Source of the DNA: Peredibacter starrii
GTDB lineage: Bacteria > Bdellovibrionota > Bacteriovoracia > Bacteriovoracales > Bacteriovoracaceae
DNA: 64,000 nucleotides
Direction: 5' to 3'
Assembly (NCBI RefSeq): GCF_034259205.1
Contig: NZ_CP139487.1
Location: forward strand, 2,046,001 to 2,110,000
This document shows positions 1 to 64,000 of this stretch, piece by piece. The position numbers were made by a program, and so were the translations under genes. A model generated the notes under the pieces. That model did not search any database, had not been told where the DNA came from, and was given only the letters and a program-made list of their open reading frames with translations. Position 1 is the first letter of the stretch; each line of letters opens with the position of its first letter.

Positions 1-1
1 C

Positions 2-82
2 GATTACGGCTACTATCCTTTCGAGTGCTGCGTTCAACTAAGGCATGAGGCCGCTCTCACGAAGCTCTTGACTCATGGATGA
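2..82 (+). CDS. 3' end of an unidentified gene (partial)
   Basis: The second forward frame is open from the window edge to a TGA at 80-82 and encodes about 26 residues, beginning DYGYYPFECC and ending LLTHG. The other two forward frames stop earlier (at 48 and 41). The stop lies 20 bases before the preferred start of the SUI1 gene, a spacing that fits an operon. I do not recognise the family from so short a tail, and the frame could be chance. Confidence 0.35.
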   Translation, partial: DYGYYPFECCVQLRHEAALTKLLTHG

Positions 83-102
83 GTCAACTTTTAAATTGTG
101 CT

Positions 103-453
103 ATGTCTGATTACGAACTCGTCTACAGTGATGATCCTAACTTTAAAAAACGTTGCCCAAAATGTGGGAAGTATCCTTGCGCTTGTCCTAAAGCAGGCGA
201 CATGGTTCCCTCTCAGCACACGTTAAAAATTCGTCTCGAAAAAAATAGTCGCGGTGGAAAAACTGTGACAGTGATTTTTGAGTTACCGAATAATGAAGCT
301 TACTTCAATGATGTTCAGAAGAAACTAAAGGGCCTGTGTGGTACTGGTGGTTCTTATAAGAACAACATGATTGAGATTCAAGGGGACCATCGTGAGAAGA
401 TCAAGGCCCACCTTGAAAAACTTGGCTTTAAAGTGAAACTTGCTGGCGGTTAA
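103..453 (+). CDS. yciH: SUI1/eIF1-family translation factor (YciH-like)
   Basis: This small protein belongs to the SUI1 (eIF1) family, whose members bind the small ribosomal subunit and influence start-codon selection; the bacterial role of YciH is poorly defined. The N-terminus MSDYELVYSD and the C-terminus ending KVKLAGG match the YciH pattern, and the central GGxxK and IEIQGD motifs are typical. A Cys-rich segment (CPKCGKYPCACP) precedes the SUI1 fold and may bind a metal. An in-frame ATG at 79 would add eight residues, but it would overlap the upstream reading frame and the family N-terminus matches the ATG at 103. The 3' end overlaps the convergent downstream gene by 26 bases. Confidence 0.85.
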   Translation: MSDYELVYSDDPNFKKRCPKCGKYPCACPKAGDMVPSQHTLKIRLEKNSRGGKTVTVIFELPNNEAYFNDVQKKLKGLCGTGGSYKNNMIEIQGDHREKIKAHLEKLGFKVKLAGG

Positions 454-790
454 TACAAACTGCTGTGTATTCTCCGTGATTTACGGAAACTTCATACTCA
501 CGAGTGCTACTTAAACTTTTCATTGGAAACTCAAAGGTCATTTTCTTTTCGTCATGAGAGAAAAGTGTCACATATCGACATGTCTCATAATCAATGATGT
601 CCACATCATGAGCATAAAAAACATTTCCGTCGAATTGAATGTAGGCCGCTGAACCCATGGGCCTGAACAAGAAATTAAATTCGTATTTTGTAAAACCAGG
701 CCTTTTGATTTGGCAGTCCACTTGGATAGGTGTGGCCCCGTGAGCTTTGGCAAAGAGAGCTAATAAAATCATCGCGAGAATCATTTTCAT
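428..790 (-). CDS. Small secreted protein of unknown function
   Basis: The 120-residue product starts with a signal peptide (MKMILAMILLALFAKAHG, then ATP), so it should be exported to the periplasm or beyond. I recognise no domain. The mature part carries three cysteines (near CQIK, CRYV and VCIN), which could leave one unpaired. The start is well supported by AAGGAG seven bases upstream of the ATG. Its last 26 bases run antisense through the end of the SUI1 gene, so the two stop codons are encoded inside each other's reading frames. No close neighbour on the same strand suggests a pathway. Confidence 0.7.
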   Translation of the reverse strand: MKMILAMILLALFAKAHGATPIQVDCQIKRPGFTKYEFNFLFRPMGSAAYIQFDGNVFYAHDVDIIDYETCRYVTLFSHDEKKMTFEFPMKSLSSTREYEVSVNHGEYTAVCINRQQVSL

Positions 791-876
791 ACTCGTCTCC
801 TTAAAGTGGGGAGCACACTAGCGAAAAGTTTAACAACGGTCTTGGCGCAGAGCGAGCGTTGAAGTATAAATCCCCC

Positions 877-1581
877 ATGAATCTTTGCCTTAAATGCCGA
901 CGTCGAAATCTCACCTGCGTGTGCGCGCTTCTAAAGCCGTTTAAAACGACTTCTCGGTTTATCATCCTCATGCATCCCATGGAGTTCAAAAAAGAGAAGG
1001 TGGGCACGGGACGCTTCTCTCATTTGATTTTAGAGAACTCTAAGGTCGTAGTGGATGTGGGCTTTGATGAGAACGCAGAGTTTCAGGCCATTTTGAATGA
1101 TCCTGAGTATGAGAGCTACGTGTTATATCCGGGTGTGGAACCGATTGATCTTGGAACAGATGTCCTTGCCCAAAAAGTCACCAAGAAGGCCCAGTTCATT
1201 GTGATCGACGGGACCTGGCCATGTGCTAAGAAGATGATGAAGCTCACCACCAGTTTGCATCACGTTCCTCGTGTGAGCTTTAAAAGTGACCGTATTTCAG
1301 AATTTAAAGTGAAGCATCAGCCGATGCCTGGGTGTCTCTCGACCGTTGAATCTATTCACCAGGTACTTTTAGATCTAAACCGTATGGGAATGGAAAACAC
1401 TAACCCGGCCCATGAGAATCTCATGGATGTTTTTCGTCATACAGTGAATCAGCAGATGGATTTGGCGAAGGATCCGAGTCGTCAGGGCTATCGAAAGAAA
1501 CCTTTCTCACTTCCTGAAAACCGCAAAATTTCCAAGAAGTGGGAAGGGCGTTTATTGTTCTTTAAAGAGTCTGGTGAATAA
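877..1581 (+). CDS. tapT: DTW-domain protein, probable tRNA aminocarboxypropyltransferase
   Basis: DTW-domain proteins such as TapT (YfiP) transfer the aminocarboxypropyl group of S-adenosylmethionine to a tRNA uridine, forming acp3U. The N-terminal cysteines (LCLKCRRRNLTCVC) form the expected zinc-binding knuckle, the family-defining D-x-T-W appears as DGTW at about residues 111-114, and the STVES segment follows in the C-terminal half. The length, 234 residues, is usual. A TTG at 859 would extend the protein by six residues; I prefer the ATG at 877 because it places the cysteine knuckle right at the N-terminus and TTG has no convincing ribosome site. The 3' end overlaps the convergent glycosyltransferase by 20 bases. 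Confidence 0.85.
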   Translation: MNLCLKCRRRNLTCVCALLKPFKTTSRFIILMHPMEFKKEKVGTGRFSHLILENSKVVVDVGFDENAEFQAILNDPEYESYVLYPGVEPIDLGTDVLAQKVTKKAQFIVIDGTWPCAKKMMKLTTSLHHVPRVSFKSDRISEFKVKHQPMPGCLSTVESIHQVLLDLNRMGMENTNPAHENLMDVFRHTVNQQMDLAKDPSRQGYRKKPFSLPENRKISKKWEGRLLFFKESGE

Positions 1582-2914
1582 TTTCTTCTCTTGGCTTATC
1601 ACCCCAAGCTTTGTTCTTACTAAAGCTTCTGAATAAGGCGATCAGTCTCCACCAAGAAGTCAGCTGCTTATAACCTAAATGCAAAAACAGCGTTTCAATC
1701 GTGCTTTGAGTACAAGACCAGTACTTCTTTTTAGAGACGTACTTGTTATCGAAGTAAACCCCGATCAATGTAATGATTAAGTTAAAGAATAATCCGATCC
1801 CGAGATACATGAAGACCGTTTCTAGTGACACCCAGTTTTGATAAAGAGCATAGGGAATAAGCACAAGTCCTAAAGCTTCAACTACGGGAGAGAGGACTTC
1901 CACAAACCAAAAGTATGGAATGGCAAATAGTCCTAGTGGGCCATGATTTGGATTAAAGAACAGCGAAATATTCTCAGATAGAGTCTGAACTAGTCCCATC
2001 TGCCAGCGCATACGCTGAATGCTTAAGTGCTTAATCGTTCTTGGAACCTGAGTGTAACAAGTTGTGATGGGAAGAATCTTAAAGTGATGGTTCTCACCTT
2101 GGTAAGCACGACGTAGACGCACGATCAGATCAAAGTCTTCAGTGATTGAACGGTGATTGAATCCACCAATTTTTCTCACGGCCTCTTTCTTAAGCATACA
2201 GAAGGCACCTGAGATCAGAAGTGTTGACCCAAGGAAGCTCCAGCCCAATCTCTCGCACACAAAAGCGCGAAGATATTCAATTCGTTGAAATGAAGTGAGC
2301 CACTCTTTTGAGCGAGCTTCAAGAGGTGAGTTGTCTTTTAGAACTTGCGAGTTAAGGACCTGAATCACTCCACCTACGGCAACGAGTTTTGAGTCCGTCG
2401 CAAAAGAGCGAAGACAGGCCTCAACTCCGCGAGCAGTTGGAATTGTGTCCGCATCCATTGTACAAATGAGATCATAAGTCGCATGTGTCACACCATAATT
2501 CAGGGCCTGGGCCTTACCCATGTGAGGGGCCTCAAGTACAATCAGTTCAGGTTGTGTGATGGATTTAAAAATTCGATCTTGTACTTTTTGAAGTTGAAAC
2601 ATCGTTTGCAGAAGCTTCATGGTCTGATCATGAGAGCCATCGTTAATGACGATGATCTCTTTCTTCGCTTGAGGCAGAGAAAGATAGGTCTGGATCGTTT
2701 CAACGATCAAGGACTCCTCATTGAAGGCCGGAATGATGAAACTCACCGCGGGAAGATCTTTTACCGTCTCATCTTTAAGACGGGTGCGATAGCGCTTGAT
2801 TTTCATCCATGAAAGAAGCATCAGTACCGCATACACGACATTGATACACAAAAAATAAACGGCAGAGGCCTTTAAAAGAAGAAGGCAAATTTCCTGTACC
2901 ATTAAATCACCCAT
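1562..2914 (-). CDS. Processive family 2 glycosyltransferase (PgaC-like polysaccharide synthase)
   Basis: This membrane GT2 enzyme should polymerise a nucleotide-sugar into an exported polysaccharide, in the manner of PgaC (poly-N-acetylglucosamine), hyaluronan or cellulose synthases. An N-terminal membrane helix (about 9-37) precedes the GT2 domain with DGS (92-94), DAD (154-156), the acceptor-binding TED (258-260) and the processivity motif QRMRW (300-304); further helices lie at about 325-395. The exact sugar cannot be told from sequence. Its start overlaps the end of the upstream YaiO-like gene by 13 bases, so both are translated from one message. A PilZ gene lies divergently next to them. 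No deacetylase or export porin with TPRs is nearby. Confidence 0.85.
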   Translation of the reverse strand: MGDLMVQEICLLLLKASAVYFLCINVVYAVLMLLSWMKIKRYRTRLKDETVKDLPAVSFIIPAFNEESLIVETIQTYLSLPQAKKEIIVINDGSHDQTMKLLQTMFQLQKVQDRIFKSITQPELIVLEAPHMGKAQALNYGVTHATYDLICTMDADTIPTARGVEACLRSFATDSKLVAVGGVIQVLNSQVLKDNSPLEARSKEWLTSFQRIEYLRAFVCERLGWSFLGSTLLISGAFCMLKKEAVRKIGGFNHRSITEDFDLIVRLRRAYQGENHHFKILPITTCYTQVPRTIKHLSIQRMRWQMGLVQTLSENISLFFNPNHGPLGLFAIPYFWFVEVLSPVVEALGLVLIPYALYQNWVSLETVFMYLGIGLFFNLIITLIGVYFDNKYVSKKKYWSCTQSTIETLFLHLGYKQLTSWWRLIALFRSFSKNKAWGDKPREEIIHQTL

Positions 2915-3660
2915 ACTAGGTTAAGTGTTGTTGTCATAAATTGATTTTTTAGTTCTTCGTAGTCAGTGTGGTCAAAGATGAGTTCTGCTTTGGTGCTCGG
3001 AGTGAAGTTATAACCCGCGCCTCCACCGAAAGTTGTGGTGTCTACCAGAATGCTGGATTTACCGATGATTCCTTGTGAGGCCTCTTTGCCTTTGTATCCG
3101 AAAGCGAAAAGGGAGTAATTACTTTCTTCGTAATAAACTGCACGAAGTCCTACACTATAAACACCCTTGGTTTCATTGGGAGCTTTAAAGGTTGCATTTC
3201 CAAGAAGGACTTGCGGGATCAGGATAATGTTTCTGATTTTTTCGATCTCAAGGCCCAGTTGGTAAGTATCAATATCTGTCACAGAGTAAGCAGCATGACG
3301 ATAGATGAAGTAAGGGGAGTAGCCCGGTGCAAGTGCATAGTAAGCAGCGAGATAACCGTCTTTTTCGGCGAGGATGTCATTTCCCATGCCTTGAAGGTAA
3401 CGGGCCTCAACAGTTAAAGTATCAGTCGGACGGTACTGAACTGAACCACCAGCGCGCTTTTCATAAAGATCAAAACGCTCGAGGTATGTTCCCTGAAGAC
3501 CCACTTTCCATTTGCGATTCAGATCCACTCTTCCAATTAAGTCCTCCTGAATCCCTCGGCCACCGGCTTTACCAAGATCTACATATTGAGAAACGAGCTG
3601 AACATCATGAGCAGAGGCCAAAAATGGGAGACAAAGTAACAAGAGAGCGAGTCGAAGCAC
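2902..3660 (-). CDS. YaiO-family outer-membrane beta-barrel protein
   Basis: The product has a signal peptide (cleavage near ASA-HD) followed by about 230 residues of alternating amphipathic strands, and resembles the YaiO outer-membrane barrel family, commonly found beside GT2 polysaccharide synthases. It probably forms the outer-membrane part of polysaccharide export or binds the polymer at the surface. Translation starts at GTG 3660 with AAAGGAT upstream; no better ATG exists before the signal peptide. It is the first gene of a two-gene unit with the synthase, overlapping it by 13 bases. The family match is by overall pattern rather than a catalytic motif, so function is inferred. Confidence 0.75.
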   Translation of the reverse strand: MLRLALLLLCLPFLASAHDVQLVSQYVDLGKAGGRGIQEDLIGRVDLNRKWKVGLQGTYLERFDLYEKRAGGSVQYRPTDTLTVEARYLQGMGNDILAEKDGYLAAYYALAPGYSPYFIYRHAAYSVTDIDTYQLGLEIEKIRNIILIPQVLLGNATFKAPNETKGVYSVGLRAVYYEESNYSLFAFGYKGKEASQGIIGKSSILVDTTTFGGGAGYNFTPSTKAELIFDHTDYEELKNQFMTTTLNLVWVI

Positions 3661-3680
3661 ACAAATCCTTTGAACTAATG

Positions 3681-3708
3681 TTGTTAATCCTTATTGATAT
3701 GCTAAAAT
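3681..3708 (+). promoter_or_regulatory. Candidate sigma70-type promoter for the PilZ gene
   Basis: TTGTTA (3681-3686) is followed after 16 bases by TAAAAT (3703-3708), giving four and five matches to the consensus hexamers. The ATG of the PilZ gene lies 30 bases further on. The same AT-rich interval must also hold the promoter of the divergent YaiO/GT2 unit, so the two could be co-regulated. Confidence 0.4.
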
Positions 3709-3737
3709 TTTCTTAAACAATAAGGCAACCAACTTAA

Positions 3738-4553
3738 ATGAGAGTAATTAAGTCGGATTCTGGACACCTGGCGTACCAGAAAATTTTCAAACATTTACTG
3801 AAGCACCATTCGCGAATTATCGTGTGGCAGGTGCTTGATTCCGGAGAACGTGTCATCAGTGAATCACGTCTCAATTCTTTTCACCTTGATCAAGGTCTCT
3901 TGAACTTTGTCACCCCAACTGGAAAGCTCGATGAGCTTAATCCTATGTATTGTTATGCTGAAGAAGGTCAGTTGATTTTTAAGTCCGGGATTTTTGAAAT
4001 TAAAGGTCAGGTGATGACACTTAATTTACCCGGCGAAATTAAGCTTCTTGAAGATCAGGACGTAAATCTCATTCATGGCCAGATTGGCATGGATCTAAAA
4101 CCAATTTGGAAAACAAAACGCATTGATCTCGATGCTCCTGAAGAAGATGAGAGCGATGTTCTGAAAGTGAAGTCCATGGCCGAGCGTTCAAGCCGTGACC
4201 AGGAATTTTTAAATAACGAATTTGCTCTTAGTATTGATGAAGAAGAGGCGATGTATGCGGACAAGCGTGAAAGTCCTCGTGCTCGTCCTAAAAAAGAAAA
4301 ATGGGTGAAAGTCAAAGTTGATGGAAGCCCGGAAGTTCATTTCTTAAAACTTTTTGATCTGTCTCGTGGTGGAATTGCTTTTGTTGCGATGGAGATGGAA
4401 AAGTTTCCTAAGGGTAATACCATTCATGTCGTGGGCTTTGATGAGTTTGATCTTGATGATCCTCTCGTTGGAAAGATTATGTCTCATCGACCGATTGATG
4501 AAACTCAAATTGAATTTAAGGTCGGAGTGAAGTTCGATGAAGGGCAGGAGTAG
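3738..4553 (+). CDS. PilZ-domain (c-di-GMP-binding) protein
   Basis: The C-terminal third is a PilZ domain: RESPR at residues 177-181 supplies the RxxxR motif and DLSRGG at 207-212 the DxSxGG motif, which together bind cyclic di-GMP in this family. The first 110 residues form a beta-rich N-terminal domain I do not recognise, followed by an acidic linker (about 130-175). It lies divergently from the YaiO-like barrel and PgaC-like synthase, 77 bases away, which suggests that it could couple c-di-GMP level to polysaccharide production; that link is inference. No ribosome site is obvious before the ATG at 3738, although the promoter position fits this start. Confidence 0.85.
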   Translation: MRVIKSDSGHLAYQKIFKHLLKHHSRIIVWQVLDSGERVISESRLNSFHLDQGLLNFVTPTGKLDELNPMYCYAEEGQLIFKSGIFEIKGQVMTLNLPGEIKLLEDQDVNLIHGQIGMDLKPIWKTKRIDLDAPEEDESDVLKVKSMAERSSRDQEFLNNEFALSIDEEEAMYADKRESPRARPKKEKWVKVKVDGSPEVHFLKLFDLSRGGIAFVAMEMEKFPKGNTIHVVGFDEFDLDDPLVGKIMSHRPIDETQIEFKVGVKFDEGQE

Positions 4554-4580
4554 CAAACTTTTCGTTGCTCTTAATTTTTC
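4552..4580 (+). terminator. Weak intrinsic terminator after the PilZ gene
   Basis: AGCAA and TTGCT form a five-base-pair stem around an eight-base loop, followed by TTAATTTTTCTTT. The stem is short, so termination efficiency is doubtful. Confidence 0.35.
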
Positions 4581-4700
4581 TTTATCTAATGCAACTTTAT
4601 CTATCCCAAGAAAATCATTCATTTCGACCGAATTTAAGAAATCTCTTTTGAGAGTTTCTTCTTAAATCCCCGAGAATAGGTTTCGAAACAAGGGGAGTTT

Positions 4701-5171
4701 ATGAGAAAGCTTGTGACCGTCGTTCTTTTGAATGTTCTCATTGGTATAGTTAATGGCTTTGCAGGTGTACAGGAACCAGATCGTATTCGGAACGACGCTA
4801 CTTTAGCTGGTATTGATTCAGATAAAGATGGAATTAGAGATGATGTGCAAATCCTGATAGAGTATGAGTTTTCAAAAGATTCTAGAATCTTAAAAGCAGC
4901 ACGACAGAAGGCCAAATACTTGCAATTAAGCATCCTGACGGCGGAGGACAAGGATAAATCAATCCAGGTTGCCAGAAAAAGTTTAGATACTAATTCCTGT
5001 CTAGTGCATGTTGCAGGTTTAGAAGAGAGCATGAGGATTACACGATTTATTGAAAAGAAAACTTTCAATACAAAAGACAGGCTGTACGCCTATGTCAAAG
5101 CAAACGGTAACTTCAGCGGAGAAGGCTATTCGTTACCTAAAAAAGACAAAATGGCCGAACTTTGCGAATAG
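4701..5171 (+). CDS. Small secreted protein with a calcium-loop-like motif
   Basis: A signal peptide (about residues 1-22, hydrophobic VLLNVLIGIVNGFA) leads a 156-residue protein of unknown function. Residues 38-47, DSDKDGIRDD, match the DxDxDGxxD pattern of thrombospondin type 3 or EF-hand-like calcium loops. The mature part has two cysteines, one near NSCLV and one at the C-terminal ELCE, which could form a disulfide. AAGGGGAG stands seven bases before the ATG. The stop codon lies five bases from the convergent stop of the copper oxidase gene, with no terminator between them. I see nothing that ties it to a pathway. Confidence 0.7.
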   Translation: MRKLVTVVLLNVLIGIVNGFAGVQEPDRIRNDATLAGIDSDKDGIRDDVQILIEYEFSKDSRILKAARQKAKYLQLSILTAEDKDKSIQVARKSLDTNSCLVHVAGLEESMRITRFIEKKTFNTKDRLYAYVKANGNFSGEGYSLPKKDKMAELCE

Positions 5172-5176
5172 AACAT

Positions 5177-7309
5177 CTAAAAGTTATACTGTGCTCCCAC
5201 ACCCGCACTATGTTCTGTGAACATTAATCCCGCTGACCACGCCCAATTGTTCTGATACATCAAAGAAATTTCAAATTCCGATGGCTGTTTTTGTCTGAAA
5301 GTAAATTCAGCATCGGAATAAATATACTGGGTCCATTGAAATCTTCGTTCAACGTCGAGTCTCATTCTTCCCTGATTATCAATAAGTGTATGAGTCTGAA
5401 GTAAGAACGGGAGCATGTAACCCACACCTGCAACAATCGCTCCTTCGCTTTCAACTAAAGTACTACCGGCAATGAAGTTCGTGTACTTGTTGAGCCATCT
5501 TTTATAGAAGAAGTCTCCTTCACCTTTCCAACCGAAGTCACTTCTTAACTCGGTTCTGAGTTCAATTTCGTTTCGAGTGTTCATCACATTGAGTTGCGCC
5601 TGAGCATGATTGGTGGCCGCTTCTAGCATCCCTCGATAGTAGACATGATCGTGCAGATGTGGGTCATGGGCCTGGATCGCGGCAATTTCAGGTTTAGGCG
5701 TGAAGGAAGAATACTTCACTACTCGGGCCATACCTGTTTTTAAGTGATAGAGGTTGTGGCAGTGGAGCATCCATTCACCCGGCTCGTCACTATAGAACTC
5801 AATGGTCTTTTCTGAATGAGGAGCAACATCAAGGGTGTGCTTCAAAGGAGAGTTTTCTTTAAACTGATTAATCACTCGAAAGAAGTGTCCATGAAGGTGC
5901 ATCGGATGATGCATCATTGAGTTGTTCACGAAGGTAAAGCGAACCACCTCATTGGGTTTGATTTCAATGGTTCGATCCTCACTTATGGATTTTCCATTGA
6001 TGAACCAGGTGTAGCGTTCCATGTCTCCGTCTAAGACGAGTTTTACATCGTGACGAGGGAGAGATGAGGGGAACTTAGTTGAAGCTGGTGCTTCGATATC
6101 ATTTACGGTTAGAGTCTGAATGATTTTTTGATGATGATTCATTCCAGCGTGTCCTGTGTGATCCATCGTTGAATGGTCCATCTTTGAATGATCCATCGGC
6201 GCGTGGCCCATTTTCGAATGATCCATAGCACTCATGTCCATCGGTGGCTTAGTAAATGATCCAGTGTACTTGAGAGTTTCCCATGCTGTACCCATATACA
6301 TTTTCGCGTAAAGATCCGGACCTGCTTTTTTTGGGGCGGGAATTTTGTCTCCGGCACCAATCCAAAGAGAGGTTTCACCAGTTCCGTCTTGAGCACTTGC
6401 TTTCAGTTCCGTACTTTTCCCAGCAGGTACTTTGAAAAGAACATCATAAGTCTCCGCCATCCCAATCAAGAACTCATTTGCCATGGTTGGTCTTATGTCT
6501 ACTCCATCGGCCGAGATGACATGCATGGGATTATCGCCTAAAGCAACATAGAAGTAGGACGAGGCAGCAGCGTTGATGATTCTTACTCTTACTATTTCAC
6601 CTGGTTTGAAATCCGGTCGCTCTTGAACTTTCTTGCCGTTGATTAAAAAGGCATCATATCCCACGTCAGAGAGATCCATGCCACCCATTCTGGTCCATTC
6701 ATTGTAGAAAAAGTTATTTAAGGAATGAGCTTGATAAGCGCCCCAATAGGAGCGAACAGTTTTCTTCTTGAAGAGATAATACTCACCATCTTTTTTTAAG
6801 TTTTTCAAAACCTGCGAGGGATTCTCATCCGTCCAATCACTTAAAACCACCACGAGATCTTTATCATATTTGATTCTTCGCTCTTTTGGATGAATCACAA
6901 TGGCGCCATAGATACCTTTCTGTTCCTGAACATTGGTGTGCGAGTGATACCAGTAAGTGCCATGCTGTCTGACTTTAAATTTGTAAGTGAAGCTTTCACC
7001 AGGAAAAATCGGTGGCGTATTTACATAGGGGACACCATCCATATAAGGATCTAGGAGAATACCATGCCAATGGACAGAAAGTTCATCATCCTTGATTTCA
7101 TTTTTAAGAACGATTTCCGCTTCATCACCTTCGGTGAATTCGAGTGTAGGAGCGGGAATACTTCCGTTGAGCATCAAGGCAAAGCGAACGTCCTTCTTTC
7201 CACTAAGGTTGACCTTACCTTTTGTCGCAGTTAGTTCATAGCGAACGGTCTTAGCATTGACCGAAGTAGTCATGAGGGTGAGTAGTGCGAATAAAAGAAG
7301 CGACTTCAT
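5177..7309 (-). CDS. copA: CopA-type multicopper oxidase fused to a C-terminal CopB-like outer-membrane barrel
   Basis: The first 540 residues form a three-cupredoxin multicopper oxidase of the CopA copper-resistance type, which oxidises Cu(I) in the periplasm. Visible copper ligands are HWHG (80-83), HSH (122-124), HPMHLHGHFF (468-477) and HCHNLYHLKTGM (516-527), so type 1, 2 and 3 sites look complete. A Met/His-rich stretch of MDHSKM-like repeats (about 357-393) should bind extra copper. Residues 555-710 are an added CopB-like barrel domain with alternating aromatic strands and a terminal phenylalanine typical of outer-membrane proteins. CopA is normally separate and near 600 residues. In-frame starts exist at 7360 and 7321; the ATG at 7309 directly precedes the signal peptide and has GGAA upstream. 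Confidence 0.88.
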   Translation of the reverse strand: MKSLLLFALLTLMTTSVNAKTVRYELTATKGKVNLSGKKDVRFALMLNGSIPAPTLEFTEGDEAEIVLKNEIKDDELSVHWHGILLDPYMDGVPYVNTPPIFPGESFTYKFKVRQHGTYWYHSHTNVQEQKGIYGAIVIHPKERRIKYDKDLVVVLSDWTDENPSQVLKNLKKDGEYYLFKKKTVRSYWGAYQAHSLNNFFYNEWTRMGGMDLSDVGYDAFLINGKKVQERPDFKPGEIVRVRIINAAASSYFYVALGDNPMHVISADGVDIRPTMANEFLIGMAETYDVLFKVPAGKSTELKASAQDGTGETSLWIGAGDKIPAPKKAGPDLYAKMYMGTAWETLKYTGSFTKPPMDMSAMDHSKMGHAPMDHSKMDHSTMDHTGHAGMNHHQKIIQTLTVNDIEAPASTKFPSSLPRHDVKLVLDGDMERYTWFINGKSISEDRTIEIKPNEVVRFTFVNNSMMHHPMHLHGHFFRVINQFKENSPLKHTLDVAPHSEKTIEFYSDEPGEWMLHCHNLYHLKTGMARVVKYSSFTPKPEIAAIQAHDPHLHDHVYYRGMLEAATNHAQAQLNVMNTRNEIELRTELRSDFGWKGEGDFFYKRWLNKYTNFIAGSTLVESEGAIVAGVGYMLPFLLQTHTLIDNQGRMRLDVERRFQWTQYIYSDAEFTFRQKQPSEFEISLMYQNNWAWSAGLMFTEHSAGVGAQYNF

Positions 7310-7429
7310 TTGAATTTCCATACAAGATGCAAGACGAATGATCTTCGTTCTTTGTGACAATTGAAGTTTCTATGAGATGAGTTGTGCTAAGACAAGTTAC
7401 GGTCGGCCAGAATAGGGAAGGCGATGCAG

Positions 7430-7454
7430 AAAAAAGGGCAGGAGTAACCTGCCC
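7430..7454 (-). terminator. Intrinsic terminator of the 7468 gene
   Basis: On the minus strand GGGCAGG and CCTGCCC form a perfect seven-base-pair stem with a five-base loop, followed by six thymines. It lies just after the stop codon of the small secreted-protein gene and separates it from the oxidase gene. Confidence 0.9.
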
Positions 7455-7467
7455 TTCGCTTTATGAA

Positions 7468-7935
7468 TTAGAATTCGTATTCGTAATAGAAAGTGTTCTC
7501 GTAATTTGTGTCACCTTTCTTAATGAGCTTACTGTGTTTTTTAAGCTCTTTTGACATCACTTTTAGTTTCTTCTCCAGCTTTCCAATGTCCACATATTCA
7601 GCCTCTTTACCTTGCTTACAAATGAGTGACTGACGGTGCACAAAAATTAGATGCTCAAGGGCCTGGTTCTTGGCGGCAACATTCTTACTATTAAAAAGAT
7701 CCATATGAGAGCCGATGGCCTTCAAGTGTTCAGGATAGATTTCAAAGAGCTCTTGGATTTTCCCGCAGGCACCAACCACATCTTCTTTTTCAAGAAGAGT
7801 GCGGGACGATTCTACTTTTTCAATTAAGGTGTCGACTCGACTAAGCATCTCTTCTTTGATTTTCTTTTCACGCTTGGTCTGAGCAAAGGACATTTGACCC
7901 GCTAAAAGCAGCACCAACATAAGGCCAAACTTCAT
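7468..7935 (-). CDS. Small secreted protein of unknown function
   Basis: A clear signal peptide (MKFGLMLVLLLAGQMSFAQ, cleavage near SFA-QT) leads a 155-residue, strongly charged and mostly helical protein. The mature part is rich in lysine and glutamate with heptad-like spacing, contains two cysteines (GACGK and LICKQ) and ends in an aromatic-acidic tail (FYYEYEF). GGGAGG precedes the ATG by about six bases. It appears monocistronic: its own terminator follows, and the upstream SrkA gene ends 87 bases away. I recognise no family. Confidence 0.75.
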   Translation of the reverse strand: MKFGLMLVLLLAGQMSFAQTKREKKIKEEMLSRVDTLIEKVESSRTLLEKEDVVGACGKIQELFEIYPEHLKAIGSHMDLFNSKNVAAKNQALEHLIFVHRQSLICKQGKEAEYVDIGKLEKKLKVMSKELKKHSKLIKKGDTNYENTFYYEYEF

Positions 7936-8022
7936 AACAACCTCCCATAAATCGACAACCGTCTAAACTTTTGACATCCATTTAGGGTCAAAAGCGGCAG
8001 AAATCGTGATTATGAGAGAAGA

Positions 8023-9057
8023 TTATTCAAAGCCCATGCCAAGGCGGTCTTGAATGAGACCCATCTGAACTCTAAGGTCGATGAGCTCTTGGTCCCAGTA
8101 ATTGGCACTTGTAAATTGAGGGAATACACGTTTGAAAGAATGATCGTCCCAGCGCTTAGCAATCCAGGCGTTGAAGTGAACCATACGCATGGTACGTAGG
8201 GCCTCAGTAAGACCCAGGTTTACATGATCTTTTCTCGTCATCTCTTTATAAGCAGAAATAAAACGATCACGGTCTTCCAAGCTGTAGCTATCCTTCCCAG
8301 GAAACAGTAACCACAAATCTTGTTCCACCGGTCCACTTAGGCAGTCATCGAAATCCACCGCCATAGGTCCAGCGGAAGTCCATACGATATTGCCTCGGTG
8401 AAAATCACCGTGAAGTCTTTGAATTGTGAGATGTGTAAACATAGGAGCCAGCATCGGAGAGAGCTGTTCTAGAAGTTTTAAGTAATGCTGAAAACTCACG
8501 TGCTCAACGGGTTGAGTTTGGGCCAGGGCCTCACGGTTAATATCAATAAAAGTGTGAGGATTAAGTGCCAGACGATGAGCAAAAGTTCCCATCGAACCAA
8601 TATTATGAATTCGCCCAATCAAGCGACCTGCTTGATCGATCTCATCTTTAATGAGTTCATCTTTTAAGCGGCCTTGCACCTTGGGAAAGAGCGCGAACCA
8701 AAGGTTCGTTTCCGTATGAAGGTGAAGGGTATTGTCGTTAAACTCAATCGGCGCCACCACTGGTACTTCAAATTCTGTCAGAGTCGTTAGAAAGCGGTGC
8801 TCCTCCAGAATCTGTTCTTTGGTCCAACGACCAGGTCGATAAAATTTAAGAATGATATTTGTCGGGCTGAAGCCCTTACCAAAATCAAAACTAGAAGCGA
8901 GTTCCACATCATAAACGCGGTTCTCTAAACTATTGAGGGCCATGACTCGCCCTGAGAGACGTTTCCCCCAAAGCTCGGCCGCTTCCATAACGTGATCCGG
9001 AGTGAGGAGATGAAAGTGTTTGGTCTCTGCTCCCCAGATCCCTTGATTTTGACTCAT
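8023..9057 (-). CDS. srkA: Stress response Ser/Thr kinase SrkA (YihE/RdoA family)
   Basis: SrkA-type kinases are small cytoplasmic Ser/Thr kinases of the aminoglycoside-phosphotransferase fold that protect cells under envelope or oxidative stress. The catalytic HGDFHRGN sits near residue 215 and the metal-binding VDFDD follows about 20 residues later; both are intact. The N-terminal WGAETKHFHLLTPD region and the tail resemble E. coli SrkA, and 344 residues is close to the family size. It is the last gene of the operon that begins with the ROK kinase, separated by 12 bases from the phosphatase-like gene. No DsbA gene, its common partner in enterobacteria, follows. Confidence 0.88.
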   Translation of the reverse strand: MSQNQGIWGAETKHFHLLTPDHVMEAAELWGKRLSGRVMALNSLENRVYDVELASSFDFGKGFSPTNIILKFYRPGRWTKEQILEEHRFLTTLTEFEVPVVAPIEFNDNTLHLHTETNLWFALFPKVQGRLKDELIKDEIDQAGRLIGRIHNIGSMGTFAHRLALNPHTFIDINREALAQTQPVEHVSFQHYLKLLEQLSPMLAPMFTHLTIQRLHGDFHRGNIVWTSAGPMAVDFDDCLSGPVEQDLWLLFPGKDSYSLEDRDRFISAYKEMTRKDHVNLGLTEALRTMRMVHFNAWIAKRWDDHSFKRVFPQFTSANYWDQELIDLRVQMGLIQDRLGMGFE

Positions 9058-9069
9058 GTAATGTTCCTA

Positions 9070-10425
9070 CTAACGACGTTTAGATCTTTTTACGCGAATT
9101 TTTTTGTAACGGCGTTTACCTACACGACGTTTTCTCGCTTCATTGAGATTGTTCTGTAGATCTTTGATGAATACCGCCACTTCACGGCGATAGTATGGTT
9201 CTCCATTCACACCAAAGTTCTCGATCTCAAGGAACCAGTGATCATTTTGTGCGAGGTTATCGATGATCGTAAAGTTCTGGTGCGCGTTCTCTGAAACCAC
9301 ACGCCATGGATTCTGATCAAGGCGGTCCGGATACACCTTTGAGTGAATGGGGCTTGAAGTAATTTCAAAGCTTGGCTTGCCGAACATGCCACGAGGAAAT
9401 TGCATAATTTCACTCATGTGACGGTCACCGGAAAGAAAGATAAACGGAGTATTGATCTTCTTTAACTCGTCCACAAATTGCTGGAAGTCATTTGGGTGAC
9501 TGCCTTCAAATGATTCGAATTTATGGTAGCCACCAAAAAACTGATCACCCTTGATGATAAAGCTCGGAGAACTTTCTTCACGAAGCTTAGAGATAAGCCA
9601 AGCGGTCTGATCTAATCCTAGGTGAGTTCCTTCTTTGATGTCAGAACGAAAAGTTCTTCCATCCAAAAAGTATAAGTTAAAGTCACCGAGTGAAAGCATA
9701 CCACCCACACCGTGACCTTTGTAATAATCATCATCACTCATATCCTGAGCGAAGAAAGCGTCGAAAATTTCTTTCGCTTCTTTCTTATAACCCCATTTAG
9801 AGTTTCCGTCGTTGATACCGTAGTCGTGATCGTCCCATGTGGCATGAACCGGGATGAGTTTCTTCTGGAAATAAATGGGAAGTGCTAAACGAGTGTCTAC
9901 ATATCGCTTCCATAGAAGTTCCGGATCAACAGCTTGAACCAAAGATTTGTCAGTGATGTCCGAGTAGACGTTATCACCAATCATAAGAAGATATTCCGGA
10001 TTCTTACTCGCTAGCGTGTCCCAGATCTTAAAGTCTTTTTTGAAGTGATCGCTCATGCAAGAAGCAACGGCGATACGGAGGCGAGTTTGTTCTTTTTGGC
10101 CGCGACCAACCAGGCGCTGATCAACGATCTTTTCGCCTTCATAGACATAAAGGTTATAGTCTTTTTGAGCATCGCGAACGAAAACGATCTTGTGCACCAT
10201 CCATTTAGAAAAGGATCTGGTCACAATTTTGGTTTCATCCGGCTGAATGATTTCTCCCTCAGGATCCCTTAATTCGAAACGAAGATTTTCCGTGTCGGCA
10301 AGAACACTGAATTCAACTTCTTTTGAGTTCGTTACACCTTGAAGGATAGAGTATTTGTCAGAGTGTTGTTTAGGTAGCTGGGCACAGCTTGCTACCAGGA
10401 GCAATAGGAGGACGATATATTTCAC
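9070..10425 (-). CDS. PhoD-like metallophosphatase lipoprotein
   Basis: The N-terminus ends in a lipobox (LLVASC), so the enzyme should be a lipoprotein anchored after cleavage before the cysteine. The rest matches PhoD-like alkaline phosphatases/phosphodiesterases: MIGDNVYSD, WDDHDYGINDGN and SGDRHMSE contain the Asp, Asn and His ligands of the binuclear metal centre. The 451-residue length fits the family. The last 20 residues are very basic (RKRRVGKRRYKK), perhaps for binding nucleic acid, lipid A or other phosphate polymers. Its start overlaps the end of the Maf-like gene by four bases. The natural substrate is unknown. Confidence 0.82.
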   Translation of the reverse strand: MKYIVLLLLLVASCAQLPKQHSDKYSILQGVTNSKEVEFSVLADTENLRFELRDPEGEIIQPDETKIVTRSFSKWMVHKIVFVRDAQKDYNLYVYEGEKIVDQRLVGRGQKEQTRLRIAVASCMSDHFKKDFKIWDTLASKNPEYLLMIGDNVYSDITDKSLVQAVDPELLWKRYVDTRLALPIYFQKKLIPVHATWDDHDYGINDGNSKWGYKKEAKEIFDAFFAQDMSDDDYYKGHGVGGMLSLGDFNLYFLDGRTFRSDIKEGTHLGLDQTAWLISKLREESSPSFIIKGDQFFGGYHKFESFEGSHPNDFQQFVDELKKINTPFIFLSGDRHMSEIMQFPRGMFGKPSFEITSSPIHSKVYPDRLDQNPWRVVSENAHQNFTIIDNLAQNDHWFLEIENFGVNGEPYYRREVAVFIKDLQNNLNEARKRRVGKRRYKKIRVKRSKRR

Positions 10426-11024
10426 AGCGAGTATCCCAATTTCAATAGAGTGTTAGTGAGTTCAATCAGAGGTAGACCAATGATGGCCGTGTGGTCAGAC
10501 ATTTCAATTTTTTCGAAAAGTTTAATTCCACGGGATTCAAGTTTATAACTGCCGGCACAGTCCAGCGGTTTATCGGCCTGAACGTAAGCATGAATCTGAG
10601 GCAGAGTGAGCTTACGCATATGAAGAGTTGTTTCGTTCAGGATGACTTCCATCCCGTCCGGATGAAGAACAGTCACGGCCGTGATCAATTGATGAGACTT
10701 CCCTTGCATGAAGGACAATTGTTCCATCGCCGCATCAGTTGTGCCTGGTTTATCAAAGATATGATTTCCTAAAGTACAAACCTGGTCAGAGCCAATCACA
10801 CAGGCGTGCGGATATTTACATGAGACCGCCTGTGCTTTTAATTTTGAAAGCTCAAGAGCAAGCTCTCTCGGAGTCATGCCTTTCTTTTTAATTTTTTCTT
10901 CGTCCACACCTGGAGCGACAGCATCAAACTCCCAACCAAGCTGAGAGAGGAGCTCGCCACGATATTTAGAAGTGGAAGCAAGGATCAAACGAAACGGTTG
11001 TTCTAATGATTGATTTTTTCCCAT
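10422..11024 (-). CDS. yceF: Maf-family nucleotide pyrophosphatase (YceF subfamily)
   Basis: Maf proteins hydrolyse modified or non-canonical nucleoside triphosphates to monophosphates; the YceF branch prefers 7-methyl-GTP. The N-terminal motif LASTSKYRGELL, the IGSDQVC segment near residue 85-95 and HQLITAVTVL are the conserved Maf blocks, and Gln in GSDQ and the KYR variant point to YceF rather than the dTTP/UTP-specific YhdE branch. The length, 200 residues, is normal. It overlaps both neighbours (22 bases with the small upstream gene, 4 with the phosphatase gene), so it is translationally coupled within the five-gene operon. Confidence 0.88.
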   Translation of the reverse strand: MGKNQSLEQPFRLILASTSKYRGELLSQLGWEFDAVAPGVDEEKIKKKGMTPRELALELSKLKAQAVSCKYPHACVIGSDQVCTLGNHIFDKPGTTDAAMEQLSFMQGKSHQLITAVTVLHPDGMEVILNETTLHMRKLTLPQIHAYVQADKPLDCAGSYKLESRGIKLFEKIEMSDHTAIIGLPLIELTNTLLKLGYSL

Positions 11025-11308
11025 ATCTTTAAGCAGAAAATCCTGTCTTGTTTAAGTTCCTTCCATGGATAATCTAAGATGATGTCCCGGGTAGGAGAGC
11101 GGTTAATTCCAGCGGCCACACAGCTTTTACAAAGAGTGAGCGTGTAAAACTTTCTATAGAAAGCAAAAACCGCTGCGTACTTTTCTTCTTTCGTTGTTGC
11201 CTCACTCAAAGCACGACCTAATTTTCGTACGTGAGCAGAGACTATTTCATTCAATTTCTTGGTTTCTTTGTTCTCTGGATCCATGTGCCAGTCAACAGGA
11301 ACATCCAT
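11003..11308 (-). CDS. Small conserved-looking protein with a CxxC motif, unknown function
   Basis: This 101-residue cytoplasmic protein is mostly alpha-helical and charged, with CKSC in its centre and a third cysteine near FCLK; it might bind a metal but there are too few ligands to be sure. I do not recognise the family. Its ATG overlaps the stop of the ROK kinase gene by one base and its end overlaps the Maf gene by 22 bases, which argues strongly that it is a real member of the operon. Confidence 0.7.
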   Translation of the reverse strand: MDVPVDWHMDPENKETKKLNEIVSAHVRKLGRALSEATTKEEKYAAVFAFYRKFYTLTLCKSCVAAGINRSPTRDIILDYPWKELKQDRIFCLKIWEKINH

Positions 11309-12246
11309 TACTTCAGCACCTCATCAAAAATATGAGCGGCACCACCGTAAATGGCGCCCTTTTCCGATGAAAGACTGGCGGTGACGATGTTAATTTTTCC
11401 CTTGAGAGAGAAGTGAATAAGTTCGTCCATTTTTTTCTTCACCACTTGGTTGAAGCTGTCACCAAGCTTGGAAACGCCTCCACCGATAACAAAGGCCTGT
11501 GGCCCAAATAGAACACCAATACTTACCAGACCTGTTGCCAGCTCTTCAGCAATAGTATTGATGATGGTAGTTGCTTTTAGATCTTTTTCTCTAAAGAGTG
11601 TTCCAAGTTTTTCAATTTTCCATTCTTCACCCGTGAGTTCCTGAATGGTCTGCTTGATGCCTTTGGCGGATAGGAAACTTTCCAGGTGATTCATTCCACC
11701 ACAAGAACACAGACGTTTTTTGTCATTAGGAATGATAATGTGACCACCCTCAGCGCCGAGGGCATTGTTGCCACGGTAAAGTTTTCCATCTAAGATTAGT
11801 CCGGTACCGACACCAGTACCTAGAGTAATAAGAATAAAATCTTTTAGGTCTTTACCTGCACCCCAACGGTTTTCACCAATGGCAGCAAGGTTGGCGTCGT
11901 TTTCAATCACCGCCAGACACTTAAACTTTTGCTGGAATAAGTCTCTTAGTGCGACATTAGTCCAACCAAGGTTAGGGGCGTGTTCAATCCGACCAGTATA
12001 ATAATTGGCCACAGGAGCACCTGCCCCAAGTCCCAAAATACGAGAATCACCCAATTCGATTTTCAGATCGACTGATAAGAGGCGCTGAGATTCTTGAGCT
12101 AAATGCTCAATAAATTGTTCCGGCGACACTGTTTTATCAGTAGGGAGGGTATGAGACAGGAGGAGATTTCCTGACTTATCGAACAAACCAATCTTGGTAT
12201 TTGTTCCGCCGATATCAATTCCAAAGGCAACGTGTTCATTCTTCAT
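11308..12246 (-). CDS. ROK-family sugar kinase (glucokinase-like)
   Basis: ROK kinases phosphorylate glucose or related hexoses with ATP. DIGGTNTK near the N-terminus is the phosphate-binding loop, ENDAN supplies the catalytic aspartate, and LGTGVGTGLILDG and EGGHI complete the family pattern. The zinc motif usually reads CxCGxxGCxE; here it is CSCGGMNHLE, so the glycine and third cysteine are replaced by asparagine and histidine. Histidine can still bind zinc. At 312 residues it is a kinase without the helix-turn-helix of ROK repressors. It is the first gene of the five-gene minus-strand operon ending in SrkA. Confidence 0.87.
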   Translation of the reverse strand: MKNEHVAFGIDIGGTNTKIGLFDKSGNLLLSHTLPTDKTVSPEQFIEHLAQESQRLLSVDLKIELGDSRILGLGAGAPVANYYTGRIEHAPNLGWTNVALRDLFQQKFKCLAVIENDANLAAIGENRWGAGKDLKDFILITLGTGVGTGLILDGKLYRGNNALGAEGGHIIIPNDKKRLCSCGGMNHLESFLSAKGIKQTIQELTGEEWKIEKLGTLFREKDLKATTIINTIAEELATGLVSIGVLFGPQAFVIGGGVSKLGDSFNQVVKKKMDELIHFSLKGKINIVTASLSSEKGAIYGGAAHIFDEVLK

Positions 12247-12279
12247 GTTAAAACGCTATCACGAAACCTGGTCCAAGGC

Positions 12280-12285
12280 TATAAT
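12280..12285 (+). promoter_or_regulatory. Candidate -10 element for the baeRF operon
   Basis: A perfect TATAAT lies 42 bases before the GTG start of the next forward gene, in the divergent interval with the ROK operon. No good -35 hexamer lies at the right distance (the best candidates are poor), so activator dependence or chance are both possible. Confidence 0.4.
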
Positions 12286-12326
12286 GAGAGAATCAACTTT
12301 TAAATGGCCATGAGGGTCAAATCACA

Positions 12327-13391
12327 GTGAAACCAGTTAACTTAAACCAATTGTTGTTTCATCCTAAATCCACTTGTTTAAGCTTTTATGTAGGACCGAA
12401 AACCGGCCTTACAGATGAGGCCGAACTTGAAGTGTTCCTGAAAGATATGGAGTCGCAGCTCTTGCTTCAGCATAAAGTTCCAGTGGCAAACCTTTTGGAA
12501 AAACTGAAACCCAATATTAAGAAGGTGATTCACTGTCATCCGAATCAGTCCCACGGCTTTTTCATCGCAGAAGACCTTCAGGGTTATATTAACCTGGATC
12601 AAAAAGTTGAGCCTTATTGCATCATTGGTCAGACCTTTCACGTTCGTCCTTTGATGGAAGACCTCTTTGTTAATCCTGAATACATTCTTGTGAACATCTC
12701 GCTCTACGATATTAAAATCTATCGTGGAGATTTTCAGCATCTTGAGATCATGCAGCAGTATGAGTTTGATCAATTGCCGAAAGGTTTTTTTGGTAACAAT
12801 TCGGCCCGTTTGTATGCTCCTCAATACATGGGACTTATTCCCTTCAAAACCATTCTTGCTTTAAAGACCATCGCTCAAAAACTTATGGACATGATTCTGT
12901 ATCATTCACTACCGGTGATTGTGACAGGACTTGAGGAACTAAAAACAATTTTCCTTCGCTACTTCGAGCATTCTTTCGGGGTGATTTCTCATATTCATGA
13001 AGACTTCTATGAGAAGACCTGTGTGGAGATTGTTGAGCGCTGTAAACTGTTCCGTCACACCGTGATGGATTATTATTCGGCCCAGTTCAAAGAGCGTTTA
13101 AAGAAGATGGTAAAATCAAAAAGAATCATCTCGGATCTGGAAGGGATCATTAAGGCCACTTACTCTGGAAAGGTGGTGCATCTGGTATTACCGACAGAAA
13201 AGAAACTTTGGGGAAGGCTTGATCCGGATACTGGTGAGTACTCCATTCATAAGCGGGTCAATAAGAAGAACTCCATGGATATTTTAAATGAACTCGCAGA
13301 AGAGGTGATGAGACAGGGTGGAAAAATCCAAATCCTGGGGCCACACTTCTTTCCACAGGACGCTCACGTTCTGGCCATTCTTAGAGGTTAG
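12327..13391 (+). CDS. baeRF-family (archaeo-eukaryotic release-factor-like) protein
   Basis: The pattern of the whole protein, with an N-terminal CLSFYVGP strand, a middle ILVNISLYDIKIYRGDF strand pair, and a C-terminal domain reading LWGRLDPDTG followed by a GGKIQIL strand and a terminal LAILRG, fits the bacterial release-factor-like (baeRF) families, which share the eRF1/Pelota fold. I see no GGQ peptide-release motif, so it is not a standard release factor; ribosome rescue or stress roles have been proposed for such proteins. Translation begins at GTG 12327 with GAGGG ten bases upstream. The stop is two bases before the gamma carbonic anhydrase gene, so the two are co-transcribed. Confidence 0.7.
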   Translation: MKPVNLNQLLFHPKSTCLSFYVGPKTGLTDEAELEVFLKDMESQLLLQHKVPVANLLEKLKPNIKKVIHCHPNQSHGFFIAEDLQGYINLDQKVEPYCIIGQTFHVRPLMEDLFVNPEYILVNISLYDIKIYRGDFQHLEIMQQYEFDQLPKGFFGNNSARLYAPQYMGLIPFKTILALKTIAQKLMDMILYHSLPVIVTGLEELKTIFLRYFEHSFGVISHIHEDFYEKTCVEIVERCKLFRHTVMDYYSAQFKERLKKMVKSKRIISDLEGIIKATYSGKVVHLVLPTEKKLWGRLDPDTGEYSIHKRVNKKNSMDILNELAEEVMRQGGKIQILGPHFFPQDAHVLAILRG

Positions 13392-13393
13392 TT

Positions 13394-13945
13394 ATGCTTT
13401 CTCGATATTTTGATTATTATCCGACTCTTGGCGAGCGCGTTTATTATTCAGATGGAGCCAAGATTATCGGCCGCGCTGAATTAGGCGACCACGTTAACAT
13501 CTGGTTTAACACTGTTGTTCGTGCGGACGTAAATTTCATTAAGATCGGTAAGAACACCAACATTCAGGATCTTTGTATGCTGCATGTGACAGAAATAAAT
13601 TCTCTCACAATCGGCGAAAACACTTCTCTCGGTCATAGCGTGATTCTTCATGGCTGTAAGATCGGAAATGGTTGTCTGATTGGTATGGGGGCCATTATCC
13701 TAGATGGAGCAGAGATTGGAGACAATTGTCTCGTCGCCGCTGGTTCTCTTGTTACTCCAGGTAAGAAATTTCCGGCCGGGAGTATGATCAAAGGAAGGCC
13801 CGCTGTTGTTGAAAGACCATTGTCCGCTGAAGAAATTGAGCGCGTGTCCAATCACTATAAAGCGTATGTGGTTTATAAGGACCAATACCTAAGGATGGGT
13901 GAGACACATGGAACTGATCAAGAAAAGCCTCACAACAAGGGTTAA
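13394..13945 (+). CDS. Gamma carbonic anhydrase-like hexapeptide-repeat protein
   Basis: The 183-residue protein is a left-handed beta-helix built from hexapeptide repeats (IIGRAEL, VNIWFNTVV, IKIGKNTNI, CKIGNGCLIG, AEIGDNCLV). The zinc-binding histidines appear in LHVT and in GHSVILHGC, as in YrdA/PaaY/gamma-CA proteins, which hydrate carbon dioxide or have related lyase activities. Activity varies across the family, so the reaction is not certain. It follows the baeRF gene by two bases and its 3' end overlaps the YihY gene by 38 bases. Confidence 0.85.
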   Translation: MLSRYFDYYPTLGERVYYSDGAKIIGRAELGDHVNIWFNTVVRADVNFIKIGKNTNIQDLCMLHVTEINSLTIGENTSLGHSVILHGCKIGNGCLIGMGAIILDGAEIGDNCLVAAGSLVTPGKKFPAGSMIKGRPAVVERPLSAEEIERVSNHYKAYVVYKDQYLRMGETHGTDQEKPHNKG

Positions 13946-14741
13946 AAACCTAGCAACTAAAGTTACCGAAGATAACCTCTTCCTTCTTTCTTCTTCGATT
14001 TCATATTATTCGGCCCTGGCCATTGCTCCCTTCATGCTGATTCTTTTAGGAGTGGCATCAATGCTGGGAGTGGGTGTACAGGAAAAACTCGTCACCATGG
14101 CAAGTGAATTTTCTCCTCAGGTAGGGAAGATGATTCAAATGATCTTCGCTAACGTCAACGAGGGCGTGAATGTGGGATCAATATCAGGAATCATCGGGGT
14201 CATCGTCCTTCTTTCGACTGCCTCGCTGGTTTTCTTGCAGCTTCGCTACGCCATGGACGTGATCTACGGAAAATATAATCCTCATGCCAAACGCACTCTC
14301 ATGGATACGGTGAAAGAAAAACTCTTTGCCATGTTCTTCGTGCTTATGACGGGAATCTTCTTCATTGTCGCGGCCTCTTTACCAGGAATTGTGAACTGGG
14401 TATTACCGGCCGGAAGTGAAGACTATTTCTTCTTCAGATCTCTAGCGATTGGAATCAATATCATCGTCTACATTGCTATGTTCTGGGGCATTCACTTTTT
14501 CACACCTAGTAAAAGACCCCCTTCGATGGAAGCGCTTAAGATGGGAATCCTGTCTTCGGTGTTTTTTCTTTTGGGGAATATGGTGCTTGCGAGTTATTTG
14601 AAAGGGGTGGCCTCGAATTCCATTTATGGAGCGGCCGGATCACTTCTTGTATTCCTCACCTGGACCTATTACACCTCCTTCACTTTGTTCTTAAGTGTTG
14701 AAGTCTTCTTGTATCTAAAAAAGATAGGGAAAATCAGATGA
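13908..14741 (+). CDS. YihY/BrkB-family integral membrane protein
   Basis: The protein has about six membrane-spanning segments (for example SSISYYSALAIAPFMLILL, ISGIIGVIVLLSTASLVF, FFVLMTGIFFIVAASL, IVYIAMFWGIHFF, and the C-terminal LVFLTWTYYTSFTLFLSVE) in the arrangement of the YihY/BrkB family, once misnamed ribonuclease BN. Its transport or other role is unresolved. A GTG at 13899 could add three residues; the ATG at 13908 gives the usual start. It overlaps the carbonic anhydrase gene by 38 bases, so it is the third gene of a baeRF, gamma-CA, YihY operon, ended by the hairpin at 14745. Confidence 0.85.
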   Translation: MELIKKSLTTRVKNLATKVTEDNLFLLSSSISYYSALAIAPFMLILLGVASMLGVGVQEKLVTMASEFSPQVGKMIQMIFANVNEGVNVGSISGIIGVIVLLSTASLVFLQLRYAMDVIYGKYNPHAKRTLMDTVKEKLFAMFFVLMTGIFFIVAASLPGIVNWVLPAGSEDYFFFRSLAIGINIIVYIAMFWGIHFFTPSKRPPSMEALKMGILSSVFFLLGNMVLASYLKGVASNSIYGAAGSLLVFLTWTYYTSFTLFLSVEVFLYLKKIGKIR

Positions 14742-14744
14742 TTC

Positions 14745-14772
14745 ACTTTCGCTAGCGGAAGTAACTTTTTTT
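14745..14772 (+). terminator. Palindromic hairpin followed by a T-run, ending the baeRF-YihY operon
   Basis: ACTTTCGC, TA, GCGGAAGT (14745-14762) is palindromic apart from one G-T pair. In RNA it would make a seven-pair stem with a CTAG loop, followed three bases later by seven thymines, a plausible intrinsic terminator. The same sequence, 20 of 22 bases identical including flanks, recurs inside the next gene at 15422-15443, so it may be more than a terminator. Confidence 0.7.
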
Positions 14773-14776
14773 ATAG

Positions 14777-14805
14777 TTGACGAGTCCGTATCTTTTCCGT
14801 ATTGT
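14777..14805 (+). promoter_or_regulatory. Candidate sigma70-type promoter of the HNH gene; transcript may be leaderless
   Basis: TTGACG (14777-14782), 17 bases, then TATTGT (14800-14805) gives five and four consensus matches at ideal spacing. Transcription would begin about 14811-14813, which is at or one or two bases before the ATG at 14813, and no ribosome-binding site is present. The TTG of the -35 element can be read as an in-frame start, but that is probably accidental. Confidence 0.55.
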
Positions 14806-14812
14806 TTTTAAC

Positions 14813-15667
14813 ATGAGACTAAATCATGTTGCAAATAAAATTTTACTGAGTGATACAAAAAAGTTGGCAGGGGTCGAGCGAGAAGCATTGGTTAAACTTC
14901 TTCATCACTTAAGAGAAATTGATAAGAGGAAACTTTATTGTGACCTCAAATATTCATCTTTGTTTGCTTATTGTGTACATGAATTAGGTTATTCCGAAGG
15001 CGCTGCCCATAGGCGAATTGTTGCCTCTCGTGCCCTGGCAGAAATGCCAGAAATTGAGAAGAAAATCGAAGAAGGAAGTCTGAATCTCACAACAATTTCA
15101 TTAGTGAATCAATTCATTGATGATCCCATTCAAAAGCGTGACGTGTTAAAGGAAGTGGAAAACTTAACTAAGACAGAGTGTGAGCAGAAATTATTTGAAA
15201 TCACGGGCAAAGAAGAGAGGGCCAAGGATAAAAAAAAGCGCATTTCAAAAGATAAGGTTCAAGTTGCCTTTGTTTTGACAGATGAGACGATGAATCTGGT
15301 GGATCAGTTAAAAAATCTTTTGGGCAAAGAAATGGAGATGGATCAGCTGGTCCAGTTCATGGCAAAGAAGGCGATTGAAGCGGTGGAAAAAACGAAGTTC
15401 AAACAGACGAAATCCGAAACTTCACTTTCGCCAGCGAAAGTAGGAAGAGCAATTCCCGCTTCGGTGAAACGCACTGTCTATGCCCGAGATAAGAAATGCA
15501 CCAATTGTGGAACGACTCATAACTTAAATTATGATCACATCATTCCATATTCAATGGGGGGACCGGCAACGGTACAGAATGTAAGGCTACTTTGTTTTGA
15601 ATGTAATCAGCGAGCGAGGTTTAGAATGGGATTGGAAAAATCCCCACCCCGAAGGGTGGGGAAATAG
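14813..15667 (+). CDS. HNH endonuclease family protein
   Basis: The C-terminal quarter is an HNH nuclease domain: RTVYARDKKCTNCG, then LNYDHIIPYSMGG with the catalytic His, then NVRLLCFECN, giving two CxxC zinc knuckles around the ββα-metal motif. The first 200 residues are helical and resemble the N-terminal region of HNH proteins with a DUF222-like arrangement; they include repeated charged helices (EGSLNLTTISLVNQF). The linker between the parts is encoded by a palindrome (15424-15441). The ATG at 14813 is preferred because a good promoter places the transcript start there; a TTG at 14777 would add 12 residues. The final residues are encoded by the terminator hairpin of convergent speA. Confidence 0.82.
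   Translation: MRLNHVANKILLSDTKKLAGVEREALVKLLHHLREIDKRKLYCDLKYSSLFAYCVHELGYSEGAAHRRIVASRALAEMPEIEKKIEEGSLNLTTISLVNQFIDDPIQKRDVLKEVENLTKTECEQKLFEITGKEERAKDKKKRISKDKVQVAFVLTDETMNLVDQLKNLLGKEMEMDQLVQFMAKKAIEAVEKTKFKQTKSETSLSPAKVGRAIPASVKRTVYARDKKCTNCGTTHNLNYDHIIPYSMGGPATVQNVRLLCFECNQRARFRMGLEKSPPRRVGK
15424..15441 (+). repeat. Perfect palindrome inside the HNH coding sequence, second copy of the 14745 element
   Basis: ACTTTCGC, CA, GCGAAAGT is a perfect inverted repeat of eight-base arms within the linker region of the HNH gene, where it encodes residues near SLSPAKVG. With flanks it matches the palindrome upstream of the HNH promoter at 20 of 22 positions. It could be a binding site or a palindromic repeat that has inserted in frame. 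Confidence 0.65.
15636..15661 (-). terminator. Strong intrinsic terminator of speA, embedded in the HNH gene
   Basis: On the minus strand CCCCACCC, TTCG, GGGTGGGG forms an eight-pair GC-rich stem closed by a UUCG tetraloop, followed by ATTTTT. It begins 12 bases past the speA stop codon and overlaps the last seven codons of the convergent HNH gene. Confidence 0.88.
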
Positions 15668-15672
15668 AATAA

Positions 15673-17628
15673 CTATTTTTTTAGGTAAGTGTAGCTCTTC
15701 AAGCAGCTTTCATAAAAGTCAGTCAGATCCACACCTTCACGAGGACGAATCTTACCGCGCTTCACTTGAGTATCAATTGAAGCTTTCACTGTTTGGGCCA
15801 TTGTCTCAGGGTTGTACTGAAGTGTAGAAAGAACCTGAGAGGCCTTGTTACCCATGATCACTTCTTCAATGTAGAAGTCTGTTGGATCATCATCATCCGC
15901 GAAAATGTGCACTTCGTTCAGACGACCGAAACAGTTATGGTTATCACCCATGATGTCCTGGTAAGCACCAGTCATGAATAGGCCAATGTAGTAATCGTCG
16001 CCGTTAAGCTTGTGCATTGGAAGTGTATTTGTTGGGCCATCTGGTGAAAGGAACGTGTCCACTTTACCGTCAGAGTCACAAGTAATATCAACCAGTGTTG
16101 CTAGTTCAGTCGGCTTCTCATTCAGCTTGTGAATGGGAAGAACCGGAAGGATCTGGCCAATGGCCCAAGTATCCGGAGCAGACTGGAAGATAGAGAAGTT
16201 ACACATGTACTGAGAGGCCATCTGGCTCTTAAGAGCTAGAATCTCATCAGAAGCGTACTCATCAAGAGACGCGAACTGAGTGATCTTCTTACAGATTCTC
16301 CAGTAAAGCGTTTCAAGCTTCGCTCTTTCATCAAGAGAAAGGATGCCGAACTTGAAAGCAGAAATAGATTCTTCTTTCAGTTTCGTAGCATCGTTATAGA
16401 CGTCCTGGTAGTTTTTGGCATTGAGATCAGTTGAAAGATCTCTCATGTTCGTCACAAGGATGTTCTCGTGGATCGCTTTATCTGTGTTGAAGTTATCAGC
16501 CGCACCAATTTCAAGAGCACCGAAAACGTTTGTGATCACACATGAGTGGTGAGCAGTGATGGCACGGCCCGACTCTGAAACGATGTTCGGATGTGGTACG
16601 TCTTCAAGGTCACAAACTTGCTTCAAGATATAAACAACGTCAGCAACGTAGTCACGAGTTGTGTAGTTAATTGAAGAAGGAGAGTTAGAACGAGTTCCGT
16701 CGTAGTTAACACCTACGCCACCACCTACGTCGAAGTACTCAAGTTTAGCGCCCTCTTTATAAAGCTTGGCGTAGATACGAGCACCTTCAGAGATTGAATC
16801 TTTGATTGTACGTAGATCTGGAATCTGTGAACCGATGTGGAAGTGGAAAAGCTTCAAGCAGTGCTCTTTGCCAATCGACTTCATATACTTAACAGCTTGG
16901 AGAATCTCTGTGATCGTTAGACCAAATTTAGCATAGTCACCACCAGAGCTTGCCCATTTACCTGAAGACTTCGTCGCGATCTTCGCACGAAGACCGATCA
17001 TCGGTTCAACACCGATTTCTTGAGAAAGCTTCATAAGGTCAGTAAGCTCAGAGTATTTTTCTACTACTACGATTACTTTGCGTCCTAGTTGGTTACCAAG
17101 TAGGGCAAGACGTAGTAAATCAAGGTCTTTATAACCGTTGATTACTGTAAGTGAGTTTTGGTTTGAGTTCATAGCAAGAGCAGCTAGTAGCTCCGGTTTA
17201 GAACCGGCCTCAAGACCATAGTTGAATGGAGCGCCGGCATCGACGATCTCTTCAACCACTTCACGCATTTGGTTTACTTTAATTGGGTATACGCCATAGT
17301 AAGAGCCAGTGAACTTGGCCTCTTCAATTAGCGAACGGAAAGTTTTATTGAGGTTAGCAACCTGTGAACGAAGAATGTCATGGAAACGAATTACCGCTGG
17401 GAATGAGATCCCCTTGTTCTTCATCTCTTCCACGATTTCCATCATGTTAATCACTGGACCATTGTTGGTCTGAGTTGGATTCACACAAAGGTCACCCTTG
17501 TTGTTTACAGAAAAGTAATTTTCGCCCCAGCGACTGATTTGATAGATCTCGTCAGCATCGGCCGTGGTCCATTCTTTGCTCGCGTCTAAGTTGTGAAAGC
17601 GAGTAGGTTGTTGTGAAGAAGTTTTCAC
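15673..17628 (-). CDS. speA: Biosynthetic arginine decarboxylase
   Basis: SpeA decarboxylates arginine to agmatine, the first step of putrescine and spermidine synthesis by the agmatine route. It is a PLP enzyme of the alanine-racemase fold: the Schiff-base lysine is K117 in YPIKVNQ, the phosphate-binding region is GGGVGVNYDG, and the C-terminal domain carries the catalytic cysteine in ITCDSDGK. The length, 651 residues, is normal for the long SpeA type. Translation begins at GTG 17628 with GGAGGG eleven to twelve bases upstream. The leader can fold into a long hairpin that ends at this ribosome site. Agmatinase or agmatine deiminase genes are not in the window. Confidence 0.95.
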   Translation of the reverse strand: MKTSSQQPTRFHNLDASKEWTTADADEIYQISRWGENYFSVNNKGDLCVNPTQTNNGPVINMMEIVEEMKNKGISFPAVIRFHDILRSQVANLNKTFRSLIEEAKFTGSYYGVYPIKVNQMREVVEEIVDAGAPFNYGLEAGSKPELLAALAMNSNQNSLTVINGYKDLDLLRLALLGNQLGRKVIVVVEKYSELTDLMKLSQEIGVEPMIGLRAKIATKSSGKWASSGGDYAKFGLTITEILQAVKYMKSIGKEHCLKLFHFHIGSQIPDLRTIKDSISEGARIYAKLYKEGAKLEYFDVGGGVGVNYDGTRSNSPSSINYTTRDYVADVVYILKQVCDLEDVPHPNIVSESGRAITAHHSCVITNVFGALEIGAADNFNTDKAIHENILVTNMRDLSTDLNAKNYQDVYNDATKLKEESISAFKFGILSLDERAKLETLYWRICKKITQFASLDEYASDEILALKSQMASQYMCNFSIFQSAPDTWAIGQILPVLPIHKLNEKPTELATLVDITCDSDGKVDTFLSPDGPTNTLPMHKLNGDDYYIGLFMTGAYQDIMGDNHNCFGRLNEVHIFADDDDPTDFYIEEVIMGNKASQVLSTLQYNPETMAQTVKASIDTQVKRGKIRPREGVDLTDFYESCLKSYTYLKK

Positions 17629-17635
17629 CTCAAAA

Positions 17636-17712
17636 TCCCTCCGGGAAAATCATTTTTTTTATAACCCGCACTATAAGTTAAAAAGTGCGAATTAAAAAAC
17701 CAATTTTCCCGG
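17636..17712 (-). promoter_or_regulatory. Structured leader of speA overlapping its ribosome-binding site
   Basis: In the RNA sense (minus strand) CCGGGAAAAT (17712-17703) can pair with ATTTTCCCGG (17650-17641), a perfect ten-pair stem. Within it a run of six T faces a run of eight A, and an inner CGCACT/AGTGCG hairpin (17689-17684 with 17672-17667) caps the structure. The distal arm runs directly into GGAGGG, sharing its first two G residues, so folding should restrict ribosome access to speA. The arrangement suggests translational control, for example by polyamines, but no known riboswitch class is recognised. Confidence 0.5.
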
Positions 17713-17726
17713 TGGACGTAAAATAT

Positions 17727-17915
17727 TTACTGGCGTTCTGAGGTCGGACCTTCCCGGCCGGCCGCCTGGCCGTCAAACCATGAATATTCAACATTGGTTT
17801 GCATGTCTTGCTTTTCTTCGAGCTTCTTCTCCTGGGAGGCGGTGAGGTGCTCTTTTGAAGCACAGGCCGTCATCATTACCATAAGAAGCAAGGCCGAAAA
17901 GATGTGTGTTCTCAT
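17727..17915 (-). CDS. Small lipoprotein, unknown function
   Basis: This 62-residue product has a short signal peptide with a lipobox ending MMTAC, so the mature lipoprotein would be only about 45 residues, charged and largely unstructured (SQEKKLEEKQD, then a tail ending TSERQ). AAGGAGG lies six bases before the ATG, good support for a real gene despite the size. It lies upstream of speA on the same strand, with the structured leader between. Attachment to the inner or outer membrane cannot be told reliably; the residue after the cysteine is alanine, not the aspartate that retains proteins in the inner membrane. Confidence 0.7.
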   Translation of the reverse strand: MRTHIFSALLLMVMMTACASKEHLTASQEKKLEEKQDMQTNVEYSWFDGQAAGREGPTSERQ

Positions 17916-18068
17916 TGGTCAACCTCCTTGTTGTCCCAACTCTCTGTATTGCGAGGAGCGTGCCAAGCGAGAGCGGTTTTAAAGGGCTTTCCCGTGACTT
18001 GGTGCAGTTAATTTGGCCCCACTGAGTATCATAAGTTTACCACCCTGGAGTCAGCGTGGCCAAAATAC

Positions 18069-18503
18069 CTAAGTATGTTGATGAGTTATGACGGAGTAGA
18101 GCTTGCGTTGTTCTTCGATGGTCAGAGGTTTTTGATCCTCAGAACCAATTTTGCGGAGGTTACTGGTATTGATAATTTCGTCGAGACGACGGATTTTTTT
18201 GGTTAAACCTTTGCCCACTTCCAGGAACCAAAATGGGAGGTGGTTAGAGAGTTCATGTTTAGGGATTTGCACCAGAGTGCTTTTCTCGAGAGTCACGATG
18301 TGGCTTGCGCGGTGTTTGCCATCAAAAAATGAGAGCTCTCCGATGAAAACTCCGGCCTCGATGCGCGCGATGGCCTTGACCTCAGTTCCATGAACGGTGC
18401 AGATCAGGAGACGACCAGATTTGAGGTAATAGAGGTCAGTGGAAGGATCACCTTCGCGGGCAACCAGTTCATGAGGACCAAATTCCAGATTATAAACTTG
18501 CAT
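18069..18503 (-). CDS. Stand-alone cyclic-nucleotide-binding-domain protein
   Basis: The 144-residue protein is a single CAP_ED domain: the N-terminal ELVAREGDPSTDLYYLKSGRL strand-turn, then the phosphate-binding-cassette region FIGELSFFDGKHRASHIVT with the conserved Gly-Glu and Arg. No helix-turn-helix follows, so it is not a CRP-type regulator and probably signals through protein contact. Whether it binds cAMP, cGMP or nothing is not evident. GAGGG precedes the ATG. It follows the SGNH-like gene by ten bases, so the two share a transcript. Confidence 0.8.
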   Translation of the reverse strand: MQVYNLEFGPHELVAREGDPSTDLYYLKSGRLLICTVHGTEVKAIARIEAGVFIGELSFFDGKHRASHIVTLEKSTLVQIPKHELSNHLPFWFLEVGKGLTKKIRRLDEIINTSNLRKIGSEDQKPLTIEEQRKLYSVITHQHT

Positions 18504-18513
18504 CGTTTACCCT

Positions 18514-19632
18514 CTACAGTTTCAGGATTCGTTTGATCACCATGCCCAGTTGTTTCATGCCCTGGTCATAGTACAAATTCTGCGGATGAATCTCATCAAA
18601 AAATGTTGTGTTTTGGGTCCATTCATTCGTGATCATCTGAGCGAAATCGAATAAGAGGACCTGATGATCTTTTGCCACTTTTCGAATGATGGAATTATAA
18701 ACTTCCGTAGTTCTCCAAGGTCGGCAGTCGTATGCCGTGGACTTCAGAAGTGACTGGGCAGCTTCATCAGTATAACCCAGACGTTTAGCGACCTGACCGT
18801 GGATATAAAGGAGAAGAGCATTTCCAGAATATTGATTGATGAGTTTAGAAGATTTGGCATAAGCGGCCTTTGGGTTGTTCTTTTTCAAAAGCTCTCTTAA
18901 ATCCAAAATTTCCGTCTCAATATCAGTTGTCGTTGTAAACTCGCAGACCTTCTTTGGAGGAATATCAAGGTTAATGGGAGTGGTGGTAAGGATCAGAAGG
19001 GTATTTCGGTCCTTACTCTGATTGACCAGCTGAATGAGTTGCTGCTCGTAGAGGAGAAACTCTGTCTCCATACGTCTTAGATACTCTGGCTCTTCGACCT
19101 GTTTTAACTCGGGAGTTGCTCCCAGTTTCACTTGGTGAATCGGTTCGTAAACCAAGCGGGAAAGCCACGGATACAGAATCAAAAAGGTCTCAATTCTGTC
19201 ATCTGAGTAGCGCTTAAAGTTAGTGTTAATTTTCGCAATTTCGGCCGGATTAAACTTTGATTCTGCGAACTCCTCGCTGGCACCCTGGTAGATCAAAATT
19301 TGGGGCCACTGTGTAAGAGATTTTAATTCATGCAGAGTGCGGTGAAGGCCATTTCCCTCTTTGGCGAGACTTTGTACCTGAATGGGTTTGGCGAGATTCA
19401 CCGAAATTGCGGCCGCAAGTTCCGTCTTAAATTTCGCAAAATACGCTCCCATGCGGTCACCGGTGATGAGAATGGGGGCGTCCAATTGGATTCCGGGAGC
19501 CGACTCAACAAAAGTATATGGGTAGGGTACTACCTGCACGGGATTTTTCTGATAGCGATCGAAGACGAGATATCCGCCAGTTACAAGGGCCACCAGAACC
19601 GTCAGAAGGAGCAAAGAGAGAACTTTTTTCAA
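18514..19632 (-). CDS. Membrane-anchored SGNH/GDSL-hydrolase-like protein
   Basis: An N-terminal membrane helix (VLSLLLLTVLVALVTGGYLVF) anchors a periplasmic domain. ITGDRMG near residue 58 resembles the GDSL block I of SGNH hydrolases with serine replaced by arginine, and DEIHPQ near the C-terminus matches the catalytic DxxH block V. Between them, at about 235-290, is a helical region with TPR-like character (NPKAAYAKSSKLINQ, SGNALLLYIHGQVAKRLG). Because the nucleophilic serine is not at the usual place, activity is doubtful; an acyl-binding or transfer role is possible. It is the first gene of a pair with the cyclic-nucleotide-binding protein. Confidence 0.6.
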   Translation of the reverse strand: MKKVLSLLLLTVLVALVTGGYLVFDRYQKNPVQVVPYPYTFVESAPGIQLDAPILITGDRMGAYFAKFKTELAAAISVNLAKPIQVQSLAKEGNGLHRTLHELKSLTQWPQILIYQGASEEFAESKFNPAEIAKINTNFKRYSDDRIETFLILYPWLSRLVYEPIHQVKLGATPELKQVEEPEYLRRMETEFLLYEQQLIQLVNQSKDRNTLLILTTTPINLDIPPKKVCEFTTTTDIETEILDLRELLKKNNPKAAYAKSSKLINQYSGNALLLYIHGQVAKRLGYTDEAAQSLLKSTAYDCRPWRTTEVYNSIIRKVAKDHQVLLFDFAQMITNEWTQNTTFFDEIHPQNLYYDQGMKQLGMVIKRILKL

Positions 19633-19706
19633 ACCGAAAACCCTTTTAAAACATATTCTTTATCAAGAGTTTAACTTACGTCCGAATTTTGGTAAACAGG
19701 ACCATC

Positions 19707-20912
19707 ATGACTAAGCATCAACTTCCTGAGGTGCTGGCCCCGGCCGGTAGCCTCGATAAATTAAAAATTGCTGTTCTTTATGGCGCCAACGCCGTCTACG
19801 TAGGTGGACAGAAGTTTGGACTTCGGACAGCGGCCGATAACTTTACTCTGGATGAGCTCCGTGAAGGGATGAACTTTGCCCATGAAAGGGGCACCCAGGT
19901 GTATGTGGTTTTAAACTCCTTTCTTCATGATAAGGACCTGGAAGAGGTACCTGAGTTTGTGAAGTTCCTGGAAGAGATTGGAACAGATGCAGTGATTGTT
20001 TCTGATCTGGGTGTGGTGAAGACTGTACGTGCTCATTCAAAGATTCCAGTTCATATCTCAACCCAAGCTTCGACCCTGAATTCTGAAAGTGCCCGCATCT
20101 GGAAAGAGGCCGGTGCTACTCGTATCGTTTTGGGCCGTGAAGTTTCAGTTAAAGAAGCAGGAAAAATTAAGCGTGAAGTGGACATCGAAATCGAGATGTT
20201 TATTCATGGTTCAATGTGTATGGCCTACTCTGGTCACTGTGTGATTTCAAACTTCACTCAAGGTCGCGATTCTAACCGTGGTGGTTGCGCCCATTCATGT
20301 CGATTCGAATACTCTCTTGAGGGTCTCGATACTCCGGAGAAAAAGAAAGCATATTTCATGAGCTCAAAAGACCTTGAGGGTCTAAGAGTTCTTCCGGCCT
20401 TCATTGAAGAGAAGATTGATTCTCTAAAAATTGAAGGTCGTATGAAGTCTCACTTGTACGCTGGTACCATGTCGAAAGTTTATTCTGAGGCCCTGAAGTA
20501 TTATGCTGAACACGGCGACTTCCTGTCAGACGATCTTATTAACTGGGAAGCCGAATTAAGTAAGGTGTCTCACCGTACCTATACAGAGGCGAGTTTAGTT
20601 GAAAAGGCCGGAGCTGATTCAATTTTCAATGAAAGAGAAAACGCTTCAGACGGTGAATGGCAAATGGTTGGCTCAGTCATTGATGCTAATCCAAAGTCAG
20701 GAATCGTCATTGAAGTGAGAAATGCTTTTAATCAAGGTGATGAACTCGAAATCATTCCTTTCAAAGGTCCGGCGATTAAGGTTGTGGCCAATGAGATCAT
20801 GGATCTTGCCATGAAAGCAGTGACACGCACTCGTCCCACAACTCTGGTTAGACTTCCATTTGTTGAAGGTGTTAGTTCAATGCATCTCGTTCGTCAGAGA
20901 GGCAAAGCATGA
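19707..20912 (+). CDS. U32-family protein, probable tRNA uridine hydroxylase (TrhP/YegQ-like)
   Basis: U32 proteins named as peptidases include TrhP (YegQ), which hydroxylates tRNA U34, RlhA, which hydroxylates 23S rRNA, and UbiU/UbiV. The N-terminus LAPAGSLDKLKIAVLYGANAVY and the segment HGSMCMAYSGHCVISNF followed by RGGCAHSCR provide the U32 signature and four iron-sulfur cysteines. The sequence around these cysteines is closest to the TrhP/RlhA type as I remember it. The ATG at 19707 is preferred; an upstream TTG at 19689 would add six residues. Its stop overlaps the start of the second U32-like gene by four bases, so the two are coupled. Confidence 0.82.
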   Translation: MTKHQLPEVLAPAGSLDKLKIAVLYGANAVYVGGQKFGLRTAADNFTLDELREGMNFAHERGTQVYVVLNSFLHDKDLEEVPEFVKFLEEIGTDAVIVSDLGVVKTVRAHSKIPVHISTQASTLNSESARIWKEAGATRIVLGREVSVKEAGKIKREVDIEIEMFIHGSMCMAYSGHCVISNFTQGRDSNRGGCAHSCRFEYSLEGLDTPEKKKAYFMSSKDLEGLRVLPAFIEEKIDSLKIEGRMKSHLYAGTMSKVYSEALKYYAEHGDFLSDDLINWEAELSKVSHRTYTEASLVEKAGADSIFNERENASDGEWQMVGSVIDANPKSGIVIEVRNAFNQGDELEIIPFKGPAIKVVANEIMDLAMKAVTRTRPTTLVRLPFVEGVSSMHLVRQRGKA

Positions 20913-22054
20913 AACTTACCAGCTACGGACGCTCACTCCATGAATTAAATATTTTAAAAGACCAAGGTTTCGAGGAAGTGATCCTTGAACCAAAGTCTCT
21001 TTCTCGTTTTGGTAAACTTTCTAAAGATGAGTTCTTAGCACTTTCAATGCGTGCGAAGGAATTAGGTCTTCGTGTTCTTCTTGAATGGGACATTCTCATG
21101 ACTGAGGATGTGTTCACGGCAAAACTTAAAGAAGTAAATGATTACGTCGCTCACGCAGATGCTGTACGAGTACAAGACCCGGGTGCATTTGGTTGGGTCG
21201 TAAGAAATACCGACAGGCCTCTTCAGTTTATTGCTGAAAACGGTAACCACAATCTTCCTGCTTTAGAAGGTTGGGTGGACCTGGCGAAAGGACGTTTAGA
21301 GCGTCTTATTCTTTCAATTGAATTATCGAAAACGGCCATCGAGGGTTACGTTCAGAAACTAAAAGTTCCATGTGAGCTTCTTGGGATGGGACGCATTCTT
21401 CTCTTTTATACTCCAAGACCACTTCTATCTGCCCTGGCTCCAGAGAAGATGACTATGAATGGAGAAATCGCGGCCCTTGGGGAGAGTGAAGAATCACCTC
21501 ACAAAGGTTTCCCGATTGTTGAAAATGCTCATGGCACATTTATGTTCCATATTAAAGAATTCTGCCTGGTAGATTTCGCTCATGAGCTTCGTCAAATGGG
21601 ACTGGGCTTTTTCCGTATTGATCAACGTTGGGACAATCAGCTTCTTGCCGAGATCTCGGGTCTCGTGAAAAACTTCGATGCCACTGGGTTTGAAACTTTC
21701 AAAGAAAAATACACGCAAGATCTTATGCGTGGCTTTTACCTTGTGAACAAGACAGATGTACTCTTCCCGAAACTTAAAAACTCTCGTCTTCAAAAACGAG
21801 AGGGTGATTATATTGGGGAAGTGCTTGAGGCCGAAAAAGGTTCCCATCTTGCCATCATGGTTAAGAACCCGAAGGGCCTTAAGAAGACAGATCTCTTGAA
21901 GATCCTTCATCCAAAGGGTGAGATCTTCGAATCAAAGATCTATTCATTAAGAAACCTTTCACTTGAAGAAGTTGATTCGGTCGCTGCGGGTAATCTTGCC
22001 ATTATCCAGTTTATTGGTGGAGTATGGGTTAAATCCCAAGTCTTCTATCAATAA
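20909..22054 (+). CDS. Second U32-like protein lacking the iron-sulfur cysteines
   Basis: The first part (YGRSLHELNILKDQGFEEVILEPKS and later VRVQDPGAFGW) is a TIM-barrel-like domain related to the U32 family, and the C-terminal 100 residues (GDYIGEVLEAEKG, LKILHPKGEIFESKIYSL) resemble the beta-barrel tail of U32 proteins. The four-cysteine cluster is missing; only isolated cysteines remain (PCELL, EFCLV). It overlaps the TrhP-like gene by four bases. A reasonable reading is a partner subunit or specificity factor of the first protein, analogous to the UbiU-UbiV pairing, but that is inference. No homologue with known function is recognised. Confidence 0.65.
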   Translation: MKLTSYGRSLHELNILKDQGFEEVILEPKSLSRFGKLSKDEFLALSMRAKELGLRVLLEWDILMTEDVFTAKLKEVNDYVAHADAVRVQDPGAFGWVVRNTDRPLQFIAENGNHNLPALEGWVDLAKGRLERLILSIELSKTAIEGYVQKLKVPCELLGMGRILLFYTPRPLLSALAPEKMTMNGEIAALGESEESPHKGFPIVENAHGTFMFHIKEFCLVDFAHELRQMGLGFFRIDQRWDNQLLAEISGLVKNFDATGFETFKEKYTQDLMRGFYLVNKTDVLFPKLKNSRLQKREGDYIGEVLEAEKGSHLAIMVKNPKGLKKTDLLKILHPKGEIFESKIYSLRNLSLEEVDSVAAGNLAIIQFIGGVWVKSQVFYQ

Positions 22055-22062
22055 GGATCATT

Positions 22063-22506
22063 ATGAAATTCGCGCTTCTAACTTTATCGGCACTAGTGTT
22101 CGCGGTGTCTGCTATTGCCTCATCTGATTCAGTGGCATTCTTTTATAACCCCGAAAAAGTGGTAGTCCTTATCAACGAAAGATCTCAAACTGGTCGCTTA
22201 AATAACTTCATGAACCATTTTGGTAACAATGATGTATTAAACACGACATCTATCGACCAAAAAATCAATATATCATGCGCTCGTGGCCAGTTGGGTATCG
22301 CATGTACTTTCAAATTCTTTCCGAGTGAGCTTATTCAGATTAGAGACCGTTCACTTATTGTTCAGACGAACGTGGCGGCCCTCGGCTTTCCAAGTGTTGG
22401 TGCTTTTGAAATGTCTTTTGCGAGTTCTATGAAAGACAAATTTAATTTTGCCGTAAAAGATAACGGCGAAATCCTTATGACTGGTTCTAAACTTATTGGC
22501 CAATAA
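22063..22506 (+). CDS. Small secreted protein of unknown function
   Basis: A signal peptide (MKFALLTLSALVFAVSAIAS, cleavage near AIA-SS) leads a 147-residue protein. The mature part is beta-rich and has a Cys pair (ISCARGQLGIACTF) that probably forms a small disulfide loop. AAGGA precedes the ATG by eight bases. It lies nine bases after the U32 pair and could be read through from it, although its role seems unrelated. I recognise no family. Confidence 0.72.
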   Translation: MKFALLTLSALVFAVSAIASSDSVAFFYNPEKVVVLINERSQTGRLNNFMNHFGNNDVLNTTSIDQKINISCARGQLGIACTFKFFPSELIQIRDRSLIVQTNVAALGFPSVGAFEMSFASSMKDKFNFAVKDNGEILMTGSKLIGQ

Positions 22507-22511
22507 TCATC

Positions 22512-22542
22512 AATAAAACCTTCCGGTCTTTCAACCGGAAGG
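22512..22542 (-). terminator. Terminator between two convergent secreted-protein genes
   Basis: CCTTCCGG and CCGGAAGG form a perfect eight-pair stem with an eight-base loop. On the minus strand the stem is followed by TTTTATT, so it mainly serves the serine-rich gene at 22563; on the plus strand no T-run follows, although the hairpin may still slow polymerase. Confidence 0.75.
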
Positions 22543-22562
22543 TCCCTAACAGGAAACTCTTT

Positions 22563-22847
22563 TTAAGGAGTTGTTGTAGATGAAGATGATGAATCATCTT
22601 TCATACTATCTGATTCTTCTTTTTGCATATCTTTTTTGCCACTCTTCTTGTGAGTGCTTTCGTCTTCCATGCGTTGCTCTTCATTCATAGAATCTGAGTT
22701 CATTGTAGAACCTGATGAGCTAGGGGATGAAGTTGCAGAAGGTGTAGAAGAAGACGATGATGGAGAAGATGCTGAGCCCGGTGAAGATGTTTGGGCCACA
22801 GCGTACATACTAAAGACTAATGCAGTAAGTGCTACTAGACGTTTCAT
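22563..22847 (-). CDS. Small secreted Ser/Thr-rich low-complexity protein
   Basis: The 94-residue product has a signal peptide (MKRLVALTALVFSMYAVAQ) and a mature part of almost pure low complexity: a Ser/Pro/Thr-rich half followed by a charged, methionine-containing half and a second Ser/Thr block at the end. It is predicted to be disordered and may be a periplasmic stress or surface protein; no family is recognised. AAGGAG seven bases before the ATG at 22847 decides the start; the reading frame extends 16 codons further upstream without a ribosome site. A terminator follows the stop. Confidence 0.72.
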   Translation of the reverse strand: MKRLVALTALVFSMYAVAQTSSPGSASSPSSSSSTPSATSSPSSSGSTMNSDSMNEEQRMEDESTHKKSGKKDMQKEESDSMKDDSSSSSTTTP

Positions 22848-23008
22848 AATAAAACTCCTTTTTAAAATTTGTAACCGCACAAACTCCAATTGCAACGGTG
22901 GTGCCGTTGTGGGACCGGGTTAAGAAATGAGAATGAGAAGTTTTGAGTGGATTTGTCTGATGAATATGCCTCATTCACAACTGTTCCCTTAGGAGTTATT
23001 TAGTGGCA

Positions 23009-23041
23009 CCTCCCTTGCTTGAAAAATTGTTAGCAAGGAGG
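23009..23041 (+). promoter_or_regulatory. Hairpin sequestering the ribosome-binding site of the 23046 gene
   Basis: CCTCCCTTGCT (23009-23019) pairs with AGCAAGGAGG (23032-23041), ten base pairs with one bulged C and a 12-base loop. The second arm contains the complete Shine-Dalgarno sequence AAGGAGG that lies four bases before the ATG at 23046. Folding would block initiation, so this looks like a translational switch such as an RNA thermometer or a target for a helper protein or RNA. Confidence 0.6.
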
Positions 23042-23045
23042 AACT

Positions 23046-23432
23046 ATGTCAAAGATAACCATAAAAGACAGTTTGGGTGGTAAGTTGGAAATTTTCAAAG
23101 ATTATGGAAAGCATCTCTTCCTGGCCCGTCCTCATGGGTTTATTAATCCCGATTTACTCGACGAGGATTTGAAAAATGCTAAAGAGTTTTCGCAGGAATG
23201 TCCCGATCACTGGACCTATTGTACGAATACGGAGGATGTAAGGCTGATTAATCCTTTTAATATTCTTTTCCTGAAGGAGATCAAAAAGCTTCAGAAGCTA
23301 AAAGAGATTGTGGTCTATGCACCTGGTTCAATTAATAGACTGCTTATCCGATTGATCACACCTATTTTTCAACCTGATCGAGTCATCAAAAATAAAAAAG
23401 AGTTTCAGCTATTCCTGGAAGAAGTTCATTGA
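23046..23432 (+). CDS. Small cytoplasmic protein, possibly STAS/SpoIIAA-like
   Basis: The 128-residue protein has alternating strands and helices (HLFLARPHGFINPDLLDEDLKN, then a WTYCTNTEDVRLINP strand-loop and a KEIVVYAPGS strand) in an order reminiscent of SpoIIAA-like/STAS domains. The resemblance is weak and no phosphorylatable serine can be assigned. An excellent AAGGAGG ribosome site precedes the ATG but is buried in a ten-pair hairpin. The gene end overlaps the convergent P450 gene by 24 bases. Confidence 0.62.
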   Translation: MSKITIKDSLGGKLEIFKDYGKHLFLARPHGFINPDLLDEDLKNAKEFSQECPDHWTYCTNTEDVRLINPFNILFLKEIKKLQKLKEIVVYAPGSINRLLIRLITPIFQPDRVIKNKKEFQLFLEEVH

Positions 23433-24671
23433 AGGACGAATCTCCTTTCTTTGAGACTTAGGGCGAACATTATTAAGAATCATATGACTATTTATAATGG
23501 CCGGAAGTCTTGAGAAATTTATTTTTAAATCCTGTATTGGAACATGGTAGTCAATTTCCTCAGTTAGACAGTGGAGGGCGACATTCATAAAGCCGATGGT
23601 GATTAATTCTCCGGGACAGCGATGTCCAGTGGCATGGTCACCTCCGCCCTGAGGAATGAAGTCGTATGGATTTTCTGGGCGATCATTAAACCTCTCAGGC
23701 ATAAAATGCTCGGGGTGCTTCCAGATTCTTTCATCGTGATTAGTGCCATAGATATCCAAGAGGACCATTTGGCCCTTGATGAATTCATGATTCCTCCAAA
23801 CAAAATTTTCTCTCGCCCTGGCCGGTATAACAGGGAAAAAGGGATAGAATCGCCTTACTTCCTGAATGAATGAGAATCGATCTTTTTCTGTATTCATTAA
23901 ACGGGCCCTGTCTGGAAACTGATGTAAAGCATGAGCTAGGAAAACGACGTATAGAGAAATCGCCACTGCGGGCCTCAGTGCACTTAAGATTTCCGTGGTG
24001 GCCGCGTTTAAGGGAAGTAATTCACCTCTAAGGTCTCTGAAAAGTGAAAAACGTTTTAGGTAAGAATCACTATATTCACGAGGATGTTTTCTAATGTCCT
24101 CAATGTGTTCACTGATCCATCTTTCAGTTTTCTTTCGCTTAAACCGCGCCTTGAAATAACTCAGATCCTTGGCCCCTGCATAATCAAACATGATGGTTAG
24201 TTCTTTTGCCTTCTCAGGAATTTCGTCCTTACGAAGAGGAATACCAAACCATTCGCAAATGGCCTCAGTATGAATGAGCTGAGCTTCCTCATACAAACTT
24301 ATTTCAGGATTTCCGATCCAGCTTTTGATTCTTCTCTGCCAAATGGCATGAGTCAAATTGAAGAGATCGTCCAAGTTTGATGACTCCATGAAAGGCATGA
24401 ATAATTTCTTTCTGTGTTGATGTTCTCTTTGATCAAGACCTTGCACACCGCCTTTGCCAAAAAGAGTGGCCTTTATCGGTTCTGGTGCGGCCCCTTTTCT
24501 TTCGAGCTTTGTTGAATAAAAAAGCTCTGCAGCAGCTTTACCTTTGAAGCAGGTGGTCCTTTTTAGCATGAGGCGAGTGGTAAAGGTGTCAGTTTTTAAT
24601 TCTCTGCATTTTTTAGAAATGTACAGATATGGGTCTTTCAAAAAAGGTACTGTAATGTCAAAGTTTCTCAT
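23409..24671 (-). CDS. CYP152-type cytochrome P450 fatty-acid peroxygenase
   Basis: CYP152 enzymes use hydrogen peroxide to hydroxylate fatty acids at the alpha or beta carbon, or to decarboxylate them. The haem-ligand region FIPQGGGDHATGHRCPG with Cys352 has the long loop typical of this family, and R233-P234 in ALRPAVAIS corresponds to the Arg-Pro that binds the fatty-acid carboxylate. The ExxR motif is EVRR at 271-274. At the position where the decarboxylase OleT has histidine and P450-BS-beta has glutamine, this protein has Q77 (GGVQGLD), which favours hydroxylation. Length, 420 residues, is normal. The 3' end overlaps the neighbouring gene by 24 bases. Confidence 0.88.
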   Translation of the reverse strand: MRNFDITVPFLKDPYLYISKKCRELKTDTFTTRLMLKRTTCFKGKAAAELFYSTKLERKGAAPEPIKATLFGKGGVQGLDQREHQHRKKLFMPFMESSNLDDLFNLTHAIWQRRIKSWIGNPEISLYEEAQLIHTEAICEWFGIPLRKDEIPEKAKELTIMFDYAGAKDLSYFKARFKRKKTERWISEHIEDIRKHPREYSDSYLKRFSLFRDLRGELLPLNAATTEILSALRPAVAISLYVVFLAHALHQFPDRARLMNTEKDRFSFIQEVRRFYPFFPVIPARARENFVWRNHEFIKGQMVLLDIYGTNHDERIWKHPEHFMPERFNDRPENPYDFIPQGGGDHATGHRCPGELITIGFMNVALHCLTEEIDYHVPIQDLKINFSRLPAIINSHMILNNVRPKSQRKEIRPSMNFFQE

Positions 24672-24717
24672 GCTTGCCCCTTGTAATGGGCAGTGAGGTG
24701 CAAATAGGAGGCCATGA

Positions 24718-25452
24718 ATGCTTCGTTATTTGATTCTTATTTTCTTTTCTTTCCCTGCACTGTCCGATGTGATGAATTTAAATAATGACATGCCGACACA
24801 TCTGGAAGATGCCACTCCTATAGATGAGCATACCTTTGATTTGCAATATAGCTTGGCCCTTGAGAAAGGTGATCAAGATGAATTAAGACATAGACCAAAT
24901 TTCCGTTATGGGATTTCAAAAGATCTCCAATTTGAAACCGAGGCCACCATTTTCTCAGGCGGCAAAGAGGACTACTCAGGTCAAACTGATATGGGTCTTC
25001 TCTACCGTTTGAATCACTCTAAAAATTTAATCCCTGAATTATCCATCTCTCCGGTGGCAATTTTCCCCACCGGTAAGGGGATGGACTCAATGCTCTATTC
25101 TGTACGGATCAATTTGACTACAACTCTCATCGGAACATCAGAAAAACCAGATTTTCAAATTCATTTCAATTATCAATTTGAACATAATGATTCAGCTGAT
25201 GCGATGGAAAGAACTGACCGAAATATTTACACCTTTGGTATGAGTCAGAGGATTCTTGAAGGAACTGCCTTAGTAGTGGATGCCTTTTTAGAAGAGCAGC
25301 ATGAAAAGGGTGAAAATGTTTATCTTATTGAAGCAGGTCTTCATCACAATCTGGGCAATAATTATTTTATAGGTGTGTCTTTTGGGACGGGCCTTGGTTC
25401 ATCTGTGGCAGACTCCCAAGGCCTTCTGGCATTCGAAAAACAATTTGATTAG
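24718..25452 (+). CDS. Probable outer-membrane beta-barrel protein (MetA-pathway/transporter-like)
   Basis: After a short signal peptide (MLRYLILIFFSFPALS) the protein shows amphipathic strands throughout (FDLQYSLALEKG, PNFRYGISKDLQFETEATIF, ELSISPVAIFPTGKGMDS, FQIHFNYQFEH, YLIEAGLHHNLGNN), as in the outer-membrane family once annotated as meta-pathway phenol degradation proteins. Those are believed to be channels, but the function is uncertain. GGAGG lies six bases before the ATG at 24718. It lies 46 bases from the divergent P450 gene, so it might pass lipids or other hydrophobic substrates; this is inference. The 3' end overlaps the convergent SDR gene by four bases. Confidence 0.65.
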   Translation: MLRYLILIFFSFPALSDVMNLNNDMPTHLEDATPIDEHTFDLQYSLALEKGDQDELRHRPNFRYGISKDLQFETEATIFSGGKEDYSGQTDMGLLYRLNHSKNLIPELSISPVAIFPTGKGMDSMLYSVRINLTTTLIGTSEKPDFQIHFNYQFEHNDSADAMERTDRNIYTFGMSQRILEGTALVVDAFLEEQHEKGENVYLIEAGLHHNLGNNYFIGVSFGTGLGSSVADSQGLLAFEKQFD

Positions 25453-26249
25453 TGATAAGCGGAACCAGGCTCGGCCTGTTTCTTATGCAAGATGGCCTTC
25501 ACTTTTTCTGGCAGGAATTTATTTATGACGCCTTCAAGTTTTGTCTTAGCACTTGCCGCATAGACCTCGTCCACTCCGTTCATTAAAGCTTCGTATCCTT
25601 GCTTGGCCACTTCAGATGGTTCATTCTCAAATTTGCCTTCAGCTCCTACTTTGGTATCGAGCAATCCTGCGCGAGCAAAAAAGTTGGTGTTTGTTGCTCC
25701 CGGCATAAGCGTCGTAATACTAATATTTGTTTCTTTTAATTCTTCGCGAAGAGCATTGGCAAAAGATTGCACGAAGGCCTTTGTGGCACCATAAATTGCG
25801 GAATAGGGGGCGGGCATGTCGGAGACGATAGATGAAGTAAAAAGGATTTTGCCGTTATTCTCGAGGAAACCGTTTAAAAATAGCTTGGTTAAGTAAACCG
25901 TACTCACAACATTCAGATTTATCATGTTTACTTCTTCATCTATATCGTTTTCCCTAAATGGCCCACCCAGACCCACACCAGCATTTAATGCAATTATTCC
26001 AATGTCCTTACCTAAAGTTCTTACTTCATCATAAAACTTTTCTATCTCACCCTTACGTGAAAGATCATGTTTATACTCGAATACGTTTTTACCAATCGCC
26101 CTTAACTCCTGGGCCGCATCTTTAATTCGGTCACTATTCGAAACGATAACAATGTCATGGCCATTTTGAGCAAATTGCTTGGCCAGTTCAAAACCAATTC
26201 CAGTAGATGCTCCAGTAATCACTGCTGTCGGTTTTTCGCCACTTTTCAT
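25449..26249 (-). CDS. Short-chain dehydrogenase/reductase (SDR)
   Basis: This NAD(P)-dependent oxidoreductase of the classical SDR family has TGASTGIGFE for cofactor binding, LNAGVG, the catalytic serine in FTSSIVSD and the YGATK motif (Tyr-x-x-x-Lys). A C-terminal tail rich in lysine follows the catalytic domain. Substrate cannot be assigned, though proteins of this subtype often act on acyl or retinol-like substrates. The ATG at 26249 is preferred to the upstream extension because GGAG lies seven bases before it and the family N-terminus begins close to TGAS. It is divergent from the hemerythrin gene. Confidence 0.85.
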   Translation of the reverse strand: MKSGEKPTAVITGASTGIGFELAKQFAQNGHDIVIVSNSDRIKDAAQELRAIGKNVFEYKHDLSRKGEIEKFYDEVRTLGKDIGIIALNAGVGLGGPFRENDIDEEVNMINLNVVSTVYLTKLFLNGFLENNGKILFTSSIVSDMPAPYSAIYGATKAFVQSFANALREELKETNISITTLMPGATNTNFFARAGLLDTKVGAEGKFENEPSEVAKQGYEALMNGVDEVYAASAKTKLEGVINKFLPEKVKAILHKKQAEPGSAYH

Positions 26250-26312
26250 ATGAACTCCAATTGTTTTGGTCCATGAAAAGATTAGCAACTCATGTGCCAT
26301 TTAGTTTTTGGG

Positions 26313-26340
26313 CCTAAATTAAATCTCAATTTGATTTAGG
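26313..26340. repeat. Inverted repeat in the divergent SDR/hemerythrin promoter region
   Basis: CCTAAAT (26313-26319) and ATTTAGG (26334-26340) are perfect inverted repeats with a 14-base spacer, and an inner TAAATC/GATTTA pair overlaps them. It lies midway in the only gap between two divergent genes, where a dimeric regulator could act, but AT-rich palindromes of this length also arise by chance. Confidence 0.35.
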
Positions 26341-26385
26341 TGGCAGAGAATGAACGTAAATCAGATCTTGAACCAGGAGGGGTCT

Positions 26386-26913
26386 ATGGATATTTATACT
26401 TGTCTTCAGAACGATCATAATGAGATCAAGGATCTTCTTGATGAGTTGATTAAATTGGATGATAGAGACAGCTATCGATCTGTGCTGGTTGAGCAGATCA
26501 AAAGTGGGCTTATTCCCCATTCGCGGGCGGAGGAGTCGGTCTTTTACAATGCTATCCGTGCCGTCAATTCGGATAAATCAGATGTCATGCATTCCTATAA
26601 AGAACATATGGAAGCGGAAACTTTACTAAGAACTCTTCAGTTGAAAGATTCAACTGATATGGATTGGAAAGACACTGCCATTAAGTTACGAGAAGCTCTG
26701 ACTCATCATATCCAGGAAGAAGAGGGGAAGATCTTCTCTGAGGCCCGTGGAATTTTTTCAGAAGATGAGGCCAATATGATGGGTGAAGCGTTTGAAAGCT
26801 TGAAGGCCAAAGTTTCCCAAGAAGGCTTCTTAAAAACATCTTTCGATATGGTCGTGAATCTAATGCCTCCACGCTTTATTGAAAAAATGAGAAACCTGCA
26901 AAGCCCTTCTTAA
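26386..26913 (+). CDS. Hemerythrin HHE-domain protein
   Basis: The first 120 residues form a hemerythrin four-helix bundle with the ligand series NDHNEI, IPHSRAEESVFY, YKEHMEAE and ALTHHIQEEEGKIF, which bind a di-iron centre in this family. Such proteins sense or handle oxygen, nitric oxide or iron, or repair iron-sulfur centres. The C-terminal 50 residues are helical and of unknown role. AGGAGGGG immediately before ATG 26386 decides the start over an in-frame ATG at 26350. The stop overlaps the next start (TAATG), coupling it to the membrane protein gene. Confidence 0.88.
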   Translation: MDIYTCLQNDHNEIKDLLDELIKLDDRDSYRSVLVEQIKSGLIPHSRAEESVFYNAIRAVNSDKSDVMHSYKEHMEAETLLRTLQLKDSTDMDWKDTAIKLREALTHHIQEEEGKIFSEARGIFSEDEANMMGEAFESLKAKVSQEGFLKTSFDMVVNLMPPRFIEKMRNLQSPS

Positions 26914-27263
26914 TGCGAACTCTTTTGCTTTTTCAAGGTTCTTATTATTTCTTGACCGCCGTGTGGCCATTAGTTCATTTGCGTTCTTTTGAAATGGTCA
27001 CCGGCGATAAAAAAGACCATTGGCTGGTTTATACTGTTTCTTTAATGATCCTTTCTTCTTCTTTGGTCTTTCTATTCTCTTCACTATATCTCCCTACTAT
27101 TTCCAAGGCCGTTGTCCTTCTATCTGTGACGAATTGTCTTTTCCTCGGTTTTGTTAGCATTTATTTCCCTCTGAAAGGAGTCATTCGAAAAGTGTACCTT
27201 GGGGACGGCCTGTTGGAAGTTCTTATCTTAACAGGAGTTTTGTATGTGGAATTTAGAGAGTGA
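26913..27263 (+). CDS. Small four-helix integral membrane protein, unknown function
   Basis: The 116-residue product has about four hydrophobic segments (near residues 4-22, 38-57, 62-83 and 100-113) and little else; no signature motif is visible. Its start overlaps the hemerythrin stop and its end overlaps the YetF-like gene by 20 bases, which strongly supports it as part of the same operon. A membrane partner for either neighbour is possible. I do not recognise the family. Confidence 0.72.
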   Translation: MRTLLLFQGSYYFLTAVWPLVHLRSFEMVTGDKKDHWLVYTVSLMILSSSLVFLFSSLYLPTISKAVVLLSVTNCLFLGFVSIYFPLKGVIRKVYLGDGLLEVLILTGVLYVEFRE

Positions 27264-27738
27264 ATGGCAGGAGCTGGTTCTTCGGGCCAGTGCTATCTTT
27301 GTTTTTTTATTTATCGTATTTCGAATCTGGGGGAAGAAGCACTTTGGTGAACTCACTCCTTTTGATTTTCTTCTGCTCTTGATTATGAGTGAGGCAGTTC
27401 AAAATGCGCTCATAGATGATGATAAAAGTGTTCCCGCTGGTTTTATTACTGTAGGGACTTTAATGTTTTTAAATATTATTTTAAATAAGTTGGTCTTTCA
27501 TTCGAAGACGGCGGAAAAAATCATTGAAGGTGTTCCTAAGGTCTTAATTAAAAACGGAAAACTTAATCAGAAACTTATGCATAAAGAAACCATTACAGAC
27601 CGGGAATTACATGAGGCACTGAGAATGCAGGGAGTGATGGATGTGGATGAAGTCTTTCAGGCCACATTGGAAGCGAACGGCTCGATTTCAGTCGTTAAGA
27701 AAAAAGACGAGCCACTAATGAAACGATTATTTCACTAA
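27244..27738 (+). CDS. DUF421/YetF-family membrane protein
   Basis: The protein has two to three N-terminal membrane helices, one with FRIWGKKHFGELTPFDFLLLLIMSEAVQNALI, and a cytoplasmic C-terminal domain (EGVPKVLIKNGKL, then EALRMQGV, and VFQATLEANGSISV) that together define DUF421 (YetF-like) proteins. The family is widespread in spore-forming and stress-associated contexts; its biochemical role is poorly known. At 164 residues it is the shorter single-domain form. It overlaps the upstream membrane protein by 20 bases and is followed nine bases later by the SDR gene. Confidence 0.87.
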   Translation: MWNLESEWQELVLRASAIFVFLFIVFRIWGKKHFGELTPFDFLLLLIMSEAVQNALIDDDKSVPAGFITVGTLMFLNIILNKLVFHSKTAEKIIEGVPKVLIKNGKLNQKLMHKETITDRELHEALRMQGVMDVDEVFQATLEANGSISVVKKKDEPLMKRLFH

Positions 27739-27747
27739 GGAGTGATT

Positions 27748-28587
27748 ATGGAGCCTCAAACTCAAGAGCATCAACCAGGAAAAGAACATAAGATGTCTCC
27801 TAAACCAAATTTTATGCCTTTCTACGAGGGCGTACATAAATTTTTAGACCAAGTTGTCCTCATTTCAGGAGGGGATAGCGGAATCGGAAGAGCTGTTTCT
27901 CTCGCCTTTGCCAATGAAGGAGCATCCATTGCTGTGATCTATAAGGATGAGGACAAAGACGCCAACGAGACAAAGGCCATGATCGAGAGTTTTGGATCCA
28001 AATGTCTACTCATCAGAGGAGACATTGGAGAAAAGACCTTTTGTTCAGAAGCTGTTAATAAGACCATCAGTGCGTTTGGAAGAATTGATGTTCTGATTAA
28101 TAATGCGGCCGAGCAGCACGTTGAAGAAGAGTTTACCAAGATTAGTCAGGAGCAACTTTTACAAACTTTCAAAACAAATATTTATTCATACTTCTACTTA
28201 ACTCAGGAAGCGCTTCCACATATTGAGAAGGTGAATGGATGTATTATCAATAATGCCTCTGTGACCGCCTATAAAGGCAATCCTAAGTTGATGGACTATA
28301 GTTCAACTAAGGGGGCCATCGTTTCCTTGACCCGATCTTTGTCACAAAGTTTAGCGGAAAAGAAGGTGAGGGTGAATGCCGTTGCCCCTGGTCCTATATG
28401 GACGCCTCTAATACCGGCCTCTTTCAATGAGAAGCAGGTAGAGGAGTTTGGAAAGGACACCCCCTTAAAAAGGGCCGGACAACCCAATGAAGTTGCTGGA
28501 TGTTTCACGTGGCTTGCCAGTAAAGAGGCCTCGTATATGACCGGGCAAGTACTGCATCCAAACGGCGGAACTATTGTAGATTCATAA
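27748..28587 (+). CDS. SDR-family oxidoreductase (YghA/general-stress-protein-39-like)
   Basis: This SDR has the N-terminal extension with KPNFMPFYEG typical of the YghA/GSP39 branch, then SGGDSGIGRA for cofactor binding, INNAAEQH, the catalytic serine in NNASVTAYKG and YSSTKG (Tyr-x-x-x-Lys). The C-terminus GQVLHPNGG is the usual SDR end. Substrates for this branch are not well defined; stress-induced aldehyde or ketone reduction is likely. AAGGAG is five bases before ATG 27748. It is the last gene of the hemerythrin, membrane protein, YetF operon. Confidence 0.88.
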   Translation: MEPQTQEHQPGKEHKMSPKPNFMPFYEGVHKFLDQVVLISGGDSGIGRAVSLAFANEGASIAVIYKDEDKDANETKAMIESFGSKCLLIRGDIGEKTFCSEAVNKTISAFGRIDVLINNAAEQHVEEEFTKISQEQLLQTFKTNIYSYFYLTQEALPHIEKVNGCIINNASVTAYKGNPKLMDYSSTKGAIVSLTRSLSQSLAEKKVRVNAVAPGPIWTPLIPASFNEKQVEEFGKDTPLKRAGQPNEVAGCFTWLASKEASYMTGQVLHPNGGTIVDS

Positions 28588-28609
28588 GAATTCTGTTGTA
28601 TTTCATCAG

Positions 28610-28645
28610 GTAATCCCTGAACCTATTATTAGGAACGGGGATTAC
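28610..28645 (+). promoter_or_regulatory. Hairpin ending exactly at the start codon of the 28646 gene
   Basis: GTAATCCC (28610-28617) pairs with GGGATTAC (28638-28645); extension through a T-G and a G-C pair gives a ten-pair stem, then a 2x2 A/A loop, then CCTA/TAGG closed by TTAT. The whole 36-base element abuts the ATG and covers the purine-rich ribosome site. An alternative is a promoter whose TATTAT element lies in the loop, in which case the mRNA would start inside the second arm and not fold. Confidence 0.5.
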
Positions 28646-28876
28646 ATGCAATTTAACAAAAACGACTTTCAATCTATCTTTGCCCTCATTTGCTTGGTCA
28701 TATGTTTGATTACCATGATCTCCATTAATTACATGTGGCTGTTTGCGCCTTATGGACAGGCGAGAAATGGTCTTATTAAAATTTTTATTGTTAATGCGCT
28801 CTGTGTGGCGGGAGTGGTCTATAGCAAAAAGACATTAAAAATCGATTTCAGTAAAAAAAATAAACCAAAAAATTAA
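28646..28876 (+). CDS. Small two-helix membrane protein, unknown function
   Basis: The 76-residue protein has two membrane segments (about residues 10-35 and 44-60) and a basic cytoplasmic tail rich in lysine. No family is recognised. It follows the SDR gene by 58 bases. The hairpin immediately upstream covers the likely Shine-Dalgarno sequence (AGGAACGGGG), so its translation may be controlled or transcription may begin close to the ATG. The following 136 bases before the GT9 gene hold no gene; they presumably carry that cluster's promoter, but no clear element stands out. Confidence 0.65.
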   Translation: MQFNKNDFQSIFALICLVICLITMISINYMWLFAPYGQARNGLIKIFIVNALCVAGVVYSKKTLKIDFSKKNKPKN

Positions 28877-29012
28877 AAACATCAGCAAAACAACAAGTCA
28901 CGTTTACAGGTCACATTACCCCGACACTGTTCAAATCCTCAGTTGAAATCACTCACTAAATTTATGGCACTTCAATTGCAAAATCTCGTCTGTCCAATGC
29001 GAGGTTCAAGTT

Positions 29013-29942
29013 ATGAAGATTGTCATTTTGCGTGCGTTGAAATTGGGAGACATGATCTGCTCAATTCCAGCACTGAAGGCCATTCGTACGCACTATCCTG
29101 ATGCTGAAATAAGTTTAGTGTCTTTACCGAGCATGAAAAATCTTTTTGAAAGATATTCTCATCTAATAGATGAGTTTATTCCATTTTCTGGATTTCCCGG
29201 AATGCCTGAATTGAACTTTTCTCCGAATGAAGTCACTAGATTTCTTTCTGACATGCAAGAGCGTGAATTTGATCTGGCCGTTCAGCTTCATGGAAGCGGG
29301 GAAGTCAGTAATGAACTCATAAATCTCTTTGGTGCCAAGAGATGCATTGGATTTCATCAAGGGCCCAAGAATCAGGACTATCTTACTTATCCAAATGACC
29401 TGCATGAGGTCGAAAGATGTCTAGCGCTTTTAGAGATTTTAGAAATTGAAAAACCTGATCCAGAACTTGAATTTCCACTTTCTAAAGAAGACAAAAAAAT
29501 GGTCTTGGACCTGTGCTTACCAAGTAGATATGTTTGCATCCATCCCGGAGCATCAACTGAATCAAAACGCTGGGACAGAATGCTCTTTAGTCGTCTCGCT
29601 GACGAAATTTCTGATAGAGGCACTAAAGTTGTATTCACCGGTTCTTCAAATGAAAGTGAACTTGTTCAAGGCATAATGAAGAGCATGAAGTCGGATGCCT
29701 TTGATGCAGCATCATTAAATCTTCCCATTGGCCCCTTGTCGGCCCTTATTCAGCAAAGCTCAGGCCTTATTTGTAACGATACTGGTGTCTCTCATATAAG
29801 TGCGGCCTTGAAGAAAAAAAGTATTGTTATTTTCACTGAAACCAGCCCGGACCGCTGGGCCCCCTTAGATGGCAACTTACACCGTGCACTTGTCCGCCCC
29901 AGTCTTCAAGAAGTGATTCATTTGATCGGAGAAGTTTTATGA
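29013..29942 (+). CDS. Family 9 glycosyltransferase (heptosyltransferase-like)
   Basis: GT9 enzymes such as WaaC and WaaF transfer heptose from ADP-heptose to lipopolysaccharide core or related acceptors. The N-terminus MKIVILRALKLGDMICSIPALKAI, the mid motif IHPGASTESKRWD and the C-terminal ICNDTGVSHISAAL are the family blocks. The length, 309 residues, is normal. It is the first gene of an eight-gene co-directional cluster and overlaps the next by four bases. The acceptor is unknown; the cluster also encodes a heptose phosphatase, so ADP-heptose is a likely donor. Confidence 0.87.
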   Translation: MKIVILRALKLGDMICSIPALKAIRTHYPDAEISLVSLPSMKNLFERYSHLIDEFIPFSGFPGMPELNFSPNEVTRFLSDMQEREFDLAVQLHGSGEVSNELINLFGAKRCIGFHQGPKNQDYLTYPNDLHEVERCLALLEILEIEKPDPELEFPLSKEDKKMVLDLCLPSRYVCIHPGASTESKRWDRMLFSRLADEISDRGTKVVFTGSSNESELVQGIMKSMKSDAFDAASLNLPIGPLSALIQQSSGLICNDTGVSHISAALKKKSIVIFTETSPDRWAPLDGNLHRALVRPSLQEVIHLIGEVL

Positions 29943-30886
29943 AACGCCTTAAAATCTTCACCTGGCATATTCACGGAAGTTATCTTTATTACCTGTCGCA
30001 TATCCCTCATGACATTTATCTTCCCAAAAGGGAAGACGATGCCCTCGGATATTGCGGAATCACTCCTAGTTATGCCTGGCCCTCTAATCTCCATGAAATA
30101 CCATTCGACGAAGTCAAAAAGCAAAAGTTTGACTGCATCCTATTCCAACATCATGACAATTACTTAATCCACCAACATGAGGTCTTAAGTAAAGAGCAGC
30201 AGGAGCTTCCAAGAATCTATTTGGAGCATGATCCTCCGAGAGAAAATCCGACTAATACCATTCATCCAGTCAATGATCCGGGAACTATGATTGTGCATGT
30301 GACAGACTTCAATCGCTTGATGTGGGACTGCCAGAAATCTCCCACCACTGTGATTGATCATGGTGTAAAAATTCCTGAAGGTGTTCGTTACAACGGAGAT
30401 CTCGAGAAAGGAATCGTAATTGTTAATAACATTGCCAAACGAGGTCGAAGACTTGGTTTGGATATCTACCAAGAGGCATCCAAGGAAGTTGATCTTGATT
30501 TGGTAGGAATGGGGTGGGAAGAGGCCAATGGAATTGGTGAAGTCTCTCATCAGGAACTTCCTCATTTTTGTTCAAGCTATCGATATTTTTTTAATCCTAT
30601 TCGTTATACCAGTCTTGGACTTTCTATATGTGAGGCGATGATGATTGGAATGCCTATCATTGGCCTTGCCACAACTGAACTCGCGACAGTGGTAGAAAAC
30701 AATGTATCGGGTTTTATTTCGACTCGTCCGGAAGAACTCACAATTGCGGCCAAAGAATTGATTAGAAATAAAAGTCTTGCCGAGGATTGGGGAGAGAAGG
30801 CCCGCAGGGCCGCTGTTGAACGCTTTGGAATGGATCGTTTTGTCAGAGATTGGAACAAGACTCTTCATGAAGTCGTAAGGAGCTAA
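29939..30886 (+). CDS. Glycosyltransferase, GT4-like
   Basis: The C-terminal half has the GT-B fold acceptor/donor signature of GT4 enzymes: FFNPIRYTSLGLSICEAMMIGMPIIGL followed by ENNVSGFI. The N-terminal half is less typical (MKRLKIFTWHIHGSYLYYLSH, then CILFQHHDNYL and a DHGV site), so the usual glycine-rich N-terminal loop is absent. The donor and acceptor are unknown. It overlaps the preceding GT9 by four bases and is two bases from the next GT4, so it belongs to the glycan operon. Confidence 0.78.
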   Translation: MKRLKIFTWHIHGSYLYYLSHIPHDIYLPKREDDALGYCGITPSYAWPSNLHEIPFDEVKKQKFDCILFQHHDNYLIHQHEVLSKEQQELPRIYLEHDPPRENPTNTIHPVNDPGTMIVHVTDFNRLMWDCQKSPTTVIDHGVKIPEGVRYNGDLEKGIVIVNNIAKRGRRLGLDIYQEASKEVDLDLVGMGWEEANGIGEVSHQELPHFCSSYRYFFNPIRYTSLGLSICEAMMIGMPIIGLATTELATVVENNVSGFISTRPEELTIAAKELIRNKSLAEDWGEKARRAAVERFGMDRFVRDWNKTLHEVVRS

Positions 30887-30888
30887 TT

Positions 30889-32193
30889 ATGCATATTGCG
30901 ATTATAAGTGAACATGCTTCGCCCATAAGTGCACTCGGTGGTAAAGATGCTGGAGGACAGAATCTCTATGTAGCTCAATTGGCAAAATACCTAAGTCAGT
31001 TCGGTCATACTGTTGAAGTCTTCACTCGAAAGGATTGTCCGTCGCAACCGGTGGAACAAACACTGGATGAGGGCTTTAAGCTTGTTAATGTTCCCGCTGG
31101 CCCGGAAGAGTTCATTGAGAAAGAAAAGCTACTTCCCTATATGGATGAGTTTACCACCTTCATGTTGGATTATATAAAAAAGCGCCCAACCCCGTTTGAT
31201 GTTATTCATAGTAATTTTTGGATGTCTGGTTTAGTGGGCGCGAACCTCAAGCGCCATCTGAGCATTCCTTTTGTGATTACCTTCCATGCTTTGGGGAAAG
31301 TTCGTCGCATCCATCAAGGGAAAAACGATGGATTTTCTGATGAGCGATTTGATGTGGAAGATTCTTTGGTTAAAGAGGCAGATGGGATCATTGCCGAATG
31401 TCCTCAGGATCTTTCAGATTTAGTAGAACTCTACGATGCTCATCATAAGGAAATCGACATCGTACCTTGTGGATTTGATGACGAAGAAATGTATCCCATA
31501 AAAAAGGCTGAGGCCAAAAAGGCGTTGGGCCTTAAAGACAATGAGGAAGTCGTCCTTCATTTGGGACGAATGGTTCCTCGAAAAGGGGCAGATAACGTCA
31601 TTCGTGGATTTGCTCACTATCTTAAAGAGAACAATAAAGAATCTCGTCTTGTCATCGTGGGTGGGGAAAGTGAGGACGCCTGTCCCATCCGCACACCAGA
31701 AATTGGAAGACTAAAAGCAATTGCCGACCAGGAAGGAATCTCAGCAAGAGTGATGTTTGCCGGAAGTAAATCCCGACAAGCACTTAAGATCTACTACAGT
31801 GCTGCAGATGTTTTTGTGACAACTCCCTGGTATGAGCCTTTTGGCATTACTCCGGTAGAGTCTATGGCCTGCGGTACTCCGGTGATTGGTTCGAATGTGG
31901 GTGGAATTAAGTATACGGTGAAGCACGAAAAAACCGGTCTTCTGGTTCCTCCTAATGATCCTATTGCTTTGAAAGAGGCACTTTCAAAAATTATGAAAGA
32001 TGATCAATTAAGAGAGAAGTTTGGGTTAGAGTCTCTTAGTCGTGTGAAACAACATTTTCGTTGGGAGCACATGGCACGAAAAATCGAAGATATTCTCATT
32101 TCGGCCATCACAAATAAGTCTTTTAAAAATAATTATTCTTTTCAATATAACAGGGAGGTTCTGAATGCAAACTCAGAGTCAAGTTTCAGGTAA
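30889..32193 (+). CDS. Family 4 glycosyltransferase (sucrose-synthase/MshA-like group)
   Basis: This GT-B enzyme has the N-terminal GGKDAGGQNLYVAQLA loop, SNFWMSGL and FHALGKVR, and the C-terminal catalytic block PFGITPVESMACGTPVIGSNVGG with the E-x7-E spacing typical of retaining GT4 enzymes. It resembles the group including sucrose-phosphate synthase and MshA, which use nucleotide-sugars; the actual sugar is not clear. The last 20 residues appear low in conservation and overlap the next gene by 29 bases, so the true end may include a late extension. Part of the glycan operon. Confidence 0.87.
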   Translation: MHIAIISEHASPISALGGKDAGGQNLYVAQLAKYLSQFGHTVEVFTRKDCPSQPVEQTLDEGFKLVNVPAGPEEFIEKEKLLPYMDEFTTFMLDYIKKRPTPFDVIHSNFWMSGLVGANLKRHLSIPFVITFHALGKVRRIHQGKNDGFSDERFDVEDSLVKEADGIIAECPQDLSDLVELYDAHHKEIDIVPCGFDDEEMYPIKKAEAKKALGLKDNEEVVLHLGRMVPRKGADNVIRGFAHYLKENNKESRLVIVGGESEDACPIRTPEIGRLKAIADQEGISARVMFAGSKSRQALKIYYSAADVFVTTPWYEPFGITPVESMACGTPVIGSNVGGIKYTVKHEKTGLLVPPNDPIALKEALSKIMKDDQLREKFGLESLSRVKQHFRWEHMARKIEDILISAITNKSFKNNYSFQYNREVLNANSESSFR

Positions 32194-32896
32194 GGTAGCG
32201 CTGGTTACTGGTGGAGCAAGTGGTCTTGGATCGGAAATTTGCCGAACTCTTGCTAACCATGAAATGAAAACCATCGTGGCCGACATTCATCTGGAGAAGG
32301 CACAAAAAATTGCCAAGGAAATTGAACAGAATGGCGGTAAAGCAACAGCGATCGAACTCAATGTCACGAATTTTGAAAAGATTCCTGAAAAACTGGACAA
32401 CATTGTTCAGCAGTATGGAAGTCTGGATGTGCTGATCAATAACGCAGGGATTGATCTCACGACACCGATAACTGAGATGCCTGTGAACAAATGGAATGAC
32501 ATTTTAAGCACCAATTTGACTGGTCCATTTGTGCTTTCTAAAGAGGCCCTTCGAATTATGCATAAGAAAAAAGGGAATATCATTAATATCGTTTCCACTG
32601 CCGCTAAACGCAGTTGGGCCAATGCCTCTGCCTATCACGCCAGCAAGTGGGGACTTCTCGGTTTTACTCACGCTCTCCACGTTGAAGGAAGAGAGATGGG
32701 AGTGAAGGTGACGGCCGTCATTTGTGGAGGCATGAGAACACCATTTCTACTTGATCGATTCCCGGACATCGATATCTCCACTCTACAACCACCTTCAAAT
32801 GTGGCGAATGTTATTTCTCAAATTCTGTATTTGCCTCATGAATCTGTTATCCCAGAGGTGATGGTGCTTCCCATGAAGGAAACTTCCTGGCCGTAA
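32165..32896 (+). CDS. SDR-family oxidoreductase in the glycan cluster
   Basis: A classical SDR: TGGASGLGSE for NAD(P) binding, INNAGID, the catalytic serine in IVSTAAKRS and YHASKWG (Tyr-x-x-x-Lys). GGGAGG lies about eight bases before the ATG. It overlaps the GT4 gene by 29 bases and precedes gmhB by nine bases. In this setting it may modify a sugar or nucleotide-sugar (epimerisation or reduction), but SDRs of this type are general and no substrate can be read from the sequence. Confidence 0.85.
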   Translation: MQTQSQVSGKVALVTGGASGLGSEICRTLANHEMKTIVADIHLEKAQKIAKEIEQNGGKATAIELNVTNFEKIPEKLDNIVQQYGSLDVLINNAGIDLTTPITEMPVNKWNDILSTNLTGPFVLSKEALRIMHKKKGNIINIVSTAAKRSWANASAYHASKWGLLGFTHALHVEGREMGVKVTAVICGGMRTPFLLDRFPDIDISTLQPPSNVANVISQILYLPHESVIPEVMVLPMKETSWP

Positions 32897-32905
32897 GAGG
32901 TTGAT

Positions 32906-33451
32906 ATGGAGTCGAGGGCAATTTTTTTTGATAAGGACGGGACACTGGTTGAGGACGTTCCTTTTAATGTGGACGTCACCAAGATCAGATTTTCGAGGGG
33001 GGCGGAGTTTGCCATTCGAAAACTGAAGGATCATTTCCAGTTTCATATCGTCACTAATCAAAAAGGAGTTGCCCTGGGTTTATTTCAAGAGATTGATCTC
33101 ACTTTTGTGAGAAACAAAATGGCCCTGATGTTCTCAGACCTTGGAGGAGAGCTCCAAGGTTTTCACTACTGTCCTCATGGCCCGGATGACGGGTGTGCCT
33201 GTCGTAAACCCGGAACCCTCATGCTAGAGCGGGCGGCACTTGAGCATGGAATTGAGCTCAGTCATTCCTGGATGATCGGTGACATCCTGGATGATATTGA
33301 GGCCGGGAAAAGAGCGGGATGTAAAACCATCCTCATTGATAATGGGAATGAAACAGAATGGGTCTTGAATGAATATAGAGAGCCTGATCACATGGCAAAA
33401 GATCTCTTCGGCGCTGCTCTGATTATTATGTCTCAGGAGCGAGGATTATGA
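32906..33451 (+). CDS. gmhB: HAD-IIIA phosphatase, D-glycero-D-manno-heptose 1,7-bisphosphate phosphatase-like
   Basis: GmhB removes the anomeric-distal phosphate of heptose 1,7-bisphosphate in ADP-heptose synthesis. The HAD motif I FFDKDGTL, motif II IVTNQKG, the zinc loop CPHGPDDGCACRKP with its Cys/His ligands, and motif IV GDILDDIEAG are all present. Length is 181 residues, as expected. It overlaps the following GT9 gene by four bases. Placement between two heptosyltransferase-like genes supports heptose as the sugar, although HldE/HldA and GmhA are not in the window. Confidence 0.88.
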   Translation: MESRAIFFDKDGTLVEDVPFNVDVTKIRFSRGAEFAIRKLKDHFQFHIVTNQKGVALGLFQEIDLTFVRNKMALMFSDLGGELQGFHYCPHGPDDGCACRKPGTLMLERAALEHGIELSHSWMIGDILDDIEAGKRAGCKTILIDNGNETEWVLNEYREPDHMAKDLFGAALIIMSQERGL

Positions 33452-34545
33452 ACGCATGGTTAGACGCTAAAAACATACTTTGTATTCGATTGGATGCTAT
33501 GGGTGACGTCATGATGACGACTCCGGCACTTTCGGCCCTAAAAAAACAATTACCGGATAGAAGACTGACCCTTTTAACCTCAAAGCAGGGAATGGAAATA
33601 GCAAAATCCATTCCGCTCTTCGATCAAGTGATCTCTTACCATGCGCCGTGGCTCAAGGCCAGTGGGACCTTAAATGATCCGGGGCCTGATTTTGAGATGA
33701 TCGAGTTACTTAAAAAAGAGAAGTTCGATGGTGTGATCATATTCACTGTTTATAGTCAGAATCCTTTACCTTCGGCCATGCTCTGTTATTTGGCCGGCAT
33801 TCCTTTGCGGGCCGCCATTTGTAGGGAAAATCCTTATTCACTTCTTACAGATTGGATCAAAGAAACTGAACCTCATGAGATTCTTAGACATGAAGTGAAG
33901 CGCCACCTCGATCTCGTTCACGAATTGGGCGCTTCCCGTGATCCTCGTCCCTTAATTTTAGCAGTTGATCCGAAGGCCAAACTGGAAGTGGAAGGAAAGT
34001 TAATGGATCTCCAATCGCCTTGGATCATTATTCATCCAGGAGCTACAGCAGAATCCCGACGTTACAAAACCTCGGGTTTTGCAGCAGTCGCTGATTTAAT
34101 TACAGAAGAACTAGGAATTAAAGTCCTTTTCACCGGTGGGTCTGATGAGAGGGAGATTATTTCTGAAATCCAATCTCTAATGAGACATGATTCAATCAAT
34201 CTTGCCGGAAAGCTTTCCTTAAAAGAGATGATTGCTTTGATACAGAAAGCACCTCTTATTATCTCCAATAACTCGGGGCCAGTTCATATGGCCGCGGCCT
34301 TAGGTACTCCAGTGCTGGTGCTTTATGCTCTCACAAATCCTCAGCACACTCCCTGGATGGTTCCCCATCAAATTCTATACAAGGACGTGGACTGTCGTTA
34401 TTGCTACAAAAGTGTATGCCCAAAAGGCACGAATGCTTGTCTTGATATTGATCCAGAACTCATTTTTGAAAAGGCCCGAATTCTTTTAGAGGAAGAACCA
34501 ACTCCCTGTTTTGATTTTCAGGCCATTTATCCATTACCAATTTAG
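33448..34545 (+). CDS. Second family 9 glycosyltransferase (heptosyltransferase-like)
   Basis: The GT9 blocks are NILCIRLDAMGDVMMTTPAL at the N-terminus, IIHPGATAESRRY in the middle and IISNNSGPVHMAAALGTPVLVL in the C-terminal domain. A Cys-rich tail (DVDCRYCYKSVCPKGTNAC) follows the catalytic domain, as in several GT9 proteins, and could bind metal. It overlaps gmhB by four bases (ATGA) and is followed by the aldose-epimerase-like gene. Its last 35 bases include an alternate start of that gene, which I rejected. Confidence 0.87.
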   Translation: MNAWLDAKNILCIRLDAMGDVMMTTPALSALKKQLPDRRLTLLTSKQGMEIAKSIPLFDQVISYHAPWLKASGTLNDPGPDFEMIELLKKEKFDGVIIFTVYSQNPLPSAMLCYLAGIPLRAAICRENPYSLLTDWIKETEPHEILRHEVKRHLDLVHELGASRDPRPLILAVDPKAKLEVEGKLMDLQSPWIIIHPGATAESRRYKTSGFAAVADLITEELGIKVLFTGGSDEREIISEIQSLMRHDSINLAGKLSLKEMIALIQKAPLIISNNSGPVHMAAALGTPVLVLYALTNPQHTPWMVPHQILYKDVDCRYCYKSVCPKGTNACLDIDPELIFEKARILLEEEPTPCFDFQAIYPLPI

Positions 34546-34555
34546 TGAGGTCTAT

Positions 34556-35455
34556 ATGATTACCTTAGAGAACAAAAACCTGATGGTTAAAATTAGTGAT
34601 GGCCGGGGGGCCAGGGTCGAGCATTTTATTGATAAACGAACGGGTAAAGATTGGGTCTGGAAGTATTCGCCCGAAGTAAAGAAAGAACTTCATGAGTTGG
34701 ATGGCTTTGATGAAAATTGGGAAGGAGGCTGGGAAGAGGTCTTCCCCAATGATGCTCCGGTAGAGATCAATCAATTTAAACTTACTGATCATGGTGAACT
34801 TTGGCGCAGAACCTGGCAGCAAATCCCGACGGTGGATAAAAGTGAGGCCCTGTTCGAACTGGAATGCGAAACTTATCCAGTGATCATTCAGAAGCGTTTT
34901 CACTTAAGTGAGAGCGAATTGAAAATTAATTATAAAATTGAATCCCGTGCTTCAATGAATCTGCCTTTTATTTTTAAATTTCATCCTGCATTAGCGATTG
35001 AACCCGGTGATGAGTTTCATATGCCAGGTTCCTACATGGAGCCAGTCGCCCTGGGCTTTAGTCGTCTCATTGGAATTGATCGAAAAACGGTTTTTCCGAT
35101 TGGAGTGGCAGAGAGCGGTGAATACGTTAATATCCAAAAGGCCCTCCCAGAGGATGGGCACACTCGGGAATTCGTTAGGCTAAGTCAGTTAGAGGAGGGC
35201 ATGTGTGCCGTCTTTAACCCCGCCACGCAAACTCGACTAAAATTTCAATTTCCCAAAGATATTTTTCCCTACGTATGGCTGTTTCAAAGTTACGGTGGAT
35301 TCAATGGTCACTATGTTTCGATGATGGAGCCCACCAATGCCGGCCACTATGATTTAAGCGAGGCCCATAAGAAGCAAGAGTGCGGTGAAATTCGTCCGGG
35401 CGAAAAACTCGATTTCTCGCTTCGTCTGACCCTGGAACCCTTAATGAATGTTTAG
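34556..35455 (+). CDS. Aldose 1-epimerase-like protein
   Basis: The fold pattern of galactose mutarotase-like proteins is visible: ITLENKNLMVKISDGRGARVEHFIDKRTG at the N-terminus, GGWEEVFPND, FIFKFHPALAIEPGD with a catalytic-type His, and a C-terminal MMEPTNAG containing the conserved Glu. These proteins interconvert anomers or bind sugar. GAGG five bases before the ATG at 34556 decides the start, since the open frame extends 45 bases upstream. It lies in the glycan cluster between the second GT9 and the DUF6165 gene, which fits anomer handling of an activated or free sugar. Confidence 0.75.
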   Translation: MITLENKNLMVKISDGRGARVEHFIDKRTGKDWVWKYSPEVKKELHELDGFDENWEGGWEEVFPNDAPVEINQFKLTDHGELWRRTWQQIPTVDKSEALFELECETYPVIIQKRFHLSESELKINYKIESRASMNLPFIFKFHPALAIEPGDEFHMPGSYMEPVALGFSRLIGIDRKTVFPIGVAESGEYVNIQKALPEDGHTREFVRLSQLEEGMCAVFNPATQTRLKFQFPKDIFPYVWLFQSYGGFNGHYVSMMEPTNAGHYDLSEAHKKQECGEIRPGEKLDFSLRLTLEPLMNV

Positions 35456-35470
35456 CAGTGGAGGAATTTT

Positions 35471-35860
35471 ATGGAGAATATTGTGGTGCCAATCTCTGTC
35501 GGGGAATTAATGGATAAGATCTCTATTCTCGAAATTAAACAAGACAGGATTGCGGAGTCTCATAAGTTGGAAAATATTAATCGAGAACTGGCCTACCTTC
35601 TGGATATCAGAGAAGAAAGAGTTCCTTTTACGGTAGAAGTAGATGAACTTTATGGTCGGCTTAAAGAAACCAATGAGAATCTTTGGGAGATTGAAGATAA
35701 AATTAGGAAATGCGAGCGTTCCCAGGATTTTGGTGAAGAGTTTATCCAGTTAGCTCGTTTTGTTTATCATGAGAACGATAAGCGTGCTCAAATAAAATCC
35801 GACTTAAATAACAAATTAGGTTCAGCACTTCGTGAAGAGAAATCCTACTCAAATTATTAA
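35471..35860 (+). CDS. DUF6165-family protein
   Basis: The N-terminus VPISVGELMDKISILEIK and the following ENINRELAYL match the small helical DUF6165 family, which often occurs within polysaccharide or glycosyltransferase clusters. The function is unknown; coiled-coil-like heptads suggest a scaffold or binding partner. GTGGAGG precedes the ATG by about eight bases. It is the last gene of the glycan operon and is followed by a terminator. Confidence 0.75.
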   Translation: MENIVVPISVGELMDKISILEIKQDRIAESHKLENINRELAYLLDIREERVPFTVEVDELYGRLKETNENLWEIEDKIRKCERSQDFGEEFIQLARFVYHENDKRAQIKSDLNNKLGSALREEKSYSNY

Positions 35861-35867
35861 TGTAAGG

Positions 35868-35888
35868 GAGTGAAGAAATTCACTCTTT
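35868..35888 (+). terminator. Terminator of the glycan cluster
   Basis: GAGTGAA, GAAA, TTCACTC forms a seven-pair stem with a GAAA tetraloop, followed by TTTC. It lies eight bases after the DUF6165 stop codon. The T-run is short, so efficiency is moderate. Confidence 0.65.
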
Positions 35889-35918
35889 CACTCTTCAAAT
35901 CATCTTTAAAATTAACTT

Positions 35919-35948
35919 TTAACATCATGCCTTAAGTGATTCTATAGA
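35919..35948 (+). promoter_or_regulatory. Candidate promoter of the ABC exporter gene
   Basis: TTAACA (35919-35924) and TATAGA (35943-35948) are separated by 18 bases and have five and four matches to the consensus hexamers. Transcription would start about 38 bases before the ATG at 35993. AGG seven bases before the ATG is a weak ribosome site. Confidence 0.4.
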
Positions 35949-35992
35949 TTCATCTTCAGTAAAAAATCAGATGACAATTCTATAGGTCGCTT

Positions 35993-38900
35993 ATGTTAAA
36001 AAAAATATTCTTCTCAAATGTTTCTCCAATGATCAAACAAGGAGCTAAGAGGCCCCTTGAGTTAAAAGACATTCCTGAACTTCCAAAATTATGGGCCCCA
36101 CACTCTTATCTCGAAGGTTTTGATAACTTGAGTGGGCAAGGCGGAGGGAAGAAGTTTCTTTTCGAGCAGCTGCGTGTTCTCAAACCTCAAGCGATCAAAC
36201 TCCTGATCCTTATTTCATTTATTCTCATTTTCAAAATGGTAGCACCTGTACTCATTCACCGTTTGATTGAAACCATTGGTTTAGTCGCAAAAGGTGAGGT
36301 TGAGGTTGCTACTGGTCTTTTAACTGCTCTGGGTCTTTGTGGTGTTCAGTTAGTGTCTGCCATCCTTGGACAGCATTACGTCTATCATTCCGTTACTTCA
36401 ACTCAGTCTGCGGCCAATGGGATTAATCAGAGAATCTCTCAATCGATTTTAAATTCTAAATCCCTTGATTCAAATAAAGGTCAGATTCTTAATCGCACCA
36501 GTGCGGATGCAGAGATGGCCGGAGCTTCATTGTGGGCCCTGGGTGAGATTCTGCAAATTGTTCTTACGATGGGAGCGGTTGCTTTTTTACTTTTTAAATA
36601 TATCGGCTTCACTGCTGTCGCACCCATCGTCATCATGGCCTTTCTTCTGCCATTGAGCCGATTCTTCTCAGGAAAGTTTTCAAAAGTTCAAGGCGAGATC
36701 ATGAGTCTACGGGATGAAAGACTGGGGCGGATGTCTCAGTTTCTTGATGGTATTCGCGTGATTAAGTCTTTTGTTTGGGAAAAGCATGTTCATAACGAAA
36801 TTGAAGATCAGCGATCAAAAGAGGAGGCCACTTGGTTAAAGCTCGCGAAGTTTAAAACTCTCTCAAGTGGAAGTTATCTATTCGCAAGTCTCATGGTGAC
36901 CTTGGTGGCCTTTTCTTCTTACTTGTTTCAAGGCAAAGTTCTTGATGTGGCCACTGCATTTACTTGTTTGATGCTCTTTAGTTATCTAGAGCCATGTTTC
37001 AGACAATTACCAAAGGTTTTGGGAGACTTTAGCTCATCATTTATTGCGGGTGAGAGAGTTGCGAGCATTCTTGTATTTCAAGCTCCAAAGAAGTTTTCCC
37101 TTGAAGGTGACCGTAAGGCCCCTTCAATCAAAGTTGAAAACATCACGGTAAATTATCCTCAAAAAGAAAAAGTACTGGACCAGGTTTCTCTCGATATTCA
37201 AAGTGGTGAGAATGTAGCAGTTGTTGGTGTCGTTGGATCCGGTAAATCAAGTCTCATCAAGCTTATCCTGGATGAGATACCTTCATTTGAAGGTCAAATC
37301 AATATCGATGGACATCCTCGTGTTGCCTATGTTCCTCAGGATCCATTTTTGTTTCATGACTCATTAGAAATGAACATCACTATGGGTGCTTCAATTGTGG
37401 ATGAAATTGTTCTTAAAAAGGCGCTATATGCTTCATGTTTAGAACATGACCTTGAACTATTGCCTGCTGGTCTTGAAACTGAAATCATCGAAGGTGGTGG
37501 AAATCTCTCTGGTGGACAAAAGCAACGTGTGAACCTTGCCCGAGCGGCCATGCATGTTCCACAACTGGTGATTTTAGATGATCCTTTCTCGGCCCTGGAT
37601 CCTAAAACTGAAGGAGAAGTATTTGAACGACTTATTTTAGGATCATGGTCAACTTGTACCCGTATTGTGACGACACATCGACTTGGACATTTGAAGCAAT
37701 TTGATCGAATTGTTTTTCTTCGAGATGGTAAGATTGTGGCCAATGGGTCATTTGAAGAGCTTCTGGCCTCTAATCATGAATTCAAAAACTTCTATCTTGA
37801 GAACTCTAAAGAGGAATCTAAGGGTACTTCTCCGGCCAAAGCGGCAGACGCCCCTCAGAAGAGTGAATCATCTTCAAACCATCAAGTGGTGGAAGTTGAA
37901 GATCAGGAGCGAGGTGAAGTTTCTCTAAAACTATACTGGAGTTATATAAGAGCGATGGCAGGATTCTCCAAGAAGAATCTTCCAAAGACCATCGGACTTC
38001 TTCTACTGAGCTCTTTGAGTGCCATGATGTTGCCCATTCTTCAAAATTCTTGGCTATCGAAATGGACTCAAAGTTTATCCAGCAATTCGGATATGAATGT
38101 CTACTATCTTGGCGTTTATGCCTTGATAGGTCTTTTCACGATATCGGTCTGCGCTTTTCAACATTTTTATTGGTCGAAGAAGGCAATTCATGCGGCGAAA
38201 TCTCTTCATGGCAAGGCCCTGGATGGAGTGCTTGGTGCTCATGTGCGATACTTTGATGCAAATCCAAGTGGTCGAATTCTAAATCGCTTTTCTCGCGATC
38301 TGGATGCAGTTGAAAAGGATCTTTCCTGGTCTTTAGAGGAGGCCTTTATGGCATTCCTTAATTCAATTGGTGCGGTGTTTGTTTTATTAACTGCAATTCC
38401 CCTCATGATTACGGTCGTTCTACCTGTTATCGCAGTTTACTTCTTCCTTCAGAAGAACTACCGAGTTTGTATGAGAGAAGCAAAACGTTTGATGTCAGTG
38501 GCCCGTTCTCCTCGCATTTCCTCTATTAAAGAGATGCTAAATGGTGCACCGGTTATTCGCTGTTATGGCGCGGAAGAATTCTTTCAAGCGAGATTTACAC
38601 GTGCACTAAGTGATTATCAAAGAGGTTTCTACGGCGTGGTCCTGATCAACCGATGGTTTTCTATTCGCATTCCTCTTGTGAGTTCAATGCTTTCACTTGC
38701 CGCTGCAACTGGGATCATTTTTCTTGGTAAGTCAGGAAATATCTCGGAAGGTCTGGCCGGTATGACACTCATTTATGCTTTCAGATTCTGGGACAGCTTA
38801 AACTGGACCGTCCGTGCTTTCGGAGAGGCCGAGGCCCAGATGACCTCTGTCGAGAGACTTGATAGTCTTTCCGAAATTAAAAAGGAAGACGTGAATGCAG

Positions 38901-39604
38901 GTGAGTTGGTTGATATTGAGCTTAAAGGCGATATTACATTTAATAATGTTTTTGCGAGCTATGCTCCTCACTTACCAAATGTTCTTAAGGGATCAAGTTT
39001 TGAAGTTCCGGCCGGAGCGAAAGTAGGTGTAGTGGGAAGAACTGGTGCTGGTAAATCAACTCTCTTTGGCATTCTTCATCGCTTTATTGAAGTGAATGAT
39101 GGGGAAGTTGTAATTGGTGGAGAGGACATCAAAAATGTTCCTCTAAGAAATCTCCGCTCATCCATTGGTACCATTCCTCAGAATCCGATTCTTTTTAGTG
39201 GAACCATACGTTCTAATATCGATCCAATGGGGGACTTTAGTGACCTTGAGATTAGAGAAGTTCTTCTCAGAATTGGTATTAACCTTGATCCTAAAACTGT
39301 TGTGAGTGAAGGGGGAGGAAACTTCAGTCGTGGTGAAAGACAGCTTCTGTGTCTAGCGCGTGCCCTTATTCGGAAGACCCCTATTATCATCGTAGATGAA
39401 GCGACTGCCAGTATGGATAATAAGACTGATGCTCTTATTCGAGATATTCTTATGAATGGTTGTCCGGGAGTGACAGTTCTGATTATTGCTCACAAACTTC
39501 AAAGCGTTTCTCAATGTGATATGTTGATTGAAATGCGAGACGGAAAGGTCTTAGACATTGAGTATAGAAGTAAAACTGAGAAGGCCGAATTAATGTCGGC
39601 CTAA
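35993..39604 (+). CDS. ABCC/MRP-like full ABC exporter (TMD-NBD-TMD-NBD in one chain)
   Basis: The 1,203-residue protein contains two membrane domains, each followed by an ATPase domain. The first Walker A is GVVGSGKS (412-419), its signature LSGGQKQ, and its Walker B VILDDPFSALD ends in Asp-Asp instead of Asp-Glu, so the catalytic glutamate is missing. The second Walker A is GRTGAGKST (1015-1023), signature FSRGERQLLCLARAL, and Walker B IIIVDEATASMD is complete. This asymmetry is that of eukaryotic ABCC (MRP/CFTR) transporters; most bacterial exporters are half-transporters. Substrate is unknown; the glycan cluster lies upstream and a low-similarity linker rich in Ser and charge separates the halves. 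Confidence 0.88.
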   Translation: MLKKIFFSNVSPMIKQGAKRPLELKDIPELPKLWAPHSYLEGFDNLSGQGGGKKFLFEQLRVLKPQAIKLLILISFILIFKMVAPVLIHRLIETIGLVAKGEVEVATGLLTALGLCGVQLVSAILGQHYVYHSVTSTQSAANGINQRISQSILNSKSLDSNKGQILNRTSADAEMAGASLWALGEILQIVLTMGAVAFLLFKYIGFTAVAPIVIMAFLLPLSRFFSGKFSKVQGEIMSLRDERLGRMSQFLDGIRVIKSFVWEKHVHNEIEDQRSKEEATWLKLAKFKTLSSGSYLFASLMVTLVAFSSYLFQGKVLDVATAFTCLMLFSYLEPCFRQLPKVLGDFSSSFIAGERVASILVFQAPKKFSLEGDRKAPSIKVENITVNYPQKEKVLDQVSLDIQSGENVAVVGVVGSGKSSLIKLILDEIPSFEGQINIDGHPRVAYVPQDPFLFHDSLEMNITMGASIVDEIVLKKALYASCLEHDLELLPAGLETEIIEGGGNLSGGQKQRVNLARAAMHVPQLVILDDPFSALDPKTEGEVFERLILGSWSTCTRIVTTHRLGHLKQFDRIVFLRDGKIVANGSFEELLASNHEFKNFYLENSKEESKGTSPAKAADAPQKSESSSNHQVVEVEDQERGEVSLKLYWSYIRAMAGFSKKNLPKTIGLLLLSSLSAMMLPILQNSWLSKWTQSLSSNSDMNVYYLGVYALIGLFTISVCAFQHFYWSKKAIHAAKSLHGKALDGVLGAHVRYFDANPSGRILNRFSRDLDAVEKDLSWSLEEAFMAFLNSIGAVFVLLTAIPLMITVVLPVIAVYFFLQKNYRVCMREAKRLMSVARSPRISSIKEMLNGAPVIRCYGAEEFFQARFTRALSDYQRGFYGVVLINRWFSIRIPLVSSMLSLAAATGIIFLGKSGNISEGLAGMTLIYAFRFWDSLNWTVRAFGEAEAQMTSVERLDSLSEIKKEDVNAGELVDIELKGDITFNNVFASYAPHLPNVLKGSSFEVPAGAKVGVVGRTGAGKSTLFGILHRFIEVNDGEVVIGGEDIKNVPLRNLRSSIGTIPQNPILFSGTIRSNIDPMGDFSDLEIREVLLRIGINLDPKTVVSEGGGNFSRGERQLLCLARALIRKTPIIIVDEATASMDNKTDALIRDILMNGCPGVTVLIIAHKLQSVSQCDMLIEMRDGKVLDIEYRSKTEKAELMSA

Positions 39605-40698
39605 ACTCTTTCCCAAATCCAGTACGTCACGGCCATGCCACCGTTTTTCAGATGTCTTTTGGTAAGAAGTTTATAATTACTTGGTGCTTTGAAGAGGTCA
39701 TCCATATCTGAAGGAAGGACCCAACCAAATCGAAGTGGTTTATCTACCGTCATGAACTTCTGCCAGGCCTCGCGCAGAAAGCTTCCGCGTTTTCCTTCAA
39801 TCTTGATTCGCTCTCCATAAGGAGGGTTACAAATCATAATGAACTCACCATCAATTCTAATTGGAGTTTTCACTGAATCTTGAACTGTGAGTTTTAATTC
39901 AGAGTTCTCGGAAACTTTTTTAATCAATACTTCGTTGAGATCAAAACCCTGAACTTCTTTTAATGGAAATGGCATTGTGACCAGTGGTAAGCGAACCATT
40001 TTCCCTTTGAAGAAAGGGGCTGTCTCAAAAGCGAAAGGACGAAGATGCAAGGGACGTCTGAAATTAATCGCCTCTGTGAGAAACGTTCCCGAACCACACA
40101 TGGGATCAACCAATGTCACTTCCTGTTCCAAACCCTGAAAGAGTTCCATCAAAAAAGCAGAGGCCAGATTTTCTCTGATTGGAGCTTCGCCTTTAATGAT
40201 TTGAAGTCCACGTTTGTAAAGTGGCTCACCCGTGAGATCAAGACTCAACGTTAAGTTATCATCCACCAGTCTTACGTAAAAAGTTTGCGGCGGATAATTT
40301 TTCTTTTCCCAGTCACGATTTAAGGGCTGCCTCACTAAGGCATCTGCCAGAGCGCCTCTAATCGTTTCTTCAATACGACCAGTATGCATGAGGCGGCTCT
40401 TTGAGCAGCTAATCTCAAACACCGGTTCCGGATGAGAAAGAAATTGATTCCATTTAAAGTTTACAAACTTTTGGTGAAGCTTCGGGAAGTCACGGACCTT
40501 AAACTCAGTCACACGCATAAGCATGCGGGTAGGAACTTTCAAAAGTGTGTGGGCCTTAACGATCCAATCCAAATCTGCATTGAGTTCAAGGCCACCTTTT
40601 AAGACATCAATCCCTGATACAGGACATTTCGACTCAACTTCCTTTAAAGCAAGGTCTTCGAGTCCAGGAGGTATGATTAAGAAAAGGCGGTATTCCAT
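39601..40698 (-). CDS. THUMP-domain rRNA methyltransferase, RlmL/RlmK-N-terminal-like
   Basis: The N-terminal 150 residues form a ferredoxin-like plus THUMP RNA-binding region, and the C-terminal part is a SAM-dependent methyltransferase with DPMCGSGTFLTEA as motif I and NPPYGER as the catalytic N-methyltransferase motif. This architecture is that of RlmL (23S G2445 N2-methylation) without the RlmK half, or of related single-domain enzymes. The ATG at 40698 begins with MEYRLFLIIPPGLE, the expected start; a TTG at 40716 would add six residues. It overlaps the convergent ABC gene by four bases. Confidence 0.86.
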   Translation of the reverse strand: MEYRLFLIIPPGLEDLALKEVESKCPVSGIDVLKGGLELNADLDWIVKAHTLLKVPTRMLMRVTEFKVRDFPKLHQKFVNFKWNQFLSHPEPVFEISCSKSRLMHTGRIEETIRGALADALVRQPLNRDWEKKNYPPQTFYVRLVDDNLTLSLDLTGEPLYKRGLQIIKGEAPIRENLASAFLMELFQGLEQEVTLVDPMCGSGTFLTEAINFRRPLHLRPFAFETAPFFKGKMVRLPLVTMPFPLKEVQGFDLNEVLIKKVSENSELKLTVQDSVKTPIRIDGEFIMICNPPYGERIKIEGKRGSFLREAWQKFMTVDKPLRFGWVLPSDMDDLFKAPSNYKLLTKRHLKNGGMAVTYWIWERV

Positions 40699-40733
40699 GG
40701 CCCAAGTATGCCTCAAAGTGTATTCTTTAGTCT

Positions 40734-41276
40734 ATGCAGGCTTTTTTAAAAAAACACGGTCCTAGTCACTCAGCTCATAGTCTTAAAATCGAATGGGAAT
40801 TCGTAGAGAACGAAATGACCATTCGTTTTACCGCCCAAAAGCGCACTTCGCGCCCATGGCTTGCGGATGAAACAAAAACCATGGACTGGTCGAAGAACTG
40901 GGGACTTTGGAACACAGACGTAATTGAGGCCTTTTTACAATTAAGAAAAGATCCTCAAGACAAGGCCGCTCCTTATCTTGAAATCCAAGTATCACCACTC
41001 AATCAGCCATTTGCTTTGATCATCACTGAACCTCGTAAAACATTTCACCCTCCAAAAGAGCTTGAGTTTACTCATGAATCAAGTGTGGATGGAAGAGTGT
41101 GGACAGGTGTGATGAAAGTAAAACTTCCAAGTGAACTTAAAGGCACTCATCTTTATGGTGGCTTCTTTGCTTGTTTGGATCATGAACCCCGTGAGTTCTA
41201 TGCTCTTGAACCAAATCCAGAGCAGAATCCTGATTTCCATCGACCTGAACTTTTCCTTCCATTGGGAGAAGCGTGA
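40734..41276 (+). CDS. CBM9-like (carbohydrate-binding/DOMON-like) domain protein
   Basis: The middle of the protein, NWGLWNTDVIEAFLQLR followed by PYLEIQVSPLNQ, matches the core of family 9 carbohydrate-binding-like domains (tryptophan, then Asp-Val-x-Glu-x-Phe). There is no signal peptide, so unlike most CBM9 domains it seems to stay in the cytoplasm; the true role may not be polysaccharide binding. It is 180 residues and overlaps the RsmI-like gene by four bases (GTGA), which implies co-translation. I could not find a catalytic domain. Confidence 0.6.
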   Translation: MQAFLKKHGPSHSAHSLKIEWEFVENEMTIRFTAQKRTSRPWLADETKTMDWSKNWGLWNTDVIEAFLQLRKDPQDKAAPYLEIQVSPLNQPFALIITEPRKTFHPPKELEFTHESSVDGRVWTGVMKVKLPSELKGTHLYGGFFACLDHEPREFYALEPNPEQNPDFHRPELFLPLGEA

Positions 41277-41968
41277 GCGAACTTATTCTTGTTCCTACTC
41301 CGATTTCAGATGATCTGCCACTTGAAACAGTGGCACGTGAACGTTTATTAGAAGATGCTCTGAAAGAAGATGTTGTCCTTTTAGTAGAAGAACATAAAGT
41401 AGGACGTCAGCGGTGGCTTAAGTGGGGCCTTCCAAGAGAAGCAATTGAAAAATTCCAACTTTTCAATGAACACACTCAGGAAAAAATGCGCCCTGATATC
41501 GTTAAGCTTCTGAAGTCAGGCAAGAGAGTTTATCTCTTAAGTGACTGTGGTCTTCCGGCTTTCTGTGATCCGGGACAACACCTAGTGGATGCTTGTCACA
41601 AACAAGGTATCAAGGTTACCTCGACACCATTTCCTAATTCGATTGCTCTGGCAGTTGCCCTTTCAGGTTTTTCGCATGACCGCTTTTCTTTTTGTGGATT
41701 TGTTCCGGTCAAAGACCCTGAACGCACGGATTGGATGAAACGCGAGCTTAAAAAAAATGAGACCCTGGTTTGGATGGAGACACCGTACCGTTTAAAAAAG
41801 CTAGTGGAAGAGCTCTCAAAACTCAACTCTAACCGTGAAATTTTCCTGGGAATGGATCTCGGAAATCCAGCAGAAACCCTCCTGCGTGGAACCCCTGGTT
41901 CAGTCATGAAACGTCTGGGAGAGACAGAGAAGCGGGAATTTGTTCTCGTTATTGGCCCAATTTCATAA
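41273..41968 (+). CDS. RsmI-like tetrapyrrole-methylase-fold SAM methyltransferase
   Basis: The protein has the features of the RsmI branch: an N-terminal LILVPTPISDDLP, the VYLLSDCGLPAFCDPGQHLVDAC motif, PFPNSIALAVALSGF, and METPYRLKKLVEEL. RsmI 2'-O-methylates C1402 of 16S rRNA. At 231 residues it lacks the 50-residue C-terminal domain of canonical RsmI, so it may be a paralogue with a different target. The start is GTG 41273, overlapping the stop of the CBM9-like gene. The 80 bases to the mevalonate operon hold a possible promoter. Confidence 0.78.
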   Translation: MSELILVPTPISDDLPLETVARERLLEDALKEDVVLLVEEHKVGRQRWLKWGLPREAIEKFQLFNEHTQEKMRPDIVKLLKSGKRVYLLSDCGLPAFCDPGQHLVDACHKQGIKVTSTPFPNSIALAVALSGFSHDRFSFCGFVPVKDPERTDWMKRELKKNETLVWMETPYRLKKLVEELSKLNSNREIFLGMDLGNPAETLLRGTPGSVMKRLGETEKREFVLVIGPIS

Positions 41969-41990
41969 TTATTTCAAATACTTGTATCTA
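41962..41990 (+). promoter_or_regulatory. Weak candidate promoter of the mevalonate operon
   Basis: TTCATA, 17 bases, then TATCTA, with four matches each to the consensus hexamers. It overlaps the last codon of the RsmI-like gene and would start transcription about 50 bases before the isomerase start at 42049. Confidence 0.25.
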
Positions 41991-42048
41991 TTGCCTTGTC
42001 TAACATTTGCTCATGACTTTGTGGTCAGTTTTTGATACATCAAGTCCT

Positions 42049-43065
42049 ATGGAATTTATCCCAAAAGCTCCTTTTTCTGATGAGTTAGCTCAGAGGAAAG
42101 GAGACCACATAGAACTCGCAAATAAGGCCCGAACCTCTGCGAGCAAGATTGATTCGCGTTTCAATTATGAACCGCTGTTTTTTGCACATCCAAATTCAGA
42201 AGCGAAATGGAAAACCAAATTCTTAAATTTTGATTTGGACTACCCGGTTTGGGTTTCAAGCATGACAGGTGGAACTGAACACGCCAAAAACATTAATGAA
42301 AATTTAGCTAAGCTTTGTGCTGAGTTTAAACTTGGTATGGGTCTTGGTTCGTGTCGCGCACTTCTTACTGATGATTCTCGTTTAAATGAGTTCGCAGTTA
42401 GAAAATTCATGGGGTCACAGCCATTGTTTGCGAACATTGGCATTGCTCAGGTTGAAGAGCTGGTGGCCAACGGCACTGAAAATAAACTCAATGAAATGGT
42501 GAAGAAAGTTGAGGCCGACGGTCTTATCATTCACATCAATCCACTTCAGGAATGGTTTCAGCCTGAGGGAGATCGTTTCACTAAACCTCCTCTAGAAACA
42601 CTCACCCGCGTCCTGGATAAACTTCAAACGAAAATCATCATTAAAGAAGTAGGGCAAGGCATGGGTCCTAAGAGTCTTCGTGCTCTTCTTGAACTTCCTA
42701 TCGCAGGGATTGAACTTGCGGCCTTTGGTGGAACAAACTTTACTCTCTTAGAGTATCTTCGTGCGACCAAAGATGAAACAAAAGAACCATTCATCAATGT
42801 GGGACATTCGGCCCGCGAGATGGTGGACATCCTGAATGCTCTCCCAACAAGAAATAAAGAATTTATAATCTCTGGTGGAATCACGAGCATGCTTGATGGT
42901 TACGAATTAAAAACCAAATTGAAGGCGAAATCACTCATTGGTATGGCGTCGGCGTTTTTAACTCCGGCACTTAATGATTATGAGACCCTTCGTACTTATT
43001 TTCTGCGCCAGCGTGAAGCGCTTCTCACAGCGAGAGATCTTCTGGTTAACAGGGAGGAAGAGTGA
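42049..43065 (+). CDS. fni: Type 2 isopentenyl-diphosphate delta-isomerase
   Basis: Fni (IDI-2) interconverts IPP and DMAPP using reduced FMN. QRKGDHIELA near the N-terminus, SSMTGG, GMGLGS, the catalytic-site segment IIHINPLQEWFQPEGDR with His, Asn, Gln and Glu, IIKEVGQGM and the C-terminal SLIGMASAFL are all in place. I chose ATG 42049 because it puts RKGDHIELA about 13 residues in, as is usual for the family; ATG 42013 and TTG 42007 would add 12 or 14 residues. It is the first gene of the mevalonate operon and overlaps mvaA by four bases (GTGA). Confidence 0.92.
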   Translation: MEFIPKAPFSDELAQRKGDHIELANKARTSASKIDSRFNYEPLFFAHPNSEAKWKTKFLNFDLDYPVWVSSMTGGTEHAKNINENLAKLCAEFKLGMGLGSCRALLTDDSRLNEFAVRKFMGSQPLFANIGIAQVEELVANGTENKLNEMVKKVEADGLIIHINPLQEWFQPEGDRFTKPPLETLTRVLDKLQTKIIIKEVGQGMGPKSLRALLELPIAGIELAAFGGTNFTLLEYLRATKDETKEPFINVGHSAREMVDILNALPTRNKEFIISGGITSMLDGYELKTKLKAKSLIGMASAFLTPALNDYETLRTYFLRQREALLTARDLLVNREEE

Positions 43066-44381
43066 AAACAGTTAGCGGCTTTTCAAAAATGTCGAAAGAG
43101 CAAAAGATTGAGTGGCTTTCAGAGCAGCTTCAAGGCGATTCTTCGGCACTGGTTAAAAATCTAAATCTCTACTGGCATCAGGATCAGGAAGTTCAAAAGC
43201 GTTTTGATGAATTTTCTGAGAACACACTTACCAATTACGATTTACCGTTTGGTCTATCACCGAACTTCTTAATTAACGGCAAAGTTTATTCTGTGCCTAT
43301 GGTGATTGAAGAATCATCAGTGGTGGCGGCCGCTTCTTTAGGAGCAAAATTCTGGCTTGATCGTGGTGGTTTCCACGCCAAAGTTATTTCGACTCGTAAA
43401 GTGGGCCAGGTTCACTTCCAATGGCAGGGTGAGAAATCAAAACTAGTTAATTTCTTCGAAGAAGCAAGAATTCGTCTTCTTTCTTCAGTTGAATCAATCA
43501 CTGCTAATATGGAAAAACGTGGCGGTGGGATTGTTGGTCTATCTCTTGTTGATATGACTGACAAAATTGAAAACTATTATCAAATCAAAGTTGAATGCGA
43601 AACTTGTAATGCCATGGGGGCGAACTTCATCAATTCAATCCTTGAAGAGATGGCGCAAGTGTTTAAGCGCGAAGTGATGATGGACTCTCGTTTTGAGAAC
43701 ACTGAGAAAGAAGTGCACATCATTATGTGTATCCTTTCTAACTACACTCCAGATTGTGTGGTTGAGTGTTCGGTAGAATGTCCAATCGATGAACTGGGAA
43801 CCGTGAATGGTCTTTCTGCTCGCGAGTTTGCTGAAAAATTCGCAACTGCAGTGAGAATTGCTGAAGTGGATCCAAACCGGGCCGTTACTCATAATAAAGG
43901 CATCATGAACGGTATCGATGCAGTGGTTCTGGCCACTGGTAACGACTTCCGTGCCATTGAGGCCTGTGCTCATGCATACGCTGCTCGTGATGGTCAGTAT
44001 CGTTCACTTTCAACTGTGAGCCTTGCTGGTGATAAGTTCAAGTTCTCAATTCGTATTCCACTTGCAGTGGGAACTGTTGGAGGTCTTACTTCACTTCACC
44101 CATTGGCGAAAACATCTCTGGCGATTCTGGAGAATCCAACTGCACCTGAACTTATGCAAGTCATGGCGGCAGTAGGTCTTGCTCAGAACTTCGGAGCGGT
44201 GAGATCGCTTGTGACAACTGGTATCCAGAAAGGTCACATGAAACTTCACCTTCTCAATATCCTGAACCAATTAGGCGCTACACCGGAACAAATCGAAGAA
44301 GGGAAGACACACTTCTCGGACAAGGTTGTTTCCTTTACGGCCGTTAGAAACTTTTTAACTCAATCAGTTCATACTCACTAA
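43062..44381 (+). CDS. mvaA: Hydroxymethylglutaryl-CoA reductase, class II-like
   Basis: MvaA reduces HMG-CoA to mevalonate with NAD(P)H. Catalytic-site segments are visible: EESS at 83-86, the dimer-type CNAMGAN at 182-188, K279 in HNKGIMNG, the GNDFRAIEACAHAYA segment, GTVGGLTSLHP, and the catalytic-base His392 in KGHMKLH. The absence of an N-terminal membrane domain and the EESS pattern point to class II. Translation begins at GTG 43062 inside the isomerase stop. The 439-residue length is normal. A ten-base gap leads to the next kinase gene. Confidence 0.93.
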   Translation: MKTVSGFSKMSKEQKIEWLSEQLQGDSSALVKNLNLYWHQDQEVQKRFDEFSENTLTNYDLPFGLSPNFLINGKVYSVPMVIEESSVVAAASLGAKFWLDRGGFHAKVISTRKVGQVHFQWQGEKSKLVNFFEEARIRLLSSVESITANMEKRGGGIVGLSLVDMTDKIENYYQIKVECETCNAMGANFINSILEEMAQVFKREVMMDSRFENTEKEVHIIMCILSNYTPDCVVECSVECPIDELGTVNGLSAREFAEKFATAVRIAEVDPNRAVTHNKGIMNGIDAVVLATGNDFRAIEACAHAYAARDGQYRSLSTVSLAGDKFKFSIRIPLAVGTVGGLTSLHPLAKTSLAILENPTAPELMQVMAAVGLAQNFGAVRSLVTTGIQKGHMKLHLLNILNQLGATPEQIEEGKTHFSDKVVSFTAVRNFLTQSVHTH

Positions 44382-44391
44382 AGGTAGGCGC

Positions 44392-45333
44392 ATGCGGGAT
44401 CAGTATTTCTATGGACATGGTAAGCTACTTTTATCGGGCGAGTATTTCGTTCTAGATGGAGCTCAGGCCCTGGCCTTACCAACAACCGTCGGTCAATCAA
44501 TGAAGGTGAAATACCGTCATTCTTATCAACCGACTCTTAACTGGAAGAGTGTCGATCACACAGGTAAAACCTGGTTCGAAGCAGATTATGAATTCTGGCA
44601 CTTTAAACCGATTCGTCCGACAGGTGACGTGACTGAGAAGTTCGTTCAGGACTGTCTATCGGCCGTTCGTCTTCAAAATCCTCATTTCCTTCGTGATGAT
44701 ATGGACGTTTTCGTTGAAACGAAAATCGAGTTCCCGCTTGAGTGGGGTCTTGGTTCTAGTTCAACATTCATTTATAACGTTGCTCAATGGGCCTATGTAA
44801 GTCCATTCGAACTTATCAAAAAGACCATTGGTGGCTCGGGATATGACATTGCTTGTGCGCAGGCAATGGGACCACTTTGTTTCCAGAAATTCGAAGGAAA
44901 ACCTCAGTGGGAATCAGCTCCATTTAATCCTTCTTTTAAAGATGATCTCTATTTCGTTTATCTCGGTCAGAAACAAAACTCTGCCCGTGAAGTGGTGAAG
45001 TACACAGATATGAAAATTGAAGGGAAGTCTCAAATTGTGGCGGAGATTTCTCAGCTCACAAAAGAGATGATTCACGCTAATGATCTTGTGACATTCAATA
45101 AGATCATTAAGTCTCACGAAGACATCGTGGCGAGCGCCCTTAAATACGAAAAAGTTAAAGATCTTCATTTCAGTGATTACTGGGGTGAAGTGAAGTCTCT
45201 TGGTGCTTGGGGTGGAGATTTTGCTCTGGCAACTTCTAACCGCGCTCCTCAAGAGACAAGAGAATATTTTGAAAACAAAGGTTTCACGACAGTGATTCCA
45301 TTTACTGAAATTGTTCGTTCGGAAATTCAATGA
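44392..45333 (+). CDS. GYDIA-type GHMP kinase, probable phosphomevalonate kinase
   Basis: The protein has the GHMP-kinase start HGKLLLSGEYFVLDGAQALALP, the ATP-binding loop LEWGLGSSSTF and the segment GGSGYDIACAQAMG, which gives the GYDIA name. Proteins of this type occur with mevalonate genes in Bacteroidota. In this cluster the other GHMP kinase looks like mevalonate kinase and MvaD is present, so phosphomevalonate phosphorylation is the step left for this protein; no direct motif proves it. The 3' end overlaps mvaD by four bases. Length is 313 residues. Confidence 0.78.
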   Translation: MRDQYFYGHGKLLLSGEYFVLDGAQALALPTTVGQSMKVKYRHSYQPTLNWKSVDHTGKTWFEADYEFWHFKPIRPTGDVTEKFVQDCLSAVRLQNPHFLRDDMDVFVETKIEFPLEWGLGSSSTFIYNVAQWAYVSPFELIKKTIGGSGYDIACAQAMGPLCFQKFEGKPQWESAPFNPSFKDDLYFVYLGQKQNSAREVVKYTDMKIEGKSQIVAEISQLTKEMIHANDLVTFNKIIKSHEDIVASALKYEKVKDLHFSDYWGEVKSLGAWGGDFALATSNRAPQETREYFENKGFTTVIPFTEIVRSEIQ

Positions 45334-46376
45334 GTCTAATTAGTTCGCTATCTCACTTAGAAGCTAAAGCATATAGCACCACATGGCGCTCGCCTTCAAA
45401 TATTGCCTTCGTTAAATATTGGGGAAAGAAAGGTCATCAGATTCCGGCCAACCCTTCGCTTTCGATGACACTCAAAGAGTGTTTCACTGAAACGAAAGTG
45501 GACTTTAAACCGGCCGACGCTTTGGGTGTAGATTTGTTTTTAGAAGGGAAGCGCGAAGACCGGTTTGCCCTTAAAATTAAAAACTATCTCGAGACATTAA
45601 CAACAGAGCTACCTTGGTTGAACAAGCTAGCGCTGAATATTGAAACTAAGAACACGTTTCCACATGGTGCTGGAATTGCTTCTTCGGCCTCTGGCCTTTC
45701 AGCATTGGCCCTGTGCTTAACTGATTACATCCAGTCTTTTTCTAACGAGAATGATCAGGATCTCTTCTTTAAACGTGCGAGCTTCTTATCGCGTCTTGCC
45801 TCTGGAAGCGCTTGTCGTTCGGTTTACGGAGGTTTTACCACTTGGGGTGAGGCAGATTTAGCAGAGGCATCTGATAAGTACGCGACTCCGATTTCTGTTC
45901 ATCCAGAGTTAGCACACTTAAAAGATACAGTATTAGTGATCAACGATGCAGAGAAGAGTGTTTCAAGCCGTGATGGCCACACTCGCATGAAAGAGCATGC
46001 TTTTGCCGAAGCTCGTTTCGCCCAGGCAAAGCACAACTTCAAAGGCATGGTAAATGCCATGAAGTCAGGTGATATGGAAGAAGTTGGAATGATCCTGGAG
46101 CAAGAGGCCTTGAGCCTTCATGCCATGTTCTTAACTTCACCAAATGCTTTCACACTATTTAAGCCTAATTCTATTGCGGCGATGGAACTCATCTGGGACT
46201 TCAGACGTGAGACCAAGCTTCCACTTTATTTTACTTTCGATGCTGGACCAAATCTTCATTTGATCTACCCGGATGTATTTAAGAACAAGATTAAAACTTT
46301 TATTTCCCATGAACTTGCTCCTCTTGCAGTGAAAGTCATCGATGATGAGAGAGGCGAGGGACCAGTTAAATGCTAA
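45330..46376 (+). CDS. mvaD: Diphosphomevalonate decarboxylase
   Basis: MvaD converts mevalonate diphosphate to isopentenyl diphosphate with ATP-dependent decarboxylation. The N-terminus WRSPSNIAFVKYWGK, the ATP loop FPHGAGIASSASGLSA and the SGSACRSVYGGF segment are diagnostic. C-terminal FTFDAGPNLHLIYP carries the expected aspartate. The 348-residue length is normal. It overlaps both neighbours (four bases with the GYDIA kinase, seven with mevalonate kinase), so all are translated from one message. Confidence 0.93.
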   Translation: MSLISSLSHLEAKAYSTTWRSPSNIAFVKYWGKKGHQIPANPSLSMTLKECFTETKVDFKPADALGVDLFLEGKREDRFALKIKNYLETLTTELPWLNKLALNIETKNTFPHGAGIASSASGLSALALCLTDYIQSFSNENDQDLFFKRASFLSRLASGSACRSVYGGFTTWGEADLAEASDKYATPISVHPELAHLKDTVLVINDAEKSVSSRDGHTRMKEHAFAEARFAQAKHNFKGMVNAMKSGDMEEVGMILEQEALSLHAMFLTSPNAFTLFKPNSIAAMELIWDFRRETKLPLYFTFDAGPNLHLIYPDVFKNKIKTFISHELAPLAVKVIDDERGEGPVKC

Positions 46377-47230
46377 CTCCTATGTATCCAGCGAAAGTAT
46401 TACTTCTGGGTGAATACACCATCTTAAATGGCTCGAAGGCCCTGGCCCTTCCGTATCATGAGCTTTCAGGGAAGTGGTCTACTGAAAATAACGAAACTGA
46501 AGTGAGAGAAAATTCCCGCAAGAGTCTTTTGAATCTTGCTGAGAAAATGAATCTTCCTCTTTTAAAGAAAGATTTGGGTGAAGGCCTTTGGTTTGATTCA
46601 TCTATTCCACAAGGTTTTGGTTTAGGTAGTTCCGGTGCCGTCATCGCAGCTGTGTTTGATCGTTATGGAAAAACTCAGGATGATTTAGAAGCAAATAAGA
46701 TCGCCCTTGCTCGTCTGGAAGATTTCTTCCATGGTTCGAGTTCTGGTTTTGATCCTTTAGTCAGTCATATTCAAAAACCTCTTCTCATTCACAACGTGCA
46801 TGAGGTGGAAGTTTTAGAAGAGCGTCCAAATCTTAAAGGCTTTTTCCTGGTAAATACCGGTAAGCCTCGTCAGACAGGTCCGCTTGTTTCCATTTACCAA
46901 GAGAAAATGAAAGACCCGCAATTTAAACAGGGTTGTGCAGAGATTCTGGCCAAAGATGTTAACTTTGCCATTGATGCAGTTTTAAAGAATGATACAACGA
47001 ACCTCTTTCACCATATTTGGCACATTTCGAAATTCCAGTGGGAGTTCTTTCCGGAAATGATTCCAACTTCTGTCCGTGGCCTTTGGGCACAGGGTCTGGA
47101 GACGGGCGATTTCGCTCTGAAATTGTGTGGAGCAGGTGGCGGTGGTTTTCTATTGGGATATAGTAACAAACTCGATTTGCATGAAATGAGACAAATTTTA
47201 AATACTCATGAACTAAGGGACCTGACATGA
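46370..47230 (+). CDS. mvk: Mevalonate kinase (GHMP family)
   Basis: It should phosphorylate mevalonate at the 5 position. Motifs are KVLLLGEYTILNGSKALALP near the N-terminus, IPQGFGLGSSGAVIAAV for ATP binding, EDFFHGSSSGFDPL for substrate binding and the C-terminal LCGAGGGGFLLG. The sequence is closest in style to Bacteroidota mevalonate kinases. At 286 residues it is somewhat short. Its stop overlaps the start of the GH15 gene by four bases (ATGA), which is odd for unrelated pathways. Confidence 0.86.
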   Translation: MLTPMYPAKVLLLGEYTILNGSKALALPYHELSGKWSTENNETEVRENSRKSLLNLAEKMNLPLLKKDLGEGLWFDSSIPQGFGLGSSGAVIAAVFDRYGKTQDDLEANKIALARLEDFFHGSSSGFDPLVSHIQKPLLIHNVHEVEVLEERPNLKGFFLVNTGKPRQTGPLVSIYQEKMKDPQFKQGCAEILAKDVNFAIDAVLKNDTTNLFHHIWHISKFQWEFFPEMIPTSVRGLWAQGLETGDFALKLCGAGGGGFLLGYSNKLDLHEMRQILNTHELRDLT

Positions 47231-48480
47231 AATGGATTTTGCTTTTTTTGTTACCGACTCTTGCTTTTGCTCAACCTTCTAAAGAACAACAATTCCGATT
47301 CAGCTTAAATACAGTCATTAAGAATTCAACTATGCCGGACGTTCGTCCAGGAATGGTTGTGGCATCTCCTAGCCGCGAAAACCCTGATTATTACTATGAC
47401 TGGGTCCGTGATACGGCCCTGACATACAGAGCGATGGTGGATTACTACGAGCTAACGAAAAATCCACAAATCAAAAAAATGATCTTCACTTGGATTGACT
47501 CTGAAACTTACCGTCAGAATCAGCCAACTTTCACGGGCCTTGGTGAGCCAAAATACTTCATCGATGGTTCTGGTTACACAGGTGGTTGGGGACGTCCGCA
47601 AAATGATGGCCCGGCTCTACGTGCTGTTGCCATGATTAAATTTGCTCGACTGATGCTTCAGGAAAATAATCAGGACTATGTTCTGAAGAAACTTTACCAC
47701 GGCGTTATTCCGGCCGATTCTCCTATCAAAAAAGATCTTGAATACACGGCCCACCACTGGAGAGAGCCAAGCTTCGAGCTTTGGGAAGAAGAAATGGGTC
47801 TTCACTTCTACACACTTCTTGCTCAGCACACTGCCCTTCAAGAAGGTGCAAAGCTAGCTCAAGAACTTGGTGACGCTGGAGCTGCTGATTTTTATAACGA
47901 GCAGGCGAGACAAATTGGTCAGATGCTATTGTCACAATTTACTGACGCTAATATCGGGATCAAAGCAACTATCAGACGCGTAAATGGTGGTCTTGGATAT
48001 AAGACTTCAAATATTGATGTGGCCCCACTTCTAGCGCTTAACCACAATGCCCCTTACCAAAAGCTCTTCTCGCTAAAGTCACCACACGTTGTGAAGTATG
48101 TGAACACGCTTGTTTCTGTTAACCGTCAGATCTACAAAGTGAATCACGACTATCCAAATCTGGGAGTGGCGATTGGCCGTTACCCGGAAGATAAGTACGA
48201 TGGTTATGTGACAACGAAAGAAGGTAACCCATGGTTCCTTTCTACACTTGCTCTTGGTGAGTTTTATTGCCAGGTTCGCAACGAAGCTAAAAACAGCAAG
48301 CTAAATGACCTGATTGAAAAACAATTTGCTCGTGCTCTTTTCCATTCTGATAGAAAGGGTGCGATGTCTGAGCAGATCAACCGTTATGACGGTCACATGC
48401 AAGGTGCTTATGAGTTAACGTGGTCTCATAATGCTTTCATGACTGCCATGATGAGATGTGGATTAGTTAAAAGAAAATAA
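47227..48480 (+). CDS. Secreted GH15 glucoamylase-like enzyme
   Basis: A signal peptide (MKWILLFLLPTLAFA) precedes a GH15 domain with the fungal/bacterial glucoamylase motifs YYYDWVRDTALTYRA, GGWGRPQNDGPALRA, the catalytic acid region EPSFELWEEEMG, GNPWFLSTLALG and the C-terminal base region SEQINRYDG. Such enzymes release glucose from starch-like or other alpha-glucans. At 417 residues it is single-domain with no starch-binding module. It is the last gene of the mevalonate operon, overlapping mevalonate kinase by four bases, and a strong terminator follows. Confidence 0.9.
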   Translation: MKWILLFLLPTLAFAQPSKEQQFRFSLNTVIKNSTMPDVRPGMVVASPSRENPDYYYDWVRDTALTYRAMVDYYELTKNPQIKKMIFTWIDSETYRQNQPTFTGLGEPKYFIDGSGYTGGWGRPQNDGPALRAVAMIKFARLMLQENNQDYVLKKLYHGVIPADSPIKKDLEYTAHHWREPSFELWEEEMGLHFYTLLAQHTALQEGAKLAQELGDAGAADFYNEQARQIGQMLLSQFTDANIGIKATIRRVNGGLGYKTSNIDVAPLLALNHNAPYQKLFSLKSPHVVKYVNTLVSVNRQIYKVNHDYPNLGVAIGRYPEDKYDGYVTTKEGNPWFLSTLALGEFYCQVRNEAKNSKLNDLIEKQFARALFHSDRKGAMSEQINRYDGHMQGAYELTWSHNAFMTAMMRCGLVKRK

Positions 48481-48486
48481 ATGAGT

Positions 48487-48512
48487 AAGGGCCCATACGG
48501 GCCCTTTTTTTT
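48487..48512 (+). terminator. Terminator of the mevalonate/GH15 operon
   Basis: GGGCCC, ATAC, GGGCCC forms a six-pair GC stem extended by AA/TT, with a tetraloop and eight following thymines: a classical intrinsic terminator. On the other strand no T-run follows, so the convergent crotonase gene gains less from it. Confidence 0.93.
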
Positions 48513-48514
48513 GA

Positions 48515-49372
48515 TTAATGATCTAAGTTTCTTGGGCCTTCATCGTTCTTGATGAGGGAGAGTTTCACCGCATACGACATTGATTTTGCCGGCATGAAAT
48601 CAAATTCTTTGGTTTCTGGTTTTTTCGTTTTCCAGTCTTCCGATACCATAGACGCTTTCGCGATCTTTCGATCCATCACAATTCCTGTTTCAAACTGTGA
48701 GCGAAGAGTTTCAAACAACCCAAGCTTGGCCTGGATTCTCTGAACCGGTGCTACTTTTGAAATATCAGTCAGAAGATCACGGATCACATCGGAACGGTTT
48801 TCCGATTCATATGTTTCACTTAAAAAACCCGATTCAGTTAAAGCACGTGCTTTAATCGGAGCTCCTGAAAGGACCCAATTACGAGCAAATGATGGAGAGA
48901 TAAGAGTAGAGAGCATGCTCATCCCACCAGCCGCCGGAACGAGTCCGTAGTGGCAGTGATTGAAGCTGATCTTAGCGTTGCGAGAAGCGATTCTGATATC
49001 AGCACCAAGAGCGAATTCTGAAGCAAGTGTTTCAGCACCATCACCAAGATCAATCACCACTGTCTGTGGAAGCTGCATCATAGCGAAGATGATTTTTTGA
49101 AGTTTTGTATTAATTTTATCCAGGCCAGATGCAGAGGTCTTAGGCAGCGTTTCATATTCGTATCCGCTTGAGAAAAAAGAAGATGATGAATCAATAAAGA
49201 TGGAGTTGATTTCGACACGAGTCGTGCACCAAGCGAGGAGGCTCTCAAGTTCAAACAACATCTCGAGACGGAAAGCATTGTTCCAGTCTGGACGATTAAG
49301 AGTCACGAAAAGAGTACGAGTCGTCTTTTCAAGCCTCGTGGAGATTGTTGTGTAATTGAAGAGAGTCTGCAT
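48515..49372 (-). CDS. Enoyl-CoA hydratase/isomerase-family protein with an altered active site
   Basis: The crotonase fold is clear: LFVTLNRPDWNNAF at the N-terminus, the oxyanion-hole region SSGYEYETL, GAETLASEFALGADIRIAS and ISFNHCHYGLVPAAGG. The first catalytic glutamate is kept (E119), but the second Glu of hydratases is His139, and the Gly-Gly-Gly of the second oxyanion region is Leu-Ala-Ser-like. So dehydration/hydration chemistry is unlikely; another crotonase reaction or a binding role is possible. AAGGA precedes the ATG. It is monocistronic. The 145 bases upstream contain an exact TTGACA at 49473-49478 on this strand, but no -10 element at the right spacing. Confidence 0.75.
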   Translation of the reverse strand: MQTLFNYTTISTRLEKTTRTLFVTLNRPDWNNAFRLEMLFELESLLAWCTTRVEINSIFIDSSSSFFSSGYEYETLPKTSASGLDKINTKLQKIIFAMMQLPQTVVIDLGDGAETLASEFALGADIRIASRNAKISFNHCHYGLVPAAGGMSMLSTLISPSFARNWVLSGAPIKARALTESGFLSETYESENRSDVIRDLLTDISKVAPVQRIQAKLGLFETLRSQFETGIVMDRKIAKASMVSEDWKTKKPETKEFDFMPAKSMSYAVKLSLIKNDEGPRNLDH

Positions 49373-49518
49373 GTCACCGTCCTTGGTTTCTCTGCTTTGG
49401 TTAAGGAGCTTTTCTCTTCACCATTCCATGGCAAAGAATTAAATCTCTTCAATATTTTTTCAAACTTTCAGGGGGAGTGTCAAAGGGGAAAAAAAGTGGT
49501 GAGAAATACTTGGTCTTT

Positions 49519-50622
49519 TTAGAAGATGTCGTCCTGATAATTTCTTTCTTCTATGCTGTTATCTTCCTTGATTTCGAGGTTAATTCGGCCTACTTCACGG
49601 CCGTCTGAGGTCTCAACAATGACTCGCCAGCTGCCTAAGTGATAGAATTGTTTAGAACCGAAGCCTCGGAACCCCTCATCTCGCCCACCCAGAATATTTA
49701 GAGGGATGGTGTCTTCCAGCACCCATCCGCGTTTGGGGTCATCATAGAACCATTTCAAAAATACCTGGTCCTGAAATCGTGCTGGGGAAAAAATTGATAA
49801 TAGAATAGTGACCTTGTCGCCGGTTCGGGCCAGAAATTCCTGGGATCCCTTGTCCCAGACCTTCCAAAACGGGCGAAGGTGCTTGCCGATATACTTGCCG
49901 TCGACTTTTTCAACCGTGTAGTAAACGCCGATCTTTTTTACCGCCACCGGAACCGGTGGAATGAGCGAAGTATAGTAGCCAATCAAGAAAACCAAATGGA
50001 CGGCCACTGCCGGCATCAAAACATGTAGTCTAAGTAAATGAACGTGCTCTTTGCCTTTAAAGTTTAATTTCCAAACCAAGAGCATCACTGTTCCTGAGCT
50101 CATCATCCCTAACCAAAAAGGTATCGCACCCACATGTCCCATCAGAATGGGATAGAAGAAAGCGAAGTAGCTCATGACACAGATATTGTAGAGGATCACT
50201 CGTACCGGAAGACCCAGTTTCTGAATTCTCGGAACTTCATTGGCGAGCATTAGACCCGCGAGAAGAACAATAAAGAAGAAGGACGTGATGGCCGAGGCCG
50301 AAGTGTAGTAAAAAATCGTGTAAGCAGAAAGGAGAGATCCAAACAGGAAGTGCACCACGAGATTATGGTATTGCCAGAATTTTTGTCCGCGCTCTGATAA
50401 GGCCAGAGTACCAATAGTGATTCTGATCTCACAGATGAGAAGTGTTCCCAGAATGGTGAGATAGATCGCCTGTTGAACCAGGTTTAACAGATCATCAATT
50501 CGTCCCAGAGTCAGGACATCAAACAGAAATCCCGCGCAGAAAACGATAATAGAGACCAGCACCTCATGGTGCTGGTAGAACTCTAAAAATCGATTTTTAA
50601 CATGGAGAATTTTTTTGACCAC
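49519..50622 (-). CDS. DUF2914-domain membrane protein
   Basis: The first 230 residues contain about seven membrane helices, and the C-terminal 120 residues form a periplasmic beta domain (YYTVEKVDGKYIGKHL, FLKWFYDDPKRGW, GSWRVIVETSDGREVG) that matches DUF2914, a family often fused to membrane or envelope proteins. Function is unknown. Translation begins at GTG 50622, four bases after the trxB stop, with GAAGG about 11 bases upstream. It is the third gene of the operon that starts at 51759. No terminator is evident after the stop. Confidence 0.78.
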   Translation of the reverse strand: MVKKILHVKNRFLEFYQHHEVLVSIIVFCAGFLFDVLTLGRIDDLLNLVQQAIYLTILGTLLICEIRITIGTLALSERGQKFWQYHNLVVHFLFGSLLSAYTIFYYTSASAITSFFFIVLLAGLMLANEVPRIQKLGLPVRVILYNICVMSYFAFFYPILMGHVGAIPFWLGMMSSGTVMLLVWKLNFKGKEHVHLLRLHVLMPAVAVHLVFLIGYYTSLIPPVPVAVKKIGVYYTVEKVDGKYIGKHLRPFWKVWDKGSQEFLARTGDKVTILLSIFSPARFQDQVFLKWFYDDPKRGWVLEDTIPLNILGGRDEGFRGFGSKQFYHLGSWRVIVETSDGREVGRINLEIKEDNSIEERNYQDDIF

Positions 50623-50625
50623 GGT

Positions 50626-51549
50626 CTAGTGACCTTCGAGGAATCTCTCGGCCTTAATAGCAGCTTGGCAACCAGAACCCGCAGCTGTGATGGCTTGACG
50701 GTAGTAAGAATCTTGAACGTCACCACAAGCGAATACACCTGGGATATTTGTTTCAGGACCGTTCTGAGTTTTAATGAAGCCGTGATCGTCTAGAGTGATC
50801 TGACCTTTTAGAAATGCTGTGTTTGGATTGTGTCCAATTGCATAGAAAAGACCATCAGTTTCACGCTCGTGCTTATCACCTGTTTTAAGGTTCTCAACGA
50901 CGATTGAAGATACACCAGCTGGACCTGATTTAATTTCAGAAACAACTGTGTCCCAAAGGAACTCAATCTTAGGATTGTTCATCGCACGCTCTTGCATTGC
51001 TTTTGAAGCACGAAGAGTGTCTTTACGGTGAACGATATAAACTTTTTTAGCGAACTTGGTGATGAAAGTAGCGTCTTCCATGGCTGTGTCACCACCGCCC
51101 ACAACGTGAACGATTCTGTCACGGTAGAAGAAACCGTCACAAGTTGCACAAGTAGAAACACCACGGCCAGTTAGTTCTTTTTCATTCGGAAGACCTAGCC
51201 ATTTAGCTGAAGCACCAGTTGAAATAATCACTGTCTCAGCAAGGTAAGTCTGGCCGTTAGAAGCAGTCACTGTGAATGGACGCTTAGAGAAATCTACGTC
51301 TGTACACATAAGAGATTGGAATTCAGCGCCGAAACGAGCAGCTTGTTTTTTCATGCTCGCCATAAGTTCTGGACCCATAACTCCGTGCTCGAAGCCAGGG
51401 AAGTTTTCCACTTCTGTCGTAAGAGTTAGTTGCCCACCAGGCTCGTGCCCTTCAAGCACAAGAGGTTTAAGGTCAGCGCGACCAGTATAAATAGCAGCAG
51501 TCAAACCAGCAGGGCCGGTTCCAATGATGATGACTTTACGTGTTTCCAC
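50626..51549 (-). CDS. trxB: Thioredoxin-disulfide reductase
   Basis: TrxB transfers electrons from NADPH through FAD and a redox-active disulfide to thioredoxin. IIGTGPAGLTAA is the FAD-binding loop, CATC at 134-137 is the active-site disulfide, GGGDTAMEDA the NADPH site, and GVFACGDV the second FAD block. The 307-residue length is standard for the low-molecular-weight class. Start is GTG 51549 with AGAGG upstream. It lies nine bases after the small gene at 51559 and four bases before the DUF2914 gene. Confidence 0.95.
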   Translation of the reverse strand: METRKVIIIGTGPAGLTAAIYTGRADLKPLVLEGHEPGGQLTLTTEVENFPGFEHGVMGPELMASMKKQAARFGAEFQSLMCTDVDFSKRPFTVTASNGQTYLAETVIISTGASAKWLGLPNEKELTGRGVSTCATCDGFFYRDRIVHVVGGGDTAMEDATFITKFAKKVYIVHRKDTLRASKAMQERAMNNPKIEFLWDTVVSEIKSGPAGVSSIVVENLKTGDKHERETDGLFYAIGHNPNTAFLKGQITLDDHGFIKTQNGPETNIPGVFACGDVQDSYYRQAITAAGSGCQAAIKAERFLEGH

Positions 51550-51558
51550 AAAGGCCTC

Positions 51559-51759
51559 TTAGTTTTTTTCTTCGTTAGTTTGGATACCAAGTTTCTTTTT
51601 GATAATGGCCGGACGATCATCCATGTCTGGATTCATTTCATAATAGGCCTTAACAGAAACTAGATCTTTTGGATGTGGAGCTTTTTCTGTTGTTACGAAT
51701 TGTTCACCAGTAAGTGAGCACTCGTAGTTATAAGTAATTTTCTCGCGTCTGCGTTTCAT
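51559..51759 (-). CDS. Small conserved-looking cytoplasmic protein, unknown function
   Basis: The 66-residue protein begins MKRRREKITYNYECSLTGEQF and ends in a charged tail; it resembles ribosomal or nucleic-acid-associated small proteins in composition. The single cysteine, the basic N-terminus and the SLTGE and VKAYYEMNPDMDDRP segments do not fit a family I know. AAGGAAA before ATG 51759 and a strong promoter upstream decide the start. It precedes trxB by nine bases, so it leads that operon. Confidence 0.7.
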   Translation of the reverse strand: MKRRREKITYNYECSLTGEQFVTTEKAPHPKDLVSVKAYYEMNPDMDDRPAIIKKKLGIQTNEEKN

Positions 51760-51786
51760 GAAATTTCCTTTTTGAACTGATACTTT

Positions 51787-51815
51787 GTTATAGAGTTTTT
51801 GCAACGCTTTATCAA
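51787..51815 (-). promoter_or_regulatory. Sigma70-type promoter of the trxB operon
   Basis: On the minus strand TTGATA (51815-51810), 17 bases, TATAAC (51792-51787) gives five of six matches for each hexamer at ideal spacing. Transcription would begin about 20 bases before the ATG at 51759. Confidence 0.65.
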
Positions 51816-51899
51816 GGACTTAAAGAAAGCGAGTGGTCCTATGACATTGCTCGTAAATTGAGTGTTTTCATCACGTTGTTTCTTTGTCACAATATTTTC

Positions 51900-53405
51900 A
51901 TGAACTTGATTAAATGGATGTTGATCAATCTTGTGCTGCTTATGGTCACAATAGCTCCCGTATGGGCGCTTAATGGGGCCGTTCTACTCGGGCAGTCTTC
52001 TAGCGGGCAAACCGCGGTCTTTAATCTAGGTGTTCATGACGGAGTTAAGGAAGGCGATTACGCGGTAATTGTTAAAGAAATCCGTGATCTCGATACCCGT
52101 GACCTGCGTTTAGTTCCAGTGGCAAAAGCGCGAAATATCAAAATCAATACCGGCAACTCGGTTTGGATCCTCTACAAAATTTACGATGCAGAATTAATGG
52201 TGAAGGGCCAAAAATATTTGATCCTTGCTGAATCGGCCATGATGAGTGGTCGTCGCGATCCTCGTCTGGGTCGAATTAGCGTTGTTACGACTAAGGACAA
52301 GCGGGCCTTCGAAGTTCAGAAGGCTTTGGGTGACGATAAGGACCGCATCGCTAAACTAAAAAATCAATATCCGGAAATTGCCGACCTCCATAAAAGAGAC
52401 ATGCGCTCTGATAACGATGTGGATGTAATGGATGTTGAGGGTTGGAAAAAACTTAAAGATGAGAAATATCGCACGGCCCTTTATAAAAGTCCGTCGCAAG
52501 ATGACTTTCGCCGCGAACTGAATCTTAATACATTTGAAAAACTTGTTACGGGTTACCTGAAAAAAGTTAATGATCCGAAGTTTAGCTATGATCAGTTCTA
52601 TGATGAGCAGATGAAAGACGACTTCAGTAATGAGTTCAGAAAGCGTTCGAACTTCAGCACAGAGTATGAATCATTCCTTTCTAATCAGTCTCAAAAAGCG
52701 ATTGGAGATGCAAAACTTTATCGCGCGATCTTGGAGAAAGGTGACAGTTGGTCAGAAGATTTCTCTGACGAGGAACTTCGTGGAACTTTAAGACAGGTTT
52801 CAGTTCTTCAGGAAAAAGATCGTCGTGACTATGTGATGTCGGCACCAAACCGTTATACGGTTTATTTGGGTTATGGGCTTGGACTTAACGATCCTCAAAC
52901 CGATGCCGATACTCGCTACCGCCGAGACACTCGTTATTCAGTTGATCTTGATTTTGAAGCAGTCCCTTTTTTAAAGCATGAAACACTTGAACGCTTTACC
53001 CTAAATGCGACAGTTCGCTCAAACAAAACAGCCTTTGATGCTTCTGGAAGTAATGCCAATGTAGATGAGTATTCATTTACGGCCGGTGCCAACTGGTATC
53101 CTTTATATGCGCCTTATGTGATTGAAGCGCCGGTAGTTTTTTTGGGAGTCTATCTTCGTAGTGGATGGGCCGCAGTTGAAGCACCAGCGGTCGCGGAAAA
53201 GGCCAACTATACTGTGCTTTCACTCCCGGGAATTCGCGCGGGGATGAAGTATAACTTTAAAAATAATCTGGCCCTCCGAGTGGCGGCCAGCATGGAAAGC
53301 TTACAATTAGATCGATATGAGCAGAGTAAACTGGGATCAGTTCTGCCTGATCAGACCAGTGTAGCGGAAGGGAAATTGAACTTCGCTCTGGCCTATTCAT
53401 TTTAA
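51900..53405 (+). CDS. Outer-membrane beta-barrel protein with N-terminal GxxDGxxEGD module
   Basis: After a signal peptide (WMLINLVLLMVTIAPVWA) comes a module reading VFNLGVHDGVKEGDYAVI, like the domain found in FlgT and other envelope proteins. A helical, charged middle (about 140-315) follows, and the C-terminal 180 residues form beta strands (YTVYLGYGLGLNDPQ, RYSVDLDFEAVPF, LERFTLNATVRSN) ending in AYSF, the phenylalanine signal of barrel assembly. I chose ATG 51900; a TTG at 51858 would add 14 residues. The next gene shares the same plan, so the two are probably paralogues. Function is unknown. Confidence 0.7.
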   Translation: MNLIKWMLINLVLLMVTIAPVWALNGAVLLGQSSSGQTAVFNLGVHDGVKEGDYAVIVKEIRDLDTRDLRLVPVAKARNIKINTGNSVWILYKIYDAELMVKGQKYLILAESAMMSGRRDPRLGRISVVTTKDKRAFEVQKALGDDKDRIAKLKNQYPEIADLHKRDMRSDNDVDVMDVEGWKKLKDEKYRTALYKSPSQDDFRRELNLNTFEKLVTGYLKKVNDPKFSYDQFYDEQMKDDFSNEFRKRSNFSTEYESFLSNQSQKAIGDAKLYRAILEKGDSWSEDFSDEELRGTLRQVSVLQEKDRRDYVMSAPNRYTVYLGYGLGLNDPQTDADTRYRRDTRYSVDLDFEAVPFLKHETLERFTLNATVRSNKTAFDASGSNANVDEYSFTAGANWYPLYAPYVIEAPVVFLGVYLRSGWAAVEAPAVAEKANYTVLSLPGIRAGMKYNFKNNLALRVAASMESLQLDRYEQSKLGSVLPDQTSVAEGKLNFALAYSF

Positions 53406-53413
53406 GGGGAAAG

Positions 53414-54502
53414 ATGAAGATTTTTGCATTGCTCTTGTTAGTGGTTTCTTTGCCTGCCTTAGCACTTGAAGTTGATGAAAAACTTACGGTTCGAGTGGTT
53501 AAGACTTCTGAGTCTCGCAAAACACTTATGGTGAATCGTGGTACGGAAGATGGATTGGTTGAAGGCGATCATGCAAAATTTATCGTTACGGCCGGTATCG
53601 TTGCCCGTGCGGTTTGTGTGAGAGTTTCTCCAACCCGTTCAGTGTGGTCAGTGTATCGTCTAGTAAATGCTGATTTCATCGTGAATGATTCAGTAATGAC
53701 TCTTAAAATTTCTCCGGCGGTAAAAATCACGAAAGATGAATCTCAGGCCCTTGTTCAAGAAGATACTCCTACTCGTGCAGCTGCCGATCCAACTCAATTA
53801 GGAATTCCACTTGCCGATGGCGCTCAGGATTTAGCGGCCGGTGCTGGCGGTGATGATGCTCTTTCTTCTGCCGATCTTAAGGCCCTGGAAGAAAGTAATA
53901 CTCCAACGATCATTCCTGAGAAGAACATGGAGATCTTCGGTATCCTGAATATATCTGGTCTTACTTCAAGTACAAAGACCGATACAGGTGACAACTCTTT
54001 TAATAACTCTCAGTCGTATCACCATATTGGTCTAGGCGGAGAGTATTACCCTCAAAAAGAGCGTGAATGGTATTCACATTTTTCTTTAGAGGCGAACATC
54101 AATCTTATGCGCCAGAACAGTCAGGCCTATGAAGGTGCTACATCTACGAATGATGTAACTGAATTTGCACTTGGAATTAACTGGCATCCGACTAAACTTC
54201 CAAGTAAGACTCTTGATTTCATCCCTTACTTCCACCTTGGTGCGAACATGGGAAGTGTGAAATCAACCTTCTCACCGGGTGAAGAAAACGCTGGTGGTCC
54301 TGAGCGCTCTGCCACTGGTAGTACCGCTGGTTTCTCTGCCGGCTTTGGTTATAAGTTTTATACTCAACGTGGCTTTGGTGCCCGAGCTCTCCTTGATTAC
54401 TACTACCGTTCAGAAAGTTACGGTGAAGATGATCAAACGGATAAGTTCAATAAGACCGTGGGCGGACCTCGACTTATGATTGGGCTTGGTTACCGATTCT
54501 AA
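53414..54502 (+). CDS. Outer-membrane beta-barrel protein, paralogue of the upstream gene
   Basis: The signal peptide (MKIFALLLLVVSLPALA) is followed by a module with NRGTEDGLVEGDHAKF, the same GxxDGxxEGD pattern as in the upstream protein. A flexible linker rich in Ala, Asp and Gly (about 110-160) leads to a C-terminal barrel (FGILNISGLTSS, YHHIGLGGEYYP, WYSHFSLEANINL, GFGARALLDYYYRS) that ends in GLGYRF. AAGGGGAAAG precedes the ATG, eight bases after the previous stop. Tandem position and shared plan suggest gene duplication with a divergent middle part. Confidence 0.7.
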   Translation: MKIFALLLLVVSLPALALEVDEKLTVRVVKTSESRKTLMVNRGTEDGLVEGDHAKFIVTAGIVARAVCVRVSPTRSVWSVYRLVNADFIVNDSVMTLKISPAVKITKDESQALVQEDTPTRAAADPTQLGIPLADGAQDLAAGAGGDDALSSADLKALEESNTPTIIPEKNMEIFGILNISGLTSSTKTDTGDNSFNNSQSYHHIGLGGEYYPQKEREWYSHFSLEANINLMRQNSQAYEGATSTNDVTEFALGINWHPTKLPSKTLDFIPYFHLGANMGSVKSTFSPGEENAGGPERSATGSTAGFSAGFGYKFYTQRGFGARALLDYYYRSESYGEDDQTDKFNKTVGGPRLMIGLGYRF

Positions 54503-54514
54503 AAACTTAATGAG

Positions 54515-54543
54515 TGATCCCATTAGTTTTCCTAATGGGATCA
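54515..54543 (+). repeat. Perfect 12-base-pair inverted repeat after the barrel pair
   Basis: TGATCCCATTAG, TTTTC, CTAATGGGATCA is a perfect 12-pair stem with a five-base loop, 13 bases after the stop codon. It probably ends the barrel operon, but the following bases (TTAAATC) are only a weak T-run, so it might instead protect the transcript from 3' exonucleases. Confidence 0.75.
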
Positions 54544-54612
54544 TTAAATCAATTAATTTTACTAATCTCAGTCACTTAATTATCTTACATAAATTGACCC
54601 GGAGGTCATTTT

Positions 54613-56067
54613 ATGTGGGGATTTCATTCATTAGTTTTCCTAGTTCTTCTGACTGCATGTCATGTCAATTCTGCCTGTATTCAAGGGAAAGGTGGGCATG
54701 ATTTATTGGCAATGGTAGTGGAAAATGCCAAGGCCTGTCCTCAGAATGTTCGTGAGTTCAAGTCCCTACTGGCCGCAGATGGAATTACAACTAGGCCAGC
54801 AATGGTGGCCAATCGTGGGGCCCATAATCCCAAAGAAGGAAGTTTTAGTATTTTCGAATCCGCAATCGGCTTTTCGAAAGGGTTGAATATAAAAGTTAAT
54901 CCTGAGTTTTTGTATTTTGGTCATTTTACGGGTCTCAATTCTCAGAAAGAAATTCTCCTTGATCAAGAGTCTGTCCCTGGGAAGCTTTTAATTGAGGCGA
55001 TTGCCTTTGATTTTAAAAAGAACGTCTATAATTTTTATGAATTGGTGGGGACTTCGAACGGACCCCAGTGGTTTTACAGAGGGGATTCTTTTGATGCCTA
55101 TGAGGACAATAAATTTTTAAAGATTGGTGAGAGACCGCAATTTGGTACAAAGATGAGATGTTCTGCTTGTCACAACTCAGGTGGACCCATCATGAAAGAA
55201 TTGGCCTTTCCCCATAACGATTGGTGGAACAAACGCACTGGTCTTCCTTTTGCTCCTAATAAATTATCAGAGGAGATGAAGCAGTACCTTTCTCAGTTTA
55301 TTGATGCTTCGGAATTCTCACAAAATGTAAAAAGAGGTCTTCTTCTAGTAGAGAACAAAAGAATCTCTAAGAGAAGAAGTCTTCAAGAACAGCTTCGTCC
55401 TTTGTTTTGTTCAACGGAAATTAATCTTGTTTCAGATGTAAAACCACTGTCAAGCCCGGTAGGTGTGATTGATGTTTCTTCAGAGGTCTTTGTCGATCCA
55501 CTTTTGGCTCCGAAAGGTGTTCTCAGAATGGAAAAAAGACTTTATCTCACTGCCTTGCAGGTTTTGGGTTTCCGTTTTCCTGAAACAATCCTGCAGGATG
55601 CTGGTCATGCATTCCTTGCTCCAGTGAGAAGTGAGGTGAATCAATTGCAGGTTCAACAACTGATTGCTGAGAAGGTGATTTCTGAAGAGTTTGCAGTCGA
55701 TATATTGAGTGTGGATTTTAAAAATCCATTATTCTCAAAAAAAAGATGTGAGCTATTGAAACTTGTCCCAGAAAATTCGTCATGGGAGGAGGGGTTTAAA
55801 AAGAACCTTTACGGGATTAACACTGAGATTTCACTCAAGCTCGCCTATGATCTCGAGACTCAAAACAAAGAAGAGCATAGAAAGATCGCCACTCAGTATC
55901 TCATAACTAAGCAAGCGTTTTGGAAAGACCAGAAGCAGGTGATTGATGAGATGAGACAACTCAATGTCCTCAGACAATCGGTCTTTGACGATGAGATTTC
56001 AAAGAATCCAAGAGGTCAAATTCTGGAGCCTGGTTTTAGAGTGATCTTTCCCGTCCTAGCGAAATAA
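54613..56067 (+). CDS. Lipoprotein with a c-type cytochrome-like CxxCH motif
   Basis: The N-terminus ends in LVLLTAC, a lipobox, so the protein should be lipid-anchored. Residues near 185 read MRCSACHNSGGPIMKE, a CxxCH haem-c motif; the rest (484 residues) has no family I recognise. Only one haem motif is present and no typical distal methionine can be assigned, so it may be a single-haem redox or sensor protein or use the motif otherwise. GGAGG lies eight bases before the ATG. The 3' end overlaps convergent glpD by 12 bases. Confidence 0.65.
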   Translation: MWGFHSLVFLVLLTACHVNSACIQGKGGHDLLAMVVENAKACPQNVREFKSLLAADGITTRPAMVANRGAHNPKEGSFSIFESAIGFSKGLNIKVNPEFLYFGHFTGLNSQKEILLDQESVPGKLLIEAIAFDFKKNVYNFYELVGTSNGPQWFYRGDSFDAYEDNKFLKIGERPQFGTKMRCSACHNSGGPIMKELAFPHNDWWNKRTGLPFAPNKLSEEMKQYLSQFIDASEFSQNVKRGLLLVENKRISKRRSLQEQLRPLFCSTEINLVSDVKPLSSPVGVIDVSSEVFVDPLLAPKGVLRMEKRLYLTALQVLGFRFPETILQDAGHAFLAPVRSEVNQLQVQQLIAEKVISEEFAVDILSVDFKNPLFSKKRCELLKLVPENSSWEEGFKKNLYGINTEISLKLAYDLETQNKEEHRKIATQYLITKQAFWKDQKQVIDEMRQLNVLRQSVFDDEISKNPRGQILEPGFRVIFPVLAK

Positions 56068-57423
56068 TGCTTTCACGTCGTCTACCGGAAGTCCCATCAC
56101 ATCTTTTAAGTGGTGGGGCTCATCTAAGATCGACAGTCTGCGTTTCACCAAATCTTCAAACGTCGTCACATACTCAGTGATAATAATTTTCTTCACCATC
56201 TCAAGAGTGAGTTTTGGTTGTTCGCCAAATGTTGGCATCACTGAGTGCTGTCTTAGCGGATTCAGAGTGTAATTTGGATGATAGGCCTTACCCAAACGAG
56301 GAACGATCTCTTGAGCAAGCTCCTGAGTCATACGACGGAAGGTCGTGTATTTTCCCCCAAGCATCACATAAGTGAACTGATCAGGACGGAAGATTTTATG
56401 AAAACGAGAGACCTTGCCGAGGGCCTCAGGTGCGCCTTCTTCACGGACAAGCGGACGAACTCCCGCAAAAGTAGAAATGATGGAGTCTTTCGTAAGATTA
56501 GAATTCGGGAAATACTGACGAAGAACATCCAGTAGATAATTTACTTCCTTCTCAGTGGCCTTGATGTTGAACATGTCCTGATCAACCGGAGTTTCAGTTG
56601 TTCCTACAAGAATAGAGTGGCGTTGAGGAATCACAAACACGACACGATTATCTTTAGTGGTTAAAACCACCGAGCCTTTAGCATCAACAGAACCTTCTTT
56701 AAGCCATAAGTGAATGCCCTTCGAAGGAGCGAGCTGCGGAGTCCAGGGGACATTGAGCTTTGGCAATAATTTATCAGTGAATGGGCCAGTCGTGAAAACC
56801 ACGAACTTTGCTTTTACTGTCTCTTTATGAGGAGTGCGCATGGATTGATAAGTTACTTCATAACCATCGGCAACTTTCACTGTCGAAATTACTTCGTGAT
56901 AACTTAAAGCATTCGCACAAGGCTCAAGAAGAGCGTCGTATAGGCACTCAAGTGTCAATTTGGCGTCATCTACCACACCGTCATAATACTTTCCTGCACC
57001 CATAAGACCTTTCGGCTCGAGGGAAGGAATTTTTTGAACGGTCTCCTCTGGGTTAAGCATGTCATGAGCTTTATTCTGAAAATGCGAAAGGAAATCATAC
57101 AAAAACAAACCACAGCGAAGCATCCAGGGTTTGTACTTAGAATAGTCGTAAAGAGGCAGATAAAAATCACGCTCAAAACACAGGTGAGGAGTAAGCTTTA
57201 ACCAGAGATTTTTTTCTTCCAGGGCCTCTTGAACCAAAGCGAAGTCCGCATTCTCAAGGTAGCGAATCCCGCCATGAAGCATCTTGGAAGAGCCCTGCGA
57301 GGTCTGGGAAGCAAAGTCGCCTTTATCGATTAAGAGAGTAGAAACACCGTTAAGCGCCAGGTCACGGATAAGACCACAACCGTTGATGCCTCCACCAACG
57401 ATCACAACTTCATAAGACTTCAT
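56056..57423 (-). CDS. glpD: FAD-dependent glycerol-3-phosphate dehydrogenase
   Basis: GlpD oxidises sn-glycerol-3-phosphate to dihydroxyacetone phosphate and passes electrons to the quinone pool at the inner membrane. The FAD loop is VIVGGGINGCGLIRDLALNG, and SQGSSKMLHGGIRYLE, YYDGVVDDAKLTLE, TTGPFTDKL and FAGVRPL are the family blocks. The 455-residue length is about 45 shorter than E. coli GlpD, with the C-terminal domain reduced. Its start overlaps the YbjQ-like gene by four bases (ATGA). No glpK or glpF gene is nearby. Confidence 0.9.
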   Translation of the reverse strand: MKSYEVVIVGGGINGCGLIRDLALNGVSTLLIDKGDFASQTSQGSSKMLHGGIRYLENADFALVQEALEEKNLWLKLTPHLCFERDFYLPLYDYSKYKPWMLRCGLFLYDFLSHFQNKAHDMLNPEETVQKIPSLEPKGLMGAGKYYDGVVDDAKLTLECLYDALLEPCANALSYHEVISTVKVADGYEVTYQSMRTPHKETVKAKFVVFTTGPFTDKLLPKLNVPWTPQLAPSKGIHLWLKEGSVDAKGSVVLTTKDNRVVFVIPQRHSILVGTTETPVDQDMFNIKATEKEVNYLLDVLRQYFPNSNLTKDSIISTFAGVRPLVREEGAPEALGKVSRFHKIFRPDQFTYVMLGGKYTTFRRMTQELAQEIVPRLGKAYHPNYTLNPLRQHSVMPTFGEQPKLTLEMVKKIIITEYVTTFEDLVKRRLSILDEPHHLKDVMGLPVDDVKALFR

Positions 57424-58595
57424 AGTTTATTGACCCAGACCAGATTTCCCGTACAGGTGAGACGATATTTGTAACCCCCAATTCCAAATTCAGAAGGAAT
57501 CGGAGTCAGTTGATAATTAAGACCTACCACTGCATTGGAGTGGGCCTTAAGAGCATGTGCTTTTAATTTTTGGGCCAGTTCCTGATAGTGGCGTGGAATT
57601 TCCTCGGAGCCCTCATCTTCTACGATGTGGCTATCGAGCATTTTGTGTTCAGAGGCAACACCCATATATCTCATGACCTGATAACCCTCTAGTCCTGAAG
57701 TTGCAGACACAATGATCTGCGAGATCTCGAGCTTAGGATCATCAAAATGGAAGCTATGAGTTTGGTTCTGATAGAGGTTATGTTTCGAGACAATTCCTGT
57801 CTCAGGAACTTCCTGATGTTTCGGCGGATGAATTTCATCCGATAGACCCACCTGGATGTCGATATCAAAACGACGAAGTTTGTGTGCGAGGAATATCGCC
57901 GCATATTCTGAGATTCGAGGAACTAAAAGCATTCCGCGCATCAGGCGGTTTTTAATTTGTTCTTCTGGATCAATGAGTAGACTCAGTTCTTTTAACAAAG
58001 TCACGATGTCGTTTACATCTTCGATGTAACGAACATTTTTAATCAGAACGCTGAATGAAGGGTTTCCTTCTGAGGCCATGCCAGTGAAACTTGAGCTTTC
58101 AGAGAATTTTTTCAGGTCTTCGAAGTTTTCCGGGGCCTTATATTCGTGTTTTGGAGGAGTGTAGACTGGTTCGGGTTCAGGCCCTGGTTCGGTCGCAAAT
58201 AACGGCTCAGGTTCTGAGCTAAATTCCGGCTCCGCTTGAGATGTAAATTCTTCCTCAGGTTCAGTGGTAAACGTTGACTCAGGCTCCGAAGTTTCGAATG
58301 TTGTTTCTTCGGTTGAAAAAGCATCCCTGCCAAAGTCAGTCACTTCTTCAGTAGTGTCGGCCCCAAACTGAATATCTTCAGTCTCAAATGTTGAAGATTC
58401 TTCAGTGCTGGCCCCGAAATCAGTTTCAAAGCTTGTTTCAAATGAAGTTTCTACTTCATCTTCAGGAGTTTCAGGTAGGTCGGGAAGCTCAGAGGGGAAA
58501 TCGGGCTCAGGTGGGAGATCCTCGTCAGCATTCAGCTCGTGAATGTACTCACCAAGGTCCTCAATTCGAGTAAGATCCTTCTTATTAGAACTCAT
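57420..58595 (-). CDS. YbjQ-like (UPF0145) domain protein with long acidic N-terminal region
   Basis: The first 170 residues are almost pure Glu, Ser, Thr, Phe and Pro with repeated units such as FETSFETDFG and EPEFSSEPEPLF, so they should be disordered and strongly acidic. A central domain follows (SVLIKNVRYIEDVNDIVTLL, then RGMLLVPRISEYAAIFLAHKLRRFDIDIQVGLS), and the C-terminal 95 residues match YbjQ/UPF0145 (SATSGLEGYQVMRYMGV, then HALKAHSNAVVGLNYQL). YbjQ domains form pentamers and have been called heavy-metal binding without firm proof. The ATG at 58595 has AGGG upstream. Translation is coupled to glpD. Confidence 0.75.
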   Translation of the reverse strand: MSSNKKDLTRIEDLGEYIHELNADEDLPPEPDFPSELPDLPETPEDEVETSFETSFETDFGASTEESSTFETEDIQFGADTTEEVTDFGRDAFSTEETTFETSEPESTFTTEPEEEFTSQAEPEFSSEPEPLFATEPGPEPEPVYTPPKHEYKAPENFEDLKKFSESSSFTGMASEGNPSFSVLIKNVRYIEDVNDIVTLLKELSLLIDPEEQIKNRLMRGMLLVPRISEYAAIFLAHKLRRFDIDIQVGLSDEIHPPKHQEVPETGIVSKHNLYQNQTHSFHFDDPKLEISQIIVSATSGLEGYQVMRYMGVASEHKMLDSHIVEDEGSEEIPRHYQELAQKLKAHALKAHSNAVVGLNYQLTPIPSEFGIGGYKYRLTCTGNLVWVNKL

Positions 58596-58617
58596 CAGCA
58601 ATCCCTGCTTCAGTGTT

Positions 58618-58644
58618 AAAAGGGCGCGAGTATGAGTCGCGCCC
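58618..58644 (-). terminator. Terminator of secA
   Basis: On the minus strand GGGCGCGA, CTCATAC, TCGCGCCC forms an eight-pair stem followed by TTTTAAC. It begins 14 bases after the secA stop codon and separates it from the YbjQ-like gene. Confidence 0.85.
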
Positions 58645-58657
58645 GCTTATAAATGTA

Positions 58658-61207
58658 CTAAGCTCCGTGACAAGACTTAAATTTTTTCCCTGAGCCACAA
58701 GGGCAAGGATCATTACGTCCTACTTTAACTGTAGCACGAATAATCTTTTTTTCCTCTGCCATTGCTTCAGCGGCCATGGCGTCCTGGTGGGCCTTAAGTT
58801 GTGCCTGGAGAAGTTTTTCCTGCTCACGGTGGATGGCCTCAATTTCTTCTTGAGTCATAAGCTTGATGTGGGAGATACGCTCAACCACAGCACGCTTGAT
58901 AGCAAACTTCATGTTCTCATAGATCGTGAAGGCCTCGCGCTTATACTCAACCAGAGGATCTTTCTGGCCGTATGAGCGTAGGTTAATACCTTCTTTCAAA
59001 TGGTCCATGGCAAGAAGGTGGTCTTTCCAGAACTGATCGAAAGTCGCAAGAAGGACTTCGCGGTACGTATACTTCACTTGCTCCGGATCAAATCCTTCAA
59101 ATTTCTTCTGAATGGAAGTTGCGCCGACTTCTCTTAGGTAGTCAGCAAGTTCACCCTTATGTTTTTGAGAGCACTCTTCCGGAGTTAGCGTTTGCTCAAC
59201 ACCGAAAGCATTCTTCGCGGCTTGATTGATTTCATCCCAAGGGAAGTCACGAACAGTGCCTTTCTTCTCAGGCTGATACTGAGCTGCTAGTTCAAACGCC
59301 ACTTCATCAATGAAGTCCTGAATAAGTTCGTTGTTACCTTCGTCATTAAGAATGTCACGACGGATTTTATAGATAACTTTACGTTGCTCATTCATCACGT
59401 TATCGAAATCAAGTAAGTGCTTACGGATATCGAAGTTATGAGTCTCAACTTTCTTCTGAGCTTTGGCGATGGCGTTTGTGATCATTGAGTGCTCGATAGG
59501 CTCATCGTCTTTCATACCAAGCTTCACCATGATGCCTTTAATTCGGTCTGAACCGAAAATACGCATCAGATCGTCTTCCAGAGAAAGGAAGAACTTCGAA
59601 GCACCTGGGTCACCTTGACGACCAGAACGACCACGAAGCTGGTTATCGATACGACGAGATTCGTGTCTTTCAGTACCGATGATGTAAAGACCACCAAGGG
59701 ACTTTGTTTCAGCTGTTAGTTTAATATCGGTACCACGACCGGCCATGTTTGTGGCGATAGTTACACCACCACGCTGACCAGCTAGAGCAACGATTTCGGC
59801 CTCACGAGCGTGGTTCTTGGCGTTCAGAACTTCGTGCTTGATGCCTTTAGAAGAAAGAACGTTAGAAATAAGTTCAGATGATTCAATTGAAATTGTACCA
59901 ACCAGAACTGGTTGACCTTTCTTATGGCATTCTTCAATAAGTTTTGCCACGGCCTCGTATTTTGCCTGGCGAGTTGCATAGACAACGTCCGCCTGGTCAT
60001 TTCTGATCATTGGAAGGTTAGTCGGGATAACCACTACTTCAAGGTTATAAATTTTCATGAACTCGTCAGCTTCAGTATCAGCTGTACCAGTCATACCTGA
60101 AAGCTTTGAATAAAGACGGAAGTAGTTCTGGAAAGTAATTGAAGCAAGTGTCTGGTTTTCAGATTTTACTTCTACGCCTTCTTTTGCTTCTACCGCTTGG
60201 TGAAGACCGTCAGACCAACGAGACCCTTCTTTCATACGGCCAGTAAATTCATCTACGATGATTACCTTGCCGTCACGAACTACGTAATCCACTTCGTTTT
60301 TAAAGAGCGTGTGGGCCCGTAGAGATTGGTTAACGTGGTGAAGAGTTTCGATGTTTCGAACATCATAAAGGTTACCGATTTGAAGAAGCTCTTGAACCTT
60401 CAAGATACCTTCTTCAGTCAGAACTGAAGATTTTGCTTTTTCATCCACTGTATAGTGAGTGTCTTTTACAAGTTTAGGAATGATTTTATCAACCACACCA
60501 TAAAGACGCGTATCACCTTCAGAAGGACCCGAGATAAGAAGCGGAGTACGTGCTTCGTCGATTAAGATTGAATCGACCTCATCCACGATACAGAAGTGGT
60601 GTTCACGTTGAACGTAATCGTTAAGATCGAACTTCATGTTGTCGCGAAGGTAGTCGAAAGCGAATTCGTTGTTTGTTCCGTAAGTGATGTCAGCTTGGTA
60701 AGCGGCCTTACGATCTTCGTCGTCCATGTTTGCGATAATTACGCCAACAGAAAGACCAAGCCAGTTATATAGTTTACCCATTTCATGAGAGTCACGTTGA
60801 GCAAGGTAGTCGTTCACTGTTACAAGGTGAGCGCCTTTGCCAGCAAGAGCATTAAGATAAAGTGGGAGAGTCGCAGTAAGAGTTTTACCTTCCCCGGTTT
60901 TCATCTCAGAGATTTTACCCTGGTGAAGTGTAATACCACCCAGCATCTGTACGTCAAAGTGACGCATGTTCATTACACGGCGGCCTGCCTCACGAACAAC
61001 TGCGAACGCATCCGGAAGGATGTCATTAACAGTAGAACCTTTCTGAAGCTTGTCTTTGAAAATCTGAGTTTGATTTTTCAACTCATCATCCGACATCGCC
61101 TGATACTTCGGCTCGAGGGAATTGATTTCCGCCAAAATTGGCTTTAGAGCGCGCATGTCACGATCTTGTTTTGTACCAAATAGCTTGCGCATCATCGAAT
61201 CTAACAT
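58658..61207 (-). CDS. secA: Preprotein translocase ATPase SecA
   Basis: SecA drives secretion of unfolded proteins through SecYEG. The Walker A motif MKTGEGKT at 102-109, DEVD at 209-212 of the DEAD region, the preprotein-binding and second nucleotide-binding domains ([41 protein letters not shown]) and the C-terminal zinc motif [13 protein letters not shown] are present. The length, 849 residues, is normal. AAGG lies about eight bases before the ATG. It lies 14 bases downstream of the M23 peptidase gene, so it is probably co-transcribed with it. Confidence 0.97.
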
Positions 61208-61221
61208 AGGAAAACCTTTTC

Positions 61222-62289
61222 TTAATCGAGGATAAAATATAATGGATCAACAGCGATGCCATTGACCCTAACTTCATAATGTAAGTGCGGACCAGTAGAG
61301 TGGCCGGTGTTACCAACACCTGCCAGAAGCGCTCCACGTTTTACTTTCTGTCCTGCGCGTACACTGAGTGACTGATTGTGAGCATAGATGGTTTCAATTC
61401 CATACCCATGATCGATTTGAACGAATTTTCCAAATCCGGCCTTCTCTCCTGAGAAAGTGACAATTCCGTCTGCAGGCGCATGTACAGCAGTTCCGTAAGG
61501 AGCACCAACATCCAGCCCTTCATGCATCTTCAGACGACCGGCCCATGGAGACATACGCTGCCCAAAATAACTCGTAATCCAGCCGTCGGCCGGGAGAATG
61601 GTTGGCGTTGAATTCAGGAAAGATTCTTTGTCTAAAAGATATTGATCGAGAGCATGGATGTTGTTTTCGATACTCGAAACAACTTCTCTAATTTGATAAT
61701 ACTTGAAATCGAACTTGGCGTAGTCGTTTGATAGGGCAAAGCTTCTACGAGCTAGATCAGACCATTGTTTAGTTAGAAGGTAACTGCGCTCAAGGCCCAA
61801 AGTGGCCGCGATTTTTTTGTCGTAAAGAGATTTTAGTTCTTTGAACTTTGGTTGATCTTCCATGTCGCCTTCGAATTTAAAATCCAAAGATGAGTTCAGG
61901 TCTTCCAAGTTGAAAGATTCTTTTGTTTCTTCGTTGTTGTTATTAGTCGGTTTGTAGATTGGGCCCTTGCCGCTGATATCTTCAAGACCGGTAATCACAC
62001 GAAGTTTTTTCTCAAACGTGTTGATACGTTTTAAGTCATCACCCAAAGTATTCATCTTCATTTGGAAAAGTTGAATCTGTTCTTTGAGCTGACGGTTTTC
62101 AATTGAAAGATGTTTGTTTTCGTAAACCTGCTGAAGAATTTTCCAATAATCGTAGGCCAGCACGCCAATTAACATGACCAGCATCACTGACATGAAGGCG
62201 AGAGACTTAAATAAAACAGTTGGTATACGATAGGTCTTAACCCCTTTTTGTTTTTCAGGGACGACCATCACGGTGTAGTACTTATCCAT
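61222..62289 (-). CDS. Membrane-anchored M23-family peptidoglycan endopeptidase
   Basis: The protein has one membrane helix near residues 28-47, a coiled-coil region ([20 protein letters not shown] and onward) and a C-terminal LytM/M23 domain (about 230-355). The zinc ligands appear in [10 protein letters not shown] (HxxxD) and HLHYEVR (HxH), so it should be an active zinc endopeptidase that cuts peptide crosslinks in peptidoglycan, rather than a degenerate activator. It is anchored in the inner membrane with the catalytic domain in the periplasm. secA follows 14 bases later, an uncommon pairing that may link wall growth to secretion. Confidence 0.88.
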
Positions 62290-62355
62290 GCCAAATATTT
62301 TAAGCGCAGATACCTTGAATGGGAATACAAAACATTGAAAAGATTGGATTAAGAA

Positions 62356-63102
62356 CTAGGCCTGGGCCACGGCCAGAATAACCGAAATATTATCCTGCCC
62401 GCCATTGTCGTTTGCCTGCTGAATGAGCTCTTTTACGGTCTGTTCAACGTCAGATAACTGGCAACGAGATGGGTCAGAAATGTTTCTCTGCACGATATGC
62501 AGGATGTCTCCATCGCTCACTTTGCCGTGCAATCCGTCAGAGCAGATTAAAAAAATATCATTTTTGCAGACGCGGTAGTTAAAAACATCTACCTGAACGT
62601 CCGGTTCAAAGCCCACAGAGCGGACCAGAACGTTCTTTTGTGGATCTTTCACCGCCTCTTCACGGGTGTAGATTCCCATGTTGAGTTTTTCCTGAACAAA
62701 AGAGTGATCGCGGGTGAGTTGGAAAATATTCTGGTTATTAACCATGTAGACGCGGGAATCCCCGACGTTTCCGATCACCAATTGAGGTCCGGCAAATTGA
62801 ACGGCCGATACTGTTGTACCCATGCCATGAAGTTCCGGTTGTTCTTCGGCCTTCTTTAAAATCGAGCGATTAATTTCCTGGATAAGATTTTTCATCATGG
62901 TCTGAGGATCCTGAGAATTATTTTTTCCCAGATATTCACCCATGACTTTTACAGATAGTTGAGAGGCGATGTCGCCACCATTATGTCCACCCATGCCGTC
63001 AGCGACTGCAAAAAAGTGATGGGCATGGTCTAAACAAATTGAATCTTGATTCGTTTTTCTTTTACGCCCAATATCTGTGGCACCAGCACAAAGAATACCC
63101 AT
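62356..63102 (-). CDS. PP2C-family Ser/Thr protein phosphatase (Stp1-like)
   Basis: Stp-type PP2C phosphatases remove phosphate from Ser and Thr of protein substrates using two metal ions. The sequence RKTNQDS, VADGMGGHNGGDIAS, GTTVSAVQF, GNVGDSRVYMV, LTRDHSFVQE, LICSDGLHGKVSDGD and GGQDNISVIL match the metal ligands and family blocks. The 248-residue length is normal and no extra domain is present. A strong promoter precedes it, and it is divergent from prkA, which encodes a Ser/Thr kinase. Confidence 0.92.
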   Translation of the reverse strand: MGILCAGATDIGRKRKTNQDSICLDHAHHFFAVADGMGGHNGGDIASQLSVKVMGEYLGKNNSQDPQTMMKNLIQEINRSILKKAEEQPELHGMGTTVSAVQFAGPQLVIGNVGDSRVYMVNNQNIFQLTRDHSFVQEKLNMGIYTREEAVKDPQKNVLVRSVGFEPDVQVDVFNYRVCKNDIFLICSDGLHGKVSDGDILHIVQRNISDPSRCQLSDVEQTVKELIQQANDNGGQDNISVILAVAQA

Positions 63103-63132
63103 AATGGCCTTGTTAAAATTTGTGATGTTTTA

Positions 63133-63160
63133 ATCATAGAATGAACCATGTTTTAGTCAA
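63133..63160 (-). promoter_or_regulatory. Sigma70-type promoter of the PP2C gene
   Basis: On the minus strand TTGACT (63160-63155), 16 bases, TATGAT (63138-63133) has five of six matches for each hexamer. Transcription would begin about 24 bases before the ATG at 63102. Confidence 0.65.
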
Positions 63161-63239
63161 ACAATAATCTTAGTCACTTGTGAATGACTGACAAAATCCC
63201 TCGGAAAGAACTGCCGTTTTCCCACCTTGTTGTATTCGT

Positions 63240-63268
63240 TTGGAGAAGTTACCCTTAGTAGGTACAAT
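63240..63268 (+). promoter_or_regulatory. Candidate promoter of prkA
   Basis: TTGGAG (63240-63245), 17 bases, TACAAT (63263-63268). The -10 matches five of six consensus bases and the -35 only three. Transcription would begin about 43 bases before the ATG at 63318. Confidence 0.45.
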
Positions 63269-63317
63269 AAATTAAGGGTCTTCGGATCCGCTTTAATTCG
63301 CCTTAGGGAGGAAGTCC

Positions 63318-64000
63318 ATGGCAAGCTCCAATTTCGATATCCAGTCTTTCATTTCCCAGCACTACAATCCAAAAGATTTCTCTCACCTGCACTGGCAAGG
63401 AAGTTTTCAAGAGTACGTAGATCTTGTGATGAAAAATCCTAAGATCGCTCGTAATTCTTTCCAACGTATCTATGACATGATCATGAGCTACGGTACTTCT
63501 CAGTACACTGAATATAAAAAAGAAGTAACTCGTTACCACTTCTTTGATGATCCATTTGAGAATGGAAAAGATGCCATTTTCGGTATCGATGTTCACTTAA
63601 TGAAAATGGTGAATTTCTTCCAGTCGGCAGCTCTTGGTTACGGAACTGAGAAACGTGTACTTCTTCTTCACGGTCCGGTAGGGTCGGCGAAGTCCTCAGT
63701 CTCTCGTCTTCTTAAAAAAGGTCTTGAGCACTATTCTCGTACAGACGAAGGCGCACTTTATACTTACGAGTGGGTCGATGATGAAGGTTCTGCCATTCTT
63801 GGTGGCCAGAAAGTTTTCGCATCTCCAATGCACGAAGAGCCTTTAAAACTTTTACCTCCTGAAGTTCGTGAAAGATTCCTTGCCGAATTATCAAAGGTGA
63901 ACAAGTCTCCGTACAAAGTAAAAATCAAAGGTGAAGTGAACCCGGCCTGTCGCTTTATCCTGAATGAATACATGATCAAGTACGATGGTGATTGGAACAA
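63318..64000 (+). CDS. prkA: PrkA family serine protein kinase (5' part; cut by the window end)
   Basis: PrkA is a Ser/Thr protein kinase with an AAA-type ATPase domain, involved in starvation and stress responses. The visible 227 codons begin MASSNFDIQSFISQHYNP and contain the PrkA pattern: YHFFDDPFENGKDAIFGID, the Walker A loop LLHGPVGSAKSSVSRLL, and EYMIKYDGDWN. The gene runs off the window edge, so the C-terminal kinase domain is not visible. AGGGAGGAAG lies seven bases before the ATG. It is divergent from the PP2C phosphatase and no YeaH/SpoVR gene is in view. Confidence 0.9.
   Translation, partial: MASSNFDIQSFISQHYNPKDFSHLHWQGSFQEYVDLVMKNPKIARNSFQRIYDMIMSYGTSQYTEYKKEVTRYHFFDDPFENGKDAIFGIDVHLMKMVNFFQSAALGYGTEKRVLLLHGPVGSAKSSVSRLLKKGLEHYSRTDEGALYTYEWVDDEGSAILGGQKVFASPMHEEPLKLLPPEVRERFLAELSKVNKSPYKVKIKGEVNPACRFILNEYMIKYDGDWN

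Follow-up and report, generated by a model that had tools for sequence, protein, structure and literature searches.

A multicopper oxidase continued by a predicted CopB-like outer-membrane barrel in a single chain in Peredibacter starrii and its relatives

Results

One reading frame encodes a CopA-like oxidase and a C-terminal tail

The window analysed here, a 64,000 nucleotide stretch of Peredibacter starrii DNA (NZ_CP139487.1, positions 2,046,001 to 2,110,000), contains a minus-strand gene at 5177-7309 for a fused multicopper oxidase and predicted outer-membrane barrel of the CopA-CopB type. The gene is a single unbroken frame with its ATG at 7309 and its stop codon at 5177-5179, and encodes 710 amino acids, the sole Cu-oxidase_3 protein of the genome. 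In 42 of 44 loci from other named genomes the frame likewise runs open across oxidase and tail (the other two being a frameshifted copy and a fragment), so the fusion is not an accident of sequencing or assembly, confirming that the two parts are joined in one chain. Automatic annotation of the fused genes reads "multicopper oxidase domain-containing protein", and the channel is overlooked. Elsewhere in the window, a gene at 2902-3660 (minus strand) for another barrel-like secreted protein of approximately 252 amino acids, with no Pfam match, overlaps the start of a family 2 glycosyltransferase gene (1562-2914).

The mature oxidase occupies residues 20-535 (5705-7252, minus strand). Multicopper oxidase profiles PF07732, PF00394 and PF07731 matched over residues 30-533 (Cu-oxidase_3, 30-143; Cu-oxidase, 152-294; Cu-oxidase_2, 421-533), and no significant Pfam match was found in the protein after residue 533. 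The best NCBIfam model was TIGR01480 (CopA oxidase) at 366 bits, under its curated cut-off of 478.95 bits. The protein has the three Cu-oxidase domains and four copper-binding motifs by which CopA/PcoA is recognised, the motifs being HWHG, HSH, HPMHLHGH and HCHNLYHLKTGM, and all 12 ligands of the type 1, 2 and 3 copper sites are present (H80, H82, H122, H124, H468, H471, H473, H516, C517, H518, H522 and M527) and invariant across 38 aligned full-length sequences. The original prediction of a complete CopA-like oxidase with every copper ligand in place is thus strongly supported by domains and ligands.

The fused proteins have a Sec-type signal

Read from the sequence, residues 1-19 (MKSLLLFALLTLMTTSVNA; 7253-7309, minus strand) form a putative Sec-type signal peptide with no twin-arginine motif, the latter being a usual but not universal trait of CopA/PcoA. 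An RR motif was absent from the first 45 residues of all 51 fused proteins (that of the window and 50 others), whereas it was found near the start of 10 of 11 sampled CopA proteins encoded separately from CopB (split CopA). The same difference is seen within one genome, G034, where the split CopA starts with a twin-arginine signal (MNRRRFLKQAG) and the fused protein with a Sec-type signal (MKRYIAFLLLSVCLQAWA). The one exception among the split proteins, from Acinetobacter (L152:1441-3354), also lacks a twin-arginine signal, so the loss of Tat export is not confined to fusions. Outer-membrane barrels must arrive unfolded for the BAM machinery, and Sec passes unfolded chains. Because of this need for an unfolded barrel, we infer that the fused protein uses Sec instead of Tat, in which case its oxidase would be loaded with copper in the periplasm.

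The Met/His-rich stretch lies within the oxidase and a conserved linker precedes the tail

A Met/His-rich region had been taken as the linker between oxidase and barrel. The MDHSKM repeats that make up this region (residues 357-395; 6125-6241, minus strand) instead sit within the oxidase, before the third cupredoxin domain, in the only disordered part of the full-length AlphaFold2 model (pLDDT below 50 at residues 340-392). Split CopA carries a similar Met/His-rich stretch at the equivalent place in the oxidase, and the repeats are therefore not the tether. The true linker (residues 536-556; 5642-5704, minus strand) contains one short helix, which precedes the barrel strands in the AlphaFold2 models, and a conserved DPHLHDHxY motif in which D549 and the adjoining Y557 are invariant and P550, H551 and H555 are at least 90% conserved. 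This motif occupies the place where CopB/PcoB has a His-containing disordered region, and we propose that it would hand copper over. Caulobacter needs the disordered region of PcoB to resist copper, and the same region stabilises PcoA (PMC12509749).

The tail is predicted to form a 12-stranded outer-membrane barrel

The remainder of the protein (residues 557-710; 5180-5641, minus strand) is predicted to be a 12-stranded outer-membrane beta-barrel of the CopB/PcoB type with an acid-rich lumen. The tail is conserved, with a mean column identity of 57% over 43 sequences, and is amphipathic beyond chance, its in/out hydropathy difference of 3.34 being above that of all 5000 shuffles; its last residue is phenylalanine (F710), so that amphipathic C-terminal strands ending in Phe, as first described, are borne out. 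An AlphaFold2 model of the tail built from the 43-sequence alignment contained exactly 12 beta-strands (mean pLDDT 87.4), which the full-length model reproduced. The chain beyond residue 535 is not noise, nor is it a further soluble domain. At predicted lumen positions there are 14 acidic and 8 basic residues and several Met/His, near-invariant residues predicted to face the lumen include E587, E597, D599, R650 and R672, and conservation is slightly higher at predicted lumen-facing than at lipid-facing positions (0.71 vs 0.65). Weak Pfam matches on the tail (BsuPI, DUF2653 and similar) were below cut-off and were taken as chance.

Foldseek comparison of the tail model with the PDB ranked E. 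coli PcoB (7PGE) first (E 1.2e-5), and VIA-align superimposed the two over 154 residues with a Z score of 14.9 and an rmsd of 3.0 Å. Other 12-stranded barrels scored close to PcoB (VhGalP, Z 14.3; OmpLA, 13.6), so fold alone leaves the family open, and sequence was therefore tested. A search of PDB sequences with the tail profile gave no match.

Sequence profiles link the tail to CopB

The Pfam CopB profile, PF05275, matched neither the window protein nor anything else in its genome. The description of the tail as CopB-like is thus upheld by fold, family profiles and relatives, on which the link to CopB rests, but not by PF05275 on the protein itself. Among relatives, PF05275 weakly matched 4 of 20 diverse tails (best E value 4.1e-4), matched the fused proteins of two other Bdellovibrionota genomes (6.5e-5 and 1.2e-3), and gave E values from 6.5e-5 to 0.04 over distant fused relatives. 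Profile-profile comparison (hhalign) of the diverse tails with seven true CopB proteins gave an E value of 2e-6 and a probability of 89.5%, compared with E values of 0.03 for a reversed CopB profile and 0.05-0.4 for six column-shuffled controls; this result required the more diverse alignment, as an alignment of tails from close relatives alone gave a probability of 19%. When an HMM of the tail family was searched against all translated loci, the best matches outside the fused family were true-CopB loci (7.7e-10 and 5.2e-4). The opposite search, in which the CopB profile was run on the tails, does not separate fused tails from other barrels and was left out of the evidence. These profile comparisons argue strongly, if not finally, for shared descent of tail and CopB, and we conclude that the tail is probably a CopB barrel that has diverged and become shorter.

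The fusion is a conserved family with scattered remnants

The tail is present in 51 of 291 Bdellovibrionota genomes (about one in six). No intact free-standing tail was found in Bdellovibrionota genomes or on plasmids, intact tails always being joined to an oxidase; further isolated tail pieces were short broken fragments (G025, G142, G296). Short or frameshifted barrel remnants (G025:C46:6233-6406, G142:C16:248943-249159, L106 and L107) suggest repeated decay of the fused gene in some lineages. On plasmids, tails were found within oxidase genes of Hymenobacter, Spirosoma, Fibrella and Mucilaginibacter (Bacteroidota) and of Ilyobacter (Fusobacteriota); in one of the plasmid searches only matches inside the barrel part of the query were counted. 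The fusion is a stable, conserved family common to many predatory bacteria and to distant relatives. One metagenome-assembled genome holds two full fused copies on two contigs (L064 and L069), their tails 80% and 75% identical to that of the window. In the Bdellovibrionota genome G034 (contig 12, ~3710-8610; L013/L026/L109), a fused CopAB gene and a split copA-copB pair, its CopA of the Tat type, are immediate neighbours, showing that one genome can hold both architectures.

In a tree built from the oxidase region, one branch with support of 100/99 divided 26 fused from 11 split proteins, the split set being small and mostly plasmid-borne and the Legionella sequence sitting on a long branch. 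This single, strongly supported separation fits one old fusion, and for the sampled proteins the tree is consistent with one such event; with this sampling, the fusion may also have arisen more than once.

Copper genes neighbour the fused gene in many relatives

Clustering of neighbouring genes placed a P-type ATPase near the fused gene in 26 of 42 loci and a MerR-type regulator in 18 of 42. The ATPase neighbours that were checked exceeded the cut-offs for heavy-metal and copper-translocating ATPases, and the checked MerR-type neighbours that for CueR (TIGR02044, 169.3 vs 147.4 bits). The ATPase gene directly adjoins the fused gene in L064, the closest relative (81% identity). The presence of copper ATPases and CueR as neighbours supports a copper function. 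The window gene is flanked by genes for a PilZ protein, a family 2 glycosyltransferase, a phosphotransferase-like protein and unknowns, with no adjoining copper genes; the ATPase and CueR genes retained beside the fused gene in many relatives have been lost here. No CueR-type promoter was found upstream of it by eye or by a sigma-70 scan. The copper-type ATPase of the same genome (L144) lies approximately 1.1 Mb from the fused gene and is followed by a TetR-like regulator. In Bacteroidota and Legionella, a gene for a four-helix-bundle copper-binding protein recurs near the fused gene (L146, L147, L157, L062, L151).

Discussion

CopA and CopB are normally encoded separately, and the original prediction was right on this as a rule, with a fused PcoA-PcoB already reported in five Legionella species in 2012 (BMC Microbiol. 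2012, 12:249; PMC3548706), so this kind of fusion is known. The Legionella fusion resembles that of the window in that a single chain with a Sec-type signal combines the oxidase with a CopB barrel. The two differ in the barrel, which in the 1108-amino acid protein of a Legionella adelaidensis plasmid (L151:3749-7075) is a clear match to PF05275 (1.3e-25, above the Pfam cut-off) and in the window's branch is shorter and diverged. Within the L. adelaidensis oxidase there is also a Met/His/Ser-rich insert, several hundred residues long and far exceeding that of any other member seen, and the Legionella oxidase falls on a long branch, while the conserved DPHLHDH linker is a feature of the branch to which the window protein belongs. 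Searches of the open-access literature turned up no account of the fusion branch in Bdellovibrionota or Bacteroidota, which therefore appears to be undescribed, as do its diverged barrel, its linker and its wide distribution.

The PcoA-PcoB and CopA-CopB operons of E. coli, Pseudomonas, Caulobacter and Acinetobacter have the same parts, adjoining and in the same order, but encode two proteins rather than one chain; their CopA is usually exported with a twin-arginine signal, unlike the window protein, and their CopB is exported alone, with a disordered His/Met N-terminal region. In its crystal structure (7PGE), PcoB forms a barrel of 12 strands whose two termini lie on the periplasmic side and whose pore is strongly electronegative (PMC9210255). 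The predicted window barrel shares its strand number and acid-rich pore, although identity in the structural alignment is only ~10% and a 198-residue chain is compared with a barrel of ~154 residues.

The protein is most likely a CopAB machine anchored in the outer membrane and exported by Sec, not Tat, and taken as a whole the data are probably best explained by CopA and CopB in one chain, with a tethered oxidase feeding copper to the barrel. The chain would pass the inner membrane unfolded via Sec, rather than folded via Tat like classical CopA/PcoA, and the barrel would insert into the outer membrane with both ends periplasmic, which would tether the oxidase at its periplasmic mouth. The oxidase, for which the Met/His repeats may recruit or buffer copper, would convert to Cu(II) the Cu(I) that a P1B ATPase brings into the periplasm, and the DPHLHDH linker would pass Cu(II) to the acidic barrel. 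The barrel may then release Cu(II) from the cell or may admit it under control, a role that has been proposed for E. coli PcoB; for PcoB itself, published work disagrees on export versus import (PMC12509749, PMC9210255). The fusion would hold both partners at 1:1. Outer-membrane tethering and copper storage, as first suggested from the sequence, would both be reasonable.

Three other explanations were considered. It is unlikely that the barrel no longer conducts copper and serves only as an anchor, the tethered oxidase being the functional part: the tail is shorter than CopB and strongly diverged from it, gives no PF05275 match and is without the long disordered N-terminal region of CopB, but a mere anchor would need neither a lumen slightly more conserved than the lipid face nor near-invariant charges within it. 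An autotransporter-like display, with the barrel carrying the oxidase to the cell surface to oxidise external copper, iron or phenols, would suit the layout of Sec signal, passenger, short helix and 12-stranded barrel ending in Phe, and some classical autotransporters are among the fold matches (EstA, BrkA and NalP, Z ~10, below PcoB); a Pfam search of the window protein gave no autotransporter match. Such display is nevertheless quite improbable, since the barrel has ~154 residues against ~245-280 for the listed isolated autotransporter domains, PcoB scores clearly higher, the sequence profile favours CopB, and the lumen has conserved charged residues and no obvious room for a passenger. Separate recruitment of an outer-membrane barrel of other descent than CopB is very doubtful, for while the tail shows little direct sequence similarity to CopB and is matched about equally well in fold by several other 12-stranded barrels, the profile-profile comparison and the HMM search both place CopB ahead of the controls, and PF05275 gives hits to distant fused relatives and to the Legionella protein.

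With the CopA-CopB chain as the preferred reading, the broader picture, offered tentatively and with the balance somewhat against it, is of a widespread and previously undescribed single-chain CopAB lineage in Bdellovibrionota, Bacteroidota and Fusobacteriota that may stem from one ancient fusion, may have switched from Tat to Sec and may transfer copper directly to the channel through its His linker. Direct docking of PcoA via the disordered region of PcoB was proposed in a 2025 study, without proof (PMC12509749); a natural 1:1 fusion argues that PcoA and PcoB work in contact. A single fused protein would let the transfer of copper from oxidase to channel be probed at one short linker, and the fusion implies a copper oxidase that would be folded and copper-loaded in the periplasm after Sec export, in contrast to the Tat-exported textbook case.
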